Positions 1 to 64,000 of a stretch of 64,000 nt of DNA are shown in pieces; within the stretch, counting starts at the first letter, position 1; each line of letters opens with the position of its first letter. This stretch comes from a virus. Under the pieces are notes generated by a model that did no database searches, had not been told where the DNA came from, and was given only the letters and a program-made list of their open reading frames with translations. A program made the position numbers and the translations under genes. The DNA lies in the IMG/VR virus record IMGVR_UViG_3300049846_002551, positions 1 through 64,000 of that record; one strand, written 5' to 3'.

Positions 1-268
1 TTCTAGAGTTCTTGAAGTACTGTGCATCTCGTTGAGCACGTCTATACCCTTCTTCAGCAATTGCTCGTAGTCTTTTTTGCGTGGCAAGCTCTTGTTTGAG
101 TTTAGTGATTTCAGATGCAGAAGCAATGGTGCTTACACCGCAGTATGGACACCACCATTCCAATCCCTTAATCGACGCCTTTTCGTAAAAATCCTGAGCA
201 AGCGCATAGGGTGCGTGGCAACTATAACAATTGATGATGGTGAAGACATAAGTGTGTTCAAAAGTCAT
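1..268 (-). CDS. Zinc-ribbon plus coiled-coil small protein (3' end cut by window edge)
   Basis: The minus frame opens at an ATG at 268 and stays open to base 1, so the C-terminus is missing; at least 89 residues are visible. Two CxxC knuckles, NCYSCHAP near residues 14-21 and WWCPYCG near residues 39-45, form a likely zinc ribbon. They are followed by a charged helical stretch (EITKLKQELATQKRLRAIAEEG) that looks like a coiled coil. Such small zinc-ribbon proteins are common in phage accessory regions and usually have no known function; nucleic-acid or protein binding is an inference. Upstream on the minus strand is GGTATAAA about 16 nt before the ATG, with an AGGA ribosome-binding site between them. 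The gene follows 385..606 in the same direction. Confidence 0.65.
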   Translation of the reverse strand, partial: MTFEHTYVFTIINCYSCHAPYALAQDFYEKASIKGLEWWCPYCGVSTIASASEITKLKQELATQKRLRAIAEEGYRRAQRDAQYFKNSR

Positions 269-384
269 GAGCGTTCCTATCTTGTTTATACCGTAGTGGA
301 AATTTGGGCTTGCTGGGAGCGGGAGAGGCGTACTTAATTCGTTTATAAACGCGAGTAGCGCGAAAGAACACGGAAAAAGCTGTC

Positions 385-606
385 CTAGGACCTGCGGCTA
401 TTCGAAACACGGTGCCATGCCCGATTCCCGCTGAGAATTTTTTCGATTTCTTTTTGCACATCGATACCCTCTTTGTGGAGTTCGCGTAATGCGAAAAGTC
501 GTTGTGTTTCTTTAACGCGAAAGCGCGGAGACGAGTAGGGACCACCAAGCGGAGCCGAGTCTGGAGCTATAGGTTTATTGTTGGGGATTTCGTAGATTCG
601 AGACAT
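385..606 (-). CDS. Small protein of unknown function
   Basis: A 73-residue protein starting MSRIYEIPNN. The frame is open further upstream, but a start at 606 avoids overlapping the gene that ends at 623. TACACT lies 10 nt before this ATG inside the end of that gene. The N-terminal third is rich in proline and glycine, and the rest is helical and charged (RVKETQRLFALRELHKEGIDVQ) with a basic C-terminus. I do not recognise a family. It sits in a short minus-strand run with 623..847 and 856..1242. Confidence 0.5.
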   Translation of the reverse strand: MSRIYEIPNNKPIAPDSAPLGGPYSSPRFRVKETQRLFALRELHKEGIDVQKEIEKILSGNRAWHRVSNSRRS

Positions 607-622
607 AGGATTAGCCAGTGTA

Positions 623-847
623 TCAATTAGGTTTCTCGGTTTGTGGTTGCTCTTTCGGTGCATGATTATCATCGGCTCGTTGTTTGTTGACTTCTGGATT
701 GTAAAATGGGTCGTAAGTTGGCCCATAAGCGGCATATCCGGATTCTTGACAATGCGTAAACAACAACATTATGATTACGAGTCCTATCACGATTATAGTA
801 GTGATGTAACGAATGGTTTGTTGCTCTGAGTAATGTGGATCGTTCAT
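623..847 (-). CDS. Small single-pass membrane protein or lipoprotein
   Basis: A 74-residue protein. Residues about 14-32 are strongly hydrophobic (YITTIIVIGLVIIMLLFTHC) and end in a lipobox-like LFTHC, so it could be a lipoprotein modified at the cysteine or a plain single-span protein. The remaining 40 residues are hydrophilic and rich in Pro, Asn and Gln. That architecture resembles small outer-membrane spanin subunits, but also many unrelated phage membrane proteins, so the spanin reading is only a possibility. It starts 8 nt after the stop of 856..1242 and is probably co-transcribed with it. Confidence 0.5.
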   Translation of the reverse strand: MNDPHYSEQQTIRYITTIIVIGLVIIMLLFTHCQESGYAAYGPTYDPFYNPEVNKQRADDNHAPKEQPQTEKPN

Positions 848-855
848 GATAGTTC

Positions 856-1242
856 TTATTTAGAGGTTTCTTCAGGAGTGGGTCGATTAAACCACGCGAA
901 AATGTAATCACGTAAATCTTGGTAATCAATGTTTCCCGCTTTTAAACTAACGGTTAGAACAAAATGTCCACCTTCTAAATGACAAAGAAAGCTTCGTCCC
1001 CAGACACCAGTTGGATTTGAAATCATTGCGCGGAAAACATCTTCGTTGCCACTCCATCCGCCTGTAGATATTAAGTAGATTCCGTCGCGCTCGACGTAAC
1101 TACTGTAATCGGGATTCATGGCTTCAATACAGAATAGGAGCCAATCTTTTTCTTCACCGATTGGTACTTCCCAATTGCGTATGTAATCGAGAGTTTCCTG
1201 TGTTGGGTACTCGCCGTTTTCGTCGAACTCTGGTTTAATCAT
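856..1242 (-). CDS. Acidic protein of unknown function
   Basis: A 128-residue acidic protein (MIKPEFDENGEYPTQETL) containing several Trp and Tyr residues and a plausible alpha/beta pattern (DVFRAMISNPTGVW, GHFVLTVSLKAGN). No family recognised. It is the first gene of a minus-strand run reading leftwards. A minus-strand TAGAAT preceded by GG lies at 1264-1269, 21 nt before the start, so this gene has a short leader and is divergent from the plus-strand promoter at 1306-1336. Confidence 0.6.
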   Translation of the reverse strand: MIKPEFDENGEYPTQETLDYIRNWEVPIGEEKDWLLFCIEAMNPDYSSYVERDGIYLISTGGWSGNEDVFRAMISNPTGVWGRSFLCHLEGGHFVLTVSLKAGNIDYQDLRDYIFAWFNRPTPEETSK

Positions 1243-1263
1243 TGCGTTTTACTGAACAACTGA

Positions 1264-1271
1264 ATTCTACC
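1264..1271 (-). promoter_or_regulatory. -10 element GGTAGAAT for the 856..1242 run
   Basis: The minus strand reads GGTAGAAT here, the same octamer found before several other genes in this window (5764-5771 and 16138-16145 minus; 49082-49089 plus). No convincing -35 is visible 16-19 nt upstream. The expected transcription start is about 14 nt before the ATG at 1242. Confidence 0.45.
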
Positions 1272-1305
1272 ACGGATTGAAAAATTAAACGGGTTTGAGG
1301 GGGAC

Positions 1306-1336
1306 TTGACAAAACTACTCCTGAGTTAGGTATACT
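1306..1336 (+). promoter_or_regulatory. Strong promoter with 14-nt extended -35 block
   Basis: TTGACA at 1306-1311 continues as AAACTACT; TATACT lies at 1331-1336, preceded by GG. The spacer is 19 nt. The same TTGACAAAACTACT block, 19-nt spacer and GGTAYACT recur at 5787-5817 before a sigma-factor gene. The 19-nt spacer is long for housekeeping sigma, but it is identical in both copies. A GAGGTGA ribosome-binding site follows before the ATG at 1354. Confidence 0.7.
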
Positions 1337-1353
1337 GGTTTTCGAGGTGAAGA

Positions 1354-1710
1354 ATGAAAACGGTTATTAAACACGGAGTTCACTATCAGATTCTACACGA
1401 AACGGTTTTTAAGCCGTATGCAATTACAAAGCCTGTCGCACCGAACAGCATTCTTTGGAAACGTACCGGAAAAATGGATTCCAAAGCGCGACAAGTATTT
1501 CAAAAAGGACGTGGAATTATAGGAACTGTCACCAGTTCACATAGCTATGATAAGTGGTTGCGAAAACCGCGTGAGCAAGAGCTAGCTCAAGTTGAAGAAG
1601 CGTATCAAGAATTCAAACTTGCGGATAAAAAGTATCGAGAAGCCCTAAAGCGTTGTTTCGAAAAAGCAAACAAATTAAGCTGGGCTGAAATTAAAAGGGA
1701 GACACATTAG
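1354..1710 (+). CDS. Basic helical protein of unknown function
   Basis: A 118-residue, strongly basic protein. The N-terminal half is mixed (HGVHYQILHETVFKP), and residues about 75-118 form a charged helix (QELAQVEEAYQEFKLADKKYREALKRCFEKANKL). No family recognised. It is the first gene behind the strongest-looking promoter of the left region and has a good ribosome-binding site (GAGGTGA 7 nt before the ATG), which suggests early, high-level expression. Its stop codon overlaps by one base with the GTG start of the next gene, so the two are translationally coupled. Confidence 0.65.
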   Translation: MKTVIKHGVHYQILHETVFKPYAITKPVAPNSILWKRTGKMDSKARQVFQKGRGIIGTVTSSHSYDKWLRKPREQELAQVEEAYQEFKLADKKYREALKRCFEKANKLSWAEIKRETH

Positions 1711-2135
1711 TGATTCGTTGGAACATCAACGATGGCGGAAGAGCCGAAGCAGGTTATCGCGGAAAAACTGGAGATTGTGTTGTAAGGGCAATTACAATTG
1801 CAACTGGGATTCCTTACAAAGAAGTTTACAACGCCTTAGCTATTGAACAAGCAACGGTGCGTGGACGCAAGACTTGTAGACGTGGAGTAGCTCGACCAGT
1901 TTATGATCGATTCCTAAAAGACTTAGGGTGGACCTGGGTACCGTGTATGACAATCGGAAGTGGATGCAGAGTGCATTTGCGTGAAGATGAACTTCCAAAC
2001 GGAACGATTATATGCAGACTTTCTAAGCACCTTGTAGCCGTTATCGATGGGATTCTGCAAGACACCTATGACTGTTCGAGAATGGGGACACGGTGCGTGT
2101 ACGGCTACTATGAAAAGCGAGAGGGCTATCAATAG
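1710..2135 (+). CDS. Papain-like cysteine-peptidase-fold protein
   Basis: A 141-residue protein starting at GTG, overlapping the previous stop by one base. Residues about 18-33 read RGKTGDCVVRAITIAT, a pattern seen in a widespread family of small phage and plasmid proteins with a papain/C39-like fold, where the Cys of GDCxxRA is the nucleophile. A histidine follows in LSKHLVAVIDG (about residue 107), then D in QDTYD. The Cys-His-Asp order fits a papain-like triad. Substrate is unknown; an isopeptidase or host-protein-cleaving role is inference. Co-expression with 1354..1710 from the strong promoter suggests an early host-interaction role. Several additional cysteines could bind metal. Confidence 0.55.
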   Translation: MIRWNINDGGRAEAGYRGKTGDCVVRAITIATGIPYKEVYNALAIEQATVRGRKTCRRGVARPVYDRFLKDLGWTWVPCMTIGSGCRVHLREDELPNGTIICRLSKHLVAVIDGILQDTYDCSRMGTRCVYGYYEKREGYQ

Positions 2136-2284
2136 AAGGGAGTGTACTAATAGCCCCGTTTAAGGATTTACGACCAGCACAGTCTCACTTGTGTTGCCCT
2201 TAAACTCGATTCCTGCAAGTGCGACGGTTTGCACGTCGGTAACAGTTCACTATGCGGATTTTACCGGAACGGTCCGAGAGCGAG

Positions 2285-2297
2285 TACAATTCGCATC
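2285..2297 (+). promoter_or_regulatory. Leaderless promoter -10 (TACAAT, 7 nt before ATG)
   Basis: TACAAT at 2285-2290 ends 7 nt before the ATG at 2298, so transcription is expected at or next to the start codon. There is no ribosome-binding site. A weak -35 (TTTACC at 2260-2265) lies 19 nt upstream. Confidence 0.5.
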
Positions 2298-2618
2298 ATG
2301 GCAGAAGTGAATGCGGCAATTATGGCTCCGCTCCAGAGTTACAATGATTGGAACATTGCGTTAACAACCGTTTCTCCGGACAATCGAGCAATATTCGATG
2401 ATGAACTCGCTTCTGGCACAACCTATCAACTTCGGGCTGTAAACCTGCTCGATAAACATACCGTGAAAACTTCTCAAACGTATTCCAGTTTACGGGCGTG
2501 TGTTTCCGAACTCGATGTGTGGCTGACTGCTGTGTTAGCGGTGAAGTTTGGGACACCGTTTGCGCGAATTATAATTAGCTCAAACGTAAACGCATACCAT
2601 CCGCAATCTATCGCCTAG
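2298..2618 (+). CDS. Protein of unknown function, leaderless start
   Basis: A 106-residue protein starting MAEVNAAIMAP. The frame is open 69 nt further upstream, but the -10 hexamer at 2285-2290 lies inside that extension and places the transcription start at this ATG. The sequence alternates helix and strand (NWNIALTTVSPDNRAIFDDEL) and has no motif I recognise. It lies between the peptidase-like gene and another leaderless small gene. Confidence 0.6.
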   Translation: MAEVNAAIMAPLQSYNDWNIALTTVSPDNRAIFDDELASGTTYQLRAVNLLDKHTVKTSQTYSSLRACVSELDVWLTAVLAVKFGTPFARIIISSNVNAYHPQSIA

Positions 2619-2625
2619 TTTCCGG

Positions 2626-2639
2626 TATAACCAGACTGT
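2626..2639 (+). promoter_or_regulatory. Leaderless promoter -10 (GGTATAAC, 8 nt before ATG)
   Basis: GG plus TATAAC at 2626-2631, then 8 nt to the ATG at 2640. The arrangement matches the other leaderless promoters of the window. No ribosome-binding site is present. Confidence 0.5.
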
Positions 2640-2936
2640 ATGGATATTCTGGTTACAAAACCGACTGACCTAGAAGGTTACGTATTAATCCCCAATGTGA
2701 CGACTGAAAAAGTTCACAGTTACTTCCGCGAAACGGAGCCTGGGGTTTGGAAAAACATTTCTGCTTTAACGTTTGATACGCTGGAGCGCAACGCATCGAT
2801 TGATTTATTGTTAATTGAGATCAAACGTGCGAAAAACGATATGGATGCTGTTATTATTCGGTTAGGAAGCCCATTGGAAGCCTTACAAGATTTTGGCTTA
2901 CGCTTTGATGCTCACTCGATTTTCTTTAATCTTTAA
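2640..2936 (+). CDS. Small alpha/beta protein of unknown function
   Basis: A 98-residue protein (MDILVTKPTDLEGYVLIPNV). It has an acidic, helical middle (ERNASIDLLLIEIKRAKNDMD) and no recognised motif. It is transcribed from its own leaderless promoter. Its 3' end abuts, and by a few bases overlaps, the predicted terminator of the minus-strand small RNA at 2934-3026, so the two transcripts converge here. Confidence 0.6.
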   Translation: MDILVTKPTDLEGYVLIPNVTTEKVHSYFRETEPGVWKNISALTFDTLERNASIDLLLIEIKRAKNDMDAVIIRLGSPLEALQDFGLRFDAHSIFFNL

Positions 2937-3026
2937 AGAAAAGAAGGTGGCAAGCATCCATACTCACCACCTTTGTTGTGTAGCCGCCTTCGGGGGAGGT
3001 GAAATCCGGCTACACGTAACACGGAC
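2934..3026 (-). ncRNA. Predicted small RNA 1 with anti-SD-like loop and own terminator
   Basis: On the minus strand GGTATACT (3033-3040) would start an RNA near 3026. It folds GTGTAGCCG (3015-3007) against CGGCTACAC (2986-2978), 9 bp, with a 20-nt loop containing GATTTCACCTCC. A second stem follows, AAGGTGG with CCACCTT (2973-2967 and 2950-2944), then CTTTTCTTT, which fits an intrinsic terminator. UCACCUCC matches the anti-Shine-Dalgarno tail of 16S rRNA. The 12-nt loop block is identical to that of the hairpin at 3667-3704. No open frame lies here. Boundaries are predicted, not measured. It could instead be only a bidirectional terminator between converging genes. Confidence 0.4.
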
Positions 3027-3042
3027 GATAAAAGTATACCAT

Positions 3043-3639
3043 TTAAGCGGCGTCTGAGAGCAAATTTTCTTTTTCTTCGTCTAAACAGGTTCGTAATTTG
3101 GTTTGAATGTCGCTTATGATTCCTGCAACTCGTGATTCGCTAAGTTGGAGTTTTTTAGCGCAAGTTTTATGATCCCAGCCTATGAGTTTGAGTTCAAGAA
3201 CCTGTTGTTGCCTGATAGTACATCGATGCCATAGCTTTTCGATTAGTAAATCTGTTTCAATGATAGATTGTGCGTTGTGCGCTAAGAAGTTTGATTTCTG
3301 GATTGAAGAGGACGAGACTTCAAGTAGATACGTAAAATCGTGTCCAATCATATTGTCCGGTAATCGTGGATACGTTCGAGTGCTACCGTGCGATTTTGAA
3401 TAACGGCGAAGGCATTGAACCATTTCTTTCTTAATCATGTAGTAAACATATGTGATTAGTTTTGCCCCAACTGAAGGATCGTATTGCTGGAGCGCACTAA
3501 AAACCGCGATTCTTCCTTCTTGAATCAAATCTTCTATAGTGATTGAATAAGGTGTCGCAATACGAATATATTTTTTCGCTAGTGTGTGGATTAGCGGTAA
3601 CCATTTTTCAATCTCTTTCTCGACGTTCGCTTCTATCAT
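3043..3639 (-). CDS. Sigma-70-family RNA polymerase sigma factor (regions 2 and 4)
   Basis: A 198-residue protein. Residues about 30-85 are sigma region 2 (IEDLIQEGRIAVFSALQQYD, then LITYVYYMIKKEMVQCLRRY), covering the core-binding helix and the -10 reading helix. Residues about 140-185 are a region-4-like helix-turn-helix (IRQQQVLELKLIGWDHKTCA, then LQLSESRVAGIISDI). Region 3 is short or absent. The start is set by TATAAT at 3652-3647, 7 nt before the ATG, giving a leaderless mRNA; the frame upstream of it would overlap a stem-loop. It probably directs host RNA polymerase to phage promoters. It is flanked on both sides by predicted small RNAs that share a loop sequence. Confidence 0.8.
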   Translation of the reverse strand: MIEANVEKEIEKWLPLIHTLAKKYIRIATPYSITIEDLIQEGRIAVFSALQQYDPSVGAKLITYVYYMIKKEMVQCLRRYSKSHGSTRTYPRLPDNMIGHDFTYLLEVSSSSIQKSNFLAHNAQSIIETDLLIEKLWHRCTIRQQQVLELKLIGWDHKTCAKKLQLSESRVAGIISDIQTKLRTCLDEEKENLLSDAA

Positions 3640-3646
3640 ATTGCAG

Positions 3647-3652
3647 ATTATA
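3647..3652 (-). promoter_or_regulatory. Consensus TATAAT, leaderless promoter of the sigma gene
   Basis: The minus strand reads TATAAT here, 7 nt before the ATG at 3639. It is the best -10 match among the leaderless promoters. It lies directly after the T-run that ends the upstream stem-loop RNA, so the sigma gene would be transcribed independently. Confidence 0.6.
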
Positions 3653-3656
3653 CAGT

Positions 3657-3727
3657 TAAAAAAAGTCCCGTATGGTGCAAAAGGAGGTGAAATCACCATA
3701 CGGGCATCGTAATGGTTCTGACTTACG
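3657..3727 (-). ncRNA. Predicted small RNA 2 ending in an anti-SD-loop hairpin terminator
   Basis: On the minus strand GGTACAAT (3741-3734) would start an RNA near 3727. It contains CCCGTATGGTG (3704-3694) paired perfectly with CACCATACGGG (3677-3667), 11 bp, and then ACTTTTTTTAACTG, a textbook intrinsic terminator. The 16-nt loop reads ATTTCACCTCCTTTTG. UCACCUCCUUU is identical over 11 nt to the 3' tail of bacterial 16S rRNA. The plus strand shows the reverse, a perfect AAAGGAGGTGA. There is no open frame. It may be a regulatory RNA, or simply a terminator separating the upstream unit from the sigma gene; the conserved loop favours more than a terminator. Confidence 0.4.
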
Positions 3728-3761
3728 TTTAAAATTGTACCTGGCCTTTTTTCTATAAATG

Positions 3762-3796
3762 AAAACCCTCCGCTCGAAAATCAAGCGGAGGGTTTT
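3762..3796 (-). terminator. Strong intrinsic terminator after the Ig-like gene
   Basis: A 13-bp perfect stem, AAAACCCTCCGCT (3762-3774) with AGCGGAGGGTTTT (3784-3796), encloses a 9-nt loop. It has A/T runs on both sides and so can act in both directions. It lies just downstream of 3816..4241. Confidence 0.8.
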
Positions 3797-3815
3797 TAGA
3801 ACGCAGAGTTGAATT

Positions 3816-4241
3816 TTAAGCGGGTTGGAAAGCCAACTCAAGATGATCGAGTCCACCAGCAACCAGTTCAACTTCAACTGAGGCTTCATAGGTCACATCG
3901 TTAATCGTGACTGAGCCTTTCAAAATACCAGTAGCTCCCGCTTCACCAGGATTAAAGGTGTCCATTGCATCGTTGACTTCACCAAAGTTCCCATTAGTGG
4001 GTTCCGCAGTAATAGTCAAGTCTGATGCGCTGAGGTCAATTTCGTTGCCTTCAGCATCGGCCCCTTTAGCTGTGATTTTAATGGGCTGGGTTGCGTCAAG
4101 TTGTAATGACATGATTAGTCTGTATCTCCTAGTTTGATTTATGATGCCTCGTGCCCACCAATAGCCCATTACTATTCCGGTAATCAATGCCCAAGACATT
4201 AAAATCGAAAAAGAAACTATCGGTGATACTTCGGCGAACAC
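3816..4241 (-). CDS. Ig-like-domain protein with optional membrane anchor (two possible starts)
   Basis: The frame begins with GTG at 4241, 6 nt after a minus-strand GGTATATT (4255-4248), so a leaderless mRNA would give a 141-residue protein with a hydrophobic segment near residues 8-32 (SFSILMSWALITGIVMGYWW). An internal ATG at 4112 (MSLQLDATQPIKIT), with TAGGAGAT 10-12 nt upstream, would give only the 98-residue C-terminal domain. That domain is an Ig-like beta-sandwich (ITAKGADAEGNEIDLSASDL, then GSVTINDVTYEASVEVELVA) like small phage proteins that usually begin MSLQL. The shorter form is therefore the family's usual length, and the longer one would tether it to the membrane. Function unknown; virion decoration or cell-surface display is inference. 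Confidence 0.6.
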   Translation of the reverse strand: MFAEVSPIVSFSILMSWALITGIVMGYWWARGIINQTRRYRLIMSLQLDATQPIKITAKGADAEGNEIDLSASDLTITAEPTNGNFGEVNDAMDTFNPGEAGATGILKGSVTINDVTYEASVEVELVAGGLDHLELAFQPA

Positions 4242-4261
4242 TACTTTAATATACCAGGTTT

Positions 4262-4918
4262 TCAGTACTGATTGTACTTTGGAGGCTGTTTGTACGCCAC
4301 CACTTTAGCGCGAATAGAGTTGTGCGGAATAACGAATTGACCGTAAGATGGGTAGAAAGGCGTTTTTAACTCTCGTGCTTTTTGGATGAGTGTTTCAAGC
4401 TTTGGTGCAAGGTCATGGATGGATCGCAATTTATTAATAGGAAATCCCCAACGTTTTCCCAACTTTGAATCAAGGGGTTTTAAATCAGGAATCATTTCAT
4501 CGGTATACGCCCAACCAATAAGGTCTACAATGTAATCGGATGGAGTTCTACATGCGATTAAGAAAATACGATCTACTTTTCCATTTCGAAACGGGAAACG
4601 GCTTTTTGGCGCGAAAAATATTTCCGAGTTTATTGAAGCCGTTCGTCGCATACTTTTAACCATGAGGGGAACTACCGTCTCGTCGCGTGTAAAGTCTGCT
4701 CGGTAATACCGTTTATTTTTTGGGTCTTTTGTTTGTGAGTAGTTTAAATTAAACGCTTTTGCAACTGCCAATTGTGCTAATACTGAAACAACATGCAGTT
4801 GAGCCGCAGACTCAATCTGTGCCATTTTGTTTTCAAGTTTGTATTTACGAATGTTGATGCGCTGATTAGCGAGTTTATAGGCTTGGTCTACTTCTTCGTT
4901 TGTAAGAACGATTCGCAT
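4262..4918 (-). CDS. Possible PD-(D/E)XK-like nuclease-fold protein
   Basis: A 218-residue basic protein. The order of elements resembles small phage PD-(D/E)XK-like proteins: a helix ending VVSVLAQLAVAKAFNLNY (about residues 43-60, where the usual GE is replaced by Q), then RADFTRDE, a strand PLMVKSMRR (about residue 86), and VDRIFLIACRTPSDYIVDLIGWAY (about residues 115-138). The VKS strand could be the ExK strand, but the acidic residue is missing there, so activity is doubtful. A degraded restriction-like or Holliday-type nuclease fold is an inference from pattern only. Its ATG overlaps the stop of 4918..5145 (TAATG), showing translational coupling. Confidence 0.4.
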   Translation of the reverse strand: MRIVLTNEEVDQAYKLANQRINIRKYKLENKMAQIESAAQLHVVSVLAQLAVAKAFNLNYSQTKDPKNKRYYRADFTRDETVVPLMVKSMRRTASINSEIFFAPKSRFPFRNGKVDRIFLIACRTPSDYIVDLIGWAYTDEMIPDLKPLDSKLGKRWGFPINKLRSIHDLAPKLETLIQKARELKTPFYPSYGQFVIPHNSIRAKVVAYKQPPKYNQY

Positions 4919-5145
4919 TACTTGTTAACAAGCTGTCCACCAGAAAGCGGGGATTCAACGAATTTAACATGAAACGGGTGCGCTTCGTGGTAAATAGTTT
5001 TTCGTAATTCTGCATGCAATTTGTTTTGATGAACGACACGAATATGTAGCCCTCTGGTTTGCCTCATTTCGACGGAAGTAATTCCGTGCGATCCTACGTA
5101 TCGAACCGCCAGTTCTTGAGCCATTTCGGTTATATTTTTTGGCAT
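4918..5145 (-). CDS. Small protein of unknown function
   Basis: A 75-residue, histidine-rich basic protein (MPKNITEMAQELAVRY; KTIYHEAHPFHVKFVE). No family recognised. It lies between the dCMP deaminase (17 nt gap) and the nuclease-like gene (overlapping TAATG), so all three form one minus-strand operon. Confidence 0.6.
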   Translation of the reverse strand: MPKNITEMAQELAVRYVGSHGITSVEMRQTRGLHIRVVHQNKLHAELRKTIYHEAHPFHVKFVESPLSGGQLVNK

Positions 5146-5162
5146 GAGTTTGAATTTTTAAA

Positions 5163-5756
5163 CTAAATTTTTTCAGCTTGCACGTTTCCTAGTGGACGTA
5201 GAATGGGCCGATTACTGAGGTCTAGGTCTTGATTTGGATTAAATATTGTTCCAGCAATTCGAATTGTGTCTGGCGTTTCTTTCCACGGTCTAGCTTGTAA
5301 TTCGATGTTTGTTTCTTTGAACATTTGACGAGTAGCTTCGAGCCCTTCTACCCAAGTTTGGCTATTAAGCATATGCTTTGTGAATTCACGCATAGCGTTT
5401 TCATCAAACACGACACGTTTAATTCCTGTTTGTACAATTCCACGAGCGCAGTCCGCGCATGGCATAAGAATAGTGTAAAGAGTGCACCCGTCTACAGCAA
5501 CACCGTTTCTAATTGCGTTGTCGATGGCGTTCCGTTCTGCATGCGCCATCCAATGATATTTATTAGGACGATTCCAGCGCGGATCGTCATCCTCAAATTC
5601 GGCGATGCCTCTAGGCCACCCGTTATAACCTGTGGATCGAATTGTTTGATCTGGAGCTACAATAACTGCTCCAAGTTGTGTGGATAAATCTGGAGAACGT
5701 TGTGCGATTAAGTAAGCAAGACGGATGTATAAATCATCCCATTCAATTCGGTGCAT
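5163..5756 (-). CDS. dCMP deaminase
   Basis: A 197-residue zinc-dependent deoxycytidylate deaminase converting dCMP to dUMP, the substrate for thymidylate synthase. Residues 71-78 read AHAERNAI, with H72 as zinc ligand and E74 as proton shuttle. Residues 99-103 read PCADC, with C100 and C103 as the other zinc ligands. The N-terminal LIAQRSPDLSTQLGAVIV and TGYNGWPRG match the family. The C-terminal 50 residues extend beyond a minimal deaminase domain. The start sits 7 nt after a minus-strand GGTAGAAT, so the mRNA should be leaderless. With ThyX (14600..15469) and dNMP kinase (13556..14164) it forms a dTTP supply route. Confidence 0.92.
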   Translation of the reverse strand: MHRIEWDDLYIRLAYLIAQRSPDLSTQLGAVIVAPDQTIRSTGYNGWPRGIAEFEDDDPRWNRPNKYHWMAHAERNAIDNAIRNGVAVDGCTLYTILMPCADCARGIVQTGIKRVVFDENAMREFTKHMLNSQTWVEGLEATRQMFKETNIELQARPWKETPDTIRIAGTIFNPNQDLDLSNRPILRPLGNVQAEKI

Positions 5757-5763
5757 GTTTCTT

Positions 5764-5771
5764 ATTCTACC
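5764..5771 (-). promoter_or_regulatory. Leaderless promoter -10 of dCMP deaminase, divergent with 5787
   Basis: GGTAGAAT on the minus strand ends 7 nt before the ATG at 5756. TTGTCA on the minus strand 18 nt upstream overlaps the TTGACA of the plus-strand promoter, so the two divergent promoters share their -35 bases and may compete for polymerase. Confidence 0.55.
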
Positions 5772-5786
5772 ATTTCTAATCGTACA

Positions 5787-5817
5787 TTGACAAAACTACT
5801 GTATATTGTGGTACACT
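5787..5817 (+). promoter_or_regulatory. Second copy of the 14-nt extended -35 promoter
   Basis: TTGACA at 5787-5792 continues as AAACTACT; TACACT lies at 5812-5817, preceded by GG. The spacer is 19 nt. The -35 block and the spacer length are identical to the promoter at 1306-1336. A GGAGG ribosome-binding site follows 6 nt before the ATG at 5839. Confidence 0.7.
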
Positions 5818-5838
5818 CAGACAATCACGGAGGACGCA

Positions 5839-6537
5839 ATGGGGAGAAGCAGGGAATTCACGGCATTCACTAATAACGACTTAGCAGAAGCTTATGCACG
5901 AACGCGCAATCAACAATACAAATCGGAACTGGTTTTTCGATACGACGCACTTGTTATTTCTTGTTGTAAAAAATATCGAGAACGACGCGATTATGAAGAT
6001 ATTGTACAAGAGGGGAGGTTAGCGTTTTTACAGGCTCTTGAAACCTATAATCCGGATGTTGCAAAATTTAGTACGTTGATGGTGTACTATGTTAAAGGAA
6101 AAATCAGTCATTACATTCGAGACAAATCGGAGATAATTCGAACCCCATCTTGGATTATGGAGCACTACCAAAAAGAAGCTGTAGCTTCTGCCGCTTTGGA
6201 AGCTACTTTTAATCGCAAACCCACACTAAACGAACTAGCTTATGCGCTGGGAATGACACCAAAACGACTGTACGACATACATACTAAGAGTCCAGGTTGC
6301 CGCGAATGTGAAGAACTAGACCTGGCCTCTAATTTCACCGAGTACACTGAAGATTCCTTGACGCCTTCAGAACTAAGTGCTAATATTTTTGGGGGTAAAA
6401 CGCATCTAGATGATCATTTATTTTTAGATCAAGAAGAAAAATTCTACCTTAAAACAGCATCGGTATCAGAGTTAATGCGGACTTTTAAAATAGGGATTTT
6501 TGATGCCAAGAAGCTGAAAAAGCTAGTTAACTCGTGA
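5839..6537 (+). CDS. Sigma-70-family sigma factor (regions 2 and 3, no clear region 4)
   Basis: A 232-residue protein. The frame is open to 5806, but the promoter -10 lies at 5812-5817 and GGAGG precedes the ATG at 5839. Residues about 45-110 are sigma region 2 (YEDIVQEGRLAFLQALETYN; STLMVYYVKGKISHYIRDKS). Residues about 130-160 resemble region 3 (FNRKPTLNELAYALGMTPKR). The C-terminus is acidic (about residues 165-205) and ends in a short helical piece (SVSELMRTFKIGIFDAKKLK) that is at best a remnant of region 4. It probably redirects host RNA polymerase. The domain content complements the other sigma gene, which has regions 2 and 4. Confidence 0.75.
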   Translation: MGRSREFTAFTNNDLAEAYARTRNQQYKSELVFRYDALVISCCKKYRERRDYEDIVQEGRLAFLQALETYNPDVAKFSTLMVYYVKGKISHYIRDKSEIIRTPSWIMEHYQKEAVASAALEATFNRKPTLNELAYALGMTPKRLYDIHTKSPGCRECEELDLASNFTEYTEDSLTPSELSANIFGGKTHLDDHLFLDQEEKFYLKTASVSELMRTFKIGIFDAKKLKKLVNS

Positions 6538-6631
6538 CACAATTGTAGAATGGTGTTCCAGATTTTTTCATAAGAAGAGTTTGTCAGCCATCATTCCTCG
6601 GTCTACTTGCTAGACAGGAGATATAACTCAT

Positions 6632-7042
6632 ATGAGCCAAATGACTGATGCCTTTGAGAACTGGGTGCTAAACCAAGCGTTCGGAAAAACGCCAGGGTTC
6701 ACACTTGGAACTCAATTCTGGATTGCCCTTTGGTTGGGTGACCCGACAGATACAGGTACAGGAGCGACTGAAAACGCTTCCGGTACTTCATATGGTGCTT
6801 ATGCCCGTGTGACGCTTCCAGCGTTAATGGGCACTGCAACATCGGGTTACATCAACAACATTACTGATATTGTGTTCCCTCAAGCGATTGCAAACTGGGG
6901 CAACATCACACATATTGCAGTAATGTCGTCCGCGACAGGTGGAACGATGATTGTGTATGCGTCATTAGCGGCAACTGTTACGATTAACAACAACGAACAG
7001 TTCCGAATTAACGCATCCAACCTGACGTTCCAGGCTCTGTAG
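6632..7042 (+). CDS. Virion or tail-fibre-associated structural protein
   Basis: A 136-residue protein typical of a large phage structural family: MTDAFENWVLNQAFGKTPGF, then FWIALWLGDPTDTGTGA, GAYARVTLPA, and the signature IVFPQAIANWGNITHIAVMS with the conserved WG, ending in a beta-rich tail. Members usually sit beside tail-fibre or baseplate genes, as here. AGGAG lies 11 nt before the ATG and TAGAAT at about 6549 may be its promoter. A strong terminator follows, so it is its own short transcription unit. Confidence 0.7.
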   Translation: MSQMTDAFENWVLNQAFGKTPGFTLGTQFWIALWLGDPTDTGTGATENASGTSYGAYARVTLPALMGTATSGYINNITDIVFPQAIANWGNITHIAVMSSATGGTMIVYASLAATVTINNNEQFRINASNLTFQAL

Positions 7043-7073
7043 ACTTTTAAAGCTTACATTCACCCTGTCCGTA

Positions 7074-7107
7074 AAAGCCACCTCGGTATACTGGGGTGGC
7101 TTTTTTG
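7074..7107 (+). terminator. Intrinsic terminator
   Basis: AAAGCCACC pairs with GGTGGCTTT around a 12-nt loop, followed by a T-run. It separates the small structural gene from the adhesin genes. The loop happens to contain GGTATACT. Confidence 0.8.
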
Positions 7108-7152
7108 ATTTGGTAATTCAATCAGAATTTATGTGAAAATTTTCGTTGCGTC

Positions 7153-8283
7153 ATGCCGTATCTTCGTCCAAATAGCGATGTTTCAAATCCCGGTGGTTGG
7201 GTTGACCAGGCGGGAGGAACTACTAATCTCTATTCAACGATTGATGAAGTAACAGCAGATGACACGGATTACAATAAAGGTCCTAACTGTCCAACTAACG
7301 CGGCGATGACAGTTGGACTACAGTCCGGAACTGATCCTGAATCTTCTAGTGGTCATGTGGTTCATTTTAGAGCGAGACATCCGGCTGGTTCAGTACCTGC
7401 AACGACACTTACAGTATCACTTTTACAAAATGGAACATTAATCAGTTCTTTAGCTCAATTACTTCCGATTAGCAACACGTGGGTGGATTATTCTTTCACT
7501 CTTACTGGGTCTGAAGCAGATTCGATTACAGATTACTCACAGCTTCAACTGAAATTTAATTCAACTAGAAGTACGGCCTGTTTGGGAAGTCCGCATTCTG
7601 AAGTTTCTTACGCTGATTTATTGCTACCTGTGCCGCCAGGAAAAGTATTCGCTACAATAGCGATCACGTCTACTGTTGCGGGAGTTTCAGTTAACAACGC
7701 GACTGCGGTTAGCATTGTTATAATTAGTTCTGTTGACACTCCAACGGTTCGTGTACATACTACTCATCTTGTTGGGTTGTTTGGTCTTAATAATCCACTA
7801 ATTAGAATTTCGGCTCAAGATGTTTTAGCCCAAGGTTACACACCTGTTGCAGGATTTGGGCAAGTTGTTATTAGTGCATCAATTGTAGAAAATTCGTTAA
7901 AGGGTCAACCAAGCTTTAGTCAAGTAGTTATTAGCTCACCTTTAATCATCGAGAATTCACTTAAAGGTCAACCTAATTTTTCACAGGTTACTATTAACTC
8001 TTTAACGGCACAACCGATTGTTGTTAAGACGGCGAAAATACCTAGCACTACTATAATTGATGGATTAACAATTATCCACGCGCTTGCTCCGTTAAGAGTT
8101 GTCGGAAGCAAAATGGTGGTTAATCCTGTCCATACCGAAGTCGCGGTTGGGGTGCTATTGATCACATCTTTGGTGCAAGCCAACGGGTATACGAATCCAT
8201 TAACCTTTGGGCAATTGATCATCATTGGTTCCGTGATCGGAAGCCAAGTTAGCAGTATTCGCAGAGTGTTTTTGATTACTTAG
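7153..8283 (+). CDS. Repeat-containing fibre/adhesin protein A
   Basis: A 376-residue beta-rich protein. Residues about 1-155 form a sandwich-like domain (GHVVHFRARHPAG, LTVSLLQNGTLISSL, ITDYSQLQLKFNS) that recurs near the C-terminus of 41356..42945. The rest is built of 20-21-residue units of the form IIENSLKGQPSFSQVVISSP, with two clear KGQP copies near 7895-7975 and degenerate ones around them. The DNA and protein repeats and the flanking segment (VDTPTVRVHTTHLVGLFGL) are shared with 10023..12326. It is probably an extended fibre or surface adhesin. No ribosome-binding site is obvious before the ATG. A host-receptor role is inferred from location and composition. Confidence 0.6.
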   Translation: MPYLRPNSDVSNPGGWVDQAGGTTNLYSTIDEVTADDTDYNKGPNCPTNAAMTVGLQSGTDPESSSGHVVHFRARHPAGSVPATTLTVSLLQNGTLISSLAQLLPISNTWVDYSFTLTGSEADSITDYSQLQLKFNSTRSTACLGSPHSEVSYADLLLPVPPGKVFATIAITSTVAGVSVNNATAVSIVIISSVDTPTVRVHTTHLVGLFGLNNPLIRISAQDVLAQGYTPVAGFGQVVISASIVENSLKGQPSFSQVVISSPLIIENSLKGQPNFSQVTINSLTAQPIVVKTAKIPSTTIIDGLTIIHALAPLRVVGSKMVVNPVHTEVAVGVLLITSLVQANGYTNPLTFGQLIIIGSVIGSQVSSIRRVFLIT

Positions 8284-8314
8284 AATTTAGTGATGTAAAC
8301 TCTACCTTACTAGT

Positions 8315-10018
8315 ATGTCTGATACAAAAATTTCCGCATTACCCGCTGTAGTGACTCCGGCTACGACGGATGAATTCCCTATAAATCAAAGCAATTCGTC
8401 TAAGAAAATGACAGTTGCTCAGATGCTGGCTATGACGCCCACAGCCCCTACGGTTCGATCTGTTACAGCGGCATTTAGCGGTACAGGTGCTCCAACTGCG
8501 ACTCTTCCAACAGGGCATGCCCTTAATGATATCTTGTTATTAGTTTTACAAACATCTAATGACTCACAGGTTACGGCTCCGACAGGTTACACGCAGCTTG
8601 GACCACAAAATGGTGTCGGGGATGCGGCTTCGGCAGGTGCTACAAAACTGTGTGTTTTTTGGAAGCGCGACAACGGCTCCGAATCGGTTCCAACAATTCC
8701 AGATACAGGAGATCACACCTATGGATTTATGGCGGCAATTAAAGATTGTCCAACTACTGGTGATCCTTTTTGTATTGCAGGGCAGAACTGGAAATTCACT
8801 GCAAGTACAACAGGTACGGCGTCAAAAGGCGTTGCACCCGTTGATAACTGTTTAGTTTTAAATTTCTTCGCACATGCTTGGGATAATACAACTGACAACG
8901 TTACAGGCTCAGGCACTAACGAAGATTTAACCGATTTAACAAAACAATTTAGCGATTCTACTTCCGATGGAACAGGGGGTGGACTTGTAATGATTAGTGG
9001 AACAAAGGCTACTCGTGGTGAATATGCGGCAACAACGGTGGTTTGGGCAAACTCAACCGTTGATGTGAGTTTAACTATTACGATGCTTCCTGTTACGGTT
9101 GGCGTATTTTCCGATTTTATAAAACCTGTAGAGGTTCAAGTTTTCATTGGTTCATCTGCAAACTTAGACGACCTCTGGGTTAAACCGTCAGAAGCGCGAT
9201 TTGTGCGAGTGCAATTGGTTGATGGTGGTGGTGGTGGAAGTTCAGGAAATACTACAACGACTGCCGCTGGAGGTGGAGGTGGAGGTGGAGGTGGTTATGA
9301 CGAAGCAAACTATTTAGCATTTAATCTAAGTGCCGCATCTTATACTGTTCATGCGGGGAAAGGTGGGGCGGCTACTACTGCGCTCAACCAAGCTGGAAAC
9401 CCTGGAGTTATTTCTGAGTTTGATAAAGGGGGTCAAGGCCCATTAACAAGTGCTAGACGAATTGCAGGAACTGCCGCAACAGCGGCGGCAAGTGCTGACG
9501 GTGGCAATGGTGGATGTGGTTCTGGGGTCGGTACCTCTTCACCTGCTGTTCAAACTACTCGACGTACATTGAACGATGCGAATGCGGCTCGTGCAGTTGG
9601 TGCTTCCGGAGCACCTGGAGGCTCAGGTACAACTGCGCCTGTAGGTGGTTCAGAAGCCCATTGGGGAGGTGGTGGTGGTGAATCAGGCGGTGATACTGAT
9701 GCCGCTATTACTAGTGCAAATAATGGCAATAGCATGCGTGGTGGGGGTGGTGGAGCAGGTGGTCGAACTAATGGCAATATTTCTGGTTCTGGAGCAGGTG
9801 GAGGAGCGGCTGGCACAAACAGTGCTCAAGGTGCGGCTGGCATAGATTCCACTCGTTTGCCTTTTGGTGGTTCTGGAGGTTGTGGAGGAGGTACTGGAGT
9901 TGCGGCAGGTGGTGCTGGTGGCTTTCCTGGTGGAGGTGGAGGTGGTGGTGGAGGCGTTGCAAATGGCAACGGTGGTCGTGGTGGTCACGGAATTGTAGTC
10001 GTAACTACTATATTTTAA
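8315..10018 (+). CDS. Tail fibre with polyglycine-rich tip
   Basis: A 567-residue protein. The N-terminus, DTKISALPAVVTPATTDEFP then SSKKMTVAQM, matches the short attachment motif at the start of many phage tail fibres. Residues about 45-270 form a beta-rich domain with a few cysteines. Residues about 300-560 contain long glycine runs (several G6-G9 tracts) between short non-glycine loops, and the chain ends HGIVVVTTIF. Glycine-rich tips of this kind form sandwiches of polyglycine-II helices in T-even gp38-type adhesins, where the loops between glycine runs bind the receptor; the similarity here is compositional. The DNA holds GGT/GGA triplet runs, prone to slippage, at 9269-9296 and 9937-9955. 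Confidence 0.7.
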   Translation: MSDTKISALPAVVTPATTDEFPINQSNSSKKMTVAQMLAMTPTAPTVRSVTAAFSGTGAPTATLPTGHALNDILLLVLQTSNDSQVTAPTGYTQLGPQNGVGDAASAGATKLCVFWKRDNGSESVPTIPDTGDHTYGFMAAIKDCPTTGDPFCIAGQNWKFTASTTGTASKGVAPVDNCLVLNFFAHAWDNTTDNVTGSGTNEDLTDLTKQFSDSTSDGTGGGLVMISGTKATRGEYAATTVVWANSTVDVSLTITMLPVTVGVFSDFIKPVEVQVFIGSSANLDDLWVKPSEARFVRVQLVDGGGGGSSGNTTTTAAGGGGGGGGGYDEANYLAFNLSAASYTVHAGKGGAATTALNQAGNPGVISEFDKGGQGPLTSARRIAGTAATAAASADGGNGGCGSGVGTSSPAVQTTRRTLNDANAARAVGASGAPGGSGTTAPVGGSEAHWGGGGGESGGDTDAAITSANNGNSMRGGGGGAGGRTNGNISGSGAGGGAAGTNSAQGAAGIDSTRLPFGGSGGCGGGTGVAAGGAGGFPGGGGGGGGGVANGNGGRGGHGIVVVTTIF

Positions 10019-10022
10019 TTCT

Positions 10023-12326
10023 ATGAGTGTTAACGGCGACGTACTGTTACTTGAGTCATCTTTAGTAGATGGTTATCTGCTGGAAGATGGTTCAGGCGTC
10101 TTGCTGTTAGATGGTGTTGACGTTGGTATTGCCACCCAATCTACAGTAGTCATCAGTGCCGTTGACACTTCCACAGTTCGTGTACGCACTACTCTTCTTG
10201 TTGGGTTGTTTGGTCTAGGCAATCCGGTAGTTAGAATTTCGGCTCAAGACTTAATTACAAGTGTCGTAAAGGCTACTTCAAGCTTTAGTCAAGTTGTTAT
10301 TAGTGCACCTTTAATCATCGAGAACTCATTTAAAGGTCAACCAAGCTTTAGTCAAGTAGTTATAACTACTCCGTTAATTGTAGAAAACTCTCTTAAAGGT
10401 CAGCCAAGCTTTAGTCAAGTAGTTATTAGTACGCTAAACGCGCAATCGGTTACAGTTAAAACTGCAAAAATTCCGAAGACTACTGTAACCGATGGTACGA
10501 TTCTTATTCAATCATTAGGCCCGTTACAAGTTAACGCTTTAATTATTGATGAGAATTCCCTTAAAGGTCAACCCAGCTTTAGTCAAGTTGTTATTAGTTC
10601 ACCTTTAATCATCGAGAACTCACTTAAAGGTCAACCCAGCTTTAGTCAAGTTGTTATTAGTTCACCTTTAATCATCGAGAACTCACTTAAAGGTCAACCC
10701 AGCTTTAGTCAAGTTGTTATTAGCGCATTTTTGGTTTTAGTTAACAGTGTGCACACAGCCGTTGCTGTTGGTGCCGTGGTAATTACAGCTACTGTAAATG
10801 CGGAAGCGTTTGTTCCATTAGTGATTGTCGATGGATCACCTGTTTTAAGCGTATTACAGATTCAATCTTTAAATGTAATTGCAAGCACCATTAAAGGTCA
10901 ACCAAGCTTTAGTCAAGTTGTTATTAGTGCGCCTGTAGTTGTTGAAAATTCGTTAAAGGGTCAACCCAGCTTTAGTCAAGTTGTTATTAGTTCACCTTTA
11001 ATCATCGAGAATTCACTTAAAGGTCAACCTAGCTTTAACCAGATTGTTATTAGCTCACCTTTAATCATCGAGAATTCACTTAAAGGTCAACCTAGCTTTA
11101 ACCAGATTGTTATTAGTGCACCTGTAATTGTTGAAAATGCATTTAAAGGTCAACCAAGCTTTAGTCAAGTAGTTATTAGTGCACTTTCGATTCAATCAGT
11201 CACATCAAAACTTGATTTTGGTTTTGGGCAACTTGTAATTGCATCTCTGTTTGTAACTCCAGTCATTGCAAAAACTGCGTCTAGCACCAATCAAGTTGTT
11301 ATTAGTGCACCTGTAATTGTTGAAAATGCATTTAAAGGTCAACCAAGCTTTAACCAGATTGCTATTACTGCTCAAATAGTTACCGAGACTACTGAAAAGA
11401 CTGCACAAGTTACTGCTGTTTTAACTTTCAATTCGATTGAAATTTTAAGCAACCCAATTCGATGTGCCGTTGCAAACGGTGCAGTATATATACTACAAAC
11501 AGAAATCATTGATGCTTCTTATAAAGGTGTAGGAAGTTTTTCTACGCTTAAAATAAGTAGTTTTACCTCTGCTACTAAAGCGGGAAATGTCGAAGTTTAC
11601 GCTCAAATCCAGGTGCATTCCACGGTTACTGCCGCATCCTTAAAAGGACAACCTGCATTTGGAGTGATAGTAGTTTCCGGAAGTACTGGCAATACTCCAG
11701 TCAGTAATATCGGACAAGCTTTTGGTGTTGTATATATACAAACCCTTGCAATTCAAGATATTCAAATAGTTAAAACAGTTTCCAGTTTAGGTACTGTTGC
11801 GATTACTGCGAATGCTCATACAATTCGAGTACGGTTGGCTCAAGCCTTTGCCTCTTTGGTCATAGGTGCAAACGTCTTTTATGGGGAAGGCTATGCGGAA
11901 GCTGTTGCTGTTGGTAATCTTCAAGTTTTAGGAGTAGTGCAACCTACTCGAATCTTATCTTCTAATTCGTTTACAAACGTTCAGATTCGTAGTGAGGTTC
12001 AAGTATCGCTTCTTCATATGGCGCATGCTTTTTCTAGCTTAAGAATAACCGGGTTTGGACGATCTGAAGCGGGAGCCGGACATCTAGAGATCAACCTAAT
12101 TCAGCTACAAGCTTTTATTTCGGGAGGGCGTACTTATCGGATTCCACCTCCAATCTATGTTAAACGTATTAGCACAGATGCTATGGACTTACGACATAAT
12201 CCTACTAATGATTCACCTGTACTAAAGTCAACGGAAATGAGTAATCTTGAAAGTGCTACTCGTAATCCTATTTCAAATGATTTGGACGGAACCTACGTGC
12301 CAGATGATCTAGCTTTAGTCGATTAA
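10023..12326 (+). CDS. Long repeat fibre/adhesin protein B
   Basis: A 767-residue protein made almost wholly of beta-strand repeats. The unit VVISSPLIIENSLKGQPSFS is about 21 residues. KGQPSF occurs 11 times and KGQPAF once; some units are degenerate. The N-terminal segment VDTSTVRVRTTLLVGLFGLG nearly duplicates part of 7153..8283. The C-terminal 60 residues are not repetitive and look acidic and flexible. It is probably an elongated fibre or virion surface protein. TATATT lies 8 nt before the ATG within the end of the preceding gene, so it may have a leaderless start of its own. The repeats are near-identical at DNA level, so copy number may vary. Confidence 0.6.
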   Translation: MSVNGDVLLLESSLVDGYLLEDGSGVLLLDGVDVGIATQSTVVISAVDTSTVRVRTTLLVGLFGLGNPVVRISAQDLITSVVKATSSFSQVVISAPLIIENSFKGQPSFSQVVITTPLIVENSLKGQPSFSQVVISTLNAQSVTVKTAKIPKTTVTDGTILIQSLGPLQVNALIIDENSLKGQPSFSQVVISSPLIIENSLKGQPSFSQVVISSPLIIENSLKGQPSFSQVVISAFLVLVNSVHTAVAVGAVVITATVNAEAFVPLVIVDGSPVLSVLQIQSLNVIASTIKGQPSFSQVVISAPVVVENSLKGQPSFSQVVISSPLIIENSLKGQPSFNQIVISSPLIIENSLKGQPSFNQIVISAPVIVENAFKGQPSFSQVVISALSIQSVTSKLDFGFGQLVIASLFVTPVIAKTASSTNQVVISAPVIVENAFKGQPSFNQIAITAQIVTETTEKTAQVTAVLTFNSIEILSNPIRCAVANGAVYILQTEIIDASYKGVGSFSTLKISSFTSATKAGNVEVYAQIQVHSTVTAASLKGQPAFGVIVVSGSTGNTPVSNIGQAFGVVYIQTLAIQDIQIVKTVSSLGTVAITANAHTIRVRLAQAFASLVIGANVFYGEGYAEAVAVGNLQVLGVVQPTRILSSNSFTNVQIRSEVQVSLLHMAHAFSSLRITGFGRSEAGAGHLEINLIQLQAFISGGRTYRIPPPIYVKRISTDAMDLRHNPTNDSPVLKSTEMSNLESATRNPISNDLDGTYVPDDLALVD
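10270..11360 (+). repeat. 63-bp coding repeat array
   Basis: Tandem and interrupted copies of a 63-bp unit carrying AAAGGTCAACCCAGCTTTAG. Runs near 10549-10725 and 10948-11120 contain neighbouring copies that differ by only a few bases. Two further copies lie in the upstream gene at 7884-8000. The low divergence between neighbours points to recent duplication, gene conversion or slippage. Confidence 0.85.
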
Positions 12327-12369
12327 CAGGTGCCTTTTGCGTAAAACTACCACAGATTCAAAAATGGAT

Positions 12370-12384
12370 TAAAATGGAACCATA
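12370..12384 (+). promoter_or_regulatory. Possible leaderless promoter -10 (TAAAAT)
   Basis: TAAAAT at 12370-12375 lies 9 nt before the ATG at 12385. There is no ribosome-binding site in the 58-nt gap after the adhesin gene. Confidence 0.35.
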
Positions 12385-12882
12385 ATGAGCCAGTACACTA
12401 TCTATGACATTTCTCCAGGGGAAACTGCAACCCTTACGTTTAACGTCTCCGGACTGTTAAGTGGTGAAGATATAAGCAACGCTACATTGGAAATACGAAA
12501 AAGAAGTGGTATCGTTATTTTGCCTCTTAAAACTATCACAATAGTTGAGACAGACAATGGAATTATTCAAGAAGGGAGTAGTGGGGTTGATTTAATATTT
12601 CAGCTAACTCCTGAAGAAACATGGGTCTTGGACCCAGCGGAACCATATTACTTGTTTTCAGTCAATATCACGACAAGTCTAGGACGCAAACAAGCTATCG
12701 TTCCCATTGGGCGTTTAAGTCCGAGCCTTCAATATCCGTTTGTTCCGTCAGTGCGTTTAGGGTCTGTTGCGTTCTCAGTGAAGTTAACAAGTGTCGATCT
12801 CGATGGAGTTGTGGTAAAAGCAGGAAGTGAAATCGATAGTGTTTGCGAAATCGATGCTCTTGTACATGCCACTAAGACATGA
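12385..12882 (+). CDS. Beta-sandwich baseplate/fibre-associated protein
   Basis: A 165-residue protein. The N-terminal pattern, SPGETATLTFNVSGLLSGED then ISNATLEIRK, followed by a run of strands, recalls the N-terminal domain of upper-baseplate (BppU-like) and similar fibre-anchoring proteins. The rest is strand-rich and ends with VDLDGVVVKAGSEIDSVCEI. Its stop overlaps the next ATG (ATGA), so the two are co-translated. A structural role is inferred from fold pattern and neighbours. Confidence 0.45.
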   Translation: MSQYTIYDISPGETATLTFNVSGLLSGEDISNATLEIRKRSGIVILPLKTITIVETDNGIIQEGSSGVDLIFQLTPEETWVLDPAEPYYLFSVNITTSLGRKQAIVPIGRLSPSLQYPFVPSVRLGSVAFSVKLTSVDLDGVVVKAGSEIDSVCEIDALVHATKT

Positions 12883-13313
12883 AAACAATACAGACTGATG
12901 TTAGTTTAGAAAATCATCGTGTAATTAAATTACAAGGTGCAGTTCGTGACACGGATGCCGTCAATTTTCTACAAGCTGAACAATCAAAATCTATTAGCAT
13001 TTTAGCACCTGAATTAGGTGATAACATCACTTTATTTTTCACGAGAGTGGCGATTACTATCCAATTTGTAAAAGCCATCATTCAAGGATCAGGCAGTCCA
13101 TCAGTCGAAGTGAGTGCATATCATGCAGGAAGCCGTATTAGTGGAACAACTATTGTTGATGGACAAACAGTTAGTAGTGTTACTATAGGTGATACTTTAG
13201 CAACAACGTCTGTGAATATTCCAGCAAATTCTTGGGTGTGGCTTGAAATAGACGCTTTAAATCCGACCGTTACGGAACTTCATTTGACGCTCTTTTATCG
13301 AATTGACGCTTAA
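12879..13313 (+). CDS. Small fibre or tip protein
   Basis: A 144-residue protein. The N-terminal SLENHRVIKLQGAVRDTDAV then NFLQ matches the linker found in many tail fibres (nearly: NNHRItnLadPvnptDAvnk). A jelly-roll-like strand pattern follows (SVEVSAYHAGSRISGTTIV; WVWLEIDALNPTVTELHLTL). It is the last gene of the adhesin cluster. It converges on 13270..13596 with a 44-nt overlap of the two 3' ends. Confidence 0.55.
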   Translation: MKTIQTDVSLENHRVIKLQGAVRDTDAVNFLQAEQSKSISILAPELGDNITLFFTRVAITIQFVKAIIQGSGSPSVEVSAYHAGSRISGTTIVDGQTVSSVTIGDTLATTSVNIPANSWVWLEIDALNPTVTELHLTLFYRIDA

Positions 13314-13596
13314 GAGGCTGAACTTTTTCAATCGCTTGAACTGCTGAAGCCGCTGTTTTAATTAATTCCGTTTCATATGCGTCAATTAGCTCTTCAGAAA
13401 GGGTTTCTCCGTTAGAGATTTGTCGATGAATGTATTGTAAAACGGAAAACGCTTTACCAATTTGTTCTGCACAAATACTAGGCCAGATGAAATCGGTAGC
13501 ATGTGTGTTGGTATGTTCATGCCCGAACAGCGTCTGTTGACGCTCTCGTTCAATTTCAATACTCTGAAGAATATCTTTTCGAGATAAATTCATCAT
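13270..13596 (-). CDS. Degenerate MazG-like phage protein
   Basis: A protein of about 108 residues. The pattern IEIERERQQTLFGHEHTNTH, then IWPSICAEQIGKAFSVLQYI, resembles small phage MazG-like proteins, in which EERxRQ and WG precede an EExGE metal site. Here the site reads AEQIGKA, so pyrophosphatase activity may be lost. ATGs lie at 13596 and 13593; an upstream TTG at 13611 would add five residues. It overlaps the end of the dNMP kinase gene by about 40 nt and so belongs to the same minus-strand operon. Confidence 0.5.
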   Translation of the reverse strand: MMNLSRKDILQSIEIERERQQTLFGHEHTNTHATDFIWPSICAEQIGKAFSVLQYIHRQISNGETLSEELIDAYETELIKTAASAVQAIEKVQPLKRQFDKRASNEVP

Positions 13597-14164
13597 ATAT
13601 GTTTTCCGCAATACGGTCCAAGTCTGTTATACCGAGTGCGTGATCCGTTGCGTAAATTTTATCAAATTTCATAGGGTCAACTCCTGCTTCTGAAGCATGC
13701 GAAGAATGCGGGGTGTTTTTAGCATACAGTCCTACGAGATTCACGACATACCCATTTAAGACGGTGTGAATGTAGTTAACTTCTTGGACAAATCGAACAT
13801 CAGGAATCACGATAACGATGTTTTTACATTTAGAGAAAACGCCATGAAATTTCTCAACAAGCAAGTGATGGAACTTGTCAACCCAATATCCGGAATAACC
13901 TTTAAACATTGGGTTGCGTTTGAAATCAGTTCCCCACCATTGCATCAAAGGACGTAGTATCTCTTTAGTTACAGGATCATCAAATAGTTTTCGATCAATC
14001 CCAGTTGCGTTTGCACATTCATCTTTTAATACATCTGCAAACGCAAAAGTGTGGACAGGAAGTTCTGGGTGTTTATTTGAAACGCATGTTTCAATCGCTT
14101 TACTTAAGAAAGTTTTTCCCGACCTAGCTTTTCCAGCTACTCCTATTACAATGATTTTATGCAT
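13556..14164 (-). CDS. Deoxynucleoside monophosphate kinase
   Basis: A protein of about 202 residues. The P-loop GKARSGKT is at residues 11-18. FAFADVLKDECANATGI, then LRPLMQWWGTDFKR, and the late IVIPDVRFVQEVNYI follow the layout of phage dNMP kinases such as T4 gp1. It should phosphorylate dNMPs, including dTMP made by ThyX, to diphosphates. I chose the ATG at 14164 because GGAG lies 7 nt before it; four codons further up there is another ATG. It overlaps 14157..14603 by 8 nt. Confidence 0.85.
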   Translation of the reverse strand: MHKIIVIGVAGKARSGKTFLSKAIETCVSNKHPELPVHTFAFADVLKDECANATGIDRKLFDDPVTKEILRPLMQWWGTDFKRNPMFKGYSGYWVDKFHHLLVEKFHGVFSKCKNIVIVIPDVRFVQEVNYIHTVLNGYVVNLVGLYAKNTPHSSHASEAGVDPMKFDKIYATDHALGITDLDRIAENIYDEFISKRYSSEY

Positions 14165-14603
14165 GTCGTTCTCCAATCGAGTTTGTGATGTGTTGATTGA
14201 CTTGTTTCACTACCCAAATTAAACAACAGATGTGATCCACTAAATAATTCGAATAATAGTGCTTATCTTCAATCCAAAGTTTTATCTCGTAGGTTTCTGA
14301 AATATCCCGAATCTCAACTCTGCAATATGCAGATAGAGTGTCCATAATCAGAACGTAGAAGCCTTGGACAGCTAAAGCATACTCTAAAAAGAATTCGTGC
14401 CGTTTTCGGATCGGAAGATTTTTAAATAATCCTAAATTCCAATCTAACTTTTTTTGGTGAGCGTAAACTTTGGTCGGAAATGAAAACTGTAATAGGTCTA
14501 GTGTTAGCTTCAACTCTTCGGCAAGCCGAAGGTGAGCATCGAGATCAACTCGCGCAAATCGAGGTTTCTTCCGTAATCCAAATTGATTTTTCAATCCAAT
14601 CAT
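14157..14603 (-). CDS. Protein of unknown function in the thymidylate operon
   Basis: A 148-residue, mostly helical basic protein (HLRLAEELKLTLDLLQFSFP; RKRHEFFLEYALAVQGFYVL). No motif recognised. It lies between thyX (4-nt overlap) and the dNMP kinase (8-nt overlap), so it is made from the same mRNA. A role in nucleotide metabolism is only suggested by position. Confidence 0.6.
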   Translation of the reverse strand: MIGLKNQFGLRKKPRFARVDLDAHLRLAEELKLTLDLLQFSFPTKVYAHQKKLDWNLGLFKNLPIRKRHEFFLEYALAVQGFYVLIMDTLSAYCRVEIRDISETYEIKLWIEDKHYYSNYLVDHICCLIWVVKQVNQHITNSIGERHA

Positions 14604-15469
14604 TCTGACTTATTTATCCCTAATTTTTTGAATAGTGCTCTAACCTTACGGTTATTACTGGCTTTTAGAGCAGGTGAATTTTCAATGAGTGGATATACTA
14701 CGGTTTCCATCACGTTGCACCTATCTAGTTCGGGATTGGTGAGCTTGTAGATTAGTTCGTGCAACAACGTCAGTTCATCCGCGCTAAATTTTTCAGCGTG
14801 AAGAACGTGCCTTTCATATGATTCCCAAGCTAACGGCACGGCTTGTCGCACAAATTGAGCCATTGCTTCAGCGTAAACACGAATTTCATATTGCGCGTGA
14901 TTATCTAAGCGTAGTTTTAAAAAGTGAAACAAATTGTGCAAATCCATTTGCCAATACCACTCGGTATAAGTGTTTAATGGTAATACGATTCTAGAAAGTT
15001 CTTTAGTCAGTCCTTGGCTCAATAACTTGTCATAGCGATCAAAGCTTGTTTTTGCAGAATCTGCGATTACATCTTGAACTACTTGCGTTTGCACTACTAA
15101 TTCATCATCGCGGCCTTGCTTGTTAATAGACGACTGAAGTTTAAGCTGATCCAACTCTGGAATGTAGTATTCATCAGGCATCTGGGAATAGCGTCCACTT
15201 AATTCATTTAGTCGAGCCGTTCGGTGACGCACCCATTGTCGCGCAACAAAGATTGGCATTTTGCAATGAAACCAGAAAACAACTTGTTCGAACGGTGACG
15301 TGTGTGAATGTTCTAACAAATAATCAATGAGTTTTGCATCATCGGAGATCATAGGTCTTGGGGCGTTTTTGTACGATAATCTTGCGGCGTCACAAATTAA
15401 TTGGTCGTTACCACCAACGGCAACTAAGCGTACAAAGCCTTTATCAAGACACTTTATTTGTTCGGACAT
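14600..15469 (-). CDS. thyX: Flavin-dependent thymidylate synthase
   Basis: A 289-residue ThyX, which makes dTMP from dUMP with FAD, NADPH and methylene-tetrahydrofolate. The signature RHRTARLNELSGR spans residues 81-93 and matches RHRxxSxNxxSxR except for Arg instead of Ser at one position. SHTSPFEQVVFWFHCKMPIF, then WYWQMDLHNLFHFLKLR, are also typical. The C-terminal 60 residues extend beyond a minimal ThyX. A minus-strand GGTATAAA ends 6 nt before the ATG, giving a leaderless mRNA. It leads a minus-strand operon with an unknown gene, dNMP kinase and a MazG-like gene. Confidence 0.93.
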   Translation of the reverse strand: MSEQIKCLDKGFVRLVAVGGNDQLICDAARLSYKNAPRPMISDDAKLIDYLLEHSHTSPFEQVVFWFHCKMPIFVARQWVRHRTARLNELSGRYSQMPDEYYIPELDQLKLQSSINKQGRDDELVVQTQVVQDVIADSAKTSFDRYDKLLSQGLTKELSRIVLPLNTYTEWYWQMDLHNLFHFLKLRLDNHAQYEIRVYAEAMAQFVRQAVPLAWESYERHVLHAEKFSADELTLLHELIYKLTNPELDRCNVMETVVYPLIENSPALKASNNRKVRALFKKLGINKSE

Positions 15470-15475
15470 GTTTTA

Positions 15476-15483
15476 TTTATACC
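15476..15483 (-). promoter_or_regulatory. Leaderless promoter -10 of thyX (GGTATAAA)
   Basis: The minus strand reads GGTATAAA here, 6 nt before the thyX ATG at 15469. No ribosome-binding site and no convincing -35 are visible. Confidence 0.6.
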
Positions 15484-15503
15484 GTGCATGGAATACTGAG
15501 AGG

Positions 15504-15923
15504 GTGCCACGCAAGAAGTTTGTAGAGGACACGTCACGGGTTATTGGACGTTTTGAAACAATCAGGTTTACACGTAACGGGGTGCGTTTAACACTTACCC
15601 ATCCTTGGTGGTATTTTTGGACGTACATTCCTGGAATGCGGAAACAGCGTCAAACACATGATGGAAAATCAATCGTGCTTCCTAATCAGTACGTATTGGA
15701 TTGGATTATGGAAATGTTCATTTCGCTTCCGTTGTCTAATCCAGATGTTTATGTTATGGATTTTGATTTGTCTTTTACTTTCATCTCTGCAACCGCGCAG
15801 TTTAAAAGGCGAGGGTGTGTACGAAATGAATACAACCGTCCGGTTCGTCTTTATAAACGATATCCTACCTATGGCGATTACAAAACCACAGTAGATGTAA
15901 AAACTATTCGTCCTTTAATGTGA
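15504..15923 (+). CDS. Protein of unknown function, divergent from thyX
   Basis: The protein has 139 residues from GTG at 15504 or 151 from ATG at 15468. The later start is preferred because the ATG would overlap the thyX start codon, leaving no room for a promoter, whereas GGAATACT ends 6 nt before the GTG. The sequence is basic and aromatic (RLTLTHPWWYFWTYIPGMRK; FKRRGCVRNEYNRPVRLYKR), with no motif recognised. Its 3' end overlaps that of 15904..16131 by 20 nt. Confidence 0.5.
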   Translation: MPRKKFVEDTSRVIGRFETIRFTRNGVRLTLTHPWWYFWTYIPGMRKQRQTHDGKSIVLPNQYVLDWIMEMFISLPLSNPDVYVMDFDLSFTFISATAQFKRRGCVRNEYNRPVRLYKRYPTYGDYKTTVDVKTIRPLM

Positions 15924-16131
15924 AAATGAATCCAAATTTACCAGGACCGTTCAAACCTTCCGACGTAACTGTAAAGCTGTCGGTTAAGGAGGCCAACAAT
16001 GTGGCAAACTGAAAGAATGAATCCCGAATTGATTTCGCTCGTTCAGAATCTTCCGCATTTAGGTTTCTTGCATAAATACCCGCGTTTTTCAAGAATGGCA
16101 AAGGATGTTTAACACCGACACGAATTCGCAT
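15904..16131 (-). CDS. Small protein of unknown function, leaderless start
   Basis: A 75-residue protein (MRIRVGVKHPLPFLKNAG). A minus-strand GGTAGAAT (16145-16138) ends 6 nt before the ATG. A helical middle (ERAKSIRDSFFQFATLLASL) is followed by strands. No family recognised. It is divergent from 16146..16715, with only 14 nt between the two start codons. Confidence 0.55.
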   Translation of the reverse strand: MRIRVGVKHPLPFLKNAGIYARNLNAEDSERAKSIRDSFFQFATLLASLTDSFTVTSEGLNGPGKFGFIFTLKDE

Positions 16132-16137
16132 AGAGTA

Positions 16138-16145
16138 ATTCTACC
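16138..16145 (-). promoter_or_regulatory. Leaderless promoter -10 (GGTAGAAT)
   Basis: The octamer is identical to those at 1264-1271, 5764-5771 and 49082-49089. It ends 6 nt before the minus-strand ATG at 16131, and the opposite strand bears the ATG at 16146, so the two genes share this 14-nt gap. Confidence 0.55.
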
Positions 16146-16715
16146 ATGCCTAGGTTATTCACTACGAATGCAGATTTAACGGTTGGTCACCCATATGAAA
16201 CCCTTTATGCTAAGTATGGGGTTTGTTGCCATCATGATAATAGACCTGCGTATATCCGTCTACAAATTGAGTGTAAGTCTAGCAAACATTCTATTCATCA
16301 AGTAGTTCATGTGGTTCAATGCCACACCAACCAACGTAGTCCAATCATGGTTATGCGCGATTGTGCGTTGTTGTTAAAGGTGGTTTCTAAACTTGATTAT
16401 CCGCCGAGTGACAATATGGTAATTGAAATTTGTGACCTAAACACTTTTTTAGGTATCACTCGACAAAGAAAGTTGGTCAATCGTATAGAACATTCTCACT
16501 ATCGAAGGTTTCGTTCTATAGTGAATAAGTTACCGTTTACAGTTATCGTTGAACTTGGAGAGTTTTCGTATAGTCAGGAACTTACAGAGTATATTGAAAG
16601 TTTAATAGACAAAAACAAAACGCTCACTCCAACATTTGAACGATTAGGGTTTGCAAATAACAAACTCTTTCTTAGAGTGGAGGACACGAGAAAAAGGTTG
16701 AACTTATGGATGTAG
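16146..16715 (+). CDS. Protein of unknown function
   Basis: A 189-residue basic protein with clustered His and Cys in the N-terminal third (YGVCCHHDNRP; HSIHQVVHVVQCH), possibly metal-binding, followed by an alpha/beta region (NMVIEICDLNTFLGITRQRK; PFTVIVELGEFSYSQEL). No family recognised. TAGAGT 9 nt before the ATG could give a near-leaderless mRNA. Its end overlaps the next gene by 10 nt. Confidence 0.55.
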   Translation: MPRLFTTNADLTVGHPYETLYAKYGVCCHHDNRPAYIRLQIECKSSKHSIHQVVHVVQCHTNQRSPIMVMRDCALLLKVVSKLDYPPSDNMVIEICDLNTFLGITRQRKLVNRIEHSHYRRFRSIVNKLPFTVIVELGEFSYSQELTEYIESLIDKNKTLTPTFERLGFANNKLFLRVEDTRKRLNLWM

Positions 16716-17053
16716 CACCTGGCATAACAGCAAAAGCGTTACAAAAAACCGACGCTGAAGATATTGCGGAAATTAAAGGAAAGATTGCCGCGCAAAAAGT
16801 TTCGGAGATTGAAGCCGTACAACGGCGCAAAAAACAGATCATTGATGAAGTTAAAAAACGCATTAACGCTAATGATGGACCCATTCACATTACTCTAGAG
16901 ATGGAGGAACTAGGAATTGCGAAAGAAGTATGGTCTTTAGTGCAAACTGCCGCAATTGCGGCACCATTTCAGGCACTATGCAACAGAGCCATTGAGGATT
17001 ATGACGACGAATTTGGGGTTGACCTCAATGACTCTGATTTGTATCGAGATTAA
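16706..17053 (+). CDS. Helical acidic protein of unknown function
   Basis: A 115-residue protein. Residues about 10-55 form an amphipathic charged helix (DAEDIAEIKGKIAAQKVSEI), and the C-terminus is acidic (DYDDEFGVDLNDSDLYRD). It overlaps the previous gene by 10 nt and stops 5 nt before the convergent holin gene's stop. No family recognised. Confidence 0.55.
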   Translation: MDVAPGITAKALQKTDAEDIAEIKGKIAAQKVSEIEAVQRRKKQIIDEVKKRINANDGPIHITLEMEELGIAKEVWSLVQTAAIAAPFQALCNRAIEDYDDEFGVDLNDSDLYRD

Positions 17054-17057
17054 CTAT

Positions 17058-17246
17058 CTAAGCTTTGAGTGAGATTGGTTGCTTAGTCTTGAAACGAAGC
17101 AAGATGTTGATTACAGCTAAAATTATAGCTGTTTTCGAAAGTGCTGGGTTGTTAACCACAGGGAGAATCTCGTTGGCGGTTAGTCCAATCGCCGCGAGAA
17201 AATTCAACCAAATGGTTAACGACGCGAATATTGATTTAGGGTTCAT
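17058..17246 (-). CDS. Holin
   Basis: A 62-residue membrane protein. Two hydrophobic segments, about residues 8-28 (LTIWLNFLAAIGLTANEILP) and 36-50 (KTAIILAVINILLRF), end in a basic tail RFKTKQPISL. The phrase NILLRFKTKQPI resembles the C-terminus (LRxxTxxPI) of a common phage holin family. It would form lethal membrane lesions that time lysis. Its start overlaps the stop of 17243..17692. No endolysin was recognised beside it. Confidence 0.75.
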   Translation of the reverse strand: MNPKSIFASLTIWLNFLAAIGLTANEILPVVNNPALSKTAIILAVINILLRFKTKQPISLKA

Positions 17247-17692
17247 GTTATATGTGCTCCTGTTTTAGATTTGAGTGAATTGGAAACTTCTTCTAACCAA
17301 GCGATAATCCCTTGAGCTTTATCGTTAGGGATTTCATTGACAACTTTTTGTATCAGGCCATGCATAACTACGGTTTTTTGCATCCACTCCAGTTTTTCAA
17401 GCACCAAAGCTTCGTTTTGGCTCATTAATTTGTCAACTTGTACTTTTAAAGCGAAAATTTGTCGTTGTAGATCATCGCGTTCAGTCTTTGTATTTTGAAG
17501 TTCAGTTCGAATTGACGCTTGGAATTCTAGTTGTGCGTGTTGTAAAGCTGTCCAGTAGTCGATGGACGCCTTTTTCATTTGAACTTTGTACGTAAAAACT
17601 GCCGCAATTGCGGAAAGAATAGCACCACATAGAGCAGAGACGACAACCGTTGCCCCCCCATTGAAGCCAGAATCGGCGATTACATTAAACAC
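17243..17692 (-). CDS. Membrane-anchored coiled-coil protein (possible inner spanin)
   Basis: A 149-residue protein. A hydrophobic stretch near residues 14-35 (ATVVVSALCGAILSAIAAVF) precedes a long coiled coil, about residues 50-105 (RTELQNTKTERDDLQRQIFA; VDKLMSQNEALVLEKLEWMQ). One N-terminal anchor plus a periplasmic coiled coil directly upstream of a holin fits an inner-membrane spanin (Rz type), but it could also be a holin-associated XhlA-like protein. If it is a spanin the host has an outer membrane. It overlaps the holin start by 4 nt. Confidence 0.55.
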   Translation of the reverse strand: MFNVIADSGFNGGATVVVSALCGAILSAIAAVFTYKVQMKKASIDYWTALQHAQLEFQASIRTELQNTKTERDDLQRQIFALKVQVDKLMSQNEALVLEKLEWMQKTVVMHGLIQKVVNEIPNDKAQGIIAWLEEVSNSLKSKTGAHIT

Positions 17693-17771
17693 GGAGATTA
17701 TTTTAGTAGAAATTTCGTGTGTTTTGAATTTTTAATCGTTTTATAAGTATTTGTACTTAAACTTTCTTGCG

Positions 17772-17801
17772 TTTACGCTTTTAAATTTTTCATGGTATGA
17801 T
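17772..17801 (+). promoter_or_regulatory. Promoter upstream of the head operon
   Basis: TTTACG (17772-17777) and TATGAT preceded by GG (17796-17801) are 18 nt apart. Transcripts would begin near 17808 and run through the G6 tracts and the stem-loop. This would be a second, leadered promoter above the leaderless one. Confidence 0.45.
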
Positions 17802-17835
17802 TCTTTTGTAAAGGGGGGTAGGGGGGTTAGAGTTT

Positions 17836-17862
17836 AACTAAATTGCCTTCGGCAATTTAGTT
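17836..17862 (+). other. Perfect stem-loop with CTTCG loop
   Basis: AACTAAATTGC (17836-17846) pairs with GCAATTTAGTT (17852-17862) across CTTCG. The run after it is TATAAGG rather than a T-tract, so it is more likely a 5' leader structure, attenuator or processing site than a full terminator. Confidence 0.55.
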
Positions 17863-17885
17863 TATAAGGTTCAGTTTTTCATTAC

Positions 17886-17893
17886 GGTAACAT
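17886..17893 (+). promoter_or_regulatory. Leaderless promoter -10 of the head operon (GGTAACAT)
   Basis: GG plus TAACAT at 17888-17893, then 7 nt to the ATG at 17901. It fits the common leaderless arrangement; no ribosome-binding site is present. Confidence 0.5.
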
Positions 17894-17900
17894 TATCCGT

Positions 17901-18680
17901 ATGTACGCTTCTGAACAGTTCAACGTCATCCGGACTTTTTTAACAACACAAGCACCTGCGGAACGCTTAGTGCTCTCGGTTAAATTGTATTATGCGTACT
18001 TTTTAACGATGGACGAGTTGCACATGCTTTACGATTCTTATCAAAATGAATTTCGGACTGAAGCGGCGTTGCAAGGTTACACCGATGCGTTTGCTTGGTT
18101 TAAGAAATATAGTGCATACCCAATTGAGACGTTCGAGGACTTGTTTAATAAGCCGCGTCCGTTTATTTGGAAGTATGAGGATTTACAGAACGAGTTCAAG
18201 TTGATCGTGGATTTGCTCCCTTCTTTGTGGGTTACTTCAGATGTGGCAGATTATTCGAATGCTATGAAACTAGGGGATGAACCTCTGTTTGCAATCGAGT
18301 GGTTGGAAGAACGCGGCTTCATTTCGGTGGATGGACTAATCCTGTCTAGGACGATTCAGCCTGTGGTTATTAGTGAGCAGTCGAGCGAAAAGGTCGTGCT
18401 TGCAATGCCTAATATTACAGATAGTGAGTTTGCATCCGAGTTTGAAATGATTCCAGCTTTAGGTGGAGGGTGTGCGTTTAAAGCGGTTTACGGTCCTGCC
18501 CAGCTTAATATTAACTTTGCGGATAGTGTTGGCATCGATGACGTGGATAGTGTGATGTTATGTATCGGAAAGTTAGAAGAGAAGGACTCCCAATGGTCGG
18601 TTGTCGAGCGTCCAAGTCTTGATTATTACAAGATCAAAAGAATTCTATCGAACGGTATTACAGTTCCATTTGTAAATTAA
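17901..18680 (+). CDS. Protein of unknown function, first gene of head operon
   Basis: A 259-residue protein. The N-terminal half is helical and aromatic (LVLSVKLYYAYFLTMDELHM; AFAWFKKYSAYPIETFEDLF) and the C-terminal half is beta-rich (CAFKAVYGPAQLNINFADSV). I recognise no family. The position, first before the portal, is where a terminase small subunit or head-maturation protein often lies, but no helix-turn-helix or ATPase motif is visible. It starts the plus-strand operon of head genes. Its stop overlaps the next ATG (TAATG). Confidence 0.6.
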   Translation: MYASEQFNVIRTFLTTQAPAERLVLSVKLYYAYFLTMDELHMLYDSYQNEFRTEAALQGYTDAFAWFKKYSAYPIETFEDLFNKPRPFIWKYEDLQNEFKLIVDLLPSLWVTSDVADYSNAMKLGDEPLFAIEWLEERGFISVDGLILSRTIQPVVISEQSSEKVVLAMPNITDSEFASEFEMIPALGGGCAFKAVYGPAQLNINFADSVGIDDVDSVMLCIGKLEEKDSQWSVVERPSLDYYKIKRILSNGITVPFVN

Positions 18681-19084
18681 TGGAGATGCAGGTTCTGCTT
18701 AATCGGCTAGGTGGTTCACTCTTTTGTCAGGCTCTGTTTCAGGATAGTGTGAAGCCGTCTCGTGATGAGTTTAATTTAATCAGATTGTTTGTGGAAGAGT
18801 TTTGTTGGGAGCATACGATTGATTTTGTAGAACGCGATTTTGTTGGTTATTACGAAGTTCGCCCATTAGACCGAATCGTTTGTGGGTTGTGGCCCGTTAA
18901 TTATATAGAAGTCGTTTTTTGGTTGTTGTACTGTTCTGTTGTGGTGTTCGACGCACCGGAGTTTAATAACACCATGCGATGGATTGAAGATGTGGGGAAC
19001 TATTCTAGGCATATTGACATAGGGAAGTGGAGGCATGCTTGTGGCGAACTTCGGAGATTCGTACAAAGAACAGTATTTGCTTAA
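18680..19084 (+). CDS. Protein of unknown function
   Basis: A 134-residue protein (MEMQVLLNRLGGSLFCQALF) with a hydrophobic patch near residues 72-92 (VNYIEVVFWLLYCSVVVFDA) that could be a buried helix or a membrane segment. It is coupled to the previous gene through TAATG and overlaps the next by about 45 nt. No family recognised. Confidence 0.55.
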   Translation: MEMQVLLNRLGGSLFCQALFQDSVKPSRDEFNLIRLFVEEFCWEHTIDFVERDFVGYYEVRPLDRIVCGLWPVNYIEVVFWLLYCSVVVFDAPEFNNTMRWIEDVGNYSRHIDIGKWRHACGELRRFVQRTVFA

Positions 19085-20003
19085 AACTGTCCGCAACTCT
19101 TTATTAACGGCTTTAGTGATGGATACACTTGGGGTTTTGTTCAGTGATTTCAAATCGGCGGAGATTAAGAGTTGGTTACAAACGGATCGAACGGTTCTTC
19201 CAAAATCAAAGAGGACGAGAAAGGCATCTTTTAATACTGATTTTTCTGTGCTACTGCTCCATGTGTTTAAACAGACTACTCCGATATTCTCAGAAGATTT
19301 GCATGATTATAAACGCGAGTTAACTGAAGCTTTACAGATTTATTATTACGCTGTTGGTTCTATGAAGAGTGACAATCGCTATGTGCGAACTGTTCGCGGA
19401 GAACCAAATACTGGGATTTCTCTTCCGGTCGGGTTATTGTTAGGTATGTATGCATCGTGCGTGTTTATGGAACGTTCGATGCTCTATGATTTAGTGGAAG
19501 TAACATGTCGGTGTTTAGGTTTAAAATCGAGAGATAGGGATGACGTTCGGATGTTGGCGTTTTTGAGCTATCAATTAGCCAATCATGGTTATTTCGGCTA
19601 TCAACATTTTCAAGAGTTGTTTTCCCATCGAGCAGTTCCGGCTTTTATGTACAGGATATGTCGAGAGCTAATGCGTAATCACTCTGATTTGGAGTATTTG
19701 TCTGAACCGTTTGCTTCACATGTTTGTGGGTCGATGTCTTACGCTGAGTATGTTACGGTGGAGTCTATGTATTATTTGTGTCGAGTTGACTCTAGTTTTT
19801 TAAAAGAACTTTTACCGTCTGGTCCTAAAGATCAACTGATTCATGTTTTTCATACTCAAGGAGCAGATTTGGCTGATGTGGCTTTCATATATGGTGGGTT
19901 GTGCACTCTATCTGAGCAGAATTATTCATTGGTGACCAAGCCATTGCGAGAGGGTGTTTCGGCTAGGCGCATCGTAGATGATTTTTTTCAAGCGATTGCG
20001 TAA
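19041..20003 (+). CDS. Degenerate ADP-ribosylglycohydrolase-like (DraG-fold) protein
   Basis: About 320 residues. GTG at 19041 has GTGGAGG 7 nt upstream; ATG at 19035 adds two residues. The helical layout follows DraG/ARH proteins: an early NSLLTALVMDTLGVLFSD (compare GsLlGlAvGDALG), a middle GISLPVGLLLGMYAS, and a late GADLADVAFIYGGLCTL in the place of the signature GGDtDTxAAIAGAL. One Asp is kept in each metal-binding element but the DTD pattern is reduced to DLAD, so catalysis is doubtful. ADP-ribosylglycohydrolases remove ADP-ribose from proteins. Lying before the portal, it may be a structural derivative or counter a host ADP-ribosylation defence; both are inference. Confidence 0.4.
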   Translation: MANFGDSYKEQYLLKTVRNSLLTALVMDTLGVLFSDFKSAEIKSWLQTDRTVLPKSKRTRKASFNTDFSVLLLHVFKQTTPIFSEDLHDYKRELTEALQIYYYAVGSMKSDNRYVRTVRGEPNTGISLPVGLLLGMYASCVFMERSMLYDLVEVTCRCLGLKSRDRDDVRMLAFLSYQLANHGYFGYQHFQELFSHRAVPAFMYRICRELMRNHSDLEYLSEPFASHVCGSMSYAEYVTVESMYYLCRVDSSFLKELLPSGPKDQLIHVFHTQGADLADVAFIYGGLCTLSEQNYSLVTKPLREGVSARRIVDDFFQAIA

Positions 20004-20069
20004 ATGTGCTTGTATGTTTTACAGTATTTCGTTGTATTCGAAGGAAACGGTGTATGATTGTGAGGTTTT

Positions 20070-21524
20070 ATGGGTGAGTTGAGGAATTTTCTACAACGCA
20101 TGCTCTTTCCAAGAGACGTGGAGAAAAGTGCGGTTGATCGGGTGCATGCTTCTACGATTATTGGAACCGCTATTGCGGTGGACGGAGTTAAAGAGGCTTA
20201 TCCTGTTGTACCTACTACGGATACTATTAGCGCAAAACAAGCCGCGTACATTTATGCTCAATCACCAATAGTCCATTCTTCCGTGAAGATTGTGGCTGGG
20301 CTATTAGCGAATGTTCCATTTAATGTTTACATGCTTGATCGCAATCCTTCTGGTAAAAAACGGATTAAACGTACAGGATATCCATACCAGTTGTTGGAAT
20401 GGGTGAATCCACGTATGACTCGTCCAGAGTTGATTCACTATACAGTTTCTTGGCTTAAACTCTGTGGAAGTGCATATTGGGCTATTGAGGAAACGGCTTC
20501 AGAATATAAGGACATTTCTATTTATTCAATCTATCCATTGAATCCTAGTTATGTAAAAGTGGTCGCTGATCCTGAAACAGGAGTGAAGGGTTATATCTAC
20601 GATATTGGAACGGATAAGCAGTGGTATCCCGCTAACCGCGTAATTCCGTTTAACAATTTTAGCTCCACGAATTATTGGAAAGGTATGTCGGAAGTTGAGG
20701 CTCTTAGTTATGATTTGCAAGTTGATAAGTTCAATAAAAGACAGCAACGTAACTTTCTTGCGGGTGGAACGATTTTGGATGGTGTTCTTTCAATAGAAGC
20801 AGATATTGATGAGAATGAGATTATAAAATTGAAGCGAGAATTTAAGGAACAGCATCAAGGAACTCGAAATGCTCATCGAATTTTAGTATTGACTAAAGGA
20901 ATGAAGTTTGATGTGCCGTCACCACCTGCTCCATCAGAAGTGTTAGCTTTGTTGGCAGATAAAAATTTAGAAAATCATACGATGGTGTTCGGGGTTCCAG
21001 TTAATGTCTTGCTTGGAAAAGGTGAAGGGCTTCAAGAAGCTAAAGCTTTGATGTGGGAAAACACTATCCAACCTTTAGGCAATATTATCGAGAACACAGT
21101 TAAGAAACATTTGTGTCTCCCGATTAGTAGTCGTTTGACTGTAGGGTTTGATTATTCAAACGTTTCTGCACTACGATTGCGAGACTTGGATCGAGCGCGG
21201 GTGGAGGTGGCGCATTTCAATACAGGTATCCGTACAGCGGATCAGATTCGAGAAGAACGAGACTGGGAAGCCTACGGGGATGAGTTTGGCACGACGCCGT
21301 TTCCACAATGGCAAGCTATGCAGAAAGAAAAGCTTCAACAGATGGCGGCAGATGCAGGGCTAGCACAGGCTCAGGCACGTGGAAGTGGTGGTTCTGGAAC
21401 GGGAACTAGTCCATCTTTAACGATGCCAGGTAGTGAAGGTGGAAGGGATCAGTCGACTACTGGGGAGGCGCAATTAGTCGATACTTCTGGTCAAAAAGGC
21501 ATTTCGGATTTGTTTTCCATCTAA
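20070..21524 (+). CDS. Portal protein (HK97 family)
   Basis: A 484-residue portal protein, which forms the dodecameric DNA channel at the head vertex. Family features: AAYIYAQSPIVHSSVKIVAG near residues 57-76, GYPYQLLEWVNPRMTRPELI, LKLCGSAYWAIEE, IYPLNPSYVKVV, then FNKRQQRNFLAGGTILDGVL and APSEVLALLADKNLENHTMV followed by GVPVNVLLG. The C-terminal 60 residues are low-complexity, rich in Gly, Ser and Thr. The ATG follows TATGAT by 11 nt and GTGAGG by 4 nt. It precedes protease and capsid in the usual order. Confidence 0.92.
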   Translation: MGELRNFLQRMLFPRDVEKSAVDRVHASTIIGTAIAVDGVKEAYPVVPTTDTISAKQAAYIYAQSPIVHSSVKIVAGLLANVPFNVYMLDRNPSGKKRIKRTGYPYQLLEWVNPRMTRPELIHYTVSWLKLCGSAYWAIEETASEYKDISIYSIYPLNPSYVKVVADPETGVKGYIYDIGTDKQWYPANRVIPFNNFSSTNYWKGMSEVEALSYDLQVDKFNKRQQRNFLAGGTILDGVLSIEADIDENEIIKLKREFKEQHQGTRNAHRILVLTKGMKFDVPSPPAPSEVLALLADKNLENHTMVFGVPVNVLLGKGEGLQEAKALMWENTIQPLGNIIENTVKKHLCLPISSRLTVGFDYSNVSALRLRDLDRARVEVAHFNTGIRTADQIREERDWEAYGDEFGTTPFPQWQAMQKEKLQQMAADAGLAQAQARGSGGSGTGTSPSLTMPGSEGGRDQSTTGEAQLVDTSGQKGISDLFSI

Positions 21525-21555
21525 AAAGTTGCGCTAAAATGTGAGGTGCAAGGTT

Positions 21556-23124
21556 ATGGCAGACGTACCAGAATTACTCGAATCCATTGAAGATGCTCCG
21601 TTGCGCTATGTATTTGGCGATTTAGAAGTGGAGAAAGCGGCAGGAGATGACCGTATGGTTATGTCCGGGTTTTTAAGCACACCACGAGTGGATTTATCGA
21701 AGGAAGTTGTCGAAACAGATTGTTTTGAGAAATATCTCTCTTACTATCAGCGTAATCCGATTTATTGCTATAACCACGATAAGTCCCTGCCTATTGGTCG
21801 AGTAGCGAATCCCCGCATCATAAAGTCTGGACAGAAAACAGGCTTGTATCTAGAGGGGATTACGCTGTCTCCCATTCCTATTGTTAAAGATTTTCTTTGG
21901 ATTTTGATTAAAGATGGAGTTCTAACTCAGCAATCGGCGGGATTCTTATCTTATGCCGGAAAGTACGTTAACGATGTTTATCACCATATTTTAGGGTACT
22001 TGTTGGAAGGTAGCCTTGTGTCAATTGCGTGTAATCCTGAAGCTGTATTAGACACAGTTAAATCAGTTTTTGGAGTAGTTCCCGAAGGTTATCATCAATA
22101 TGATAGTTTAGGGGATTTAGTGCAAGCGTATGAAAAAGGGGTGATTCGTTTACCTTCGGAAGTACGCAGTACGTTTTCTAGATCGGTTCCTGAAATTCAA
22201 TCTTCTGTAAGTGAAAAAACAATGTCTAATCAATTGAGCCATGTTAAGTCAAACGCTGTTATTCCGGATTTTGCTGATGCTGAAGTTCTTGCTTCCGTGG
22301 AAAGCGCGTATGATCCAGATGGTGTTGCACTAGCTAAACCACACCGCAACGCGAAAGATTACAAAGTTGTTTGTGATCTGATTCATGCGGCAAAGTCTGA
22401 AGTTCGTGGAAGCTATTTATTTCAGATAGCGGTGCCAACCGACAAAGGCTTCAAATATGATTGGAATTGTATTGCGATGTCGATGTCGCGTGTTCTTGGT
22501 GCAAATGGTGGAGCGCATTTTACTCGTGAACAGAAGTCAGCAATCATTGATAGAATTGCTGAAGGTTATCGTGCGTTGGAGAAGAAACTTCCGGTGGTGG
22601 AGTTTAATGACGGTGAGGTAGCTGTTGATAAGCTTATGCCTGAATTTCTTGAGACTCTTGCTTACAAAGACGTTATTTTTAACGAAGGTGAGAAAGAGGC
22701 TGTGCGTTTTTCTTTCTTACAACAGAATGTCCAAAGTGTAACTGATGCGCTGGTTTCTTATCAGAAAGATGGTGAGATTCCGGACGCTGTTAAAGAAGTA
22801 ATAAAAGCCATCGGCGGGTACGTTGATATTTCTATCTATGCATCGGTTCGTGATCCACAAGCATTGGCGTTTATGAGTAGTGTGATGTCGATGTTGGAGG
22901 ATTACGTAACCCCTTCAGACCCTGCAACGGTTATTGCGCCTGAATACTATATGGATTCACCGGAAGCGTTGCGAAAGTTTGCCGCGCATATTCTGGAAAG
23001 AGCAGATGCTTTAGAAAGGTCGCCAAAAGCTGAAACTAAGTCAGAGGTTTCAGGGATTACGTTCGGGCAGATTAAAGAATTGCTAGAAACCGTGGGTCAG
23101 GTGGACCCAATCTTTTTAAAGTAG
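21556..23124 (+). CDS. Prohead protease, possibly with fused scaffold domain
   Basis: A 522-residue protein. I chose the ATG at 21556 because GTGAGGTG lies just before it and TAAAAT about 15 nt upstream; the frame opens 15 nt earlier. Residues about 34-155 are an HK97-type prohead protease (S78): VDLSKEVVETDCF, NPIYCYNHDKSLPIGR with the likely catalytic H74, GVLTQQSAGF with the likely nucleophile S127, and LLEGSLVSIACNPEAV. The remaining 360 residues are mostly helical and far longer than the minimal 200-residue enzyme, so they may serve as an internal scaffold. It lies directly before the capsid gene. Confidence 0.85.
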   Translation: MADVPELLESIEDAPLRYVFGDLEVEKAAGDDRMVMSGFLSTPRVDLSKEVVETDCFEKYLSYYQRNPIYCYNHDKSLPIGRVANPRIIKSGQKTGLYLEGITLSPIPIVKDFLWILIKDGVLTQQSAGFLSYAGKYVNDVYHHILGYLLEGSLVSIACNPEAVLDTVKSVFGVVPEGYHQYDSLGDLVQAYEKGVIRLPSEVRSTFSRSVPEIQSSVSEKTMSNQLSHVKSNAVIPDFADAEVLASVESAYDPDGVALAKPHRNAKDYKVVCDLIHAAKSEVRGSYLFQIAVPTDKGFKYDWNCIAMSMSRVLGANGGAHFTREQKSAIIDRIAEGYRALEKKLPVVEFNDGEVAVDKLMPEFLETLAYKDVIFNEGEKEAVRFSFLQQNVQSVTDALVSYQKDGEIPDAVKEVIKAIGGYVDISIYASVRDPQALAFMSSVMSMLEDYVTPSDPATVIAPEYYMDSPEALRKFAAHILERADALERSPKAETKSEVSGITFGQIKELLETVGQVDPIFLK

Positions 23125-23228
23125 CTTAATCTGGATTTTTAAAAAACTGCTTTTTGCGTTACATAATGTCACTCAGACTTCGTTAGTCGGGGATCAACCC
23201 AGAAATTTTACGAGGTTGGAGAAACATA

Positions 23229-25013
23229 ATGAGTGATACAGAAAATAAAGAAGTTGGTACTCCAGGTGTTCCCGACAACGCTCAGGCTGTGCCTGAAATT
23301 CCGGTGACTCTTGAAACGGCGAAGGCCCTAGGTTATGATAGTGTTGAAGCACTTCAAGAAAAGCTAAAAGCGGCTCAGAACTTGAATAAGAGTTCTGAAA
23401 CTATTGCCTCTTTAGTAACTGCTCTTACTGATTCGGTTCAGGCTTTGACTACTGCTACGAATGCTTATCGTGAGGAAAAAGTCAAACAAATCCAAGAGGA
23501 TGAGTTTGATGCTCTTGCGAAAGAAAAGATCGTTGCCACGTTTAAAGCCCTTCCGGAAAATGATGAGCGGAGACAGGAAATTGCAAAAGAACTGAAGCAA
23601 GCGGGTTATGGAGCGAACGACATCAGTCTCGTCTTAACCGGAACTGAATTGCAGAAGACATTACTGCGTCCAGTTTCAAAAACTAATAAATACTCCGATG
23701 AATATCGAGAATTTCGAAAAGCATGGGATTTGACTTGGATTCTTGCCGCGTTTTACAAAGGGGTTGGCGAAGGTGCCAACTCTGATGACGTGGCTATTAA
23801 GCCAGAATTGTTGATGAAAGCCGCTGATCGTCTCGATATGGCGGGTTTGTACGGTATGGATAAAGTCAAAGAGAGCATTGAAGATGCGCGTCAGAAGGCT
23901 ATGTCAGATACGACAGGTTATGGTGGGGATTGGATTCCAACCATTTTGTCTGGCGACATGGTTGCGGACGTTTGGCTTGCTCTGCAAGTTGCGGCGTTGT
24001 TCCGACGTTACCAGATGCCTTCTAAGACTTTTGAAGTTCCGATTCGAACGAGTCGTGCTCGTGCGTTTTTGGTTGACGAAACTACTGGCGATACGAGTGT
24101 TGGTGATGCAACTCCGTTCTTCGCTAACCAGATTCGTCCGTCCAGTATGGGAACTTCGAAAGTTACGTTCCTTGCAAGAAAGCTTGGTGCTGTTATCTTC
24201 GTCTCGGATGAGTTGGAGCAGGATAGCATCATTGCAATCTTGGAAATGCTTCGTGAAGAAATTCTTTACGGAATGGCAGATGCAATCGAGGACGCAACGA
24301 TTAATGGAACCTATGGAACTTCCCTTGGCGCAGTACAAGGCAAGATGGATAACGCGGCGGCTGGTGCTGGTGATCGATTGTGGTCAGATAGTGGCGCGGG
24401 TATTCGAGATTCACGTGCGGCTTGGAATGGTTTGCGTTTTGAAACCTTCCTTTCAAACGTGACGACAATTGATGGTGCGCCTTCATCGTCTTGGGCCGCA
24501 GAAGGTCTGGACTTTTATCGTAATGCTCGAAAGGAGATGGGCAAGTATGGTGCTGTAACTACAGATGACCTAGTTTGGTTAATCTCGCCAGAACAGCACA
24601 TTGAATTGCTCAAACTCAATCAAGTTATTACGATGGACAAGATTGGAGATCGTGCCACTGTTTTGAGTGGTCAGATCGGGATGCTTGACGGAGTTCCGCT
24701 TGTGATTAGTCCGAGAATTTACAGCAACTTGAACAACAAGGGCTTTTTCTCGAACGGTAGTGCTGAAACTCCTGGTGCAGGTAACGGCTCTTTGACGGGT
24801 GTTGCATCATCCGCAACTGATAATAAGACTACTTCGGTCTTAGTTAATCGACGTGGGTTTGCATTCGGAGATCGTCAAATGATTCGTGCGGAATCCGAGC
24901 GACAACCACTAGCAGGTCAGCGTTATGTCATGGCAACGGCTCGAATGGACTTCAAGAAGTTGTTCGAGACGGCAGAGCCTCTGTCTAACTTGATCTACAA
25001 CTTAGCGAAGTAA
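23229..25013 (+). CDS. Major capsid protein (HK97 fold) with N-terminal scaffold region
   Basis: A 594-residue protein. The first 200 residues are helical, acidic and coiled (SETIASLVTALTDSVQALTT), as in the HK97 delta domain that is cut off by the prohead protease. The capsid fold starts near residue 230 (TTGYGGDWIPTILSGDMVAD) and includes LARKLGAVIFVSDELEQDSI, DAIEDATINGTYGTSLGAVQ, VWLISPEQHIELLKL and LDGVPLVISPRI, ending ERQPLAGQRYVMATARMDF. GGAG stands 7 nt before the ATG. A strong terminator follows, separating this high-level mRNA from the connector genes. Confidence 0.92.
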   Translation: MSDTENKEVGTPGVPDNAQAVPEIPVTLETAKALGYDSVEALQEKLKAAQNLNKSSETIASLVTALTDSVQALTTATNAYREEKVKQIQEDEFDALAKEKIVATFKALPENDERRQEIAKELKQAGYGANDISLVLTGTELQKTLLRPVSKTNKYSDEYREFRKAWDLTWILAAFYKGVGEGANSDDVAIKPELLMKAADRLDMAGLYGMDKVKESIEDARQKAMSDTTGYGGDWIPTILSGDMVADVWLALQVAALFRRYQMPSKTFEVPIRTSRARAFLVDETTGDTSVGDATPFFANQIRPSSMGTSKVTFLARKLGAVIFVSDELEQDSIIAILEMLREEILYGMADAIEDATINGTYGTSLGAVQGKMDNAAAGAGDRLWSDSGAGIRDSRAAWNGLRFETFLSNVTTIDGAPSSSWAAEGLDFYRNARKEMGKYGAVTTDDLVWLISPEQHIELLKLNQVITMDKIGDRATVLSGQIGMLDGVPLVISPRIYSNLNNKGFFSNGSAETPGAGNGSLTGVASSATDNKTTSVLVNRRGFAFGDRQMIRAESERQPLAGQRYVMATARMDFKKLFETAEPLSNLIYNLAK

Positions 25014-25030
25014 CCTGAGTTGAACGTATG

Positions 25031-25070
25031 AACAGGGAACTGTATGTTTTTACAGTTCCCTGTTTTGTTG
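25031..25070 (+). terminator. Strong intrinsic terminator after the capsid gene
   Basis: A perfect 14-bp stem (25031-25044 with 25051-25064; AACAGGGAACTGTA and its complement) around TGTTTT, followed by TTTGTTG. A promoter-like GGTATTAT follows at about 25075, restarting transcription for the connector genes. Confidence 0.85.
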
Positions 25071-25101
25071 TAAGGTATTATGATTTGGAGGTTTTCCAAG
25101 T

Positions 25102-25560
25102 ATGAAATATCAAGAAACTTTTCACTACAAAGGGTTGATGAACGTTTCAGTTCAAAAGTACGCGACCAACCTATTTGTGTTAAATCCACAACAAGCGGTT
25201 ATTCTAGAAGCGGATGTAGCGGATAAGGTTGTCGAGAATGCTGGAGTTACTGTTGCGTTTCTGAATCAAGAGTTTGTGGACCGATGTGTAGAACGTGGGT
25301 TTCCAGAATGTAAGGAAGTTTTTAATGTGGAACCTGCTATGGCTGACATGGGTGAAGGTGCCCCCCCTTTTTTAGGAAATGGTGGGGTGTCTTTAAGCGG
25401 CAAGTCACCTCAATATCAGTTGGTGTGGAACGGGCGTCCACGAACGGGCCTGTTCTGGAGAGTTCCAATAAAGGAGATATCAGCGAAAAAGAATTCTATG
25501 CGATCACCGCGCACTCAAAAAAACGCTGAAAAGAAAGGTCCAACTTTAAACAAGAAGTAA
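25102..25560 (+). CDS. Small structural protein with in-frame slippery run
   Basis: A 152-residue protein with GGAGG before its ATG. The N-terminal 85 residues are alpha/beta (NLFVLNPQQAVILEADVADK). At 25360-25374 codons GCC CCC CCT TTT TTA form two consecutive in-frame X XXY YYZ heptamers (C CCC CCT and T TTT TTA). After them the zero frame encodes a basic tail ending GPTLNKK that stops 3 nt before the next ATG, while the -1 frame is open for about 50 codons (RKWWGVFKRQ to FYAITAHSKKR). Either may be used. A homopolymer sequencing error is also possible. Its place suggests a head decoration or connector protein; no family recognised. Confidence 0.6.
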   Translation: MKYQETFHYKGLMNVSVQKYATNLFVLNPQQAVILEADVADKVVENAGVTVAFLNQEFVDRCVERGFPECKEVFNVEPAMADMGEGAPPFLGNGGVSLSGKSPQYQLVWNGRPRTGLFWRVPIKEISAKKNSMRSPRTQKNAEKKGPTLNKK

Positions 25561-25563
25561 TCA

Positions 25564-26217
25564 ATGTCAAAAGGATACATTCAACCGTCAGAAGTAGCGA
25601 TAAGTCTTGGGTACGATTTATCGGATACCCAATTTCTTGCAGAGATCGCGGTTGCCATTGAGTTTTGTGAAGGTCATGTGGATCAATATTGCAAGACAGA
25701 ATTTCAATGGCAACCGTCTGCATCTAAAGTTTATGACGGCACAGGCACGGGCATGCTTACGCTTGGTGCCTATCTTAGGCGGCTTGAATCTGTGTGGTTG
25801 CTTGATACCACAAATGAACGTTCAAGTGAGTTGAGTGATGTGGTAGCTGAACCTACGCCGTTGCAGTCGAATCGTGCTTATACTTGGTTACAACGTAGAC
25901 CTATACTTAATTCTCTAGGTGAATCAATTGTTGATAACGTGTTTCCTTTAGGTTTAGCGAGTGTGGAAGTAGTAGGGGATTGGGGCTGGAAACCGGATGA
26001 AATGCCGACTGCTATTCGTAATGCTATGACTTATGCGGTCAAGCATTTTTTTGACCTTAGAATCTATAACGATTTGGTGCAAATGGATAGTGGTTTGGGG
26101 CGCACTACGGTTTACAAAACACCTAAACAAGGGGTGGATTTGCCTGTTGATTTTCTTCCGGAGGTAAGTAGAAGAATTTTGGATGGATGGAGAAATAGAT
26201 CATTCTTTAGGGCGTGA
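25564..26217 (+). CDS. Head-tail connector (gp6/gp15-like adaptor)
   Basis: A 217-residue, mostly helical protein. The N-terminus (MSKGYIQPSEVAISLGYDLS; AIEFCEGHVDQYCKTEF) and the pattern YDGTGTGMLTLGAYLRRLES, then IRNAMTYAVKHFFDLRI, fit head-tail adaptor proteins that dock under the portal. It follows the usual order after capsid and begins 3 nt after the previous stop. Confidence 0.65.
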   Translation: MSKGYIQPSEVAISLGYDLSDTQFLAEIAVAIEFCEGHVDQYCKTEFQWQPSASKVYDGTGTGMLTLGAYLRRLESVWLLDTTNERSSELSDVVAEPTPLQSNRAYTWLQRRPILNSLGESIVDNVFPLGLASVEVVGDWGWKPDEMPTAIRNAMTYAVKHFFDLRIYNDLVQMDSGLGRTTVYKTPKQGVDLPVDFLPEVSRRILDGWRNRSFFRA

Positions 26218-26223
26218 TGCATT

Positions 26224-26598
26224 GTGATTAATATCAAGTTTTCCATTTCTATTCCAACTTATAACTCCGCACATAAACGCTATGTGATGGGGGATACACC
26301 AGTTTATACCGATTTAGTGGGGGCTTTTGCAGAAATACAAACTACTCTAGAAAGTGAGATTGTTAGAGGTAGTGATGGTGATAGGCCCATACGTTATCGA
26401 TTATTATTCCAACGGCTACCTGCTTTAGATGATATTCGTGTGGGTTCTATTATTGAGGTTACACATAAGCGGCATCCAGTCACTAATAGCTGGGTTAAGC
26501 AGTCGGTGATCGCGCAGTATATTATTCAATCAGAAACTGACGTGCAGTTTATTGGCAACGAAATCAATCTGGGTCTAGTTAGGAAGGATCAACAATGA
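26224..26598 (+). CDS. Putative head-closure protein
   Basis: A 124-residue beta-rich protein from GTG at 26224. LESEIVRGSDGDRPIRYRLL, then DDIRVGSIIEVTHKRHP and YIIQSETDVQFIGNEINL, suggest a small barrel like the stopper proteins that close the head after packaging. The call rests on length, strand pattern and position between adaptor and gp10-like gene. It overlaps the next gene by 4 nt. Confidence 0.5.
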   Translation: MINIKFSISIPTYNSAHKRYVMGDTPVYTDLVGAFAEIQTTLESEIVRGSDGDRPIRYRLLFQRLPALDDIRVGSIIEVTHKRHPVTNSWVKQSVIAQYIIQSETDVQFIGNEINLGLVRKDQQ

Positions 26599-27224
26599 GA
26601 GGTAACCCTAAGAACCTAACGCATGGTAAACGTGTTCTACGTTTTGATGTGAAGTTTGCGAATCAAGCCCAGATTGAAAAATCGATGTTGTCGGTGGTTC
26701 AGAATTTTGATCGGGATTTGCGTAATGAAATTATGAATGATGCTACGGTTATGCTCGAAGCACGAGCAGTTCACTATATTCGTGAAGGTAAAAAAGAGTC
26801 TAGAGTGCCGCGTGATAACCCCCGATCACAAGGACTTGAACATTCTTTCCGTTCATTTTTTCATGAAACAGACTCGGTGCAAGTGACGATGGGTGAAGGT
26901 ATTTCATATGCACGGATACATAATTTGCCGATTGGTCAAACGCGAACTATCGTTCCACATAATGGAAAATGGTTGTTGTTTCGGTGGTATCGATTGGACA
27001 AGAAAAGCCGTATTGCGGCGAGGTCAGTCGAGAAACCTGGTATTGCATTTTGGGATCGAGCACTAGATGATGTTCGTAAGAACATGAAAAAACTCATGGC
27101 GAAGAAGCTTAAGGAGCTAACTGCTATGGGAAGAACTGATATTTTTTTATCTACAGGTGCTCACGTTAAGCGTGGTCCACGTTTGAGAAATAATGCCAAA
27201 GTGAGAAGCATGCGTTATGACTGA
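26595..27224 (+). CDS. HK97 gp10-like neck/tail-completion protein
   Basis: A 209-residue basic protein. The central ISYARIHNLPIGQTRTIVPH, then GKWLLFRW, is the hallmark of gp10-like proteins (YArihE.G....I.PkngkaL.f), which join tail terminator and head. The N-terminal helix (IEKSMLSVVQNFDRDLRNEI) is also typical. It overlaps both neighbours by a few bases. Confidence 0.7.
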   Translation: MRGNPKNLTHGKRVLRFDVKFANQAQIEKSMLSVVQNFDRDLRNEIMNDATVMLEARAVHYIREGKKESRVPRDNPRSQGLEHSFRSFFHETDSVQVTMGEGISYARIHNLPIGQTRTIVPHNGKWLLFRWYRLDKKSRIAARSVEKPGIAFWDRALDDVRKNMKKLMAKKLKELTAMGRTDIFLSTGAHVKRGPRLRNNAKVRSMRYD

Positions 27225-27924
27225 TATTCAAATGTTAAACGTGTTCACAAGTATGTTGGAGCGCACTTTTCCAACGACGATTGACTCTATCGCACTTACT
27301 AGCTTTGGTGGATTGCAATTAACGTTTGAGTCGAATGTCGAGTCAGTGGTTAATAGTTGGGAAGCAGGGCTTGTTGAATTTTTAGATGGTGATTGTGCAG
27401 GTTTGTCATTTGTAATTTCTGAGTCCAATATGGATAGTGTATTTCTTACTTCCCCGTTTTTTAACCTTAAACCTGCGGCTGGTGATCACGTAAAAATTTA
27501 CGGAGGACCGCTATCGGAAGTACGGGTTTTCGACGAGGACCCAGAGACTCTTAAGGAAGCGGTGGAATCAGGTGTTAAGTATTTTTCAACTTGTGCGATA
27601 GTGTCAGGAAGTGTCGCGTGGAGGGCTTTAGGCGCGAGAACTCGTCGGGGTGCTGAGGCGTCTCAGCGGATGTACGGGTTTGAAGTTACGTTGGAAACTA
27701 AACACATTACTGGGATTCCAACGGAATCTGATATGTATACTCAGTTCGTTGCTCTGCCGTTACTGAAAGAGCAAGTAGTGTTTTTAATCCAGGCATTTCG
27801 AACAGACGCTCAAAACCGCCTGAGTGGGGACGGGAACATCGAGTGGACTAAAGGATTTATTCAGCGTCCAGGGAACGAGGTTATGCGTGTCTATCTTATA
27901 AACTTCGATGTGGCTTTGAATTGA
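27217..27924 (+). CDS. Putative tail terminator/completion protein
   Basis: A 235-residue protein overlapping the previous gene by 8 nt. A long acidic alpha/beta sequence (MLERTFPTTIDSIALTSFGG; DHVKIYGGPLSEVRVFDEDP; YTQFVALPLLKEQVVFLIQA) occupies the tail-terminator slot between the gp10-like and tail-tube genes. It is longer than usual tail terminators (about 130-170 residues), so the call is mainly positional. Confidence 0.45.
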   Translation: MTDIQMLNVFTSMLERTFPTTIDSIALTSFGGLQLTFESNVESVVNSWEAGLVEFLDGDCAGLSFVISESNMDSVFLTSPFFNLKPAAGDHVKIYGGPLSEVRVFDEDPETLKEAVESGVKYFSTCAIVSGSVAWRALGARTRRGAEASQRMYGFEVTLETKHITGIPTESDMYTQFVALPLLKEQVVFLIQAFRTDAQNRLSGDGNIEWTKGFIQRPGNEVMRVYLINFDVALN

Positions 27925-27998
27925 TTTTTTAAATCCTTTCCCAGATTTATAACTAAATGGGCAGAATGGTGGATAATACGGGGTGCTGAGTACTGAAG

Positions 27999-28298
27999 AT
28001 GCCAGAAACGAAAGAACCTACTTTGAACAAAGCGTCTAAGGCTGAAAAGCCAGTAGACGAAGAGCCGAAGGATGAACCGGGGGTTGTTCCAATTCAAACG
28101 GAACCTGAGCCACAACCGACTAGCATAAAAGTGAAATATGTAGGGGGCCAAGGGATCGAGTTGGCATATCCTCTTTCTAATGGTTTGCGGTCTTTTGTAG
28201 CAGGGAAGGTTTACGAGTTGAAAAACTATGGTGATTACTGTAGGTTGATTGAAGCAAGTAAACATTTCGTGGAAGTAAAAGAGGAATCAGCGAGGTAA
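27999..28298 (+). CDS. Small acidic/Pro-rich protein with beta C-terminus
   Basis: A 99-residue protein. Residues 1-45 are disordered, rich in Glu, Lys and Pro (KEPTLNKASKAEKPVDEEPK). Residues 46-99 form a compact domain (IKVKYVGGQGIELAYPLSNG; GKVYELKNYGDYCRLIEA), like small phage proteins found next to tail-tube genes. The phrase EPTLNKA resembles the GPTLNKK tail of 25102..25560. It ends 6 nt before the tail-tube ATG. Confidence 0.55.
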   Translation: MPETKEPTLNKASKAEKPVDEEPKDEPGVVPIQTEPEPQPTSIKVKYVGGQGIELAYPLSNGLRSFVAGKVYELKNYGDYCRLIEASKHFVEVKEESAR

Positions 28299-28304
28299 CA
28301 AGAA

Positions 28305-30116
28305 ATGTCCGTGAATTTTGAAACCACTCCTATTTATCCAGATTCGGCGTCTCGTCGTACTGATGGAAGTACGATTGACTCAGGCTCTGGAGCATCGACT
28401 GCTAATCGTTTTTTATTAGGGCTGGAATCTTCGGGAGGTAATTCTCCGGGATTCCATGCGTTGTTGCGTTTTGCTACTGGAGACGTAATTACCGATGAGG
28501 ATATGACGGTAGTTCGTGCGCGGTTGCGTATTAATGCTCAAGCTAGATCAACACTTGGTGCAAACTACTCTTGGTATGCGTGGGCCTCAGACTTTGGTTC
28601 TGGTGCGTTAGCAGTAGCAGATTACAATCAACCGTATAGCAATGATGCGATTACAGCGGCGACGTTGCGTGTTCCGATTGGTGTGTTGTTTGCTACAGGT
28701 GGAACCGTGACTGATGGTACGGTTGGTGAAGTTGCGATTCCGAACCGTTTTATTAAGAAGGGTTCTGGGAATGTGTCGGACTTTGAAGTTCGTCCATACT
28801 TCGCTTCAACCTTACCTGCTGGTGCAAACCTTAACATCTATGGTATTGATTCTGGAGTAGGTACTGCTAGACCACGAATCATTGGGTGGGCATATACCGA
28901 TGCAGAATTGATGGCGCAGAATCCGTATCGGTTCCAAGCGGTTGGCGCGGAAACGTTTGTTGCGTTCCAATTAGAGAATTCGGCTGGTCGAGCTATGAAA
29001 GCGGGGATTTTGTTGGATGCACGGAACACCACACTTGACTCCCATGCTGTTAACTTGGAAAGCCAATCGCTCACTCGTCAACGTGCGCGTCCGCGTAAAG
29101 TTGCGGTAGGCAGAGCAGGGGCGGGTGGTGATTTCACTTTCGAGGTGACACCTGAAAAGTGGATTCCGCTTATGCTTGGGATGATGAACTACATCGGTAC
29201 TGAGGATGTTTCATCGGCTTATGGCGGAAGCAATTCTGGAGTCAATGAGCACTATTTCCGTACAGGCGATATCGACGATGTGAAAACGTTCACGTTTGTA
29301 CAGCGTCGAGGCCCGTTTCGACATGTTTATCCGGGTGCCATGATTTCAAGTATGGATTTTAGTGCATCGTTGGATGAGATTGTGACTGCTGGTGTGGCAG
29401 TTGAAGCGAGATCAGAATACAACTATGATGCCGATGCGTCTGGTATTAATGATGCGAACTTGCTGTTAGGTTCGGCGGGTTATGATACTGTTGCTAACTC
29501 GGTGTTGTCGTTTGTAGGTGCACAGGTTTTGTTTGATGACAATGTTGATAGAGGTATCGTTCAAAACTTCTCACTTTCATTGCGACAAGACGTGAATGAA
29601 CGTCGGGGTATGAACCGCAAGCGCGATCCGTTTGGTCACTTTCCTCTCGGATTTCGTGCTGAGTTAAGATTCAGTCTTTACTTAGAAAATGAAATTCAGA
29701 TGCGTAAATATCTTGGTGTGGAGCATAAGGACTTCCCGTTCAACGCAGAGAAACGGATTGTGTTCCAGAAGGTCGAGTTTAGGTTGGCTGGTGCGGGTGG
29801 AACGGGTACAGAGTTCCTAACTGATCAAACAACTTATCGACAAGAATTTATCTTTACTGTTCCCAAGGGTATGTACTTGACTTCAAGTAAGCCTGTGAAC
29901 GGTGAAGCAGGAATTATGATGGACTGTACGCTTGTAGGTACATACGACAGCACAACTCAGGACCCAACGCCTGGTGATAGCGGAAATGTTGGAACTCCTG
30001 AAAACGGCAACGTGGAGCTAACTATTCGAAACTCCGAAGCGGCTACGGTGTTTACGGCTCCAGATGAGACTATTCCCAACCTCATCACCGTTCTTCCTGC
30101 GGGTACGAGTATCTAA
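28305..30116 (+). CDS. Major tail tube protein with extra surface domains
   Basis: A 603-residue protein. Residues about 1-200 form a beta-sandwich (RFLLGLESSGGNSPGFHALL; FEVRPYFASTLPAGANLNIY). The tube core is about 210-540 (TFVAFQLENSAGRAMKAGIL; GGDFTFEVTPEKWIPLMLGM; SLSLRQDVNERRGMNRKRDP; YRQEFIFTVPKGMYLTSSKP), and an acidic Gly/Pro linker leads to a short strand-rich end. Tube proteins of siphophages are often 150-300 residues, so this one carries about 300 residues of exposed decoration. GAGG lies just before the ATG. It is followed by a hairpin and then the tail-chaperone gene. Confidence 0.8.
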   Translation: MSVNFETTPIYPDSASRRTDGSTIDSGSGASTANRFLLGLESSGGNSPGFHALLRFATGDVITDEDMTVVRARLRINAQARSTLGANYSWYAWASDFGSGALAVADYNQPYSNDAITAATLRVPIGVLFATGGTVTDGTVGEVAIPNRFIKKGSGNVSDFEVRPYFASTLPAGANLNIYGIDSGVGTARPRIIGWAYTDAELMAQNPYRFQAVGAETFVAFQLENSAGRAMKAGILLDARNTTLDSHAVNLESQSLTRQRARPRKVAVGRAGAGGDFTFEVTPEKWIPLMLGMMNYIGTEDVSSAYGGSNSGVNEHYFRTGDIDDVKTFTFVQRRGPFRHVYPGAMISSMDFSASLDEIVTAGVAVEARSEYNYDADASGINDANLLLGSAGYDTVANSVLSFVGAQVLFDDNVDRGIVQNFSLSLRQDVNERRGMNRKRDPFGHFPLGFRAELRFSLYLENEIQMRKYLGVEHKDFPFNAEKRIVFQKVEFRLAGAGGTGTEFLTDQTTYRQEFIFTVPKGMYLTSSKPVNGEAGIMMDCTLVGTYDSTTQDPTPGDSGNVGTPENGNVELTIRNSEAATVFTAPDETIPNLITVLPAGTSI

Positions 30117-30142
30117 CAAGTACAGTCCGTATTGTTGACAGG

Positions 30143-30168
30143 TAGGGTGCTTTGAAAAAGGCACCCTA
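30143..30168 (+). terminator. Hairpin between tail tube and chaperone genes
   Basis: TAGGGTGC (30143-30150) pairs with GCACCCTA (30161-30168) and can extend inward with U-G and U-A pairs. The T-run after it is weak, so termination may be partial. That would reduce chaperone expression relative to the tube protein. Confidence 0.5.
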
Positions 30169-30178
30169 TTCTGGTTAT

Positions 30179-30186
30179 GGCATACT
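30179..30186 (+). promoter_or_regulatory. Leaderless promoter -10 (GGCATACT) of the tail chaperone
   Basis: CATACT preceded by GG ends 7 nt before the ATG at 30194. It supports that ATG over an in-frame TTG at 30152, which lies inside the hairpin. Confidence 0.45.
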
Positions 30187-30193
30187 AAGTTGT

Positions 30194-30925
30194 ATGCGTA
30201 GTCCAACCCCAAAGGTTCAACCTCCTGAAAGACCGAAGCATCGTAGTTTACGAGTGCTTTCGGCAAGTCGAGAAATTATTCCTTATTTCGTTCAGGGTGA
30301 CTCTGATTATATTGATCGCACAATTGATGCTGGAAAAATGTTCGAGTTATTTGAGGACCAATCAATTATTGCATTAGGTGTCGGTCACTTGCCTCTTAGG
30401 TCGTATTTGGATTTCGAAACGCAGTATGGTGAGTTGCTTGATGCGTATGTAAACAAAATTCTTTGGGTTTTTTACGCTATGGGGCAAATAGCTAACGAGA
30501 ATATTCCAGTAGATCAGAAACCTGAATTAAAAATCGTAGACGGGGTTACGACTACTCCGTATGGTCCTATGTATGGATCACTACAAAAAAATGTTGCAGA
30601 AGCAATGGCATTCTTGTTAGTTCAGTTTGGTCGAATCGTTGGCACGAATGCAGATGGTACATATCAGTTCGAGTCTATGAATCAAAACGATATTTACGAG
30701 TTGTTAGATGTGGCGTCGTTGATGTCTGTGGATGAGGGAAGTACAGGCCCCGCGTTTTTTGACCTAATAAACATTGCAGGGTTAACTCCTGTTGTGGAAG
30801 GCGATGAGTCAACGGAAAAGGATGATGGTCCAAAAAACTTAGTCTCTCTGATCAAAGGAGAGCCATCCACGACAGGCTCAAAGCGGCAAGGAAGCTCAAG
30901 AAGCAAGCCGAACAAGGCGACTTAA
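30194..30925 (+). CDS. Tail assembly chaperone, G form
   Basis: A 243-residue zero-frame product beginning MRSPTPKVQPPERPKHR. It sits between tail tube and tape measure, the position of gpG. The body is helical (SIIALGVGHLPLRSYLDFET; LLDAYVNKILWVFYAMGQIA) and the C-terminus is low-complexity and basic. At 30832-30838 it carries A AAA AAC in the zero frame (codons CCA AAA AAC), a canonical -1 slippery heptamer. Most ribosomes read on to the stop at 30925; a fraction would shift into the T frame to make GT. G and GT coat the tape measure during tube assembly. Confidence 0.8.
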   Translation: MRSPTPKVQPPERPKHRSLRVLSASREIIPYFVQGDSDYIDRTIDAGKMFELFEDQSIIALGVGHLPLRSYLDFETQYGELLDAYVNKILWVFYAMGQIANENIPVDQKPELKIVDGVTTTPYGPMYGSLQKNVAEAMAFLLVQFGRIVGTNADGTYQFESMNQNDIYELLDVASLMSVDEGSTGPAFFDLINIAGLTPVVEGDESTEKDDGPKNLVSLIKGEPSTTGSKRQGSSRSKPNKAT

Positions 30926-31101
30926 CTGTAGATTCTCCATCTACGGATTGGGGGGAAATTGTTTACATCTTAGGGAAAGTCTACAAATGGACTTTTGACT
31001 ACATGGTGGAAGAACGTATGTCCATTCTTTGGTTATTTTACGATTGGGCTGTGTACGATATTCGGAATGATTTCTATCTTCGAGCGATCACGCTTATGTA
31101 A
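30838..31101 (+). CDS. Tail assembly chaperone T extension, made by -1 frameshift (GT fusion)
   Basis: From the C at 30838, shared by the slippery codon, the -1 frame stays open for 87 codons to TAA at 31099-31101. It reads LSLSDQRRAIHDRLKAARKL, then GDLTVDSPSTDWGEIVYILG and YMVEERMSILWLFYDWAVYD. This accounts for the apparent gap between 30925 and the tape measure at 31165. The frame has no good start of its own, and its aromatic, acidic T-like sequence follows a lysine-rich linker, as in other GT proteins. The full fusion, 30194-30838 plus this frame, would have 302 residues. Confidence 0.8.
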   Translation, partial: LSLSDQRRAIHDRLKAARKLKKQAEQGDLTVDSPSTDWGEIVYILGKVYKWTFDYMVEERMSILWLFYDWAVYDIRNDFYLRAITLM

Positions 31102-31164
31102 TTGTACTTAATTGGTATTGGTTAGAATTTCCTGTGTCTAGTAGGTATGACAAAATAGCGATTA

Positions 31165-34100
31165 ATGGATCAGATTCGCGGCGAAATAAAAATCACGTCT
31201 GACCTACGGGAGTTGGAGCGTGAATTAAGTGCGCTTTTTGCTCAATTCTCTAAGAAAGTTAAGCTTGGTGTTGATTTCTCTGAAACGCTTAAGGACATCG
31301 AGAAATTTACGTCTGCAATGACGACTCTCGATACGCGCATTAAAGACCTATCGCAGAATTTACGAAAGGCTCAGGCGGAAAATAAAAAGCTTGCTGATGC
31401 TTCTCAAAAGTATTTTACTCAACCTGTCAAGAATGCGCTTGCTACACTTTATGGTTCGCAGAAGGGTGAGAAAGGCACACTTGAAGAAGAGTTAATTCGT
31501 AAACATAAATCACGGTTATTGCGCGAAGCGCATGCGCTTGGGCAACAGATGTCGGAAGCACATGCGGCAGGAATGGCGAAAGGGTTAGCACAAAAAGATA
31601 TCCATCAAGCAGTGTTGTTAGCTCTTGGTCCTCTAGCGGATACACGAGAGCAACAAGCGATTCAAGCTAAAGCGCAACAGTTTTTTAGAGGATTAAAACC
31701 TGGAAAAGAGTTTACTCAAGAAATGCGCGTTATGCTTCGCGTGTTGTTGGACGCTCGAAGCGGGATTCAATCAACGCAAAAAGAGTTGGATGCATTAGCG
31801 AATAGTGCAACTAAATCAGCTAAGGTTCAAAAAATTTCTCAGCAGTCGTTAGCGCAAGGGTACAAAGAACTTGCAAAAATTGCTGGAGACGCTAATCGAA
31901 ATACGACGGCGTTGGCAACTGCACAAGCAAAACAACTCGCTGATTACATGCAACGTGTGCGTCAGGCGACTCAGTTGGCACATAGAGCGGCCCAGCATGG
32001 TGCTTATGATCCTAATCTACAGCGAAGTGCGTCTGGTCAAATTAGACATTTGGGTGGAATGATTAGCTCGTTGCGTAGTGAACAGATTGGTGGAATGATG
32101 ACTGCCGCACAGTCTGCTCATGCGGATCGGCAAATACTTAAAGCAGAAGAACTAATTAGAAAATGGCAGAACGATATCATGCCGTCGATTGCCCACATTC
32201 GAAGTGTGAAGGGAAGTGAGCGCACTCGTCGAAGCGCACAGATGGGAATGTGGGATGTAGAAGGTCGTGTGACTTCTGCGTTTCAACAAGCGAAAGAGAT
32301 GGCGCGTGAAAACATTTTTGATGTTAATCCTACCGCTCTTCGTGCATTGATTCAGGATTTAGTTAAGAAACGTGCGGTTTATCGTGGTCAAGCCACTCGT
32401 GCTTTAGGTAAAGGTGATGATGTTGCGGCCCAGCAATATCAGATGTTGGCGACAGGTTTAACTTCTAAAATCGGTTCGCATGGAGAAACGCTATCGAATT
32501 TGGAATGGCAGTTGGCTAAAGCCGGAGCCGGAGCAATGGGTGCACCGGGGGGTTTTGTGAATCTTCAGGCGCAGGGTTTGGCAACCGGAGTAGGTGGGCT
32601 TCGAGCCGCGTTAGATCGAGCAAAGATTAGCCAATTGGGTGGTGGCATTGCAGGGAGCGGAAGTTTTCAAGGAATTCGTGCTGAGTATGCAAGTTTAGAG
32701 CGGTATATCTTGGATGGTCAAAAAAGGCTTGCGGATAAAAAGAAGAAGCTTTCTATTGAAGAACGAGCCGAATTAGACAAGGCTTTAAAAGAAGCTATTG
32801 CTTTACAAACTCGATATCAACAAGAGTTAGAGCGTTTGCGTGTTACGGATTACAATAATATTCAAAAGCATCGTAAAAATCGACGTGATGCGGTTACTCG
32901 TTCTGCAAAAGAAGAGTTAGAGATTCGTAAAAAGCAACGTTTAGAAGAGAATCTTGAGATGGTGCGTGGTACGTCGGCTGACCCTACGTTGGTACGTAAG
33001 ATGAATCGAGATCAGTTGTCACGACTTAATGAAGCTTTAAACGAGAGTAGATGGGCGAGACGAAGAGGTTATCAGGACGTTCCTGATGTGGCAGTTATTG
33101 ATTCATTAAAACGTGAAATGCATTCACGTGAACGTGAACTCGGCAAACCTAATTTGTTTAGTAGGTTTTGGTACGGGCTAACAGGTATGCGTCCGATGGC
33201 GGGTGGAGCCGGAGGTGGAGGCGGTGGAGCGCATGCTTATGGAAATTTAAACGATACGCTATTTCATAACTTGAATAAGCGTGTTACCAATATTTCGCAG
33301 ATGCTAGGCACTTCCCTTTACGGTATGGGATTATTTGGTGCTGGTAGTGCGCTTGCAAAAGGAACGATTGGCGCGGCGGCAGAAAAGGAGTCAATGGTTA
33401 ATACCCTTGGTGGTTTGATTAACACCTTTGCTAAGTTTAGAGATGCGACTGGTAAGACTGTGGGGACGACAGAAAACTTTGTACGGGCTATCGAATTCAG
33501 CGGGAAAGTTTACGATGAAGTACGTGCTAAAGCGGCAGACTCAATTCTTACTACGAAAGAGATGTTTGATTACTTCATGTCTGGTGCGCCGCAACTTATG
33601 GCACGAGGCTTGAATACAAAACAATCGCTTGACATTGTTACCGCTATCGCGTCTCTTGGTAAGTCAATGGGCTTATCTTCAACTGCGGTGCAATCAGATA
33701 TTCGTGACTTAGCGACTGGTCAAGTTACAGTTCGTTCGCAGGTGTTAAGAACAATGGGCTTTGACAAAACCGCGTTGGGAAAAGCGCGTCAACAAGGTCC
33801 AGAGGCGTTAGTCGCTTACTTTAATAAAATTATGGATGGTTTTGCTCCCGCATTGAGGCGGTTGTCCACTCTTAATCAAACTGCGATTACTCGTTTAATG
33901 AACGCTTTACAACAGTTTGGGATTACGATTGGAGAAAAGATGGCTCCAAGGTTGATTCCGTTGTTGGCGCGTTTACAGGCAATGTTTGAAAAGTGGGCTA
34001 CGGATGGAACTATAGATAAGTTTGCTAGTAGTTTTGGTCAAACAGTTGAAGCGTTTGCAAAATCACTTATGTGGTTTATGGAAACGCTTGGTCCTACATT

Positions 34101-37100
34101 TGCAGATATTCGTGTTTTGTTTGCAGGTTTCTTAACTTTCATGACTGGAAAGTTTTTAGTAGGATTAGCTTTGCAAACTCAAGCGGTGCAAACTGTTTTG
34201 AATAACTGGGTGGTTTCTTTGGGTTCCGCATTTAAGAGTCTTGGGGCTGGATTTTTTGGGTTAACGGCAGTCATTGGCGCATTCGTACTTCGATTAATCG
34301 GTTATAAAAACGACTTGCAGGAAGAGGAAACTCAGCGAAATACGCTATTAGCAAGACGGTCTGGAAAAGATGGCTATACCGAGGAAGAGAAAAGAAAAAT
34401 TGACGCTAATACTGCTGATTTGATTGCGAAGGCGTCTGCTAAAGGGATGTCTCCAGAGCAAATTAGTGCGTTAGTGTTTCAACGTCGAGGATATGTGTCG
34501 AGGGCAATAACTACTGCTGTAAATTCGGCTCAACCGGAATTAGGTGATTTTTTTAATTCTGGGGCTAATGCTGATACATTACGCATTGGTATGGAAGCGT
34601 CGATGGAAAATGTTGATCCTGAATTTGCTCGATCAATAATGGCGGAAACTTACGCATCTGTACTACGAGACATGCGCGTTGGAATGTCATCGGAACTTTT
34701 AAAGTTACAAAAAACGAACCCCATGCAGTTTATTAAGCGGGTTTCCGCGCTGTATCCTGATGTTGTAGGTAAAGCGGGAGCGCGATTAGCATTAGCAAAT
34801 AGTGTAGATTTCTTGGGTAGACCTCTTGATTTACAAGAAACATTTCCACGTGAAACCGCAGTAGCGGGATTAAAATATCAATCAGGTTTAGTGGCAGGAC
34901 AGTTGTCTCGATTAGACGCGGCATTAGGTGTGACTCCGGATAGCTACCGTAAAGCCGTATTAGCCGCTCAGAAGTATGGTTTGACGGCCCAATCGTTAGG
35001 TTATGGTTTTCAAGTCGAACAACAGGGATTTGCAAAACAATATTTGGATGCTCAAGGAAAACCTGACGAGTTAGTGAAGTTGGGTGGTGAGATAATTGAA
35101 TCTCAGCAAAAGTATAAGCAGTCGTTAGCTGAGTTGCAGTCATCTTATGAAGAGCAGATTCGCACGATGCGTGAATCGATCATGGTTCAGAAAGACGAAC
35201 TTCAAACGAGAAAAGAAAATCTAGATTTACAGAAAGCTGAATTTGATTTGAATCAACGTAAAGACCGTATCGACCGTATTGACCGTACATCTGCGGAAGG
35301 CCGGGCTACTTGGACCCGCGCTATGCGCTCGTTTATTGTTGACCAGAATAAAGCGATAGATACTCGTACTGGAGTAGTTAATGCTCAAGCTAATCGACAA
35401 ATCGGAATTTTGCAATCTCGCGGTGACTCTTGGGAGGTTGTGGCTAAACAAATGGGTGTTTCAAGTAAGGCCCCTGTAAGCTTAGAGTTTAATGCGAAAA
35501 CCGTTGAGAATCTTCAGAAAATTGGGGAAGTATTCAATGAGCATAAAGCTGTAATTGTGGAATGGTCCAAAGAGATGAAAACCTTTGGAGATGTTCTGGA
35601 TAAAGCATCGAAAGTTAATGCAGATACTGCAACGGTAATTCAAGGAGTGGCGAATACGCTAGTTACGTTGCCTGGTTTTGGAAATGTAGCAGGACCACCG
35701 ACTATCGGTGGTGGAGGTGTTGTTGGTGTTACAGGTGGGAGTGCGTTAACTCCCATGCCGAGAACCGCATCTAAAGGCGCATTCTTTGGTGGAGTTTGGG
35801 TTCCACCTGAATCACCGTCTAGTAATAAAGCGTCACTTAAACAAATCGGAAGAAGCATAGCTTTGGAGTTTGGTATTGATCCTGATATATTTGAAAAACA
35901 AATTCAACAAGAATCGAGTTGGAATCCTAGGAGTAAAACGTGGTCTGGTGATAAGCGTGTTGGCTATGTTTATGGTTTAGGACAACTATCATCTAATGAA
36001 ATGAAGGACGTTGGGGTAACTGATCCGTATGATCCGGTTCAGAATATGCGTGGACTTGCAACGTTGATGAAACGGTACTTGACTCAGTATGGTGGGGATT
36101 ACGCGAAAGCTTTAATGCGACATTTTCAAGGTGGTCCTACACCTAAAGGTCCTTTGGGGAGAATGTATCTGGATCGCATTTTAGGTCCGGGGCATGCTGG
36201 GCCTCTAGCTCCTATGCGCGTGGACGCGGCGGCAATTATGTCGAAAGGCTTCCTTAAGACAGAGGAAGCGGAGCGTAATCGAGAAGCTAAAATTGAAGCA
36301 GATCAACGTATCGTAGCGGCTGTTGCATTAATGGCAGATGAGGCTTTATCTCGTCGACAGGATTATCGTCAGGCGAGAATGGGGTGGATGTCTGGTGGTT
36401 TAGGTGAAGGTGAGAATCGCGGAGTATTTTTAATTCAGCAGAATTTGTCTCGATTAGCTTATGAGTATATGAACGGTGCTGGTGCCTATGGTCCGGGTGG
36501 GTCATTAGAGGCTTATGGTCTGCCTTCAAGAATGGGTTCAGCTAGACGTTACAATTTAGCTTATGAGTATTTCAATTTGCACCCAGGTGAAGCGGGTAGG
36601 TTGTCTCAAAATCCTGCGGAGTATCGAAAGGTTTTAGAAACGCTTGGATTTTTGCCAAGTGAAGTGAATCAGGGCATAACTCAAACTACGGCAGGTGGAT
36701 TTGCAAAGTTAGGTCGCGCTATCGAAGAAGAGATTAATGCGACGGTTGCTAAAATTAATCAAGCAAATGAAATGATTCGCGGAGCGTTGAGTGAATTCGG
36801 AAACGCAATAAGTAAGTATTCGGAACGTGCCGCAATTCCATATCAAGAAGCGGCGCGTTTGGTTGGTGTTAACTTGTCCGATATTGCGGGGCAAACCGAA
36901 CTAGACAAAATTGATAGACATCTCCTTTCTGTGAGGATGTCCCAGATTGGTTTAACTTCACAAGCAAATACGCTTTTTGCTGGCGCGGTTCAGAGTGCGC
37001 GAACGGCGAAGCCTGGTGATATGTCTGCCATTAGTGCGTTGCTTGGGTTTAGTTTCCCAGGAATTGGTAGAGTGCTTTCTTCTGACCAGGTTAGTGGGTG

Positions 37101-38457
37101 GACTTCTAAGCTTGGGGGTATTACTGATCCAGATGCGTGGCAATCGGCTTTAAGCCAGTTGTTTATTGAAATGGCTCCGTCGTTCGGTGAAAAGTTTGCG
37201 AAGTTGCTTGCGGACCAGGTTGGTCCAATTGAAGTGGAACGACGTTTGAAAGAATTGTCCATTGAACGTGCGCGATCTTTAAGAGAAGATAAATTTGCTT
37301 ATGATCGACAGGTTAATGAAGCGCAGATGCATCAAGAGGAATTGACTTATCAGAGACTTTTTGATCAAGTAAGTTCACCACAAACGAGTGTTAGGTTATG
37401 GACAGATACACATGGTTTGCAGATGGAATCCGTGTCTCGTCGTTATGAGTTGCTTGGGCAACAAGCGCAATTAGCGATGGGGGCTAAGATGCTTGCGGAT
37501 AAGAAGGCGATTGTTGGGTACGTTCCAGCGATTGGTATGTATGGAATGCCCATGCTTGGATCAGATGGCAAACCGTTAATGCGCCCGATTAGTTTGTATG
37601 AAAAGAACATCTCTGCGAACCCCAATTATTATGAAGATTTTCAGAATTCGCTAATTAGTTCAGGAAGAGGTGCGCTGATGGGCGAACTTCAAGGCATGAA
37701 TTTGGCGAGTATGCAGAATGCCCAAGCTTATCAATCCGTTGCGGGAAATCTATTTAGTATGTTGATAGGTAATCCGCTAGGTGTTATGAATGGGACAGCT
37801 TTTAACAATGAAGGAGTAGGGGGTTTGTTTAGTCCACTAATGGATTTACAGAGTCAGCGTCAGAATGTTGCCGCGCAACTATTGATGACAGCGATGTTTA
37901 AGAATCCTTCGTTAGAGCAAGCGTTGAACGATCCTACATTGCGACAGTTTCTAAAAGTAGTAAATCTTCCTGGCGGTGGAATGACACTCAAGTTTGACAA
38001 ATGGGGAGCTATAAAATCTGGATTAGGAAATTTGGCTGGTGGTTTAGCTGGAAACTATGGTGGAACTTTGTTAGGGACTGCGCTATTTCCTGGACGTGAT
38101 CCTAGTGCTATTAGTCTCGGTGCAAATATTGGAACTTCACTTGGCGGAACTTTCGCAAGTGCTTTAGGTATGGCGGGACCGTGGGGCATGGTAGCTGGAG
38201 GTTTATTAGGTGGATTAATCGGTGGTCTATTTGGTGGAAGTAAACCGAATCCTGCGGAAGAGCGCAGACGCGCTTTGGAAAAACAGCATCGAGAGCGAAT
38301 GGAAGAATTACTTTCTAGAATCGACAAAAGCTTAAGACCTCAAGCTGACTACTTCCGCACGATTAAGGGTGACGTATTATATGGAACATCGTCACGTTGG
38401 TACTCAGGTAGAGCCTACGCACAACTTGGACTTCAAGGCGCATTGGGTGGTCGTTAA
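31165..38457 (+). CDS. Tape measure protein with lytic transglycosylase domain
   Basis: A 2,430-residue tape measure that sets tail length; at about 0.15 nm per residue the tail would be near 365 nm. Residues 1-700 are mainly coiled coil. Hydrophobic segments lie near 710-740 and 980-1050, and another Gly-rich one near 2290-2370 (MVAGGLLGGLIGGLFGG). A typical conserved tape-measure core appears near 700-950 (GIGAAAEKESMVNTLGGLIN-like segment, then LSSTAVQSDIRDLATGQVTV). Residues about 1555-1680 form an SLT lysozyme-like domain (LEFGIDPDIFEKQIQQESSW, catalytic Glu near 1581; GYVYGLGQLSSNEM; LMRHFQGGP), which would open peptidoglycan at infection. The stop overlaps the next ATG. Confidence 0.92.
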   Translation: MDQIRGEIKITSDLRELERELSALFAQFSKKVKLGVDFSETLKDIEKFTSAMTTLDTRIKDLSQNLRKAQAENKKLADASQKYFTQPVKNALATLYGSQKGEKGTLEEELIRKHKSRLLREAHALGQQMSEAHAAGMAKGLAQKDIHQAVLLALGPLADTREQQAIQAKAQQFFRGLKPGKEFTQEMRVMLRVLLDARSGIQSTQKELDALANSATKSAKVQKISQQSLAQGYKELAKIAGDANRNTTALATAQAKQLADYMQRVRQATQLAHRAAQHGAYDPNLQRSASGQIRHLGGMISSLRSEQIGGMMTAAQSAHADRQILKAEELIRKWQNDIMPSIAHIRSVKGSERTRRSAQMGMWDVEGRVTSAFQQAKEMARENIFDVNPTALRALIQDLVKKRAVYRGQATRALGKGDDVAAQQYQMLATGLTSKIGSHGETLSNLEWQLAKAGAGAMGAPGGFVNLQAQGLATGVGGLRAALDRAKISQLGGGIAGSGSFQGIRAEYASLERYILDGQKRLADKKKKLSIEERAELDKALKEAIALQTRYQQELERLRVTDYNNIQKHRKNRRDAVTRSAKEELEIRKKQRLEENLEMVRGTSADPTLVRKMNRDQLSRLNEALNESRWARRRGYQDVPDVAVIDSLKREMHSRERELGKPNLFSRFWYGLTGMRPMAGGAGGGGGGAHAYGNLNDTLFHNLNKRVTNISQMLGTSLYGMGLFGAGSALAKGTIGAAAEKESMVNTLGGLINTFAKFRDATGKTVGTTENFVRAIEFSGKVYDEVRAKAADSILTTKEMFDYFMSGAPQLMARGLNTKQSLDIVTAIASLGKSMGLSSTAVQSDIRDLATGQVTVRSQVLRTMGFDKTALGKARQQGPEALVAYFNKIMDGFAPALRRLSTLNQTAITRLMNALQQFGITIGEKMAPRLIPLLARLQAMFEKWATDGTIDKFASSFGQTVEAFAKSLMWFMETLGPTFADIRVLFAGFLTFMTGKFLVGLALQTQAVQTVLNNWVVSLGSAFKSLGAGFFGLTAVIGAFVLRLIGYKNDLQEEETQRNTLLARRSGKDGYTEEEKRKIDANTADLIAKASAKGMSPEQISALVFQRRGYVSRAITTAVNSAQPELGDFFNSGANADTLRIGMEASMENVDPEFARSIMAETYASVLRDMRVGMSSELLKLQKTNPMQFIKRVSALYPDVVGKAGARLALANSVDFLGRPLDLQETFPRETAVAGLKYQSGLVAGQLSRLDAALGVTPDSYRKAVLAAQKYGLTAQSLGYGFQVEQQGFAKQYLDAQGKPDELVKLGGEIIESQQKYKQSLAELQSSYEEQIRTMRESIMVQKDELQTRKENLDLQKAEFDLNQRKDRIDRIDRTSAEGRATWTRAMRSFIVDQNKAIDTRTGVVNAQANRQIGILQSRGDSWEVVAKQMGVSSKAPVSLEFNAKTVENLQKIGEVFNEHKAVIVEWSKEMKTFGDVLDKASKVNADTATVIQGVANTLVTLPGFGNVAGPPTIGGGGVVGVTGGSALTPMPRTASKGAFFGGVWVPPESPSSNKASLKQIGRSIALEFGIDPDIFEKQIQQESSWNPRSKTWSGDKRVGYVYGLGQLSSNEMKDVGVTDPYDPVQNMRGLATLMKRYLTQYGGDYAKALMRHFQGGPTPKGPLGRMYLDRILGPGHAGPLAPMRVDAAAIMSKGFLKTEEAERNREAKIEADQRIVAAVALMADEALSRRQDYRQARMGWMSGGLGEGENRGVFLIQQNLSRLAYEYMNGAGAYGPGGSLEAYGLPSRMGSARRYNLAYEYFNLHPGEAGRLSQNPAEYRKVLETLGFLPSEVNQGITQTTAGGFAKLGRAIEEEINATVAKINQANEMIRGALSEFGNAISKYSERAAIPYQEAARLVGVNLSDIAGQTELDKIDRHLLSVRMSQIGLTSQANTLFAGAVQSARTAKPGDMSAISALLGFSFPGIGRVLSSDQVSGWTSKLGGITDPDAWQSALSQLFIEMAPSFGEKFAKLLADQVGPIEVERRLKELSIERARSLREDKFAYDRQVNEAQMHQEELTYQRLFDQVSSPQTSVRLWTDTHGLQMESVSRRYELLGQQAQLAMGAKMLADKKAIVGYVPAIGMYGMPMLGSDGKPLMRPISLYEKNISANPNYYEDFQNSLISSGRGALMGELQGMNLASMQNAQAYQSVAGNLFSMLIGNPLGVMNGTAFNNEGVGGLFSPLMDLQSQRQNVAAQLLMTAMFKNPSLEQALNDPTLRQFLKVVNLPGGGMTLKFDKWGAIKSGLGNLAGGLAGNYGGTLLGTALFPGRDPSAISLGANIGTSLGGTFASALGMAGPWGMVAGGLLGGLIGGLFGGSKPNPAEERRRALEKQHRERMEELLSRIDKSLRPQADYFRTIKGDVLYGTSSRWYSGRAYAQLGLQGALGGR

Positions 38458-41336
38458 TGGGCGATTTGAATTATGGAGATTTTAGTTTAATAGACGGGAG
38501 ATTCATATTAGAAGATGTTGAATATGACTCGTTGCCCGATGGTTGGCAATGGCTAAGTGGTGAAGATGGGCTAAAAGGCGAGACAGTTAGGACGTTAACG
38601 CAAACACGAAAGAATATTGTACAACCTGCGCGTACAGGAAAGAATTGGTATAGCTATTCTGACGAAAGTTTTTCTGGTGATGCGGTTAACAAGTACGTTG
38701 ATGCTCGTTACATTGTCAGTCAAGTTTGGTCGGTATCATGGAATAACGCTTTCATGTCGTGGTGTATGCGCGATCATTTGATGACGCTGTACACTTTACA
38801 AAAGGGTTTCTGGTTACAATACGACGACGAAATGAGTCGAGATTGTGCGACTCTTCAAGCTATTGATAGTGACCGAACTCAGTTTGTCACACCTACTTAT
38901 CCTATTGCATTTTATCGAAAGGGTGATCCAGACGGTCAGTACTCTTTAGATACTTGTTATTTTGAACTGAGGATTGATAACGTAATTGTGGATTGGAACG
39001 ATAATCCATACAGAATTGATCCTGACATTGGGTTAGTGGTGTTTGAAAGTTCAATCAACGCGAATTCTATTGTGACGTTGAAATATTTATGGAGAGCGTA
39101 TGTTCGAATTAAGGAATTAAATTTAGCGCAGTTAGTGATGGCGCAACATCTGTATGTAGGAACTGTTGTATTCGAACAGCTAAAGCCTCCGTTAAGCTTT
39201 GAAAGGTTCGATGAATTTTTAGTGGATGAGCCTTGCCGCGATTGCGAAAATGGTGATCGTAGAATTAATGATGTCGGGGAAGTTTGTAACGATTTCGTTG
39301 GGCCAGCGTTAGTGACACACGGCGATGAATCTTTAATTGGGTGGGCAAACTTAGGAAACGCAAAGGTTTTAGATGGAGCTTATGCACAATGCACTTTGTT
39401 ATTAGGGGAATTTTCAGAGCAGTTGATCGCTGAGGAGTTTAATTTAGCGCCACCAGCCGATGTTCAGTTACGGGTTTCTAAATTTAAAGTTATTATTCAT
39501 CACGATGATATTAATGTTAACGTTAGGATGGTTTTTGCACGGCTGTTCTATAACGATCAACTTATAGGCCAGAATAAAGCAACAGGTGATAATGGGGTTG
39601 AAAAAACAGTTTCGTTTTACGTGACTTCAGATGAACTGGAAGGCTATTCGTTTACGTGGGACGAGTTACAGAACGGTGCGATGGGTGTTTCTGTCAAGTA
39701 TGAAGCTTTAGACGATACGGTAGTTTCGGTGGACTATATTGAGTTGACTGCTTGTTACGATGATGGGGATGAGATTGGTCCGGACATTGGTGATTGCGGA
39801 TGTGACAGCGACGAAGTTTCGGAAATTACTATTGTCAATTCTTTATTGAGTTGTACGCATCGAGAGGATGACATTTATATTACAGGATTCTCTATACCGA
39901 CTAATCATTACGTGCATGGAGTGGAGATTACGAGTTTTATTGCGGGAGCAGACAAGGGGTGTTTAGAGCCTCCAACTGAAGTAGCGGAAGTTGACATGCG
40001 CCTAAAGTTGAATACGGCTCCGTCCTCTTATTCCAGTTGGTTTTCGAAAAGTGCTCAACCTGTGAGGGTTTGTGATCATGCCTATTTGAACTTCATCGAT
40101 GCCACTAGCGATTATTCTTGGGGAGGTAAGAACGACGACTGGGGTAAGCCTTTTGGTGTCTGGTCCCCTGCACTTGTAAATACTAATGGATTTCGTTTAC
40201 AAACGGTGTGGGATACGGTTTGTGCCCCGGACGCTGGAGCTAACTGGAGTTATACTAAATCCTATGACGGCTCGGCAGTTGGAGTCGGAATTGTAGATGG
40301 TGGCTGTGACGCCGATTTTGATGACGCCTGGGGAAGTTCTGGTGAGAACACATCTAGGCAAATGTGTTGTGCTGGGGAAGTTCAAGGAACGCTAAGTTGC
40401 GAACAGTCTGGATCGATTACGCACGAGTTCACGTGGATTGGTGGTGGTGATCCCCCACCGTTTCTGTATGTGAAGGTTTACGCTAAAGCCTATGCAGGAA
40501 ATGGGTTATTTTCTTCAGACGCTGATCATTCTCAAACAGCGGATAACGGAATAGGAAGCCCCTTTGTCATGGACGCGAGTGGGCAGTTTGGAGTTTCGGA
40601 AGAAACGAAACTCTTACAAGTACAGGTTCTGGATGGGGTGGCGTCGTTGACTCTTCAGATGTATGCATATGCTTCTCAAGGTGCACCGTTATATCCTGTA
40701 AACAATCCATGTTGCACAGTTTACGTTACCACTACTGCAACTATTGATTCACCTGATACTTGCATCTATCCATCGATTGAAGCGGTTTCGGTTAAGGTGC
40801 ATCATTCACCTGTTTGTAGTGTGGATGCGCTTACGTATCAAGAAGCGGCAGTTTCCGGATGGAATACCGTATTCAAAGGTGAGTCGGGGGGTTTGGCGAT
40901 TAGTTCTGATGGTTCGATTGATGGTGCGTTTTCTTTGTTGGCGGAGCGTTTTGATGCACCAACGTTAGGGGCTAATAGCAGAATTGTCGGCTTTAGAGTT
41001 AGTGGCGAGTTTCGCGTTACACCTGCATATGTTCGTGTGGCGGATTTAACCTGGAAAGTTCATGTTGGGAGTTACGACTCTGGAAGAGCGGGACAAACTA
41101 TTAACTATCCACAAATCAACGATTGGACAGAGTTTTCGTTAGGTGGTAACGGAGACTTTTGGGATTACGGAACTACATACGGAGAAACGGGTGTAACGTA
41201 TCCCACCGCTACGGGTGCTCAATTAAACTCGTTTTTGAAACTAGAGTTGTTGGGAGATAATGATGCGAGTTATGCTTATGAGTTTAGAAGCCTAAAATTG
41301 AAGTTTTGGTATGTCGATGTTTGTGATGGAGTTTAA
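38457..41336 (+). CDS. Dit-like distal tail protein A with long carrier region
   Basis: A 959-residue protein. Residues about 1-245 form a distal-tail-like domain (YIVSQVWSVSWNNAFMSWCM; GFWLQYDDEMSRDCATLQAI; YLWRAYVRIKELNLAQLVMA; HLYVGTVVFEQLKPP) that is paralogous to the N-terminus of the next gene. The remaining 700 residues are several beta-sandwich-like modules with scattered cysteine pairs (CRDCENG, CGCDSDE, CCAGE), some perhaps carbohydrate-binding. Its ATG overlaps the tape-measure stop (TAATG), as expected for Dit directly after the tape measure. Confidence 0.7.
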   Translation: MGDLNYGDFSLIDGRFILEDVEYDSLPDGWQWLSGEDGLKGETVRTLTQTRKNIVQPARTGKNWYSYSDESFSGDAVNKYVDARYIVSQVWSVSWNNAFMSWCMRDHLMTLYTLQKGFWLQYDDEMSRDCATLQAIDSDRTQFVTPTYPIAFYRKGDPDGQYSLDTCYFELRIDNVIVDWNDNPYRIDPDIGLVVFESSINANSIVTLKYLWRAYVRIKELNLAQLVMAQHLYVGTVVFEQLKPPLSFERFDEFLVDEPCRDCENGDRRINDVGEVCNDFVGPALVTHGDESLIGWANLGNAKVLDGAYAQCTLLLGEFSEQLIAEEFNLAPPADVQLRVSKFKVIIHHDDINVNVRMVFARLFYNDQLIGQNKATGDNGVEKTVSFYVTSDELEGYSFTWDELQNGAMGVSVKYEALDDTVVSVDYIELTACYDDGDEIGPDIGDCGCDSDEVSEITIVNSLLSCTHREDDIYITGFSIPTNHYVHGVEITSFIAGADKGCLEPPTEVAEVDMRLKLNTAPSSYSSWFSKSAQPVRVCDHAYLNFIDATSDYSWGGKNDDWGKPFGVWSPALVNTNGFRLQTVWDTVCAPDAGANWSYTKSYDGSAVGVGIVDGGCDADFDDAWGSSGENTSRQMCCAGEVQGTLSCEQSGSITHEFTWIGGGDPPPFLYVKVYAKAYAGNGLFSSDADHSQTADNGIGSPFVMDASGQFGVSEETKLLQVQVLDGVASLTLQMYAYASQGAPLYPVNNPCCTVYVTTTATIDSPDTCIYPSIEAVSVKVHHSPVCSVDALTYQEAAVSGWNTVFKGESGGLAISSDGSIDGAFSLLAERFDAPTLGANSRIVGFRVSGEFRVTPAYVRVADLTWKVHVGSYDSGRAGQTINYPQINDWTEFSLGGNGDFWDYGTTYGETGVTYPTATGAQLNSFLKLELLGDNDASYAYEFRSLKLKFWYVDVCDGV

Positions 41337-41355
41337 AAAATTAAATCGGTGAAAC

Positions 41356-42945
41356 ATGTCTAGGCAAGATGGCTACTTTATTGTAGACGGGGTTTTTCAT
41401 ACCGATCTACCAGTGGCATTCAGTCAAGTGCTGGACGACAATTTTGGTGTGCCTGATGCGGTTTATCATATTGCAGATGGGCAAAAGGTTGTGGCTGTTC
41501 AATCACCACAGCTTCTTGATTTAGATACCTATCAGGATTATTTTCACAGAAGAAAGATACATGTGCAAGCATGGAAAGCTGATTGGGGTGAAGAGTCGTT
41601 GATGACTGTTTTGATGGCGGAACAATTACGCCAATTGTATAATACTCAACAGAATTTCTGGATTCAATACGATGATGAGATGGCACGATGCTGGGGAAGG
41701 TTAGTGGGTTTGAACGCGGATTTAGTGAATGGGCATGCCGACCATGTGTACTTTACTCCGCATTACCCGATTTTTCCATTTGGGCACGAGCCACCAGACG
41801 ATCCAGAAGCGAGTGACGCTTGGGAATCGATGCTGATGGTTGGAAGAGAACTCTTAGATGTAGATGCGTATAGCGTTTATCCTGATTACGGAATGGTTGT
41901 CATTAATGCAGACGGTCGCCGTTATCATGATCGAATTAAAGCACATCTCAAATACACTTGGAGGGGTTATGTTCGAGTTAAGGAGTTGATGTTAAGCCCT
42001 CATCAATTAGCGCAAACTTATTATACAGGAACCGTCGTATTTGAGCAGGTAGCGATTCCAATTAGTGGCGTGGACTTAACGTGGCGCGATGCACCTTACA
42101 CTGGAGTGTGCACAGTATACGCTACAGTCAGAACCAGCACGTTTGCTAAGATTGCGATTGTTAGCAAAGCGGCGGGTAGTCGTTACGGCAAGATTATAGG
42201 TGGACATAACAACATCACGCCTATCCGTTTGGGTTCACGGGTTCGAGCTATTAAAGACATCGTGGCTCACAAATACGGAAGGACGGTTGTGAGTGCGTTT
42301 TCTATGGGAGTACCTGGAAATGGGACAGTAACGGCAATTGTTGCCGTTTCAGAAACAACTACAGGAACTACGATTGATTCATCAGGTACTGGGTGGTTTG
42401 GTTCTACGAACAGCAAGCCATTGGCAGAATTACTTGCGGATGGAGATGACCTCACTTATATTTATGGTTCTACGTTTAGTCAAAAGTTTAAGCTGACTTC
42501 GTTTAGTGATCCTTTAGTTAATAGTGGTCACACTTTGAATATTAAATGGAGAAGGGGTACGGGAGGCACGACAAAGCTTACGGTGTATTTGTTGCAGGGG
42601 ACGGCAAAAATAATTGCGGCTGTCACTTTCACACGGAGTGTGGACGATGACGCGGTTGACACGTATACTTTGAGTGGAGCGCAAGCAGATTTGATTACGG
42701 ATTACACTAACTTGTATGTAGAGTTCTATTCAGATAGGTTAGCGATTGTGCCAGCGTTTTTAATTGAGATTCCGATTCCTGGGGCTGGGGTTATTAAGAC
42801 TCGATCTGTTACTGGTAATGTTGCTGTTCAGTCAAAGGTAACTGCTGTACGACCACCGATTAATGGATATCCTGAACTTTCTAGGGTAAAGATTGTGACA
42901 TTAGCAAGCGGCATTTTGGGCTACTCTTGGTCTGGTAATGATTAA
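41356..42945 (+). CDS. Dit-like distal tail protein B (paralogue of 38457..41336)
   Basis: A 529-residue protein. Residues about 1-240 share with the preceding protein the motifs NFWIQYDDEMARCWGRLVGL, then YTWRGYVRVKELMLSPHQLA and YYTGTVVFEQV. A different C-terminus follows, including a domain near residues 360-465 (GHTLNIKWRRGTGGTTKLTV; DTYTLSGAQADLITDYTNLY) that matches the N-terminal domain of the adhesin at 7153..8283. It probably forms part of the tail tip with its paralogue. Confidence 0.65.
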   Translation: MSRQDGYFIVDGVFHTDLPVAFSQVLDDNFGVPDAVYHIADGQKVVAVQSPQLLDLDTYQDYFHRRKIHVQAWKADWGEESLMTVLMAEQLRQLYNTQQNFWIQYDDEMARCWGRLVGLNADLVNGHADHVYFTPHYPIFPFGHEPPDDPEASDAWESMLMVGRELLDVDAYSVYPDYGMVVINADGRRYHDRIKAHLKYTWRGYVRVKELMLSPHQLAQTYYTGTVVFEQVAIPISGVDLTWRDAPYTGVCTVYATVRTSTFAKIAIVSKAAGSRYGKIIGGHNNITPIRLGSRVRAIKDIVAHKYGRTVVSAFSMGVPGNGTVTAIVAVSETTTGTTIDSSGTGWFGSTNSKPLAELLADGDDLTYIYGSTFSQKFKLTSFSDPLVNSGHTLNIKWRRGTGGTTKLTVYLLQGTAKIIAAVTFTRSVDDDAVDTYTLSGAQADLITDYTNLYVEFYSDRLAIVPAFLIEIPIPGAGVIKTRSVTGNVAVQSKVTAVRPPINGYPELSRVKIVTLASGILGYSWSGND

Positions 42946-42947
42946 TA

Positions 42948-45900
42948 ATGGGTTTAAATATTGATAGCTTAATACGCGCTGGGGATGTAGAGATACAGCA
43001 CCGGATTCGTAGGTACGACGTTAATTGGGGTCGTCCGCATTTTGCTGTTACTTATAAGCGACTGCTTCTTGCTAAGATGCCCATCGTTTACTGGTCGATG
43101 GAGCAGTCAGACTATGGTGGTTCCAGTTTTTATTCGCGGAATTGGGGGAGCGCAGGACGTGATCAAGATTTACATTATTTTCCGTCTGATGGAACGGGCT
43201 TGGTTTGGGATACAGGACAAGCAGACCCAACTGATTCTGAAGTGGATTTTGGTGGTGTGGGTTACGCGAATAGTATTGTTAGCTTAAGTAATTCTTACTT
43301 TGAGTTGGGTTACAGCATAGTGATGTGGATTAAGCCCAATAGAGTTTTAGATGCGGATGAGATTAACGGTTTGCTTTGCAAACAATTAAATGTTGGTGTT
43401 AGAGATGGGGGACTTTGCTCTATTGTCCTACAAGGCTATGAAGGAGTGAATCGCTTAGGGATTGTTTTCAATGACGATGAATCGATTTACTTGGATACGG
43501 CAGATGTTATATTTGAAGTTGATAAATGGTATTGCGTTGTGGTTACGGTTCAGCCTGGTGGAGATTTGACGTATCCTAATTTACCGATTTCTGCTGACAA
43601 TCCGCGCTTATGGGTTGATACGAATCCTGTTTACGTTTATGTGAATGGTGTAAAGGTTTGGGATAATGACGCTGTAGTTTTAAACGAACCAGATTTTGAC
43701 GTAACTAACTGCAATTGGATTGCAGGGGCTGTTCGATTTAATGATGGAATAGGGTTTAATTTTGATGGTCACATGGATGAAGTTGGAGTTTTTCCAATCG
43801 TATTTAATCAACAAACTGCAACTCAAATATATGGATTAGGTTTAGGGGCTACTTATCTTGAACCAGATGAGGATTTCGATAATGATGTTGTTGGGAGTTA
43901 TGCCGATCAGAGACGGTACGGACAACTTATTCTTGCTGATAGCCCTACGAATTATTGGAAAATGGATGAAGTTTTGGATGGAGGTGGTGATGACTATAAG
44001 TACGTTCCCGATGCTCAATCAGGATTAGCGAATCGAAACTTAAGCGTGGCTCGTGGAGCCGGACAATGGAATGAAAACCGTATTGTTGAAAGCCCTATTC
44101 TTTCTGCAAATTACTTGTCGTCTGATCCGCCAGGTAAAGCCTTAAAAATGTCTGGTGATGATTATCCTGGATTCATCAGAGATTTTGAACAGTTGGAAGA
44201 TACTGGAGAGCAAACGGTTGAGGTCTGGTTTAAGAAGGATGCATGGTCTAGCCACCCAGACGGCATTATTGGATTAACTGGATTCGATCATGGAAAAGGT
44301 TTTAATCTCGCTGTCAAAAGCGATGACCATTGGGGCGTAATTTTTTACATGTATTGGCACGGGTCTGATCACACCAAAAAGCTCTTCACCAGCGGAAAGA
44401 TGATTTTTAAGCGAGATACTTGGTATCACGTAGTGTCTACGCTTAATAAAGACGGTGAAGCGCGTTTGTATGTTGACGGTCAGTTAGTGGACTCAGCTTC
44501 GTGGGGTAAAGATTGGAAGTATAAGTACGCGCCGACTTCCAATCTATTTGTAGGTGGATGGGATGGTGATCCCAGAAATACACAACCTGTCTTTTATATC
44601 GACGATATTGCGCTGTATTCAAAAGCGTTATCTGCAAACCAAGTTTATACGCATTATTGGACTGGGAAACTTGGGCCTTATGCAAAGATTAATCTAACGG
44701 GGGGTGATCCGTTGCAGGAACCGTCACCTTTCATTATTGGCGTTAATGAATACAGTGTTTTAGAAAACGAAGAAGATATCACAGAGTTTGTGGACTCTTA
44801 TAATTTCGATGAGGATATTAAACAACTAGTTTCAACTGCGTCGATGACTGTTTACGAAGATTGGAATGCGGGGCAGATTAACACCAAGTTAAACGCTAAT
44901 ACTTATGTGAAGATCGACCGAAGGTTTCGAAGCCAGTCTTTGGATTATGATTCGGGTTGGGTTTCGATGGGGCATTTTTTGGTTGAAGGGCCTATTGGAA
45001 GTAGTGTATCTGCGTCTGGTAGCCGCACCGCAATGGTGGCGTTGAAGGGGCTGAATAAACTTTTCACTTTGGATTTAGCGCACACCCCAATAGAACCTGA
45101 TAGGCTGTTAGTTCGGAAACGAAAATTGGATGTAGTTACCTCAACGGTGGAGTACACGAAATATCATATGAGTCGGGATTCGGATAATCCGGACATTGAT
45201 AATGTTTTCCAGAACTGGGCTGAGTTTCCTTCCACTAAAATTTGGGTTACCGATTTTAAAAATTATGATAAAAATGATTCGGATAAGGGTGGTATTAACG
45301 ATCCGAAAGAAGTTATTCGCATCAAAGGTTCGGAAGGCGCGGTTCGAATTCTAGGTGGTGAGGGTGCCGTTACGATTGATAATACCTATCTTTTAGATAA
45401 AGTGAGTGATCGTGGTTTGGGTGATCCGTCGACAATTATGGCGGAATTTTACCGATACGCGACTATCGAAGATAAGAAAGAAGCTGAAGTTTTGGACATG
45501 TTTGTTCTTCGAAATCGTTGGCAACTTACATTAGAGGATGCGGGGTTGTTGATTGATGGTAAATCAATTCTTGTTCGAACTGGAAATGCAAAAGGAAAAT
45601 TATGGAAGCTTGTTTCAAACGGGACTGCACGTGAGATTACTGCGAATGAGAAGATAGATGCTGATACTGTTTTAACAAACATCGGAACTGAAGATAACGA
45701 TTGGGTTAAGGGGTCATCTTATGGTAGCGCACCACCACCTCCAGGTGATGGAACTCAATACGCAATTCAAGCAGTAGGGGATCATACAATTGATAGTACG
45801 TTTAATATTGCAGACATTCCATTAACAGCATTTATACCACGTACTTCTGTTGATTGGGATGACAATAGCAAGATAACTGGAATTAAGGTTAAGTTGTGGA

Positions 45901-47741
45901 GGCGGTGTAGGAATCCTTACGGTTTTACTGCGTCGAGAGACGCGGTGAAAGACCATATTATGCAGATTCGTGTGGGAAGTTTGTATACCGTATCGAACCC
46001 GTTAACGAGTTATTGGCCTACTACAACTATTGACTGGACGCTTGTGGAATATGGTGGCGATAATCAAACGCTTGGCGTGAATTGGACTTGGGGACAAATC
46101 AAAGATTCGTTAGAAGATGTCTCGTTCCAGTTTGCTGTTACGATTGATCGTGGACCTCTTCTAGATATAGTCGCCGAGTTTTATGAAGTTTCTATTGAAT
46201 TAATCATTGAAGATTTGGGTGTTATTACACTTCATGATATACATGGTTATCCGGTTAATCCAGAATATGAGGGGTTGGCTGTTGGCGATGTCGTTCAGAT
46301 TGGTGATTACAACTCTGTGGAAGATGCTATTCGAAAGGTTGCTTATCGATGCGGGTTTCAAGAGAACGATTCAAGTAAGCCTTTCTACTTTGAATTAGAT
46401 GCATGTCCAACTGCGTTGGCTCCATCGGTTCCGCCTATTAGACCGAAGATTAGTGATCAAACGCATTGGGGAGAAATTGTTGAGCAACTATTGCAATACG
46501 CTCCACCGAACTATCGTTTATCGATTAACAGCGATGGGGTTCTTCGTGGTCAACTTGTTGGATTTTTAATTGGTGCGGCACCTAACCATCAACTGGTTGG
46601 TCGTTTGGATATTAATGAAGATCACGGTGACTACGGGATTGCTACACGCTTAGTGATTGAAGGAGAATCTACGGACACTTTTAATGTTGGATTAAACATT
46701 GCCGCAGGTGGTACATCAGCGGTTCGCGCTTACGTGCTAGATGGTTATGCAGACCCCTCGAAACATCCTGATAAAGATGATTATTTGGGAATCACTATTA
46801 CGCAAGATCAAGCGGACGCTAAATGGCAACAAGTGTTCAATGGGAATCCAAAAACTCCAGTTCCGAGTGGAGGCAATAGTGCGTGGGTTACTCGATACGG
46901 TGTGATTTTAGCTCAGGAAGGTAAGCCAAAAGATGTTAAGCGTTGGAAATATGAGGATACAGCTTTATGCGCGATAGATATAGGAAGAGCGTCTACAGGT
47001 ACACCGATTGAAATTGAAGCGTTGGAGTTTACGTGGTTTAACCATTATTTAGAAGGTAACACGATTTCTCAATCGTTAATCGTTCATTACATGACTGAAG
47101 CGGATTACGAAGCAGAGTTTGGTGCTGTTTTAAGTTCGTCTCCGGATCAAGATGACATGAGTTATTTCCCATCAGCGAATTCCAGAGCTTGGAAACTACT
47201 GGTCGATGAATTTGCGCTGGAAGAATCTACGACTACAATTGAATCTGGAGAGTTTGAAGGTGGACTTCCGGTTGGGTGTCGTTTCTTAAAGTTTACTAAC
47301 GGTCAATCGCATTATCGTTTCCCAATGGAAGCACCAAGTGATAAAGATGCTGGAGTGCGTGTAACGTTAGCTGAATGTAAGATTTGGACTAGTCGAAGAA
47401 TTATTGCAACTGCTGAACTTGGAGTGAGCGGAATATTTGGAACTGGTGATTATAAAGAGTTAGCAACGAGACTTCGACGAAGAACGGACTATTTGGAGAA
47501 GAATTTGTATTTGAATAATTTTGATAAAGCTAAATCATTTGCTTTAGCGGAATTGCAAGAACGCTATGTTGATTTTACACCGATTGCGGTGACGGCATTT
47601 GCTCCGACAGTTGAAGTTGCCGACATAGTTTATTTGATTCATCCGGAGACTCGAATCGGAAAAACTTATTTAGTGGTTGCGGCTTCCCATGATGTAAGTG
47701 GAGTTGGAAAATTCCAAGTCTTGAATTACGATATCAACTAA
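42948..47741 (+). CDS. Large tail tip protein with two LamG-like domains
   Basis: A 1,597-residue protein. Residues about 30-300 and 325-575 are two LamG/concanavalin-like domains with the usual pattern (IVYWSMEQSD, VMWIKPN, WYCVVVTVQ, YVYVNGVKVW, HMDEVGVFP; NYWKMDEV, VEVWFKKDAWSSHPDG, WYHVVSTLNKDGEARLYVDG, IDDIALYSKALSANQVYTHY). Such domains usually bind glycans. The rest resembles a tail hub/Tal-type protein: FVDSYNFDEDIKQLVSTASM, then GHFLVEG, and later VEDAIRKVAYRCGF, WGEIVEQLLQYAPPNYRLSI and YLVVAASHDVSGVGKFQVLN. It is placed after the Dit genes, where the tip/adhesion device is expected. Confidence 0.75.
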   Translation: MGLNIDSLIRAGDVEIQHRIRRYDVNWGRPHFAVTYKRLLLAKMPIVYWSMEQSDYGGSSFYSRNWGSAGRDQDLHYFPSDGTGLVWDTGQADPTDSEVDFGGVGYANSIVSLSNSYFELGYSIVMWIKPNRVLDADEINGLLCKQLNVGVRDGGLCSIVLQGYEGVNRLGIVFNDDESIYLDTADVIFEVDKWYCVVVTVQPGGDLTYPNLPISADNPRLWVDTNPVYVYVNGVKVWDNDAVVLNEPDFDVTNCNWIAGAVRFNDGIGFNFDGHMDEVGVFPIVFNQQTATQIYGLGLGATYLEPDEDFDNDVVGSYADQRRYGQLILADSPTNYWKMDEVLDGGGDDYKYVPDAQSGLANRNLSVARGAGQWNENRIVESPILSANYLSSDPPGKALKMSGDDYPGFIRDFEQLEDTGEQTVEVWFKKDAWSSHPDGIIGLTGFDHGKGFNLAVKSDDHWGVIFYMYWHGSDHTKKLFTSGKMIFKRDTWYHVVSTLNKDGEARLYVDGQLVDSASWGKDWKYKYAPTSNLFVGGWDGDPRNTQPVFYIDDIALYSKALSANQVYTHYWTGKLGPYAKINLTGGDPLQEPSPFIIGVNEYSVLENEEDITEFVDSYNFDEDIKQLVSTASMTVYEDWNAGQINTKLNANTYVKIDRRFRSQSLDYDSGWVSMGHFLVEGPIGSSVSASGSRTAMVALKGLNKLFTLDLAHTPIEPDRLLVRKRKLDVVTSTVEYTKYHMSRDSDNPDIDNVFQNWAEFPSTKIWVTDFKNYDKNDSDKGGINDPKEVIRIKGSEGAVRILGGEGAVTIDNTYLLDKVSDRGLGDPSTIMAEFYRYATIEDKKEAEVLDMFVLRNRWQLTLEDAGLLIDGKSILVRTGNAKGKLWKLVSNGTAREITANEKIDADTVLTNIGTEDNDWVKGSSYGSAPPPPGDGTQYAIQAVGDHTIDSTFNIADIPLTAFIPRTSVDWDDNSKITGIKVKLWRRCRNPYGFTASRDAVKDHIMQIRVGSLYTVSNPLTSYWPTTTIDWTLVEYGGDNQTLGVNWTWGQIKDSLEDVSFQFAVTIDRGPLLDIVAEFYEVSIELIIEDLGVITLHDIHGYPVNPEYEGLAVGDVVQIGDYNSVEDAIRKVAYRCGFQENDSSKPFYFELDACPTALAPSVPPIRPKISDQTHWGEIVEQLLQYAPPNYRLSINSDGVLRGQLVGFLIGAAPNHQLVGRLDINEDHGDYGIATRLVIEGESTDTFNVGLNIAAGGTSAVRAYVLDGYADPSKHPDKDDYLGITITQDQADAKWQQVFNGNPKTPVPSGGNSAWVTRYGVILAQEGKPKDVKRWKYEDTALCAIDIGRASTGTPIEIEALEFTWFNHYLEGNTISQSLIVHYMTEADYEAEFGAVLSSSPDQDDMSYFPSANSRAWKLLVDEFALEESTTTIESGEFEGGLPVGCRFLKFTNGQSHYRFPMEAPSDKDAGVRVTLAECKIWTSRRIIATAELGVSGIFGTGDYKELATRLRRRTDYLEKNLYLNNFDKAKSFALAELQERYVDFTPIAVTAFAPTVEVADIVYLIHPETRIGKTYLVVAASHDVSGVGKFQVLNYDIN

Positions 47742-47751
47742 AGATGATACT

Positions 47752-48381
47752 ATGAGAATCGATGCTTTTGAATTGTCGGCGTATGAAATTGTGAGTCAAG
47801 CGGATGAGGTTGCAGAACAAATCATAGGCACGGTTACGTTAGATGAACCTGCTCCGGAGGGTGGCGTCTTAGTACTCATTGGTTCAATTGATTCCGAATT
47901 GAAAGTGCCTAGAAGTGCGTTGGTTGAGCCTGGAGAAACGTCCGTTAATTTCTATATTGGATCAGGAGCGTTATTACCGCTTTACGTATACCATGTGTAT
48001 GCTCAAGTTCAGGAGAGTGTGGCGCGTCAGAAAGTAGTTTTAAAACTTCCTGGTTTGGCGTCTGTTGCCTTTAGCCCGAATAAAGTGGAAGGTGGTGAAG
48101 TTTCTCGGTTAACGGTGAATTTAGATTCTCCTGCTCCGGCTACAGGTGCGCTTGTTTTGTTTACGGAGGTGATTGGCTATGATGGAGAGAACACTCCATT
48201 ACTATTAGACTTGCCACCTAGTTTGTTTTTCGCGTCAGGAGACACGACTAATTATTGCGATGTAACCACTCGTGTTTGGGACGGTGGGCGTCGTCCACCA
48301 CCCCGTGAAATTAACACAGCCGTCGACGCAATTTATGGAACGAATACAAAACGTGCTATTCTTACGATTACAGACCCATGA
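47752..48381 (+). CDS. Double Ig-like repeat protein
   Basis: A 209-residue protein with two related repeats: IGTVTLDEPAPEGGVLVLIG with ALVEPGETSVNFYIGS, and SRLTVNLDSPAPATGALVLF with a similar ending. This repeat type (GG..tgtVtLs.pAp.gGv.V.L) is known from bacterial surface and phage tail proteins. It is probably a tail tip or decoration component. It overlaps the next ATG by 4 nt. Confidence 0.65.
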   Translation: MRIDAFELSAYEIVSQADEVAEQIIGTVTLDEPAPEGGVLVLIGSIDSELKVPRSALVEPGETSVNFYIGSGALLPLYVYHVYAQVQESVARQKVVLKLPGLASVAFSPNKVEGGEVSRLTVNLDSPAPATGALVLFTEVIGYDGENTPLLLDLPPSLFFASGDTTNYCDVTTRVWDGGRRPPPREINTAVDAIYGTNTKRAILTITDP

Positions 48382-48728
48382 TAGCGAGAAAACTTGACTC
48401 TGATTTCACGATTACAAAGCGGTTAATCAATCGCGTAGTAAAGAAAGCAATTAGCGATGAACTACCTGCTGGACGGTCTAATAAGTTTGTTCAGAATTAC
48501 GTGTTTGGAGTAGGCGGAGGCGGAAGCAACTTCGGGGGTAACGGTCAATCGCAAGGCAAGACTACAGGCTTAGTATATGATCCTGCCGACCCTGGAGTAA
48601 TCTCAGAGCAGACTCGCGCAAAAATTCAAGGCTTAAAAGGTGTGTATTTGCATGATAATCCAAGCGAGGATTCTATCAATATTGTCGCTGAAGCGGTGAA
48701 CGATCCGTTTTTTTGGTTAGGAATTTAA
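48378..48728 (+). CDS. Small tail tip protein with Gly-rich linker
   Basis: A 116-residue protein: a basic N-terminal helix (DFTITKRLINRVVKKAI), a glycine-rich linker (GVGGGGSNFGGNGQ) and a C-terminal part (DPADPGVISEQTRAKIQGLK) ending in VNDPFFWLGI. No family recognised. Position in a run of tip proteins suggests a structural role. Confidence 0.55.
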   Translation: MIARKLDSDFTITKRLINRVVKKAISDELPAGRSNKFVQNYVFGVGGGGSNFGGNGQSQGKTTGLVYDPADPGVISEQTRAKIQGLKGVYLHDNPSEDSINIVAEAVNDPFFWLGI

Positions 48729-48731
48729 ACT

Positions 48732-49076
48732 ATGCCACAGTCATCAGTTGCTAGACGTTTAGCTCAAGGTGAAGTGCCCACTTCTCAAACAGTTGTGTAT
48801 ACAGTCGGAGATTCAGCACGAGCTATTTTATCCAGTATTTCGTTTCATAACAGTAGTGGTGCGGACCGCTTAGTGAGTATGTGGATTGTGCCAAATGGTG
48901 GTTCTGCGGATTCGTCGAATAAATTTTTAGAGACAATTTTATCTGATGAAGAGTCTTATCGAGAGAGTGGGTTAGGGCAAGTTTTAGAGCCTGGAGACAC
49001 AATTATTCTGACAGAAGATAATGGCACATCTGATGTTGCGTATTATTTATGTGGGGCTGTTTTAACAGAGGTTTAG
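48732..49076 (+). CDS. Small virion structural protein
   Basis: A 114-residue beta-sandwich with the layout of a common small tail protein: VYTVGDSARAILSSISFHNS, LVSMWIVPNGGSADSSN, and LGQVLEPGDTIILTEDNGTS near the end. In other phages members lie close to fibre or tip genes. It ends the structural operon; a new promoter follows in the 20-nt gap. Confidence 0.65.
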   Translation: MPQSSVARRLAQGEVPTSQTVVYTVGDSARAILSSISFHNSSGADRLVSMWIVPNGGSADSSNKFLETILSDEESYRESGLGQVLEPGDTIILTEDNGTSDVAYYLCGAVLTEV

Positions 49077-49081
49077 TATCC

Positions 49082-49089
49082 GGTAGAAT
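49082..49089 (+). promoter_or_regulatory. Leaderless promoter -10 (GGTAGAAT) of the glycosyltransferase cassette
   Basis: TAGAAT at 49084-49089 ends 7 nt before the ATG at 49097, preceded by GG. TTTAAC at 49061-49066 lies 17 nt upstream as a possible -35. This separates the cassette from the tail operon. Confidence 0.6.
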
Positions 49090-49096
49090 GTAGGAT

Positions 49097-52042
49097 ATGC
49101 GCGTTGATTCCACTTCTTTTGACCGAATTTGTACGTTCGGTCTGGTTATGATTGTTAAGAATGGTGCTCATTTACTTTATAGGATTTTAGACCAGATTGC
49201 TCCCTCAGATAAAGATGGCATAGGGTTTGATCAAGTTGTAATTTTGGATACAGGTTCTACGGACGGGACTGTTCAACTTTTAAAAGACAAATACCCTTGG
49301 GTTGAGGTGCATGAAGCGAAGTGGGAGTTTGATTTTTCAATCGCTAGAAATCAAGCATTGAAGTATGTGAATACGGATTTGTGGATGTGGTTAGATGCAG
49401 ATGACACCTTTACTTCTGAGACGCTTAAGCGGTGGTTCGAGATTGCAAAGGAGTTATGGTCTAATCGAACGACACCGGGGCATCCTGTTTACGCTTTAAT
49501 TCCATACATTTATGAGGTGGATAAAAACGATCTTCCTGTCGTGGTTCATTATCGAGAACGAATCATGTTGGGAACTGAAGGGTGGGAATGGCGAGAACCT
49601 TTGCATGAGGTTTGCTATTACAACTTACCTGACGGGCATTTTGTGGCTTATAATGATTGTCCAGTTGTGCATAGGCCCATAGGTACGGACAATGCGAAAG
49701 TTAACGGCGACCGAAACTGGAAAATCATGATGCGAAACTATCTAACCGAAGATAAAAGTGATCGCACTCTCTACTACATGGGACGTATGGCGAATGCGCG
49801 GCACCAATGGGAATTCGCAATTCAAATTTCTCAACAATTACTTTCGCGCTCTCCCGGAGGTTATTACGAATATGAGGCCGCAGTTGCATGCGGAGAAGCT
49901 TATGCTGAGTTGTTCAAGCGGGATGACATTGAGGCGTATAAAGCTAAGGCGATTGAATTTTTAACTATTGCCAAACGGTACGAACCAACGCGCAATGACG
50001 CTCGACAGAAACTTTGTGATTTGTATATCTTTAGTCGAGACACGAAGCTAGCGATCAAGGAGGCTGAAGGTTTGAATGAGGCTATGCCAGCTACGGTTGC
50101 GACTACGCTTCCAGCGTATTATGGGAAGTACAAGTATTCGGTTTTAGCTTTAATCTATTTTAGACTGGTAGGCAATGTTTGGTTGGCTATGGGGAATCAC
50201 TTTAAAGCGTTAGATTGCCCGAAACCTCATGCTTCGTCTTTGCAATTGGATTCTGCGATTCGTGCTTATTTGGATGATCATGACATCGGTGTTATTTACG
50301 CGGATGAAAAGTACGTGAACCAAGCGATGGGTTTGCGAAAGATTTTGTTACAACGTGGGACATTTAAAGAAGTACTTGTGTTTAACGATACACATTGTTT
50401 GTCTTTTGCATCTAAATATTATTTCCACTTTACGGAAAAACTCGATACTCTTTATAAGGAAGATGGGCATCCAAGGCTACGAAAGTTTTTGGTAACACCT
50501 CGTCCATTAGAGGAACACCCACTAGGTTATGAAAGCGTAATTTGCATGCCTGACACTCCAAGTATGCTAGAGGCGTCGCTTGATGAAGCGTTGTCTCCAT
50601 GTACGTTGGTATCTGGTCAATATGAACCTTTATCGGAGATTTTCGAACAAACTATGCGATGTCGGTCTGAGCGGGTATGTATCTCGTTTGTAACCGATTT
50701 AAATGATTGTCTTATGCAATACGAGAAGTCTAATCCTACGCAGTTTGATAGACTTAAATTTGTAGTTAATCGGATAGGAGAATGCTTTGGTATTATCGGT
50801 TGGACAGAGAGTGTAACATCTCTATTTGTTGATGAGTTTGGAATTGTAAGAACTCACGCTTTAGACAATATTGATTTTGTGATAGCCGATGAATCCTTTG
50901 GGTTTGATCTTGACAAACCAGGCGTTAAGATTCGAGTGGAATCTGTTGGGCAACCTAAAAAAGTGATTCATATTGTGGCTCCAGGAATTGAAGATTGGGA
51001 TGGAACTACGCCGCGTAAATGGGGCATAGGGGCTTCAGAGTCTTGTGTGGTTTATTTAGCGGAAGAACTGGTGAAGCGTGGTCATCAAGTTATAGTTTAC
51101 AACACTACGTTTAAATCGCGGATTGTGGCGGGTGTTGGTTATATACACATGGCGCAATATCACGATACCGGGCAACTGTGTGATTTATACATTTCTTCTC
51201 GGATTCCGGAAGCTCTTACAGGTCGCAGAGGAAAAATGCAGGTTCTATGGATGCATGATATTCCAGAATCGTACACTTATCGAATTACAAATGACCAAGT
51301 AATTGATCGATATGTGGCTGTTTCAGAATGGCAATTACAACAAGCTATTAAATGTAATCTTAAAGCTAGCAAATGTGTGCATATTCCAAATGGAATTAAG
51401 CCGTGGAAAAGTTTTGGAAAGAGAAGAAACGATACTCGTGTAATTTGGTCGAGTCAACCAGAACGTGGGTTAGATAATTTACATCGTTTTTGGCAAAAGA
51501 AGCCTGATTTATTTAGCGATGTTTGGGTGATTTATGGGTTTTACAATTTGTTAGTTTACGGAAAAGCGCGTAATAACATGGAACTAACGGAAGAAGCGTT
51601 CTATGATACTTGTCGATACAAGTATGCGCTTCGGCAAATGAAAGCGCGGATAGTGGGAAGGATTCCTCACTATCAAGTTTCCCAGTTGGCGCAAGCGTCA
51701 GGCCGTTGGATTTATCCTTCGGTGTTTCCAGAGACATTTTGTGTGGCGGGATTGGAGATGCTGTATAACGGAGTGCAGTGCTACTATACTAATAATGGCG
51801 CAACTTCAGAAATTTTAGGAAAGGCTGGACTACCTGATGTGGCAGATGGTAGAGAGGTTCGACGAATCAATTTATCACATGCAGTAGATGGTCCGGCGTT
51901 TGAGTTTGATTTGGATGCTAATGATTGGGTTGATATGCTGAGTACGCATTTATTGACTGGAACACGCGAGATAGGGTTTTCTAACACCGATTTTTACTGG
52001 TCACGCATCGCGGACCAATGGGAGGAATTAATCAATGCTTGA
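49097..52042 (+). CDS. Two-domain glycosyltransferase (GT2 plus GT4-like)
   Basis: A 981-residue protein. Residues about 1-230 are a GT-A/GT2 domain (FGLVMIVKNGAHLLYRILDQ; VVILDTGSTDGT; IARNQALKYVNTDLWMWLDA with the metal-binding DADD near residue 99). Residues about 235-345 look like TPR-type helices (RTLYYMGRMANARHQWEFAI). After a linker, residues about 620-975 look like a GT-B/GT4 domain (WGIGASESCVVYLAEELVKR; CVHIPNGIKPWKSFGKRRND; VIWSSQPERGLDNL; YPSVFPETFCVAGLEML). It probably adds two sugars in sequence. Acceptor unknown: virion protein, DNA base or host envelope. Confidence 0.85.
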   Translation: MRVDSTSFDRICTFGLVMIVKNGAHLLYRILDQIAPSDKDGIGFDQVVILDTGSTDGTVQLLKDKYPWVEVHEAKWEFDFSIARNQALKYVNTDLWMWLDADDTFTSETLKRWFEIAKELWSNRTTPGHPVYALIPYIYEVDKNDLPVVVHYRERIMLGTEGWEWREPLHEVCYYNLPDGHFVAYNDCPVVHRPIGTDNAKVNGDRNWKIMMRNYLTEDKSDRTLYYMGRMANARHQWEFAIQISQQLLSRSPGGYYEYEAAVACGEAYAELFKRDDIEAYKAKAIEFLTIAKRYEPTRNDARQKLCDLYIFSRDTKLAIKEAEGLNEAMPATVATTLPAYYGKYKYSVLALIYFRLVGNVWLAMGNHFKALDCPKPHASSLQLDSAIRAYLDDHDIGVIYADEKYVNQAMGLRKILLQRGTFKEVLVFNDTHCLSFASKYYFHFTEKLDTLYKEDGHPRLRKFLVTPRPLEEHPLGYESVICMPDTPSMLEASLDEALSPCTLVSGQYEPLSEIFEQTMRCRSERVCISFVTDLNDCLMQYEKSNPTQFDRLKFVVNRIGECFGIIGWTESVTSLFVDEFGIVRTHALDNIDFVIADESFGFDLDKPGVKIRVESVGQPKKVIHIVAPGIEDWDGTTPRKWGIGASESCVVYLAEELVKRGHQVIVYNTTFKSRIVAGVGYIHMAQYHDTGQLCDLYISSRIPEALTGRRGKMQVLWMHDIPESYTYRITNDQVIDRYVAVSEWQLQQAIKCNLKASKCVHIPNGIKPWKSFGKRRNDTRVIWSSQPERGLDNLHRFWQKKPDLFSDVWVIYGFYNLLVYGKARNNMELTEEAFYDTCRYKYALRQMKARIVGRIPHYQVSQLAQASGRWIYPSVFPETFCVAGLEMLYNGVQCYYTNNGATSEILGKAGLPDVADGREVRRINLSHAVDGPAFEFDLDANDWVDMLSTHLLTGTREIGFSNTDFYWSRIADQWEELINA

Positions 52043-52826
52043 TGGAGAACAACAAATGGAATGTAAGACACCGGAGGAAGTTTACGCTTCTTGGTTTAAT
52101 CATATTCAAAGTATCCATGCTACGAATCCAAATCGTCATTCCAATCAAGCGAGTTATGACGCAACATTACGGGATAACTATCCTTGGGCTTTTTGGAATT
52201 TAAAACAAAACGACTTGCATTTGGTTTGTCACGATATTGGTTGCGCGTATGGTACGTTGTCTTTGGGGGCTTACACTTTAGGTTACAAAGTTTATGCCGT
52301 CGATATTGTGGATGAGTATGTAAATGCGGAAGCACTCAGTTTTAGAGGTATACCATTTATTCAACACGATATTGAGAGTGGGCCTGTACCTGATGTTCCT
52401 GAAGCAGATGTTGTGTTGTTTACAGAAGTGTTAGAGCACCTAAATAGTAATCCAATTCGTGCTATTTGTAATGTTCGAAATATGATGAAACCAGGTGCGC
52501 TTTTGATTTTATCAACACCTCGTTTTGAAGATAGTCGTCATTATCGTGGTCGCTATCAAGTAGGGCTTGATCCAGTTGAGCGTTGGACCGATATTCCGCT
52601 TAAAAGTTCTGAAGAGTGGATTGATGCTCATACATATCTTTATACCGAAGTAGAATTGCGGCAATTACTTGATCTATGTGGTTTTAAAATTCTACAAACA
52701 GGTAATCCTTGGGGAGGGTTAACGACTGGAATTACAGCGTATAAGACTATCGAAGTGGATACGTTGGTGACTGCTAGAGCGTATCAGTATGTGGAACTTA
52801 TGCAAGAGAAAAGCGTGAAATCGTAA
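52035..52826 (+). CDS. SAM-dependent methyltransferase
   Basis: A 263-residue class I methyltransferase. Residues about 60-80 hold the SAM motif (VCHDIGCAYGTLSLGAYTLG), followed by VYAVDIVDEYV, FIQHDIESG and ADVVLFTEVLEHLNSNP, then MKPGALLILSTPRFED. This resembles UbiG-like enzymes that act on sugars or small molecules. GGGAGGAA lies 7 nt before the ATG at 52035, which overlaps the previous stop by 8 nt; a second ATG is at 52056. Inside a sugar-transferase cassette it may methylate the added glycan. Confidence 0.82.
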   Translation: MLDGEQQMECKTPEEVYASWFNHIQSIHATNPNRHSNQASYDATLRDNYPWAFWNLKQNDLHLVCHDIGCAYGTLSLGAYTLGYKVYAVDIVDEYVNAEALSFRGIPFIQHDIESGPVPDVPEADVVLFTEVLEHLNSNPIRAICNVRNMMKPGALLILSTPRFEDSRHYRGRYQVGLDPVERWTDIPLKSSEEWIDAHTYLYTEVELRQLLDLCGFKILQTGNPWGGLTTGITAYKTIEVDTLVTARAYQYVELMQEKSVKS

Positions 52827-53491
52827 TGGATGTTGTTGTGATCCCTTTTCGCAATGAGGAAAAAAACATTCCACTTACTCTCGAAAATATTCCATCCATC
52901 TATCCAATTATTATGGTAGATGGGGCTGGAGATAAAGCTTCCATTGATAAATCACGCTATGTGGCACAGAGTTCTCATCCGATGGTTGCGATAGTGGAGC
53001 AAGTTGGGGAAGGGTACGGTGGCGCAGTACTAACTGGAATTAAGTTTGCGTTGAAGATGAATGTTAAACCTTCCGATTACATTATTGTGATGGATGTTCA
53101 ATCCCATAATTTTAGAGAAATGTTAGTGGCTTTACATAACTACAAAGGTGAGGCTGATGTGATTGCAGGTAATCGTAAAGTTCAACATAAGTCTATTTTT
53201 CGCAAATGTCTTTCAAAGTTGGCGCGGATATTTTGTTTAAGCCCGATTCACGATTCTTCGAGCGGGTTTAGGGCGTACAAAAAACATGCGGCGCAAAGTA
53301 TTGTAGATCGATATACGGGAAGGCGCATTCCGTCGTATGCATTTAATATGGCGATTGCGCTTCACCCCAAAATTATGGATAAGACTTGGTGCGTTAAAGA
53401 ATTTTCTATGACCTATGTAGGGGGAAAGACAGGTTTAAATTGGAAGGAAATTTGGAAAGTCTTTATTTGGAGAATTGGATGCTATCGATAA
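52826..53491 (+). CDS. GT2 glycosyltransferase (polyprenyl-phosphate type)
   Basis: A 221-residue GT2 domain (VVVIPFRNEEKNIPLTLENI; GEGYGGAVLTGIKFALK; DYIIVMDVQSHN where the DxD-like motif lies; DSSSGFRAYKKHAAQSIVDR). The layout resembles dolichyl- or polyprenyl-phosphate hexose synthases, but no membrane segments follow. Its ATG overlaps the previous stop (TAATG), and its end overlaps the next gene by 13 nt. Confidence 0.8.
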   Translation: MDVVVIPFRNEEKNIPLTLENIPSIYPIIMVDGAGDKASIDKSRYVAQSSHPMVAIVEQVGEGYGGAVLTGIKFALKMNVKPSDYIIVMDVQSHNFREMLVALHNYKGEADVIAGNRKVQHKSIFRKCLSKLARIFCLSPIHDSSSGFRAYKKHAAQSIVDRYTGRRIPSYAFNMAIALHPKIMDKTWCVKEFSMTYVGGKTGLNWKEIWKVFIWRIGCYR

Positions 53492-54138
53492 TTATTCCAA
53501 CGAAAGGCCGAAGTGACTCGTTAGTTCGGTGTTTAACGGCGATTATTCATGAGACAGCCACCCCATTTGAAATTATTTTGGTGAACTATGACTATGATGG
53601 GTTGGTTGTGCATGACCTGCCTAATAGTCGAGTTTTGCATTATCCTGGTTGTAGTTACGCTTTCGGGATTAATCGTGGATGTGAAGTGGCAAGCGGCGAT
53701 TATTTTACAGTTCCTGGAATTGCAAACGATATTGAAGTAACGAAGCATTGGGATGTTTCTTTAATTGAGGCTTTGCAGGATCAGCGTGTTGGTATGGCAG
53801 TTCCTGGAGTTCAAGAACGTAGCGTGGTCGACGGTCCGGTTTACGGCGCGTTTATAAGTCCGCCAGCTTTTAATCTGGATTGGAATCAAATGCCGGAATA
53901 CGCAGGGTATGGAGTGGTTAGGCGCGACGTGTTTCAAAATGTGGGGTTGATGGATGAGAATTTTACACCTATCTATTTAGAAGATGTTGATTACGGGTTA
54001 AGGGTACTGACAGCAGGATACACCATTAAACCATGCCGAGAATCATTGATTATTCATCATCACGAACTCGAAGGACGCACTTACGTAAATCAAGCGAATA
54101 AGGAATACTTTTACAAGAAATGGAACATTCAGATTTAG
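53479..54138 (+). CDS. GT2 glycosyltransferase
   Basis: A 219-residue protein beginning MLSIIIPTKGRSDSLVRCL, typical of GT2. I chose ATG 53479 because GGAG precedes it by 7 nt; the frame opens 39 nt earlier. The chain has EIILVNYDYDGL, then FGINRGCEVASGDYFTVPGI, and late FTPIYLEDVDYGLRVLTAGY (the ED..D catalytic-base pattern). Overlaps both neighbours. Confidence 0.8.
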   Translation: MLSIIIPTKGRSDSLVRCLTAIIHETATPFEIILVNYDYDGLVVHDLPNSRVLHYPGCSYAFGINRGCEVASGDYFTVPGIANDIEVTKHWDVSLIEALQDQRVGMAVPGVQERSVVDGPVYGAFISPPAFNLDWNQMPEYAGYGVVRRDVFQNVGLMDENFTPIYLEDVDYGLRVLTAGYTIKPCRESLIIHHHELEGRTYVNQANKEYFYKKWNIQI

Positions 54139-54971
54139 CTGTACAGATTAACGCAAATGGCGGTCACAGAGGCGTAAGTGCAATTGTTTTAAACTGGAAT
54201 GAATTGCATGTTGTAAAAGGGACGATTGAATTTTTAAACCAAGAGACTCTTATAGACGAGATTATTCTTGTCGACAACGGTTCACGTGACGGTTCTCCGG
54301 AATATTTCACTCATCTATCCAAGCGTCGAGAATATGTGGAGAGAGTTAGAACTGTTTTGTTGAATAAAAATTATGGGTCGTCTATTGGTAGAAATGTCGG
54401 GTTAGGGTTAGCGAGTAGAGAAAGTATCTTTTTAATTGACGGAGATATCTTGTATGTTCCTGGCACTATTCCGTTTTATCAAAAGATTTTGGATTCGTAT
54501 CCAGAGTGTGGGTGTGTTGGCTATAATGATTATGAACGTGTACAAGCAACTGGAATGAATGGAACTGCAAATTACAAAGAAGCACAAACAGTTATGCAAA
54601 GTACGGTGCAATTGTCGAAGTGGTTTCCAATGGCTTGGACACAGTATGGTTTATTTCGCGGTGATTTGTTACGCAAACTGCAATTTGTAACTGAAGGTTG
54701 TTTTGGAGAGTGTGGTCATGGCTATGAGGACGATTGGTTGTATCATGCGATGGAACAAGAAGGCTACTACTCTATTGCGGTAAATGCCCCACTATACTAT
54801 CATGATGGGCATTACTCGTTACGATTAATGCAAGAAATGAATCTTTCAGATCGTGGAGAGGAACGGGCCAAATTATTTTATGCCAAATGGGGAGAGGGCA
54901 ACGGTTGGCGTGAGCGTATGGGTACGATTCCTTATCAGGAAAAGAGGCCATTTCGTGTATATCCGTCCTAG
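54120..54971 (+). CDS. GT2 glycosyltransferase
   Basis: A 283-residue GT2 protein: VSAIVLNWNELHVVKGTIEF, EIILVDNGSRDGSPEYF, NYGSSIGRNVGLGLASRESI, FLIDGDILYVPG with the metal-binding DGD, and GHGYEDDWLYHAMEQEGY with the late acidic pair. It is the fourth separate transferase of the cassette. Its 3' end overlaps the helicase start by 17 nt, so cassette and replication genes are joined in one transcript. Confidence 0.82.
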   Translation: MEHSDLAVQINANGGHRGVSAIVLNWNELHVVKGTIEFLNQETLIDEIILVDNGSRDGSPEYFTHLSKRREYVERVRTVLLNKNYGSSIGRNVGLGLASRESIFLIDGDILYVPGTIPFYQKILDSYPECGCVGYNDYERVQATGMNGTANYKEAQTVMQSTVQLSKWFPMAWTQYGLFRGDLLRKLQFVTEGCFGECGHGYEDDWLYHAMEQEGYYSIAVNAPLYYHDGHYSLRLMQEMNLSDRGEERAKLFYAKWGEGNGWRERMGTIPYQEKRPFRVYPS

Positions 54972-56361
54972 TTATAATCGGGGGGAAATTGTTGGTAATG
55001 TTCCAGCGAAGTTAGAGGCCCTACTCCAAAATGAATTTGTTTGGTATGACATTAACGATTTAACCAATCCTGTTTATTTTTATTCCAATAAGGTGATGTA
55101 CCTTGGGTTGATGTTTCAAGTCGCAGAATTCATAACTGAATATGGTATCGAGTGCACAGTTAATCTCCCTAATTTGGACAAGCTTGATCGATATGATTGG
55201 AAGTTTATTGGCACTTATAGAGCTAAACAAAAAGAGGCTGTGAATGCGCTATACGCTTCACGTTATGGTGCATTAAAGGCTCCGCCTGGGTTTGGTAAAA
55301 CTACAGTTGCATCGGCGTTAATTGCTAGAATTGGTTTGAAAACAGCGATTATTGTACAAGCGGGAGAACCGTTTGATCAGGCTTACAACACGATTCTTAA
55401 GATGACAAACATTAAGCATATAGGTCGAGTGTCTGGAGAATATAAGGATTTAGGAGATGTTACGGTCTACATGATTCAAACGTTGTCAAATGAGATTGCT
55501 GAGAATCCTAAAGGAGAAATTGCTACTGCTTTCGCGCAATCGCAAGTCGTGATTGTTGATGAACACCATCATTCAGCGGCGGATACTTATTTGCTAGCTT
55601 TAAATTTTGTAACTAATCCGCAATTTGTTTTTGGTTTTAGTGCAACCCCAGAAGATAGAGAGGACGGTTTGCAACCTTTTGTAAACGCTTATATAGGTCG
55701 TCCAGTATTTGAGGTTACATATGGTGAGCAGATTGCACACGGGCATCTATGTCCTGTTACGGTTTATGTGATGCGAATGCCGGAAAGAGACTTCGGATAC
55801 TCCAAAAATCGTAGTATTCCCGCGTTTCGGAAGAGGCAGTTATATCAAGAAGTTTATCAAGAGTATGTGGTTGAAAATCGAGAAAGGAATAACGAAGCGT
55901 TGTTTTTTACTCAAGATATGATTGATGAAGGACATTCGGTGGCAATTATTGTTTCGAGAATTCCACACGCTCACGAAATTCATAAGCTGTATCCGCAAGC
56001 TGTGGTTTTAACGAGCAGTACACCTAAAAGCGAAAGACGGGATATTTTAGAAAAACTTCGTTCCAAAGAGATAATGTGCGTGGTAACCACTTTGTTTGAT
56101 GAAGCAACCGATGTTCCTTCGTTGGGTGCTGTTTGCATGCTTGCGGGTGGTAAAACGGAGATACGGTTGCGTCAGCGTATTCGTTCAACGCGAACATTTT
56201 CTGGACCGACAGCTAGAGGCCATTACAACAAAACTCGTGGATACGTATGGTATCCAATAGATCAAGCGGACTTTTTGCAGTCCCATTCTACGAAGTGCTT
56301 GAAAATTTTAAAGTCGATTGTACAGGAACATCCGGAGAACGAATTAGTATGGATACAATAG
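54955..56361 (+). CDS. UvsW-like superfamily 2 DNA helicase
   Basis: A 468-residue protein from GTG 54955 (AGAGG 7 nt upstream); the frame opens about 100 nt earlier inside the glycosyltransferase gene. Q-like and motif I: YRAKQKEAVNALYASRYGAL, then APPGFGKTT (about residues 108-116). Motif II is DEHH near residue 201, motif III GFSATP, and motif VI LRQRIRSTR near residue 402. This matches phage UvsW/XPB-type helicases, which remodel forks and recombination intermediates. It is the first gene of the replication module. Confidence 0.85.
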   Translation: MYIRPSYNRGEIVGNVPAKLEALLQNEFVWYDINDLTNPVYFYSNKVMYLGLMFQVAEFITEYGIECTVNLPNLDKLDRYDWKFIGTYRAKQKEAVNALYASRYGALKAPPGFGKTTVASALIARIGLKTAIIVQAGEPFDQAYNTILKMTNIKHIGRVSGEYKDLGDVTVYMIQTLSNEIAENPKGEIATAFAQSQVVIVDEHHHSAADTYLLALNFVTNPQFVFGFSATPEDREDGLQPFVNAYIGRPVFEVTYGEQIAHGHLCPVTVYVMRMPERDFGYSKNRSIPAFRKRQLYQEVYQEYVVENRERNNEALFFTQDMIDEGHSVAIIVSRIPHAHEIHKLYPQAVVLTSSTPKSERRDILEKLRSKEIMCVVTTLFDEATDVPSLGAVCMLAGGKTEIRLRQRIRSTRTFSGPTARGHYNKTRGYVWYPIDQADFLQSHSTKCLKILKSIVQEHPENELVWIQ

Positions 56362-56765
56362 GGTCACCTTTTTGGTTGTATATTCGTTTATTTGCGGATG
56401 CCATGAACATTGATTATTCGTTGTTTAAACGACGGTTCACGGATTTGCACATTAAGGAATTTAATGTTAGGATTAGTAACTGGAAAACCACTAATGGTTG
56501 GAGTAATAAAGAGGTATGTGGTTTAATATATTATTGCTATCTGCATAATCCTTTGGCTTCGGTGGATTTGAAATTGTATGGTCAGGCTGACAATATCGGT
56601 AAGTGTGTGAGTACCTATGCGAAATGGTTAAGAGCCAATCAAGAACGCATAGAAAAAGATGGGTTATTGAAAGCGATTTTTTCTACGAGTCCAAACACTA
56701 CTTATTCTGAATTGAGTCGTGCCATGTCTTTGGATGAAGTGCACGAAATTTATGGCAAACATTGA
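56349..56765 (+). CDS. Protein of unknown function in the replication module
   Basis: A 138-residue protein starting MDTIGSPFWLYIRLFADAMN. It is helical, with several aromatic residues (KEVCGLIYYCYLHNPLASVD; STYAKWLRANQERIEKDG). It overlaps the helicase end by 13 nt and the next gene by 14 nt. Size, helical character and position would fit a helicase accessory or single-strand-binding mediator, but no motif proves it. Confidence 0.55.
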   Translation: MDTIGSPFWLYIRLFADAMNIDYSLFKRRFTDLHIKEFNVRISNWKTTNGWSNKEVCGLIYYCYLHNPLASVDLKLYGQADNIGKCVSTYAKWLRANQERIEKDGLLKAIFSTSPNTTYSELSRAMSLDEVHEIYGKH

Positions 56766-57546
56766 GCCGAATCAGTATATTCAATATGAGAAATGGTGCC
56801 GTAGCGATCATAAAAAATTAACGGCATTAGAGCAAGCGCGTGTTTTGCGTCTTAAAGAATTAGACGCGCTATGCAAAAAGTGTCGAATGTTTCCAGACGA
56901 TCAAATGAAATGTGAGGGAACCAGGCAAGTGTTTCCAGTAAACGCGGAAAAAATTGACCCTAAGTTTTTTCGTTTAGAGATGCAATCTTGTCACAAGCTT
57001 GACGCTAAAGTTGATCATCAAATGTATTTGGAGCGTTTAAAGAGGGCTGGGATTTCAAAGAAGATGGCGACGGAATTACTACGCACTAATTCACCAAGAT
57101 TGTCAACGGAAGTTACAAAGAAAGGTGGGCATCTGTATTTTGATAAAAAGAAACTACATGATTTCACTTATGAAATACTATCGGACGGGTTAGACCTTAA
57201 GATTAAGGAATACATTATTGCTTTAGCGAACTGCGGGTTTCAAGGTGTGTACTTATTCACCGTCAATTTTTATCGTAGTTGGGTGCAAGGGTCTAGCCGG
57301 GTCGAGAACATTAAAACTATTCAAGGTCCTTTAATTGATTGTGATTGGTTAGTGGTTGAAGCCATTGACTATTCAACGGAAGCGACTTATTTCCGCGAAG
57401 CATTGTTTACGATTGTTAGGACGCGAGTCTCACAATTGAAACCTACTACGATTATTCAGACGCGAAATACACCGCAGTTTCAAAGTGAGATGGAAAAGAC
57501 GTTTTTTGCGGAGGTTATGAAGTGGCCCAAAATCAATCTTACGTAA
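56752..57546 (+). CDS. Helicase-loader-like protein, Walker A lost
   Basis: A 264-residue protein. An N-terminal cysteine cluster (C41-KK-C44, C54, C80) recalls the zinc module of DnaI-type loaders. Residues about 150-240 align by pattern with the DnaC/DnaI AAA+ core: IKEYIIALANCGFQGVYLFT, then DCDWLVVEAIDYSTEATYFR (Walker B region, with E-A in place of D-D) and LFTIVRTRVSQLKPTTIIQT (the R and pTIitTN region). No GxxGxGKT is present before it. It probably loads or positions the DnaB-type helicase two genes downstream, perhaps without ATP hydrolysis. The assignment rests on pattern and context only. Confidence 0.45.
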   Translation: MANIEPNQYIQYEKWCRSDHKKLTALEQARVLRLKELDALCKKCRMFPDDQMKCEGTRQVFPVNAEKIDPKFFRLEMQSCHKLDAKVDHQMYLERLKRAGISKKMATELLRTNSPRLSTEVTKKGGHLYFDKKKLHDFTYEILSDGLDLKIKEYIIALANCGFQGVYLFTVNFYRSWVQGSSRVENIKTIQGPLIDCDWLVVEAIDYSTEATYFREALFTIVRTRVSQLKPTTIIQTRNTPQFQSEMEKTFFAEVMKWPKINLT

Positions 57547-57842
57547 TTACAATTGTGGGTTGTAGTCATTATTCTGAAGGCTGTTCCGCTATGTTAAACG
57601 ATGATGACTGGATGGACGCGCTTACTTTCGAATGGGATGTCCATAATGTACATGATGATACGGCTGTTATTGTAAAATATACAAAACACGTTATCGGTTT
57701 TGTTTCGAGAGCCACAAAAGATTTAGTTTGGAAAGCGGTGAAGGCAAAGCGCATGATTAATATTTTGGGTTTAGTGGAATGTGCTTTTGTGGATAAATCC
57801 CATACGCAACTTAAGTGGTTTTCGGTGGAGGTAAGTGAGTAG
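57522..57842 (+). CDS. Stand-alone HIRAN-like domain protein
   Basis: A 106-residue protein from GTG 57522 with GGAGG 7 nt upstream. YVITIVGCSHYSEG, then FEWDVHNVHDDTAVIVKYTK and HVIGFVSRATKDLVWKAVKA, follow the HIRAN pattern (vvG..y; N..D..AI.V; iGyv....a). HIRAN domains bind 3' single-strand DNA ends in fork-remodelling helicases such as HLTF; small single-domain versions occur in phages. Here it lies between loader-like and DnaB genes. Confidence 0.6.
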   Translation: MAQNQSYVITIVGCSHYSEGCSAMLNDDDWMDALTFEWDVHNVHDDTAVIVKYTKHVIGFVSRATKDLVWKAVKAKRMINILGLVECAFVDKSHTQLKWFSVEVSE

Positions 57843-59278
57843 TGGAGCCTATTTACGCTAAGTTTTTAAGCTACGTGATTGATATGAACGGTCAACTTGA
57901 CCCTTTGTATGCACGAAAAATTTTCGCTAACACGGTTCTAACTTCGGAGTTCTTTTACGAGTATGACGCAAAAGCGAACACTTTTACTCCGACTGAAGCT
58001 TCGTTATTGTTTGATTTTTCAAAAGAACAATTTCATCGGTATGATGCTCCTGCAACTGTTGATTCTATTGTTACGGAAGTGATGAAGCGTAGTGAGTTGT
58101 CTACGTTCGATAAAGAGCGAATCAACGAAGCTTTGATTGTTATTTCTCAAGTGGGGGTAGTTCCTAATGATTTTGAATATAGTCTCGATTGCGTAATTGA
58201 AGCTTATACGGCTAATAAGACTATGCAAATTATGCAACGTGGAACCGCGACTTTAAAAAATGATCCACGTGGTGGTGTTGAATATCTAGTTCAATCGTTA
58301 ACACAGGTGCTTGCTTACCAGAGACTAGAGGAAACCGCGATTGAGCGCACGTTGACGCTGAGTACGTTTGCCGAATATCTGAAAGAGGAACTTCAAGAGA
58401 AAGGTTCGATCATGTCGGGTAGCGTGTCGTACCCTTATTTAGATGCGAATAGGATTTTAGGTGGCATGGCTCCTGGAGAGTTAATCGTTATTGCAGGACC
58501 TTCAGGTTCTGGAAAAAGCTTTATAGGGCATGATATTGCTTATTATGCGGCGTTGTCTTGCGGATTGAATACTGTTTGCGCTGATCGTGAAATGCTTCAT
58601 CCTCAAAATGGTTTGAGGTTTTTATCTCGACAGACACAAATACCTTCAAGAAAATTGCGTAATAAACGCAGTCGAACAGATGCGGAAAATCAGCTAATTG
58701 ACGCCGCATTAGAAGAATATGTGAACATTATTTCCGAGCAAGACCCTCTTCTTTTTATTCCACCTAAACTTTGTGCTAACACATATATGATTCGTAGAGA
58801 GATTGATAAGCATTGGGGTACGCGAAAGCCAGATTTGATTATTGCAGATTATCTAACAGAGTTTGAGCCTACTATAAGACGAGAAGGGTGGGAAGAAGTT
58901 CGACAGGTGACGCATGATTTAAAACAACTCGGTTTATATTATGCATGTCCTGTAGTAACGATGGCGCAGATTAATCAGCGGAAAGAAGTGCAGTATCGAA
59001 CGATTAAACATATTTGCGATACATTGTTGATTATTGAAGAGGACGCTGATCAACCCTATGTTCCCCCTAAAGTGGATGAGTTTGTGGGTTCACCTGGTAT
59101 TATCCATTGTACGGTTGATAAAGCGCGGAATGAAGCGCATAACGTCGGTTTCTCTTTGGAAATCGAGTTTGCGACGGCTTCTGTTCAAGCCGCTCCAGAG
59201 TATGGAAGAACTGCTATTGGCAGAGAATTGCAGAAATCTCCATATGATCAGGATGAGGATGCAGACTTACAAGATTAA
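57842..59278 (+). CDS. Replicative DNA helicase, DnaB type
   Basis: A 478-residue helicase. Residues about 1-150 are the helical N-terminal domain. Residues about 205-460 are the RecA-like core: ILGGMAPGELIVIAGPSGSG with Walker A GPSGSGKS (about residues 218-225), Walker B LIIADYLTEF near 336, TMAQINQR in the loop-2 region, and IIHCTVDKARNE near the end. It starts with GTG sharing a base with the previous stop (TAGTG). It should unwind the fork at 5'-3' polarity with the adjacent primase domain. Confidence 0.9.
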   Translation: MEPIYAKFLSYVIDMNGQLDPLYARKIFANTVLTSEFFYEYDAKANTFTPTEASLLFDFSKEQFHRYDAPATVDSIVTEVMKRSELSTFDKERINEALIVISQVGVVPNDFEYSLDCVIEAYTANKTMQIMQRGTATLKNDPRGGVEYLVQSLTQVLAYQRLEETAIERTLTLSTFAEYLKEELQEKGSIMSGSVSYPYLDANRILGGMAPGELIVIAGPSGSGKSFIGHDIAYYAALSCGLNTVCADREMLHPQNGLRFLSRQTQIPSRKLRNKRSRTDAENQLIDAALEEYVNIISEQDPLLFIPPKLCANTYMIRREIDKHWGTRKPDLIIADYLTEFEPTIRREGWEEVRQVTHDLKQLGLYYACPVVTMAQINQRKEVQYRTIKHICDTLLIIEEDADQPYVPPKVDEFVGSPGIIHCTVDKARNEAHNVGFSLEIEFATASVQAAPEYGRTAIGRELQKSPYDQDEDADLQD

Positions 59279-59751
59279 TGTTTGATAAACGCGATATTGT
59301 AGAAGTGGCAGAGGAACTTGGAATCGAGTTGACTTATCACGAACACACGGACAGACCTTACTATATGGGTTTCTGTCCGTTGCATGATAATGTTAAAACT
59401 CCTGCCTTTGTAATATTTCCACGCATACAACGTTTTTATTGCTACGGTTGTACACCTGAAGGTGGAGATGTTATAGATTTAATTCGAAAAAAAGAAGGGT
59501 TGAGTTTTAAACAAGCAGTACAACGAGTTACGATTGCACTTACAGCCGAAGATTCGTTTTTAAAGAGGTTGAAGCAGAACACTAATACTGTGGATTTAAA
59601 CTATTTGCAGATTCGTGCTATGAAATTGAATGACGAGCCGCGCCGTTTAAACTTCAATACGGTTCAGCGTCTATATCAACAGTTTGATTTTTTAATCTCG
59701 GAAAACAGGTGGTTGGAAGCAGATCATCTTCTTAGGAAAGTTGGCGCATGA
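59278..59751 (+). CDS. DNA primase zinc-binding domain without TOPRIM
   Basis: A 157-residue protein. Residues about 1-95 are a DnaG-type CHC2 zinc domain (DIVEVAEELGIELTYHEHTD; FCPLHDNVKTPAFVIFPRIQ; FYCYGCTPEGGDVIDLIRKK; LSFKQAVQRVT). Ligands are C33, H36, C55 and C58 by count. The catalytic TOPRIM polymerase domain is absent; the rest is a helical tail. Either a separate gene outside the window supplies it or the protein only recognises template. Overlaps neighbours by 1 and 4 nt. Confidence 0.8.
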   Translation: MFDKRDIVEVAEELGIELTYHEHTDRPYYMGFCPLHDNVKTPAFVIFPRIQRFYCYGCTPEGGDVIDLIRKKEGLSFKQAVQRVTIALTAEDSFLKRLKQNTNTVDLNYLQIRAMKLNDEPRRLNFNTVQRLYQQFDFLISENRWLEADHLLRKVGA

Positions 59752-61787
59752 TTCTAGAAAAAGAGTTAACAGGATTACCAGACGGGTGTCATTTAAACCC
59801 AATGCAGGAACTATTAGTTCCGCATATTAATGAGCATTACAATATTGTTGTTGCGGCTCCTACTGCTTCGGGGAAAAGCCAAGCGATTACTATGTTTGGT
59901 TATAAGCACTTACGCAATAAGAAAAGGGTTTTGTATATTGGTATCATGAGAGCTTTAGCACAAGAGAAGTTTGACGATTGGCAATTACCAACTCACCCTT
60001 GGAGTAAGTATGCTAAGACTGTAATCAGCGGTGACTACCGCATGGACACGGATAAACAAAAAGAAATTGATGCGGCTGAGATTATTTGTATTACCCCGGA
60101 ATCTTTGGCGTCGCGTTTAAGGCATCCTCATTCACCACGGAATCAATGGTTACATGAAGTCGGTATTTTGATTGTCGATGAATGCCATTTGCTTTCTGCG
60201 GATGATCGTGGAACCAACATGGAAGCCGCATTGATTGAGTTCACATATGAATTTCCGGACGTACAATTAATCGGGTTGTCTGCGACTCTTCCTAACGTTG
60301 ATGAAATTGGTCACTGGTTTACAATTCTTAATAACAAGGAAACCTATGTTATTGAGAGCGAATATCGTCCTGTTGTTTTGGAGAAGCATTTTATGTCTTT
60401 CTCGAACACGGTTCGTGAAGCGATGGAAGAAGAGAAATTAGCTATGATTGATCAGTTAGTTTGCGACGAGAAACCTGATCAGCAGTTTTTGATTTGTGTA
60501 TGGCAGAAAACATGGGGAAAGAAGATTGAAGAGTATCTTTCGAACAAAAAAGTGCCTGTAGCATTTCACAATGCGAATTACGATAAAGGTACGCGCAAAA
60601 ACATTGAGCAATCTTTTAAAGACGGTAGAATTCGAGTACTGATTAGTACGTCTACTTTGTTTACAGGGGTTAATCTTCCTGCCAGGAACGTAATTATTAC
60701 CGCAGTTGATATTGCACGAATGGATATTCCAGTTTACGAGTTGCAACAGGCGATGGGAAGAGCAGGTCGCCCAAAATACGATACTGAAGGCGACGTTTAC
60801 ATTATGGTTCCTAGTCAACGCTTTAGCTATCATCAGCGGCGTATTTTGACAGGAGAACCTGTGCGTTCTGTATTGCACAAAGAAGAATGGTTGGCGATGC
60901 ATTTTTTAGGTGCTCAATATCTTGGACGCATTGATAATTTTGAAGGGTTTAATTTATGGTTTAACCGCACGTTAACACAATATCAAAACAATTTCCCGAA
61001 AGAAGTGAAAGAAAGCATGCTTTCCAATATTTTGGATGATATGCGTATGCGTCGTATGATTATGTATGACGATTACACGAAGCATTTTCGTTTGGCACAT
61101 AGAGGAAAAATTGCGGCGCAGATGTATATGGACCCCTATCACTTTAGTGATGCGCTGATCAATCTTTCGAAGTATTTTTCGCTTGTGAACCCGAACGATA
61201 TGGATTTAGCTGTAGCGTTGGGTTCATGTCGAAAGTTTTCTGAGAACTCTATTTCGAATCGAGAAAAGTTGGCGATTCCAGATGAGGTTTTATTGCGGCA
61301 GGATGTTCTGAAAGCGTATATTAAGTCGATCAGCGTTATTTGGTATAGAATTAACGGAAAGCCTGTTCCGGAGCTTTTGTCAAATGTTAATTTTAAAATT
61401 TTTGATGATTTTCCGCGCTTGCATGCGGCAGTGGCAAGAGCAAATAACGAAGTTGAGCGTTGGAAGAGTATTACTCCGGAGAAACTTGATATTCTTTTTA
61501 TGCGAGTTATTTTGAAATGTTCGGAAGAGCAAGCGGAGTTAGGGCTTAAAAAATTTACGAGCAACGAGCGCAAAAAGCTGTTAGCAGTTGGAATTTACTC
61601 GGTACGTGATGCAATGAATAATTTGGGTATGGTTCTAAAAGTTATTCCGCATATTCGATGTATAGAATTAGGGTTGATTAAAGCTGGAGCTAAACCGCCA
61701 ACCGTGAATTCGGATGGTGTTGTAGAATACGCGGAAGTTTCCTCTAATCGTGGATTTGTTGGAAAGCGGGGTTTTGGAAAGCGATGA
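59748..61787 (+). CDS. Ski2/Hel308-like superfamily 2 helicase
   Basis: A 679-residue helicase. Motif I: VAAPTASGKSQ (about residues 35-45); Ia: ALAQEKFDDW; motif II: DECHLLSADDRG near 143; motif III: GLSATLPN; motifs IV-VI: VLISTSTLFTGVNLPARNVI and QAMGRAGRPKYDTEGDV near 333. The helical C-terminal half ends with a helix-hairpin-helix-like region (LKKFTSNERKKLLAVGIYSV). This is the Hel308/Mer3/Brr2 layout, which is rare in phages next to DnaB. It could act in fork restart or recombination. Confidence 0.82.
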   Translation: MILEKELTGLPDGCHLNPMQELLVPHINEHYNIVVAAPTASGKSQAITMFGYKHLRNKKRVLYIGIMRALAQEKFDDWQLPTHPWSKYAKTVISGDYRMDTDKQKEIDAAEIICITPESLASRLRHPHSPRNQWLHEVGILIVDECHLLSADDRGTNMEAALIEFTYEFPDVQLIGLSATLPNVDEIGHWFTILNNKETYVIESEYRPVVLEKHFMSFSNTVREAMEEEKLAMIDQLVCDEKPDQQFLICVWQKTWGKKIEEYLSNKKVPVAFHNANYDKGTRKNIEQSFKDGRIRVLISTSTLFTGVNLPARNVIITAVDIARMDIPVYELQQAMGRAGRPKYDTEGDVYIMVPSQRFSYHQRRILTGEPVRSVLHKEEWLAMHFLGAQYLGRIDNFEGFNLWFNRTLTQYQNNFPKEVKESMLSNILDDMRMRRMIMYDDYTKHFRLAHRGKIAAQMYMDPYHFSDALINLSKYFSLVNPNDMDLAVALGSCRKFSENSISNREKLAIPDEVLLRQDVLKAYIKSISVIWYRINGKPVPELLSNVNFKIFDDFPRLHAAVARANNEVERWKSITPEKLDILFMRVILKCSEEQAELGLKKFTSNERKKLLAVGIYSVRDAMNNLGMVLKVIPHIRCIELGLIKAGAKPPTVNSDGVVEYAEVSSNRGFVGKRGFGKR

Positions 61788-62488
61788 GTCGTAAAAAGAA
61801 TATGGACACCACAGAGACAGGTGGACTGCGAAGTAAGCGAACGACTGAAAGCTGGAGCGACATTTCTAATGCGCCATTACAGGCGGGAGATTTACTGAAA
61901 ATTTTCAATGAGGCGACTGAAGTTAAGCGCACGTTTCAGATTCATTCAGTTGTGTCGAATGAAGATGGTACTTCTCGTCGCATTAATGCAACGGTAATTG
62001 ACACTACGGATCATAACGAGCAGATTGGTTCTGTGGTGGATTTTGATTTGCCAAGAGCGCAACCTATTCTTGGAAGTCTGATTAAGACGGACGAGAAATT
62101 TGAACGTCTGGATATTGTTCAGGTTAATGACCTTATGGCTGTTGAACTTTATAAATGGCTTATGTCGCGTAGTACTTCGAATTTTGGTGCTCCTTTCAAA
62201 GCTTGTGTCCAGTTTTTGGTTACTGGTGGATTTCTTTCGGCAGATATCGATTACAAAGTAGCCCAAAATCGATTAAGAGCGATGATTAAACAACGTGGGG
62301 AATTGTTCCATTCTGGTGGAGGTCGAATTTTCGGAACAGGAATTGATTTGCAGTCAAGCACTAAGCAGGGTATGAAGTTGGGGCAAGGGATTGTTATGGT
62401 AAAACGAGTCAAGTTGTCCAAATTATTTATGGGATTTCGTTTAATGATTGAATCCGGTTTATTTGGAGATTTCATTATAGAGGAATAG
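61784..62488 (+). CDS. Protein of unknown function in replication module
   Basis: A 234-residue basic protein. The N-terminus is disordered and charged (SRKKNMDTTETGGLRSKRTT), followed by strands (AGDLLKIFNEATEVKRTFQI; VVSNEDGTSRRINATVIDTT) and a helical C-terminus. No motif recognised. Its ATG overlaps the Hel308-like stop (ATGA), and the polymerase starts directly after its stop. A processivity or ssDNA-binding role is possible by position only. Confidence 0.5.
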   Translation: MSRKKNMDTTETGGLRSKRTTESWSDISNAPLQAGDLLKIFNEATEVKRTFQIHSVVSNEDGTSRRINATVIDTTDHNEQIGSVVDFDLPRAQPILGSLIKTDEKFERLDIVQVNDLMAVELYKWLMSRSTSNFGAPFKACVQFLVTGGFLSADIDYKVAQNRLRAMIKQRGELFHSGGGRIFGTGIDLQSSTKQGMKLGQGIVMVKRVKLSKLFMGFRLMIESGLFGDFIIEE

Positions 62489-64000
62489 ATGGTAAAACCG
62501 AGAGGAAAGTTAGATGCGCCTATTGTGATTGTAGGGGATGCACCTACAGATAGGGAAATGGAAGAAGGTCTTTCGTTTTCAGGACATTCGTATGACTTAA
62601 TGTATGACTTACTAGGTCAAGCGGGGTTTGACATTGAAGATTGCGTGTTTGTGAATGCTGTCACTTTTCAAAAGTACACAAAGCGTGGTGCGCTTACTGA
62701 AAAAGAGATTCTTCCAGATGCGAAGAAGTATTTAATCCCATTTATAGCTCAGTATCCACGGAAGATGGTTATTGCGATGGGCAACAACGCTCTTTGTGCC
62801 ACAGGGGTTTCTAAAAAGCCACAAAAGGTTAATTCTTTTCGCTCAAAGGTTTCAGTATCCGAATTACTGGAGAAGCACGGCTGTACAGCGTTTATAACCG
62901 CTACATTGCATCCTTGGCTAGTGCTGAAGGAGCCGGATTTAGATAAAGATTTAGTGACCGACCTAAGCTATGCGCGGAGAATCTACTTAGGGGAGCATTC
63001 AGAACAGGTTGGGATGGAGATTCGGGATATTGATAAGCCGCAGGATGTGAAGCACTTATGGAATGCGATTAGTAAGAATTCATCGTTAGCTTACGATTTT
63101 GAAACCTCTTCATTAGATCGTGATAATGCATTAGTTGTTACGTCGTCTTTTTGTAACGGGCTTAAAAATTCAAATGGAGAATACATCGTTTGGTTCTGGG
63201 GTGGATACGATAAATTGCAACCACGTTACCCCGATACGCTTTTAAAGCAATTTGTTCGTGAATTCGATAGCCTTTTTATGGAGGCTGGAAATCTTTATGA
63301 TTTGATTGCTTGGAACATGGCATATGACGATTGGGTTGCGGAACGTTGGGTTGGGCATGAACTTCCTGGTTCACAATTCGATGGCATGATCATGAAGTGG
63401 AGTGTTGATAATCGCAGACCACATGATTTAAAATCATCTACAGCACGGTTTCTTGGTTACCCTAACTACGATAAAGCTGTCGATGAGTCTGTAAAAGCTA
63501 TTGCCGCAAGACGTAATAAAATTCTAACGTCTACTGATGATTTGTTTGTGCTGGAATATTTCGGGTACACACCGGAGAAAGCAAAAACTGGATACCGTTG
63601 GCCTAAAAAACTAGATAAAAAGCTAGCGGCATACGCAATGCAAGAGTTTGAAGAGTTGCGTTTGTACAATTGTTACGATGCCGTCTACACTTATTTGCTT
63701 TTTGAAAAATTAGGTGATCGTATTAATCGTGCGAACTTAGGGTTTTCATGCGATTTTAGGCATCGAGTTGCGCGAGAGTTCTATAGAGCAGAGCAACGTG
63801 GCATGCTTTGTGACGTAAAGTTAAATCGTGAGTTTAGCAAGACTTTAGCAGATTTGGAAAAGAAATGTAAGATTGAAATTTCGAATCAAGTTGCGAGTAT
63901 GGGTTTCGATTTACCAGATTTCAACTATCTTTCGGGGGACCAATTAGGGGAAATTTTGTATGGTAAGCCTGTGATGCTTCCTTTTATTGATAGAACACCA
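62489..64000 (+). CDS. Uracil-DNA-glycosylase-like/DNA polymerase A fusion (3' end beyond window)
   Basis: The frame runs open from the ATG at 62489 to the window end, at least 504 residues. Residues about 10-170 resemble a family-4-like uracil-DNA glycosylase (IVIVGDAPTDREMEEGLSFS; KMVIAMGNNALCATG; ITATLHPWLVLKEP, HPW in place of HPS). Residues about 205-420 are a DnaQ-type 3'-5' exonuclease: SLAYDFETSSLD (Exo I), LIAWNMAYDDWV (Exo II) and LYNCYDAVYTYLL (Exo III). The family A polymerase domain begins near 430 (RVAREFYRAEQRGMLCDVKL) and is cut off. Such UDG-PolA fusions are known in other phages. Confidence 0.88.
   Translation, partial: MVKPRGKLDAPIVIVGDAPTDREMEEGLSFSGHSYDLMYDLLGQAGFDIEDCVFVNAVTFQKYTKRGALTEKEILPDAKKYLIPFIAQYPRKMVIAMGNNALCATGVSKKPQKVNSFRSKVSVSELLEKHGCTAFITATLHPWLVLKEPDLDKDLVTDLSYARRIYLGEHSEQVGMEIRDIDKPQDVKHLWNAISKNSSLAYDFETSSLDRDNALVVTSSFCNGLKNSNGEYIVWFWGGYDKLQPRYPDTLLKQFVREFDSLFMEAGNLYDLIAWNMAYDDWVAERWVGHELPGSQFDGMIMKWSVDNRRPHDLKSSTARFLGYPNYDKAVDESVKAIAARRNKILTSTDDLFVLEYFGYTPEKAKTGYRWPKKLDKKLAAYAMQEFEELRLYNCYDAVYTYLLFEKLGDRINRANLGFSCDFRHRVAREFYRAEQRGMLCDVKLNREFSKTLADLEKKCKIEISNQVASMGFDLPDFNYLSGDQLGEILYGKPVMLPFIDRTP

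Follow-up and report, generated by a model that had tools for sequence, protein, structure and literature searches.

Background

The closest described systems are small RNAs (sRNAs) of bacteria which carry anti-Shine-Dalgarno (anti-SD) sequences. In the alpha-r14 sRNAs of alphaproteobacteria (NfeR1, Sinorhizobium meliloti), an anti-SD motif placed on dissimilar stems defines the family (PMC10746234). NmsRA and NmsRB of Neisseria are sibling sRNAs with anti-SD stretches which pair with the SD sequences of their targets (PMC5362039), and the siblings SisA-D (alphaR8) of Caulobacter share anti-SD stretches that pair likewise with target SDs (PMC12559287). In cyanobacteria, Yfr10 keeps a conserved motif in the loop of its stem, with little other conservation (PMC6778093). 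As regards phages, manA and wcaG RNAs are found in cyanophage or marine phage genomes, manA being a 200-nt candidate riboswitch (PMC2864571, PMC9964418), and searches of a review of phage sRNAs gave antisense and Hfq-type examples and CfrI of cyanophage S-PM2 (PMC12197685).

An earlier note on the locus treated here, a pair of phage hairpins with a common anti-SD-like loop on either side of a sigma factor gene, stated that no described phage system of this kind was known to its author. For phages the statement stands as far as the searches of that review extend, in which an anti-SD pair of this kind was not found (PMC12197685); it does not stand for the principle itself, which is known in bacterial sRNAs (PMC10746234).

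The phage and its probable host

The window, meaning the whole 64,000-nt stretch of DNA analysed, corresponds to bases 1-64000 of a linear IMG/VR virus record of 93,936 bp (~94 kb). The record holds portal, prohead protease, major head and tail genes and two sigma genes, and it also codes for an intein-bearing family-A DNA polymerase, for DnaB-like and DEAD helicases, and for RecA, thymidylate synthase and dCMP deaminase; the phage is probably lytic. Among isolated phages Microcystis phage Mvi-JY20 is the nearest, with matches to more than 20 predicted proteins at 25-46% identity and in a mostly conserved order. For the sigma gene flanked by the hairpins, the closest counterpart is that of Synechococcus phage S-CBWM1 (33% over 113 aa). 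On account of the Mvi-JY20 protein matches and the S-CBWM1-like sigma factor, a cyanobacterium is the likely host. Both the DNA polymerase A (L003:14-3388) and a 901-aa protein (L003:12505-15210) bear LAGLIDADG intein-type insertions; the Mvi-JY20 polymerase also shows an apparent insertion, probably an intein, at a different site.

Two hairpins with a common loop block

The pair of hairpins with a shared loop is real. Both were recovered at exactly the positions and with the stem lengths first proposed (Table 1), their loops measuring 20 nt and 16 nt, and the 12-nt block said to be common to them (GGAGGTGAAATC on the plus strand) occurs at these two places and nowhere else in the 93,936 bp. 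The -10 motif that had been located upstream on the minus strand is present in the form of GGTANANT-type elements 17 and 29 nt before the hairpins, and the terminator features amount to an intrinsic terminator for each of the two putative RNAs, termed RNA1 and RNA2. The resemblance of the loop to the 16S rRNA 3' tail was also borne out, the 12 nt of UCACCUCCUUUU in RNA2 being identical to the cyanobacterial pre-16S 3' end; in fact, it coincides with the 3' part of the pre-16S rRNA of cyanobacteria (GGATCACCTCCTTTTAGGGAGACC in at least 80 genome stretches). The 5' end of RNA1 was placed 7-8 nt past its -10 element and the 3' end within the T-rich run.

Table 1. Features of the RNA1/RNA2 locus, and promoters and leaderless-like genes of the phage
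Feature	Position	Strand	Remarks
RNA1 -10 element, GGTATACT	3033..3040	-	just past the sigma stop codon; recognisable -35 absent
RNA1, ~93 nt (putative)	2934..3026	-	both ends placed from promoter and terminator positions
RNA1 hairpin, 9 bp	2978..3015	-	loop GAUUUCACCUCCCCCGAAGG
Shared block in RNA1 loop, GAUUUCACCUCC	2995..3006	-	
RNA1 terminator hairpin, 13 bp	2944..2973	-	4-nt loop, then CTTTTCTTTA
Sigma factor gene, 198 aa, Sigma70_r2	3043..3639	-	without SD; start codon 7 nt past TGTATAAT
Probable -10 of leaderless sigma mRNA, TGTATAAT	3647..3654	-	downstream of RNA2 terminator
RNA2, ~70 nt (putative)	3658..3727	-	5' end placed by the -10 and 3' end by the T-run
RNA2 hairpin, also its terminator, 11 bp	3667..3704	-	loop AUUUCACCUCCUUUUG, then ACTTTTTTT
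Shared block in RNA2 loop, GAUUUCACCUCC	3683..3694	-	UCACCUCCUUUU equals cyanobacterial pre-16S 3' end
RNA2 -10 element, GGTACAAT	3734..3741	-	recognisable -35 absent
Terminator hairpin, 13 bp	3762..3796	.	insulates RNA2 from the minus-strand operon upstream
TTGACAAAACTAC-N9-10-GGTATNAT promoters	1308, 5789, 80975, 83859, 84313, 86422, 86778, 91691, 92693	+	record positions
Leaderless-like genes	3639-, 4241-, 5756-, 15469-, 16131-, 49097+		window positions, strand after each; 3639 is sigma, with TGTATAAT
Leaderless-like genes	74094+, 83292+, 86812+, 91645-, 91725+, 92728+		record positions, strand after each

The folding z-scores were -3.8 for RNA1 and -4.1 for RNA2, and 0 of 200 shuffles folded equally well. 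Counting both strands, the word TCACCTCC has three copies in the 94 kb, of which two belong to this locus, and CACCTCCTT has a single one, in RNA2. In the RNA2 loop the block is fully open (unpaired probability at least 0.87); in that of RNA1, a weak inner stem mostly holds the first two bases of UCACCUCC (0.13 and 0.16), the other six of the eight being unpaired at 0.92 or above. The two stems are unrelated, and little is common to the RNAs outside the loop and the promoter. When the Rfam covariance models were run against the window, no family scored above gathering, nor did the model of the manA RNA (RF01745) match there.

Both hairpins could be regarded as ordinary terminators with loops alike by chance or through recent duplication, given that terminators lie in both regions and other terminator hairpins occur in the record. 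Nevertheless, an 11-mer common to the loops of hairpins of at least 8 bp appeared in 0 of 60 locally shuffled genomes, the word shared here is an anti-SD, and simple duplication fails as an explanation because the stems are unrelated. Moreover, among the other clean intergenic terminators of the phage none pairs a loop of more than 10 nt with an anti-SD core, and the arrangement recurs in a marine phage, L176 (see below), all of which makes this reading very unlikely. While a plain terminator would show no conservation of the loop sequence, in these hairpins the loop is precisely what is conserved. In general, ordinary explanations fit poorly.

Function could also reside in the plus strand, with GGAGGTGAAATC acting as a hairpin-held SD or as a DNA-level operator; AAAAGGAGGTGAAATC-ATG is a common ribosome-binding site (RBS), and many matches in the IMG/VR scan were SDs of opposite-strand genes. 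This we hold to be extremely improbable, since ATG, GTG and TTG are absent at a usable distance past either plus-strand GGAGGTG copy and the anti-SD of L176 likewise lies on the U-run strand. In the present locus, both promoter-like sites and both U-runs lie on the minus strand, which is therefore considered the functional one. By reading, the shared block was seen to fall in different frames of the two open reading frames (ORFs) that cross it, and a shared peptide is thereby excluded. No minus-strand gene is present 3' of RNA1 for ~1 kb, only short frames overlapping plus-strand genes, so that RNA1 is not an mRNA leader; with no gene running through RNA1, a sigma gene without SD and differing frames, a coding or cis-RBS role is unlikely.

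The terminator hairpin of RNA1 could end the sigma mRNA too. Its arm at 2963-2974 reads AAAGGUGGUGA on the minus strand, one mismatch from a full SD, and shortly precedes a possible 11-codon ORF. This arm is complementary to the RNA2 loop at 10 of 11 positions (-14.0 kcal/mol, one mismatch), a pairing that was spotted post hoc.

Promoters, sigma gene and leaderless-like genes

The promoter regions of RNA1 and RNA2 are alike (GGTAYAMTTTTA..CGT). By itself, GGTANANT is not over-represented in the genome, and it is position, not genome-wide frequency, that makes these -10 elements credible. In this context, 37 terminator-like sites were counted in the record, and these two are the ones for which a promoter motif lies in intergenic DNA no more than 130 nt away, with no coding gene in the interval. 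The stronger phage promoters follow the pattern TTGACAAAACTAC-N9-10-GGTATNAT, the -35 part of which is present in nine copies; the -10 elements of RNA1 and RNA2 are of the same kind, minus the -35, as those of several genes, perhaps middle or late ones. The AAACTAC found after the -35 of the conserved promoter is unusual and may be an operator.

A leaderless-like geometry, with the start codon 6-8 nt past the end of GGTANNNT or of a near match, was observed in a number of genes. Mvi-JY20 behaves likewise, spacing 14 accounting for 13 cases and spacing 15 for 10, compared with ~3 at other spacings. Apparently about a dozen or more of the phage mRNAs are leaderless, including that of the sigma gene between RNA1 and RNA2. 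Many phage genes have no SD, and SD-like sequences are still present at ~40. Cyanobacteria make less use of the SD than most bacteria do.

The position of the sigma gene, directly flanked by RNA2 upstream and RNA1 downstream, suggests another possibility, namely that the sigma mRNA has RNA2 as an attenuator in its leader and RNA1 as its 3' end, with the loops tuning termination or read-through in cis. A U-run does follow the RNA2 hairpin, and an open frame crosses this hairpin into sigma. However, sigma possesses its own TGTATAAT 7 nt before the ATG, past the RNA2 terminator, and offers no SD for the loop to bind, while both RNAs have -10 elements of their own and RNA1 has no gene downstream; for these reasons the attenuator is judged rather unlikely.

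Three further elements were observed. At 7073-7104 of the window, a plus-strand terminator hairpin has GGTATACT at its centre, possibly a promoter inside a terminator. In Mvi-JY20, L005:6066-6165 is an unannotated candidate stand-alone sRNA, in which a TTGACA..GGTAAGAT promoter is followed by a terminator hairpin whose loop, CCUGUCCUCUCCC, is 13 nt long and rich in C/U. In the same phage (L005-L007), the hairpin AAAACTTTGA-NNNN-TCAAAGTTTT is repeated at more than 12 places (e.g. 3250, 9193, 12466 and 43954) and is probably a repeated terminator or mobile element.

Recurrence in a marine phage

No close relative was found in which conservation of the hairpins inside the phage's own lineage could be compared. 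Usable relatives were not obtained with sigma, portal and DNA polymerase against IMG/VR, with the polymerase against GTDB contigs or with the major head protein against 386 cyanobacterial genomes, and blastn of RNA1 and RNA2 against phages gave zero matches. A search for kin by promoter did find contigs with TTGACAAAACTAC promoters, but the intein was their only match and they were discarded. A hairpin with an anti-SD loop is absent from Mvi-JY20, a more distant relative, and from the region beside the sigma gene of S-CBWM1, inspected by reading. All close-relative searches having failed, IMG/VR was therefore searched for the architecture itself (TTTCACCTCCTTT, 8-22 nt, TTTTTT).

Most of the 82 places read from this search had no stem, as expected from SDs of opposite-strand genes. 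The word GATTTCACCTCCTTTT, found at 25 places in IMG/VR, was set aside, being mostly such SDs, and an apparent hairpin with the loop in another sequence (L011), the one other candidate inspected closely, was rejected because it lies inside an 892-aa gene and its z-score of -0.5 is not significant. One further case was found, in an unrelated marine phage of 57 kb and 33% GC (IMGVR_UViG_3300000116_000020, the L176 mentioned above). Its hairpin, CCCCGTCTGTG-TTTTTCACCTCCTTTTGG-CACAGGCGGGG-ATTTTTTTT, has a terminator stem of 11-15 bp (15 bp abutting the T-run), the loop UUUUUCACCUCCUUUUGG and a z-score of -5.6; with flanks shuffled, a set of 79 should contain 0.007 loci in which a G+C-rich stem of at least 11 bp abuts the T-run. 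In the 386 cyanobacterial genomes, the search pattern that led to L176 had no match.

When the stems of RNA2 and L176 were aligned by reading, from the loop outwards, 11 of 11 pairs were kept, five of them changed on both sides. These are pairs 4 to 8, which read, for RNA2/L176, G-C/U-A, U-A/C-G, A-U/U-G, U-A/G-C and G-C/C-G. Selection on the loop predicts such a pattern, in which the stem changes with its pairing intact around a constant loop. The earlier note had proposed that relatives keeping the stems and losing the loop would point to plain terminators; in the one comparable hairpin, that of L176, the outcome was the opposite. The RNA2 and L176 hairpins are either homologous or convergent.

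A manA RNA (RF01745) is present at L176:3527-3732 (81.4 bits against a gathering score of 55.2), and the L176 hairpin starts ~20 nt past it. Because the manA RNA lies directly upstream, this hairpin ends a longer structured RNA. The combination of a manA RNA with an anti-SD-loop terminator may hint at what manA RNAs do.

Proposed function and targets

That the locus specifies discrete minus-strand RNAs whose anti-SD loop is under selection is well supported by the anatomy of the locus and by the L176 covariation. We give about an even chance to the reading in which RNA1 and RNA2 are sibling small non-coding phage RNAs with such a loop, most likely acting in trans as translation repressors. Each would be transcribed on its own from a -10-only phage promoter, the two flanking the sigma gene, and would expose the anti-SD loop, GAUUUCACCUCC with an extension in RNA2, on a stem whose sequence is free to vary. 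The partners of the loop would be the SD regions of chosen host mRNAs, or of phage mRNAs produced at a different time; by pairing there it would compete with the 16S rRNA, so that ribosome binding would be blocked. Weighing against this reading are the partly closed loop of RNA1, the absence of an anti-SD-loop hairpin from Mvi-JY20, the many phage genes that have no SD and the limited use of the SD in cyanobacteria.

The targets may belong to the host or to early phage genes, or may be SD sites in general. Pairing with ribosome-binding sites, as had been suggested, remains plausible in the form of a general SD complementarity of loop 2, although no single target stands out. In fact, loop 2 reached -10 kcal/mol or lower on 17 of 86 phage start regions, compared with 2.3% of random windows, and 4 of 200 scrambled loops did equally well. 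The best duplex, between RNA1 and the RBS of the DnaB-like helicase (-19.8 kcal/mol), was not retained as a target, since 0.6 such cases would be expected by chance.

Protein-bound hairpins, too, typically show a conserved loop on variable stems, and both RNAs lie near their promoters. The loops might thus be protein- or ribosome-binding sites, either mimics of the 16S tail titrating a translation factor, a ribosomal protein or an RNase, or antitermination or processing signals, SD pairing being incidental. This is unlikely, though to be borne in mind, because conservation falls precisely on the anti-SD core, which RNA2 and L176 extend along the pre-16S tail, and a protein partner is not indicated.

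A different role for trans-acting RNAs would be that of global decoys of the anti-SD tail, which, during infection, would sit on the SD sites of mRNAs from the host and from early phage genes and so shift translation to leaderless phage mRNAs. The idea is coherent, as leaderless-like genes exist, but not proven, as ~40 genes keep SD-like sequences, and we consider it distinctly doubtful.

Comparison with known systems

If trans-acting repressors of this kind are real, the anti-SD principle of bacterial sRNAs is used independently by phages in the form of short stand-alone RNAs, and the union of seed and terminator in one hairpin, as in RNA2 and L176, would allow host translation to be redirected in a compact manner. 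They would also provide an RNA-level hypothesis, linked to leaderless phage mRNAs, for translational takeover in freshwater cyanophages, about which little is known, and the recurrence beside a manA RNA would be a new clue to that orphan RNA class. In cyanophage S-CREM1, manA is followed by a tRNA gene and not by such a terminator.

With the alpha-r14 sRNAs, which are trans-acting antisense RNAs to mRNAs, the locus has in common that an ultraconserved anti-SD motif recurs unchanged from hairpin to hairpin, in unpaired regions on strongly differing stems. Nevertheless, alpha-r14 carries CCUCCUCCC on three hairpins within a single RNA encoded by a bacterial chromosome, whereas here two separate short phage RNAs carry GAUUUCACCUCC; with one such hairpin per RNA, they fall outside a family defined by CCUCCUCCC in three hairpins of one RNA. 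They do resemble the wider class of anti-SD sRNAs, the loop being unpaired and, as far as sequence motifs indicate, each RNA having its own promoter and terminator and no coding gene. NmsRA and NmsRB are 70% identical and, as SisA-D, bacterial, whereas RNA1 and RNA2 are alike only little outside the loop and promoter. Yfr1 and Yfr10 are likewise short sRNAs, of the probable host group, but cell-encoded; the Yfr1 motif is ACUCCUCACAC, not the 16S tail, and this core motif is absent from RNA1 and RNA2 by reading of their sequences. CfrI, likewise a phage non-coding RNA, is a cis antisense one. What appears to be new is, therefore, the anti-SD principle as stand-alone phage RNAs, with seed and terminator fused in RNA2 and in L176.
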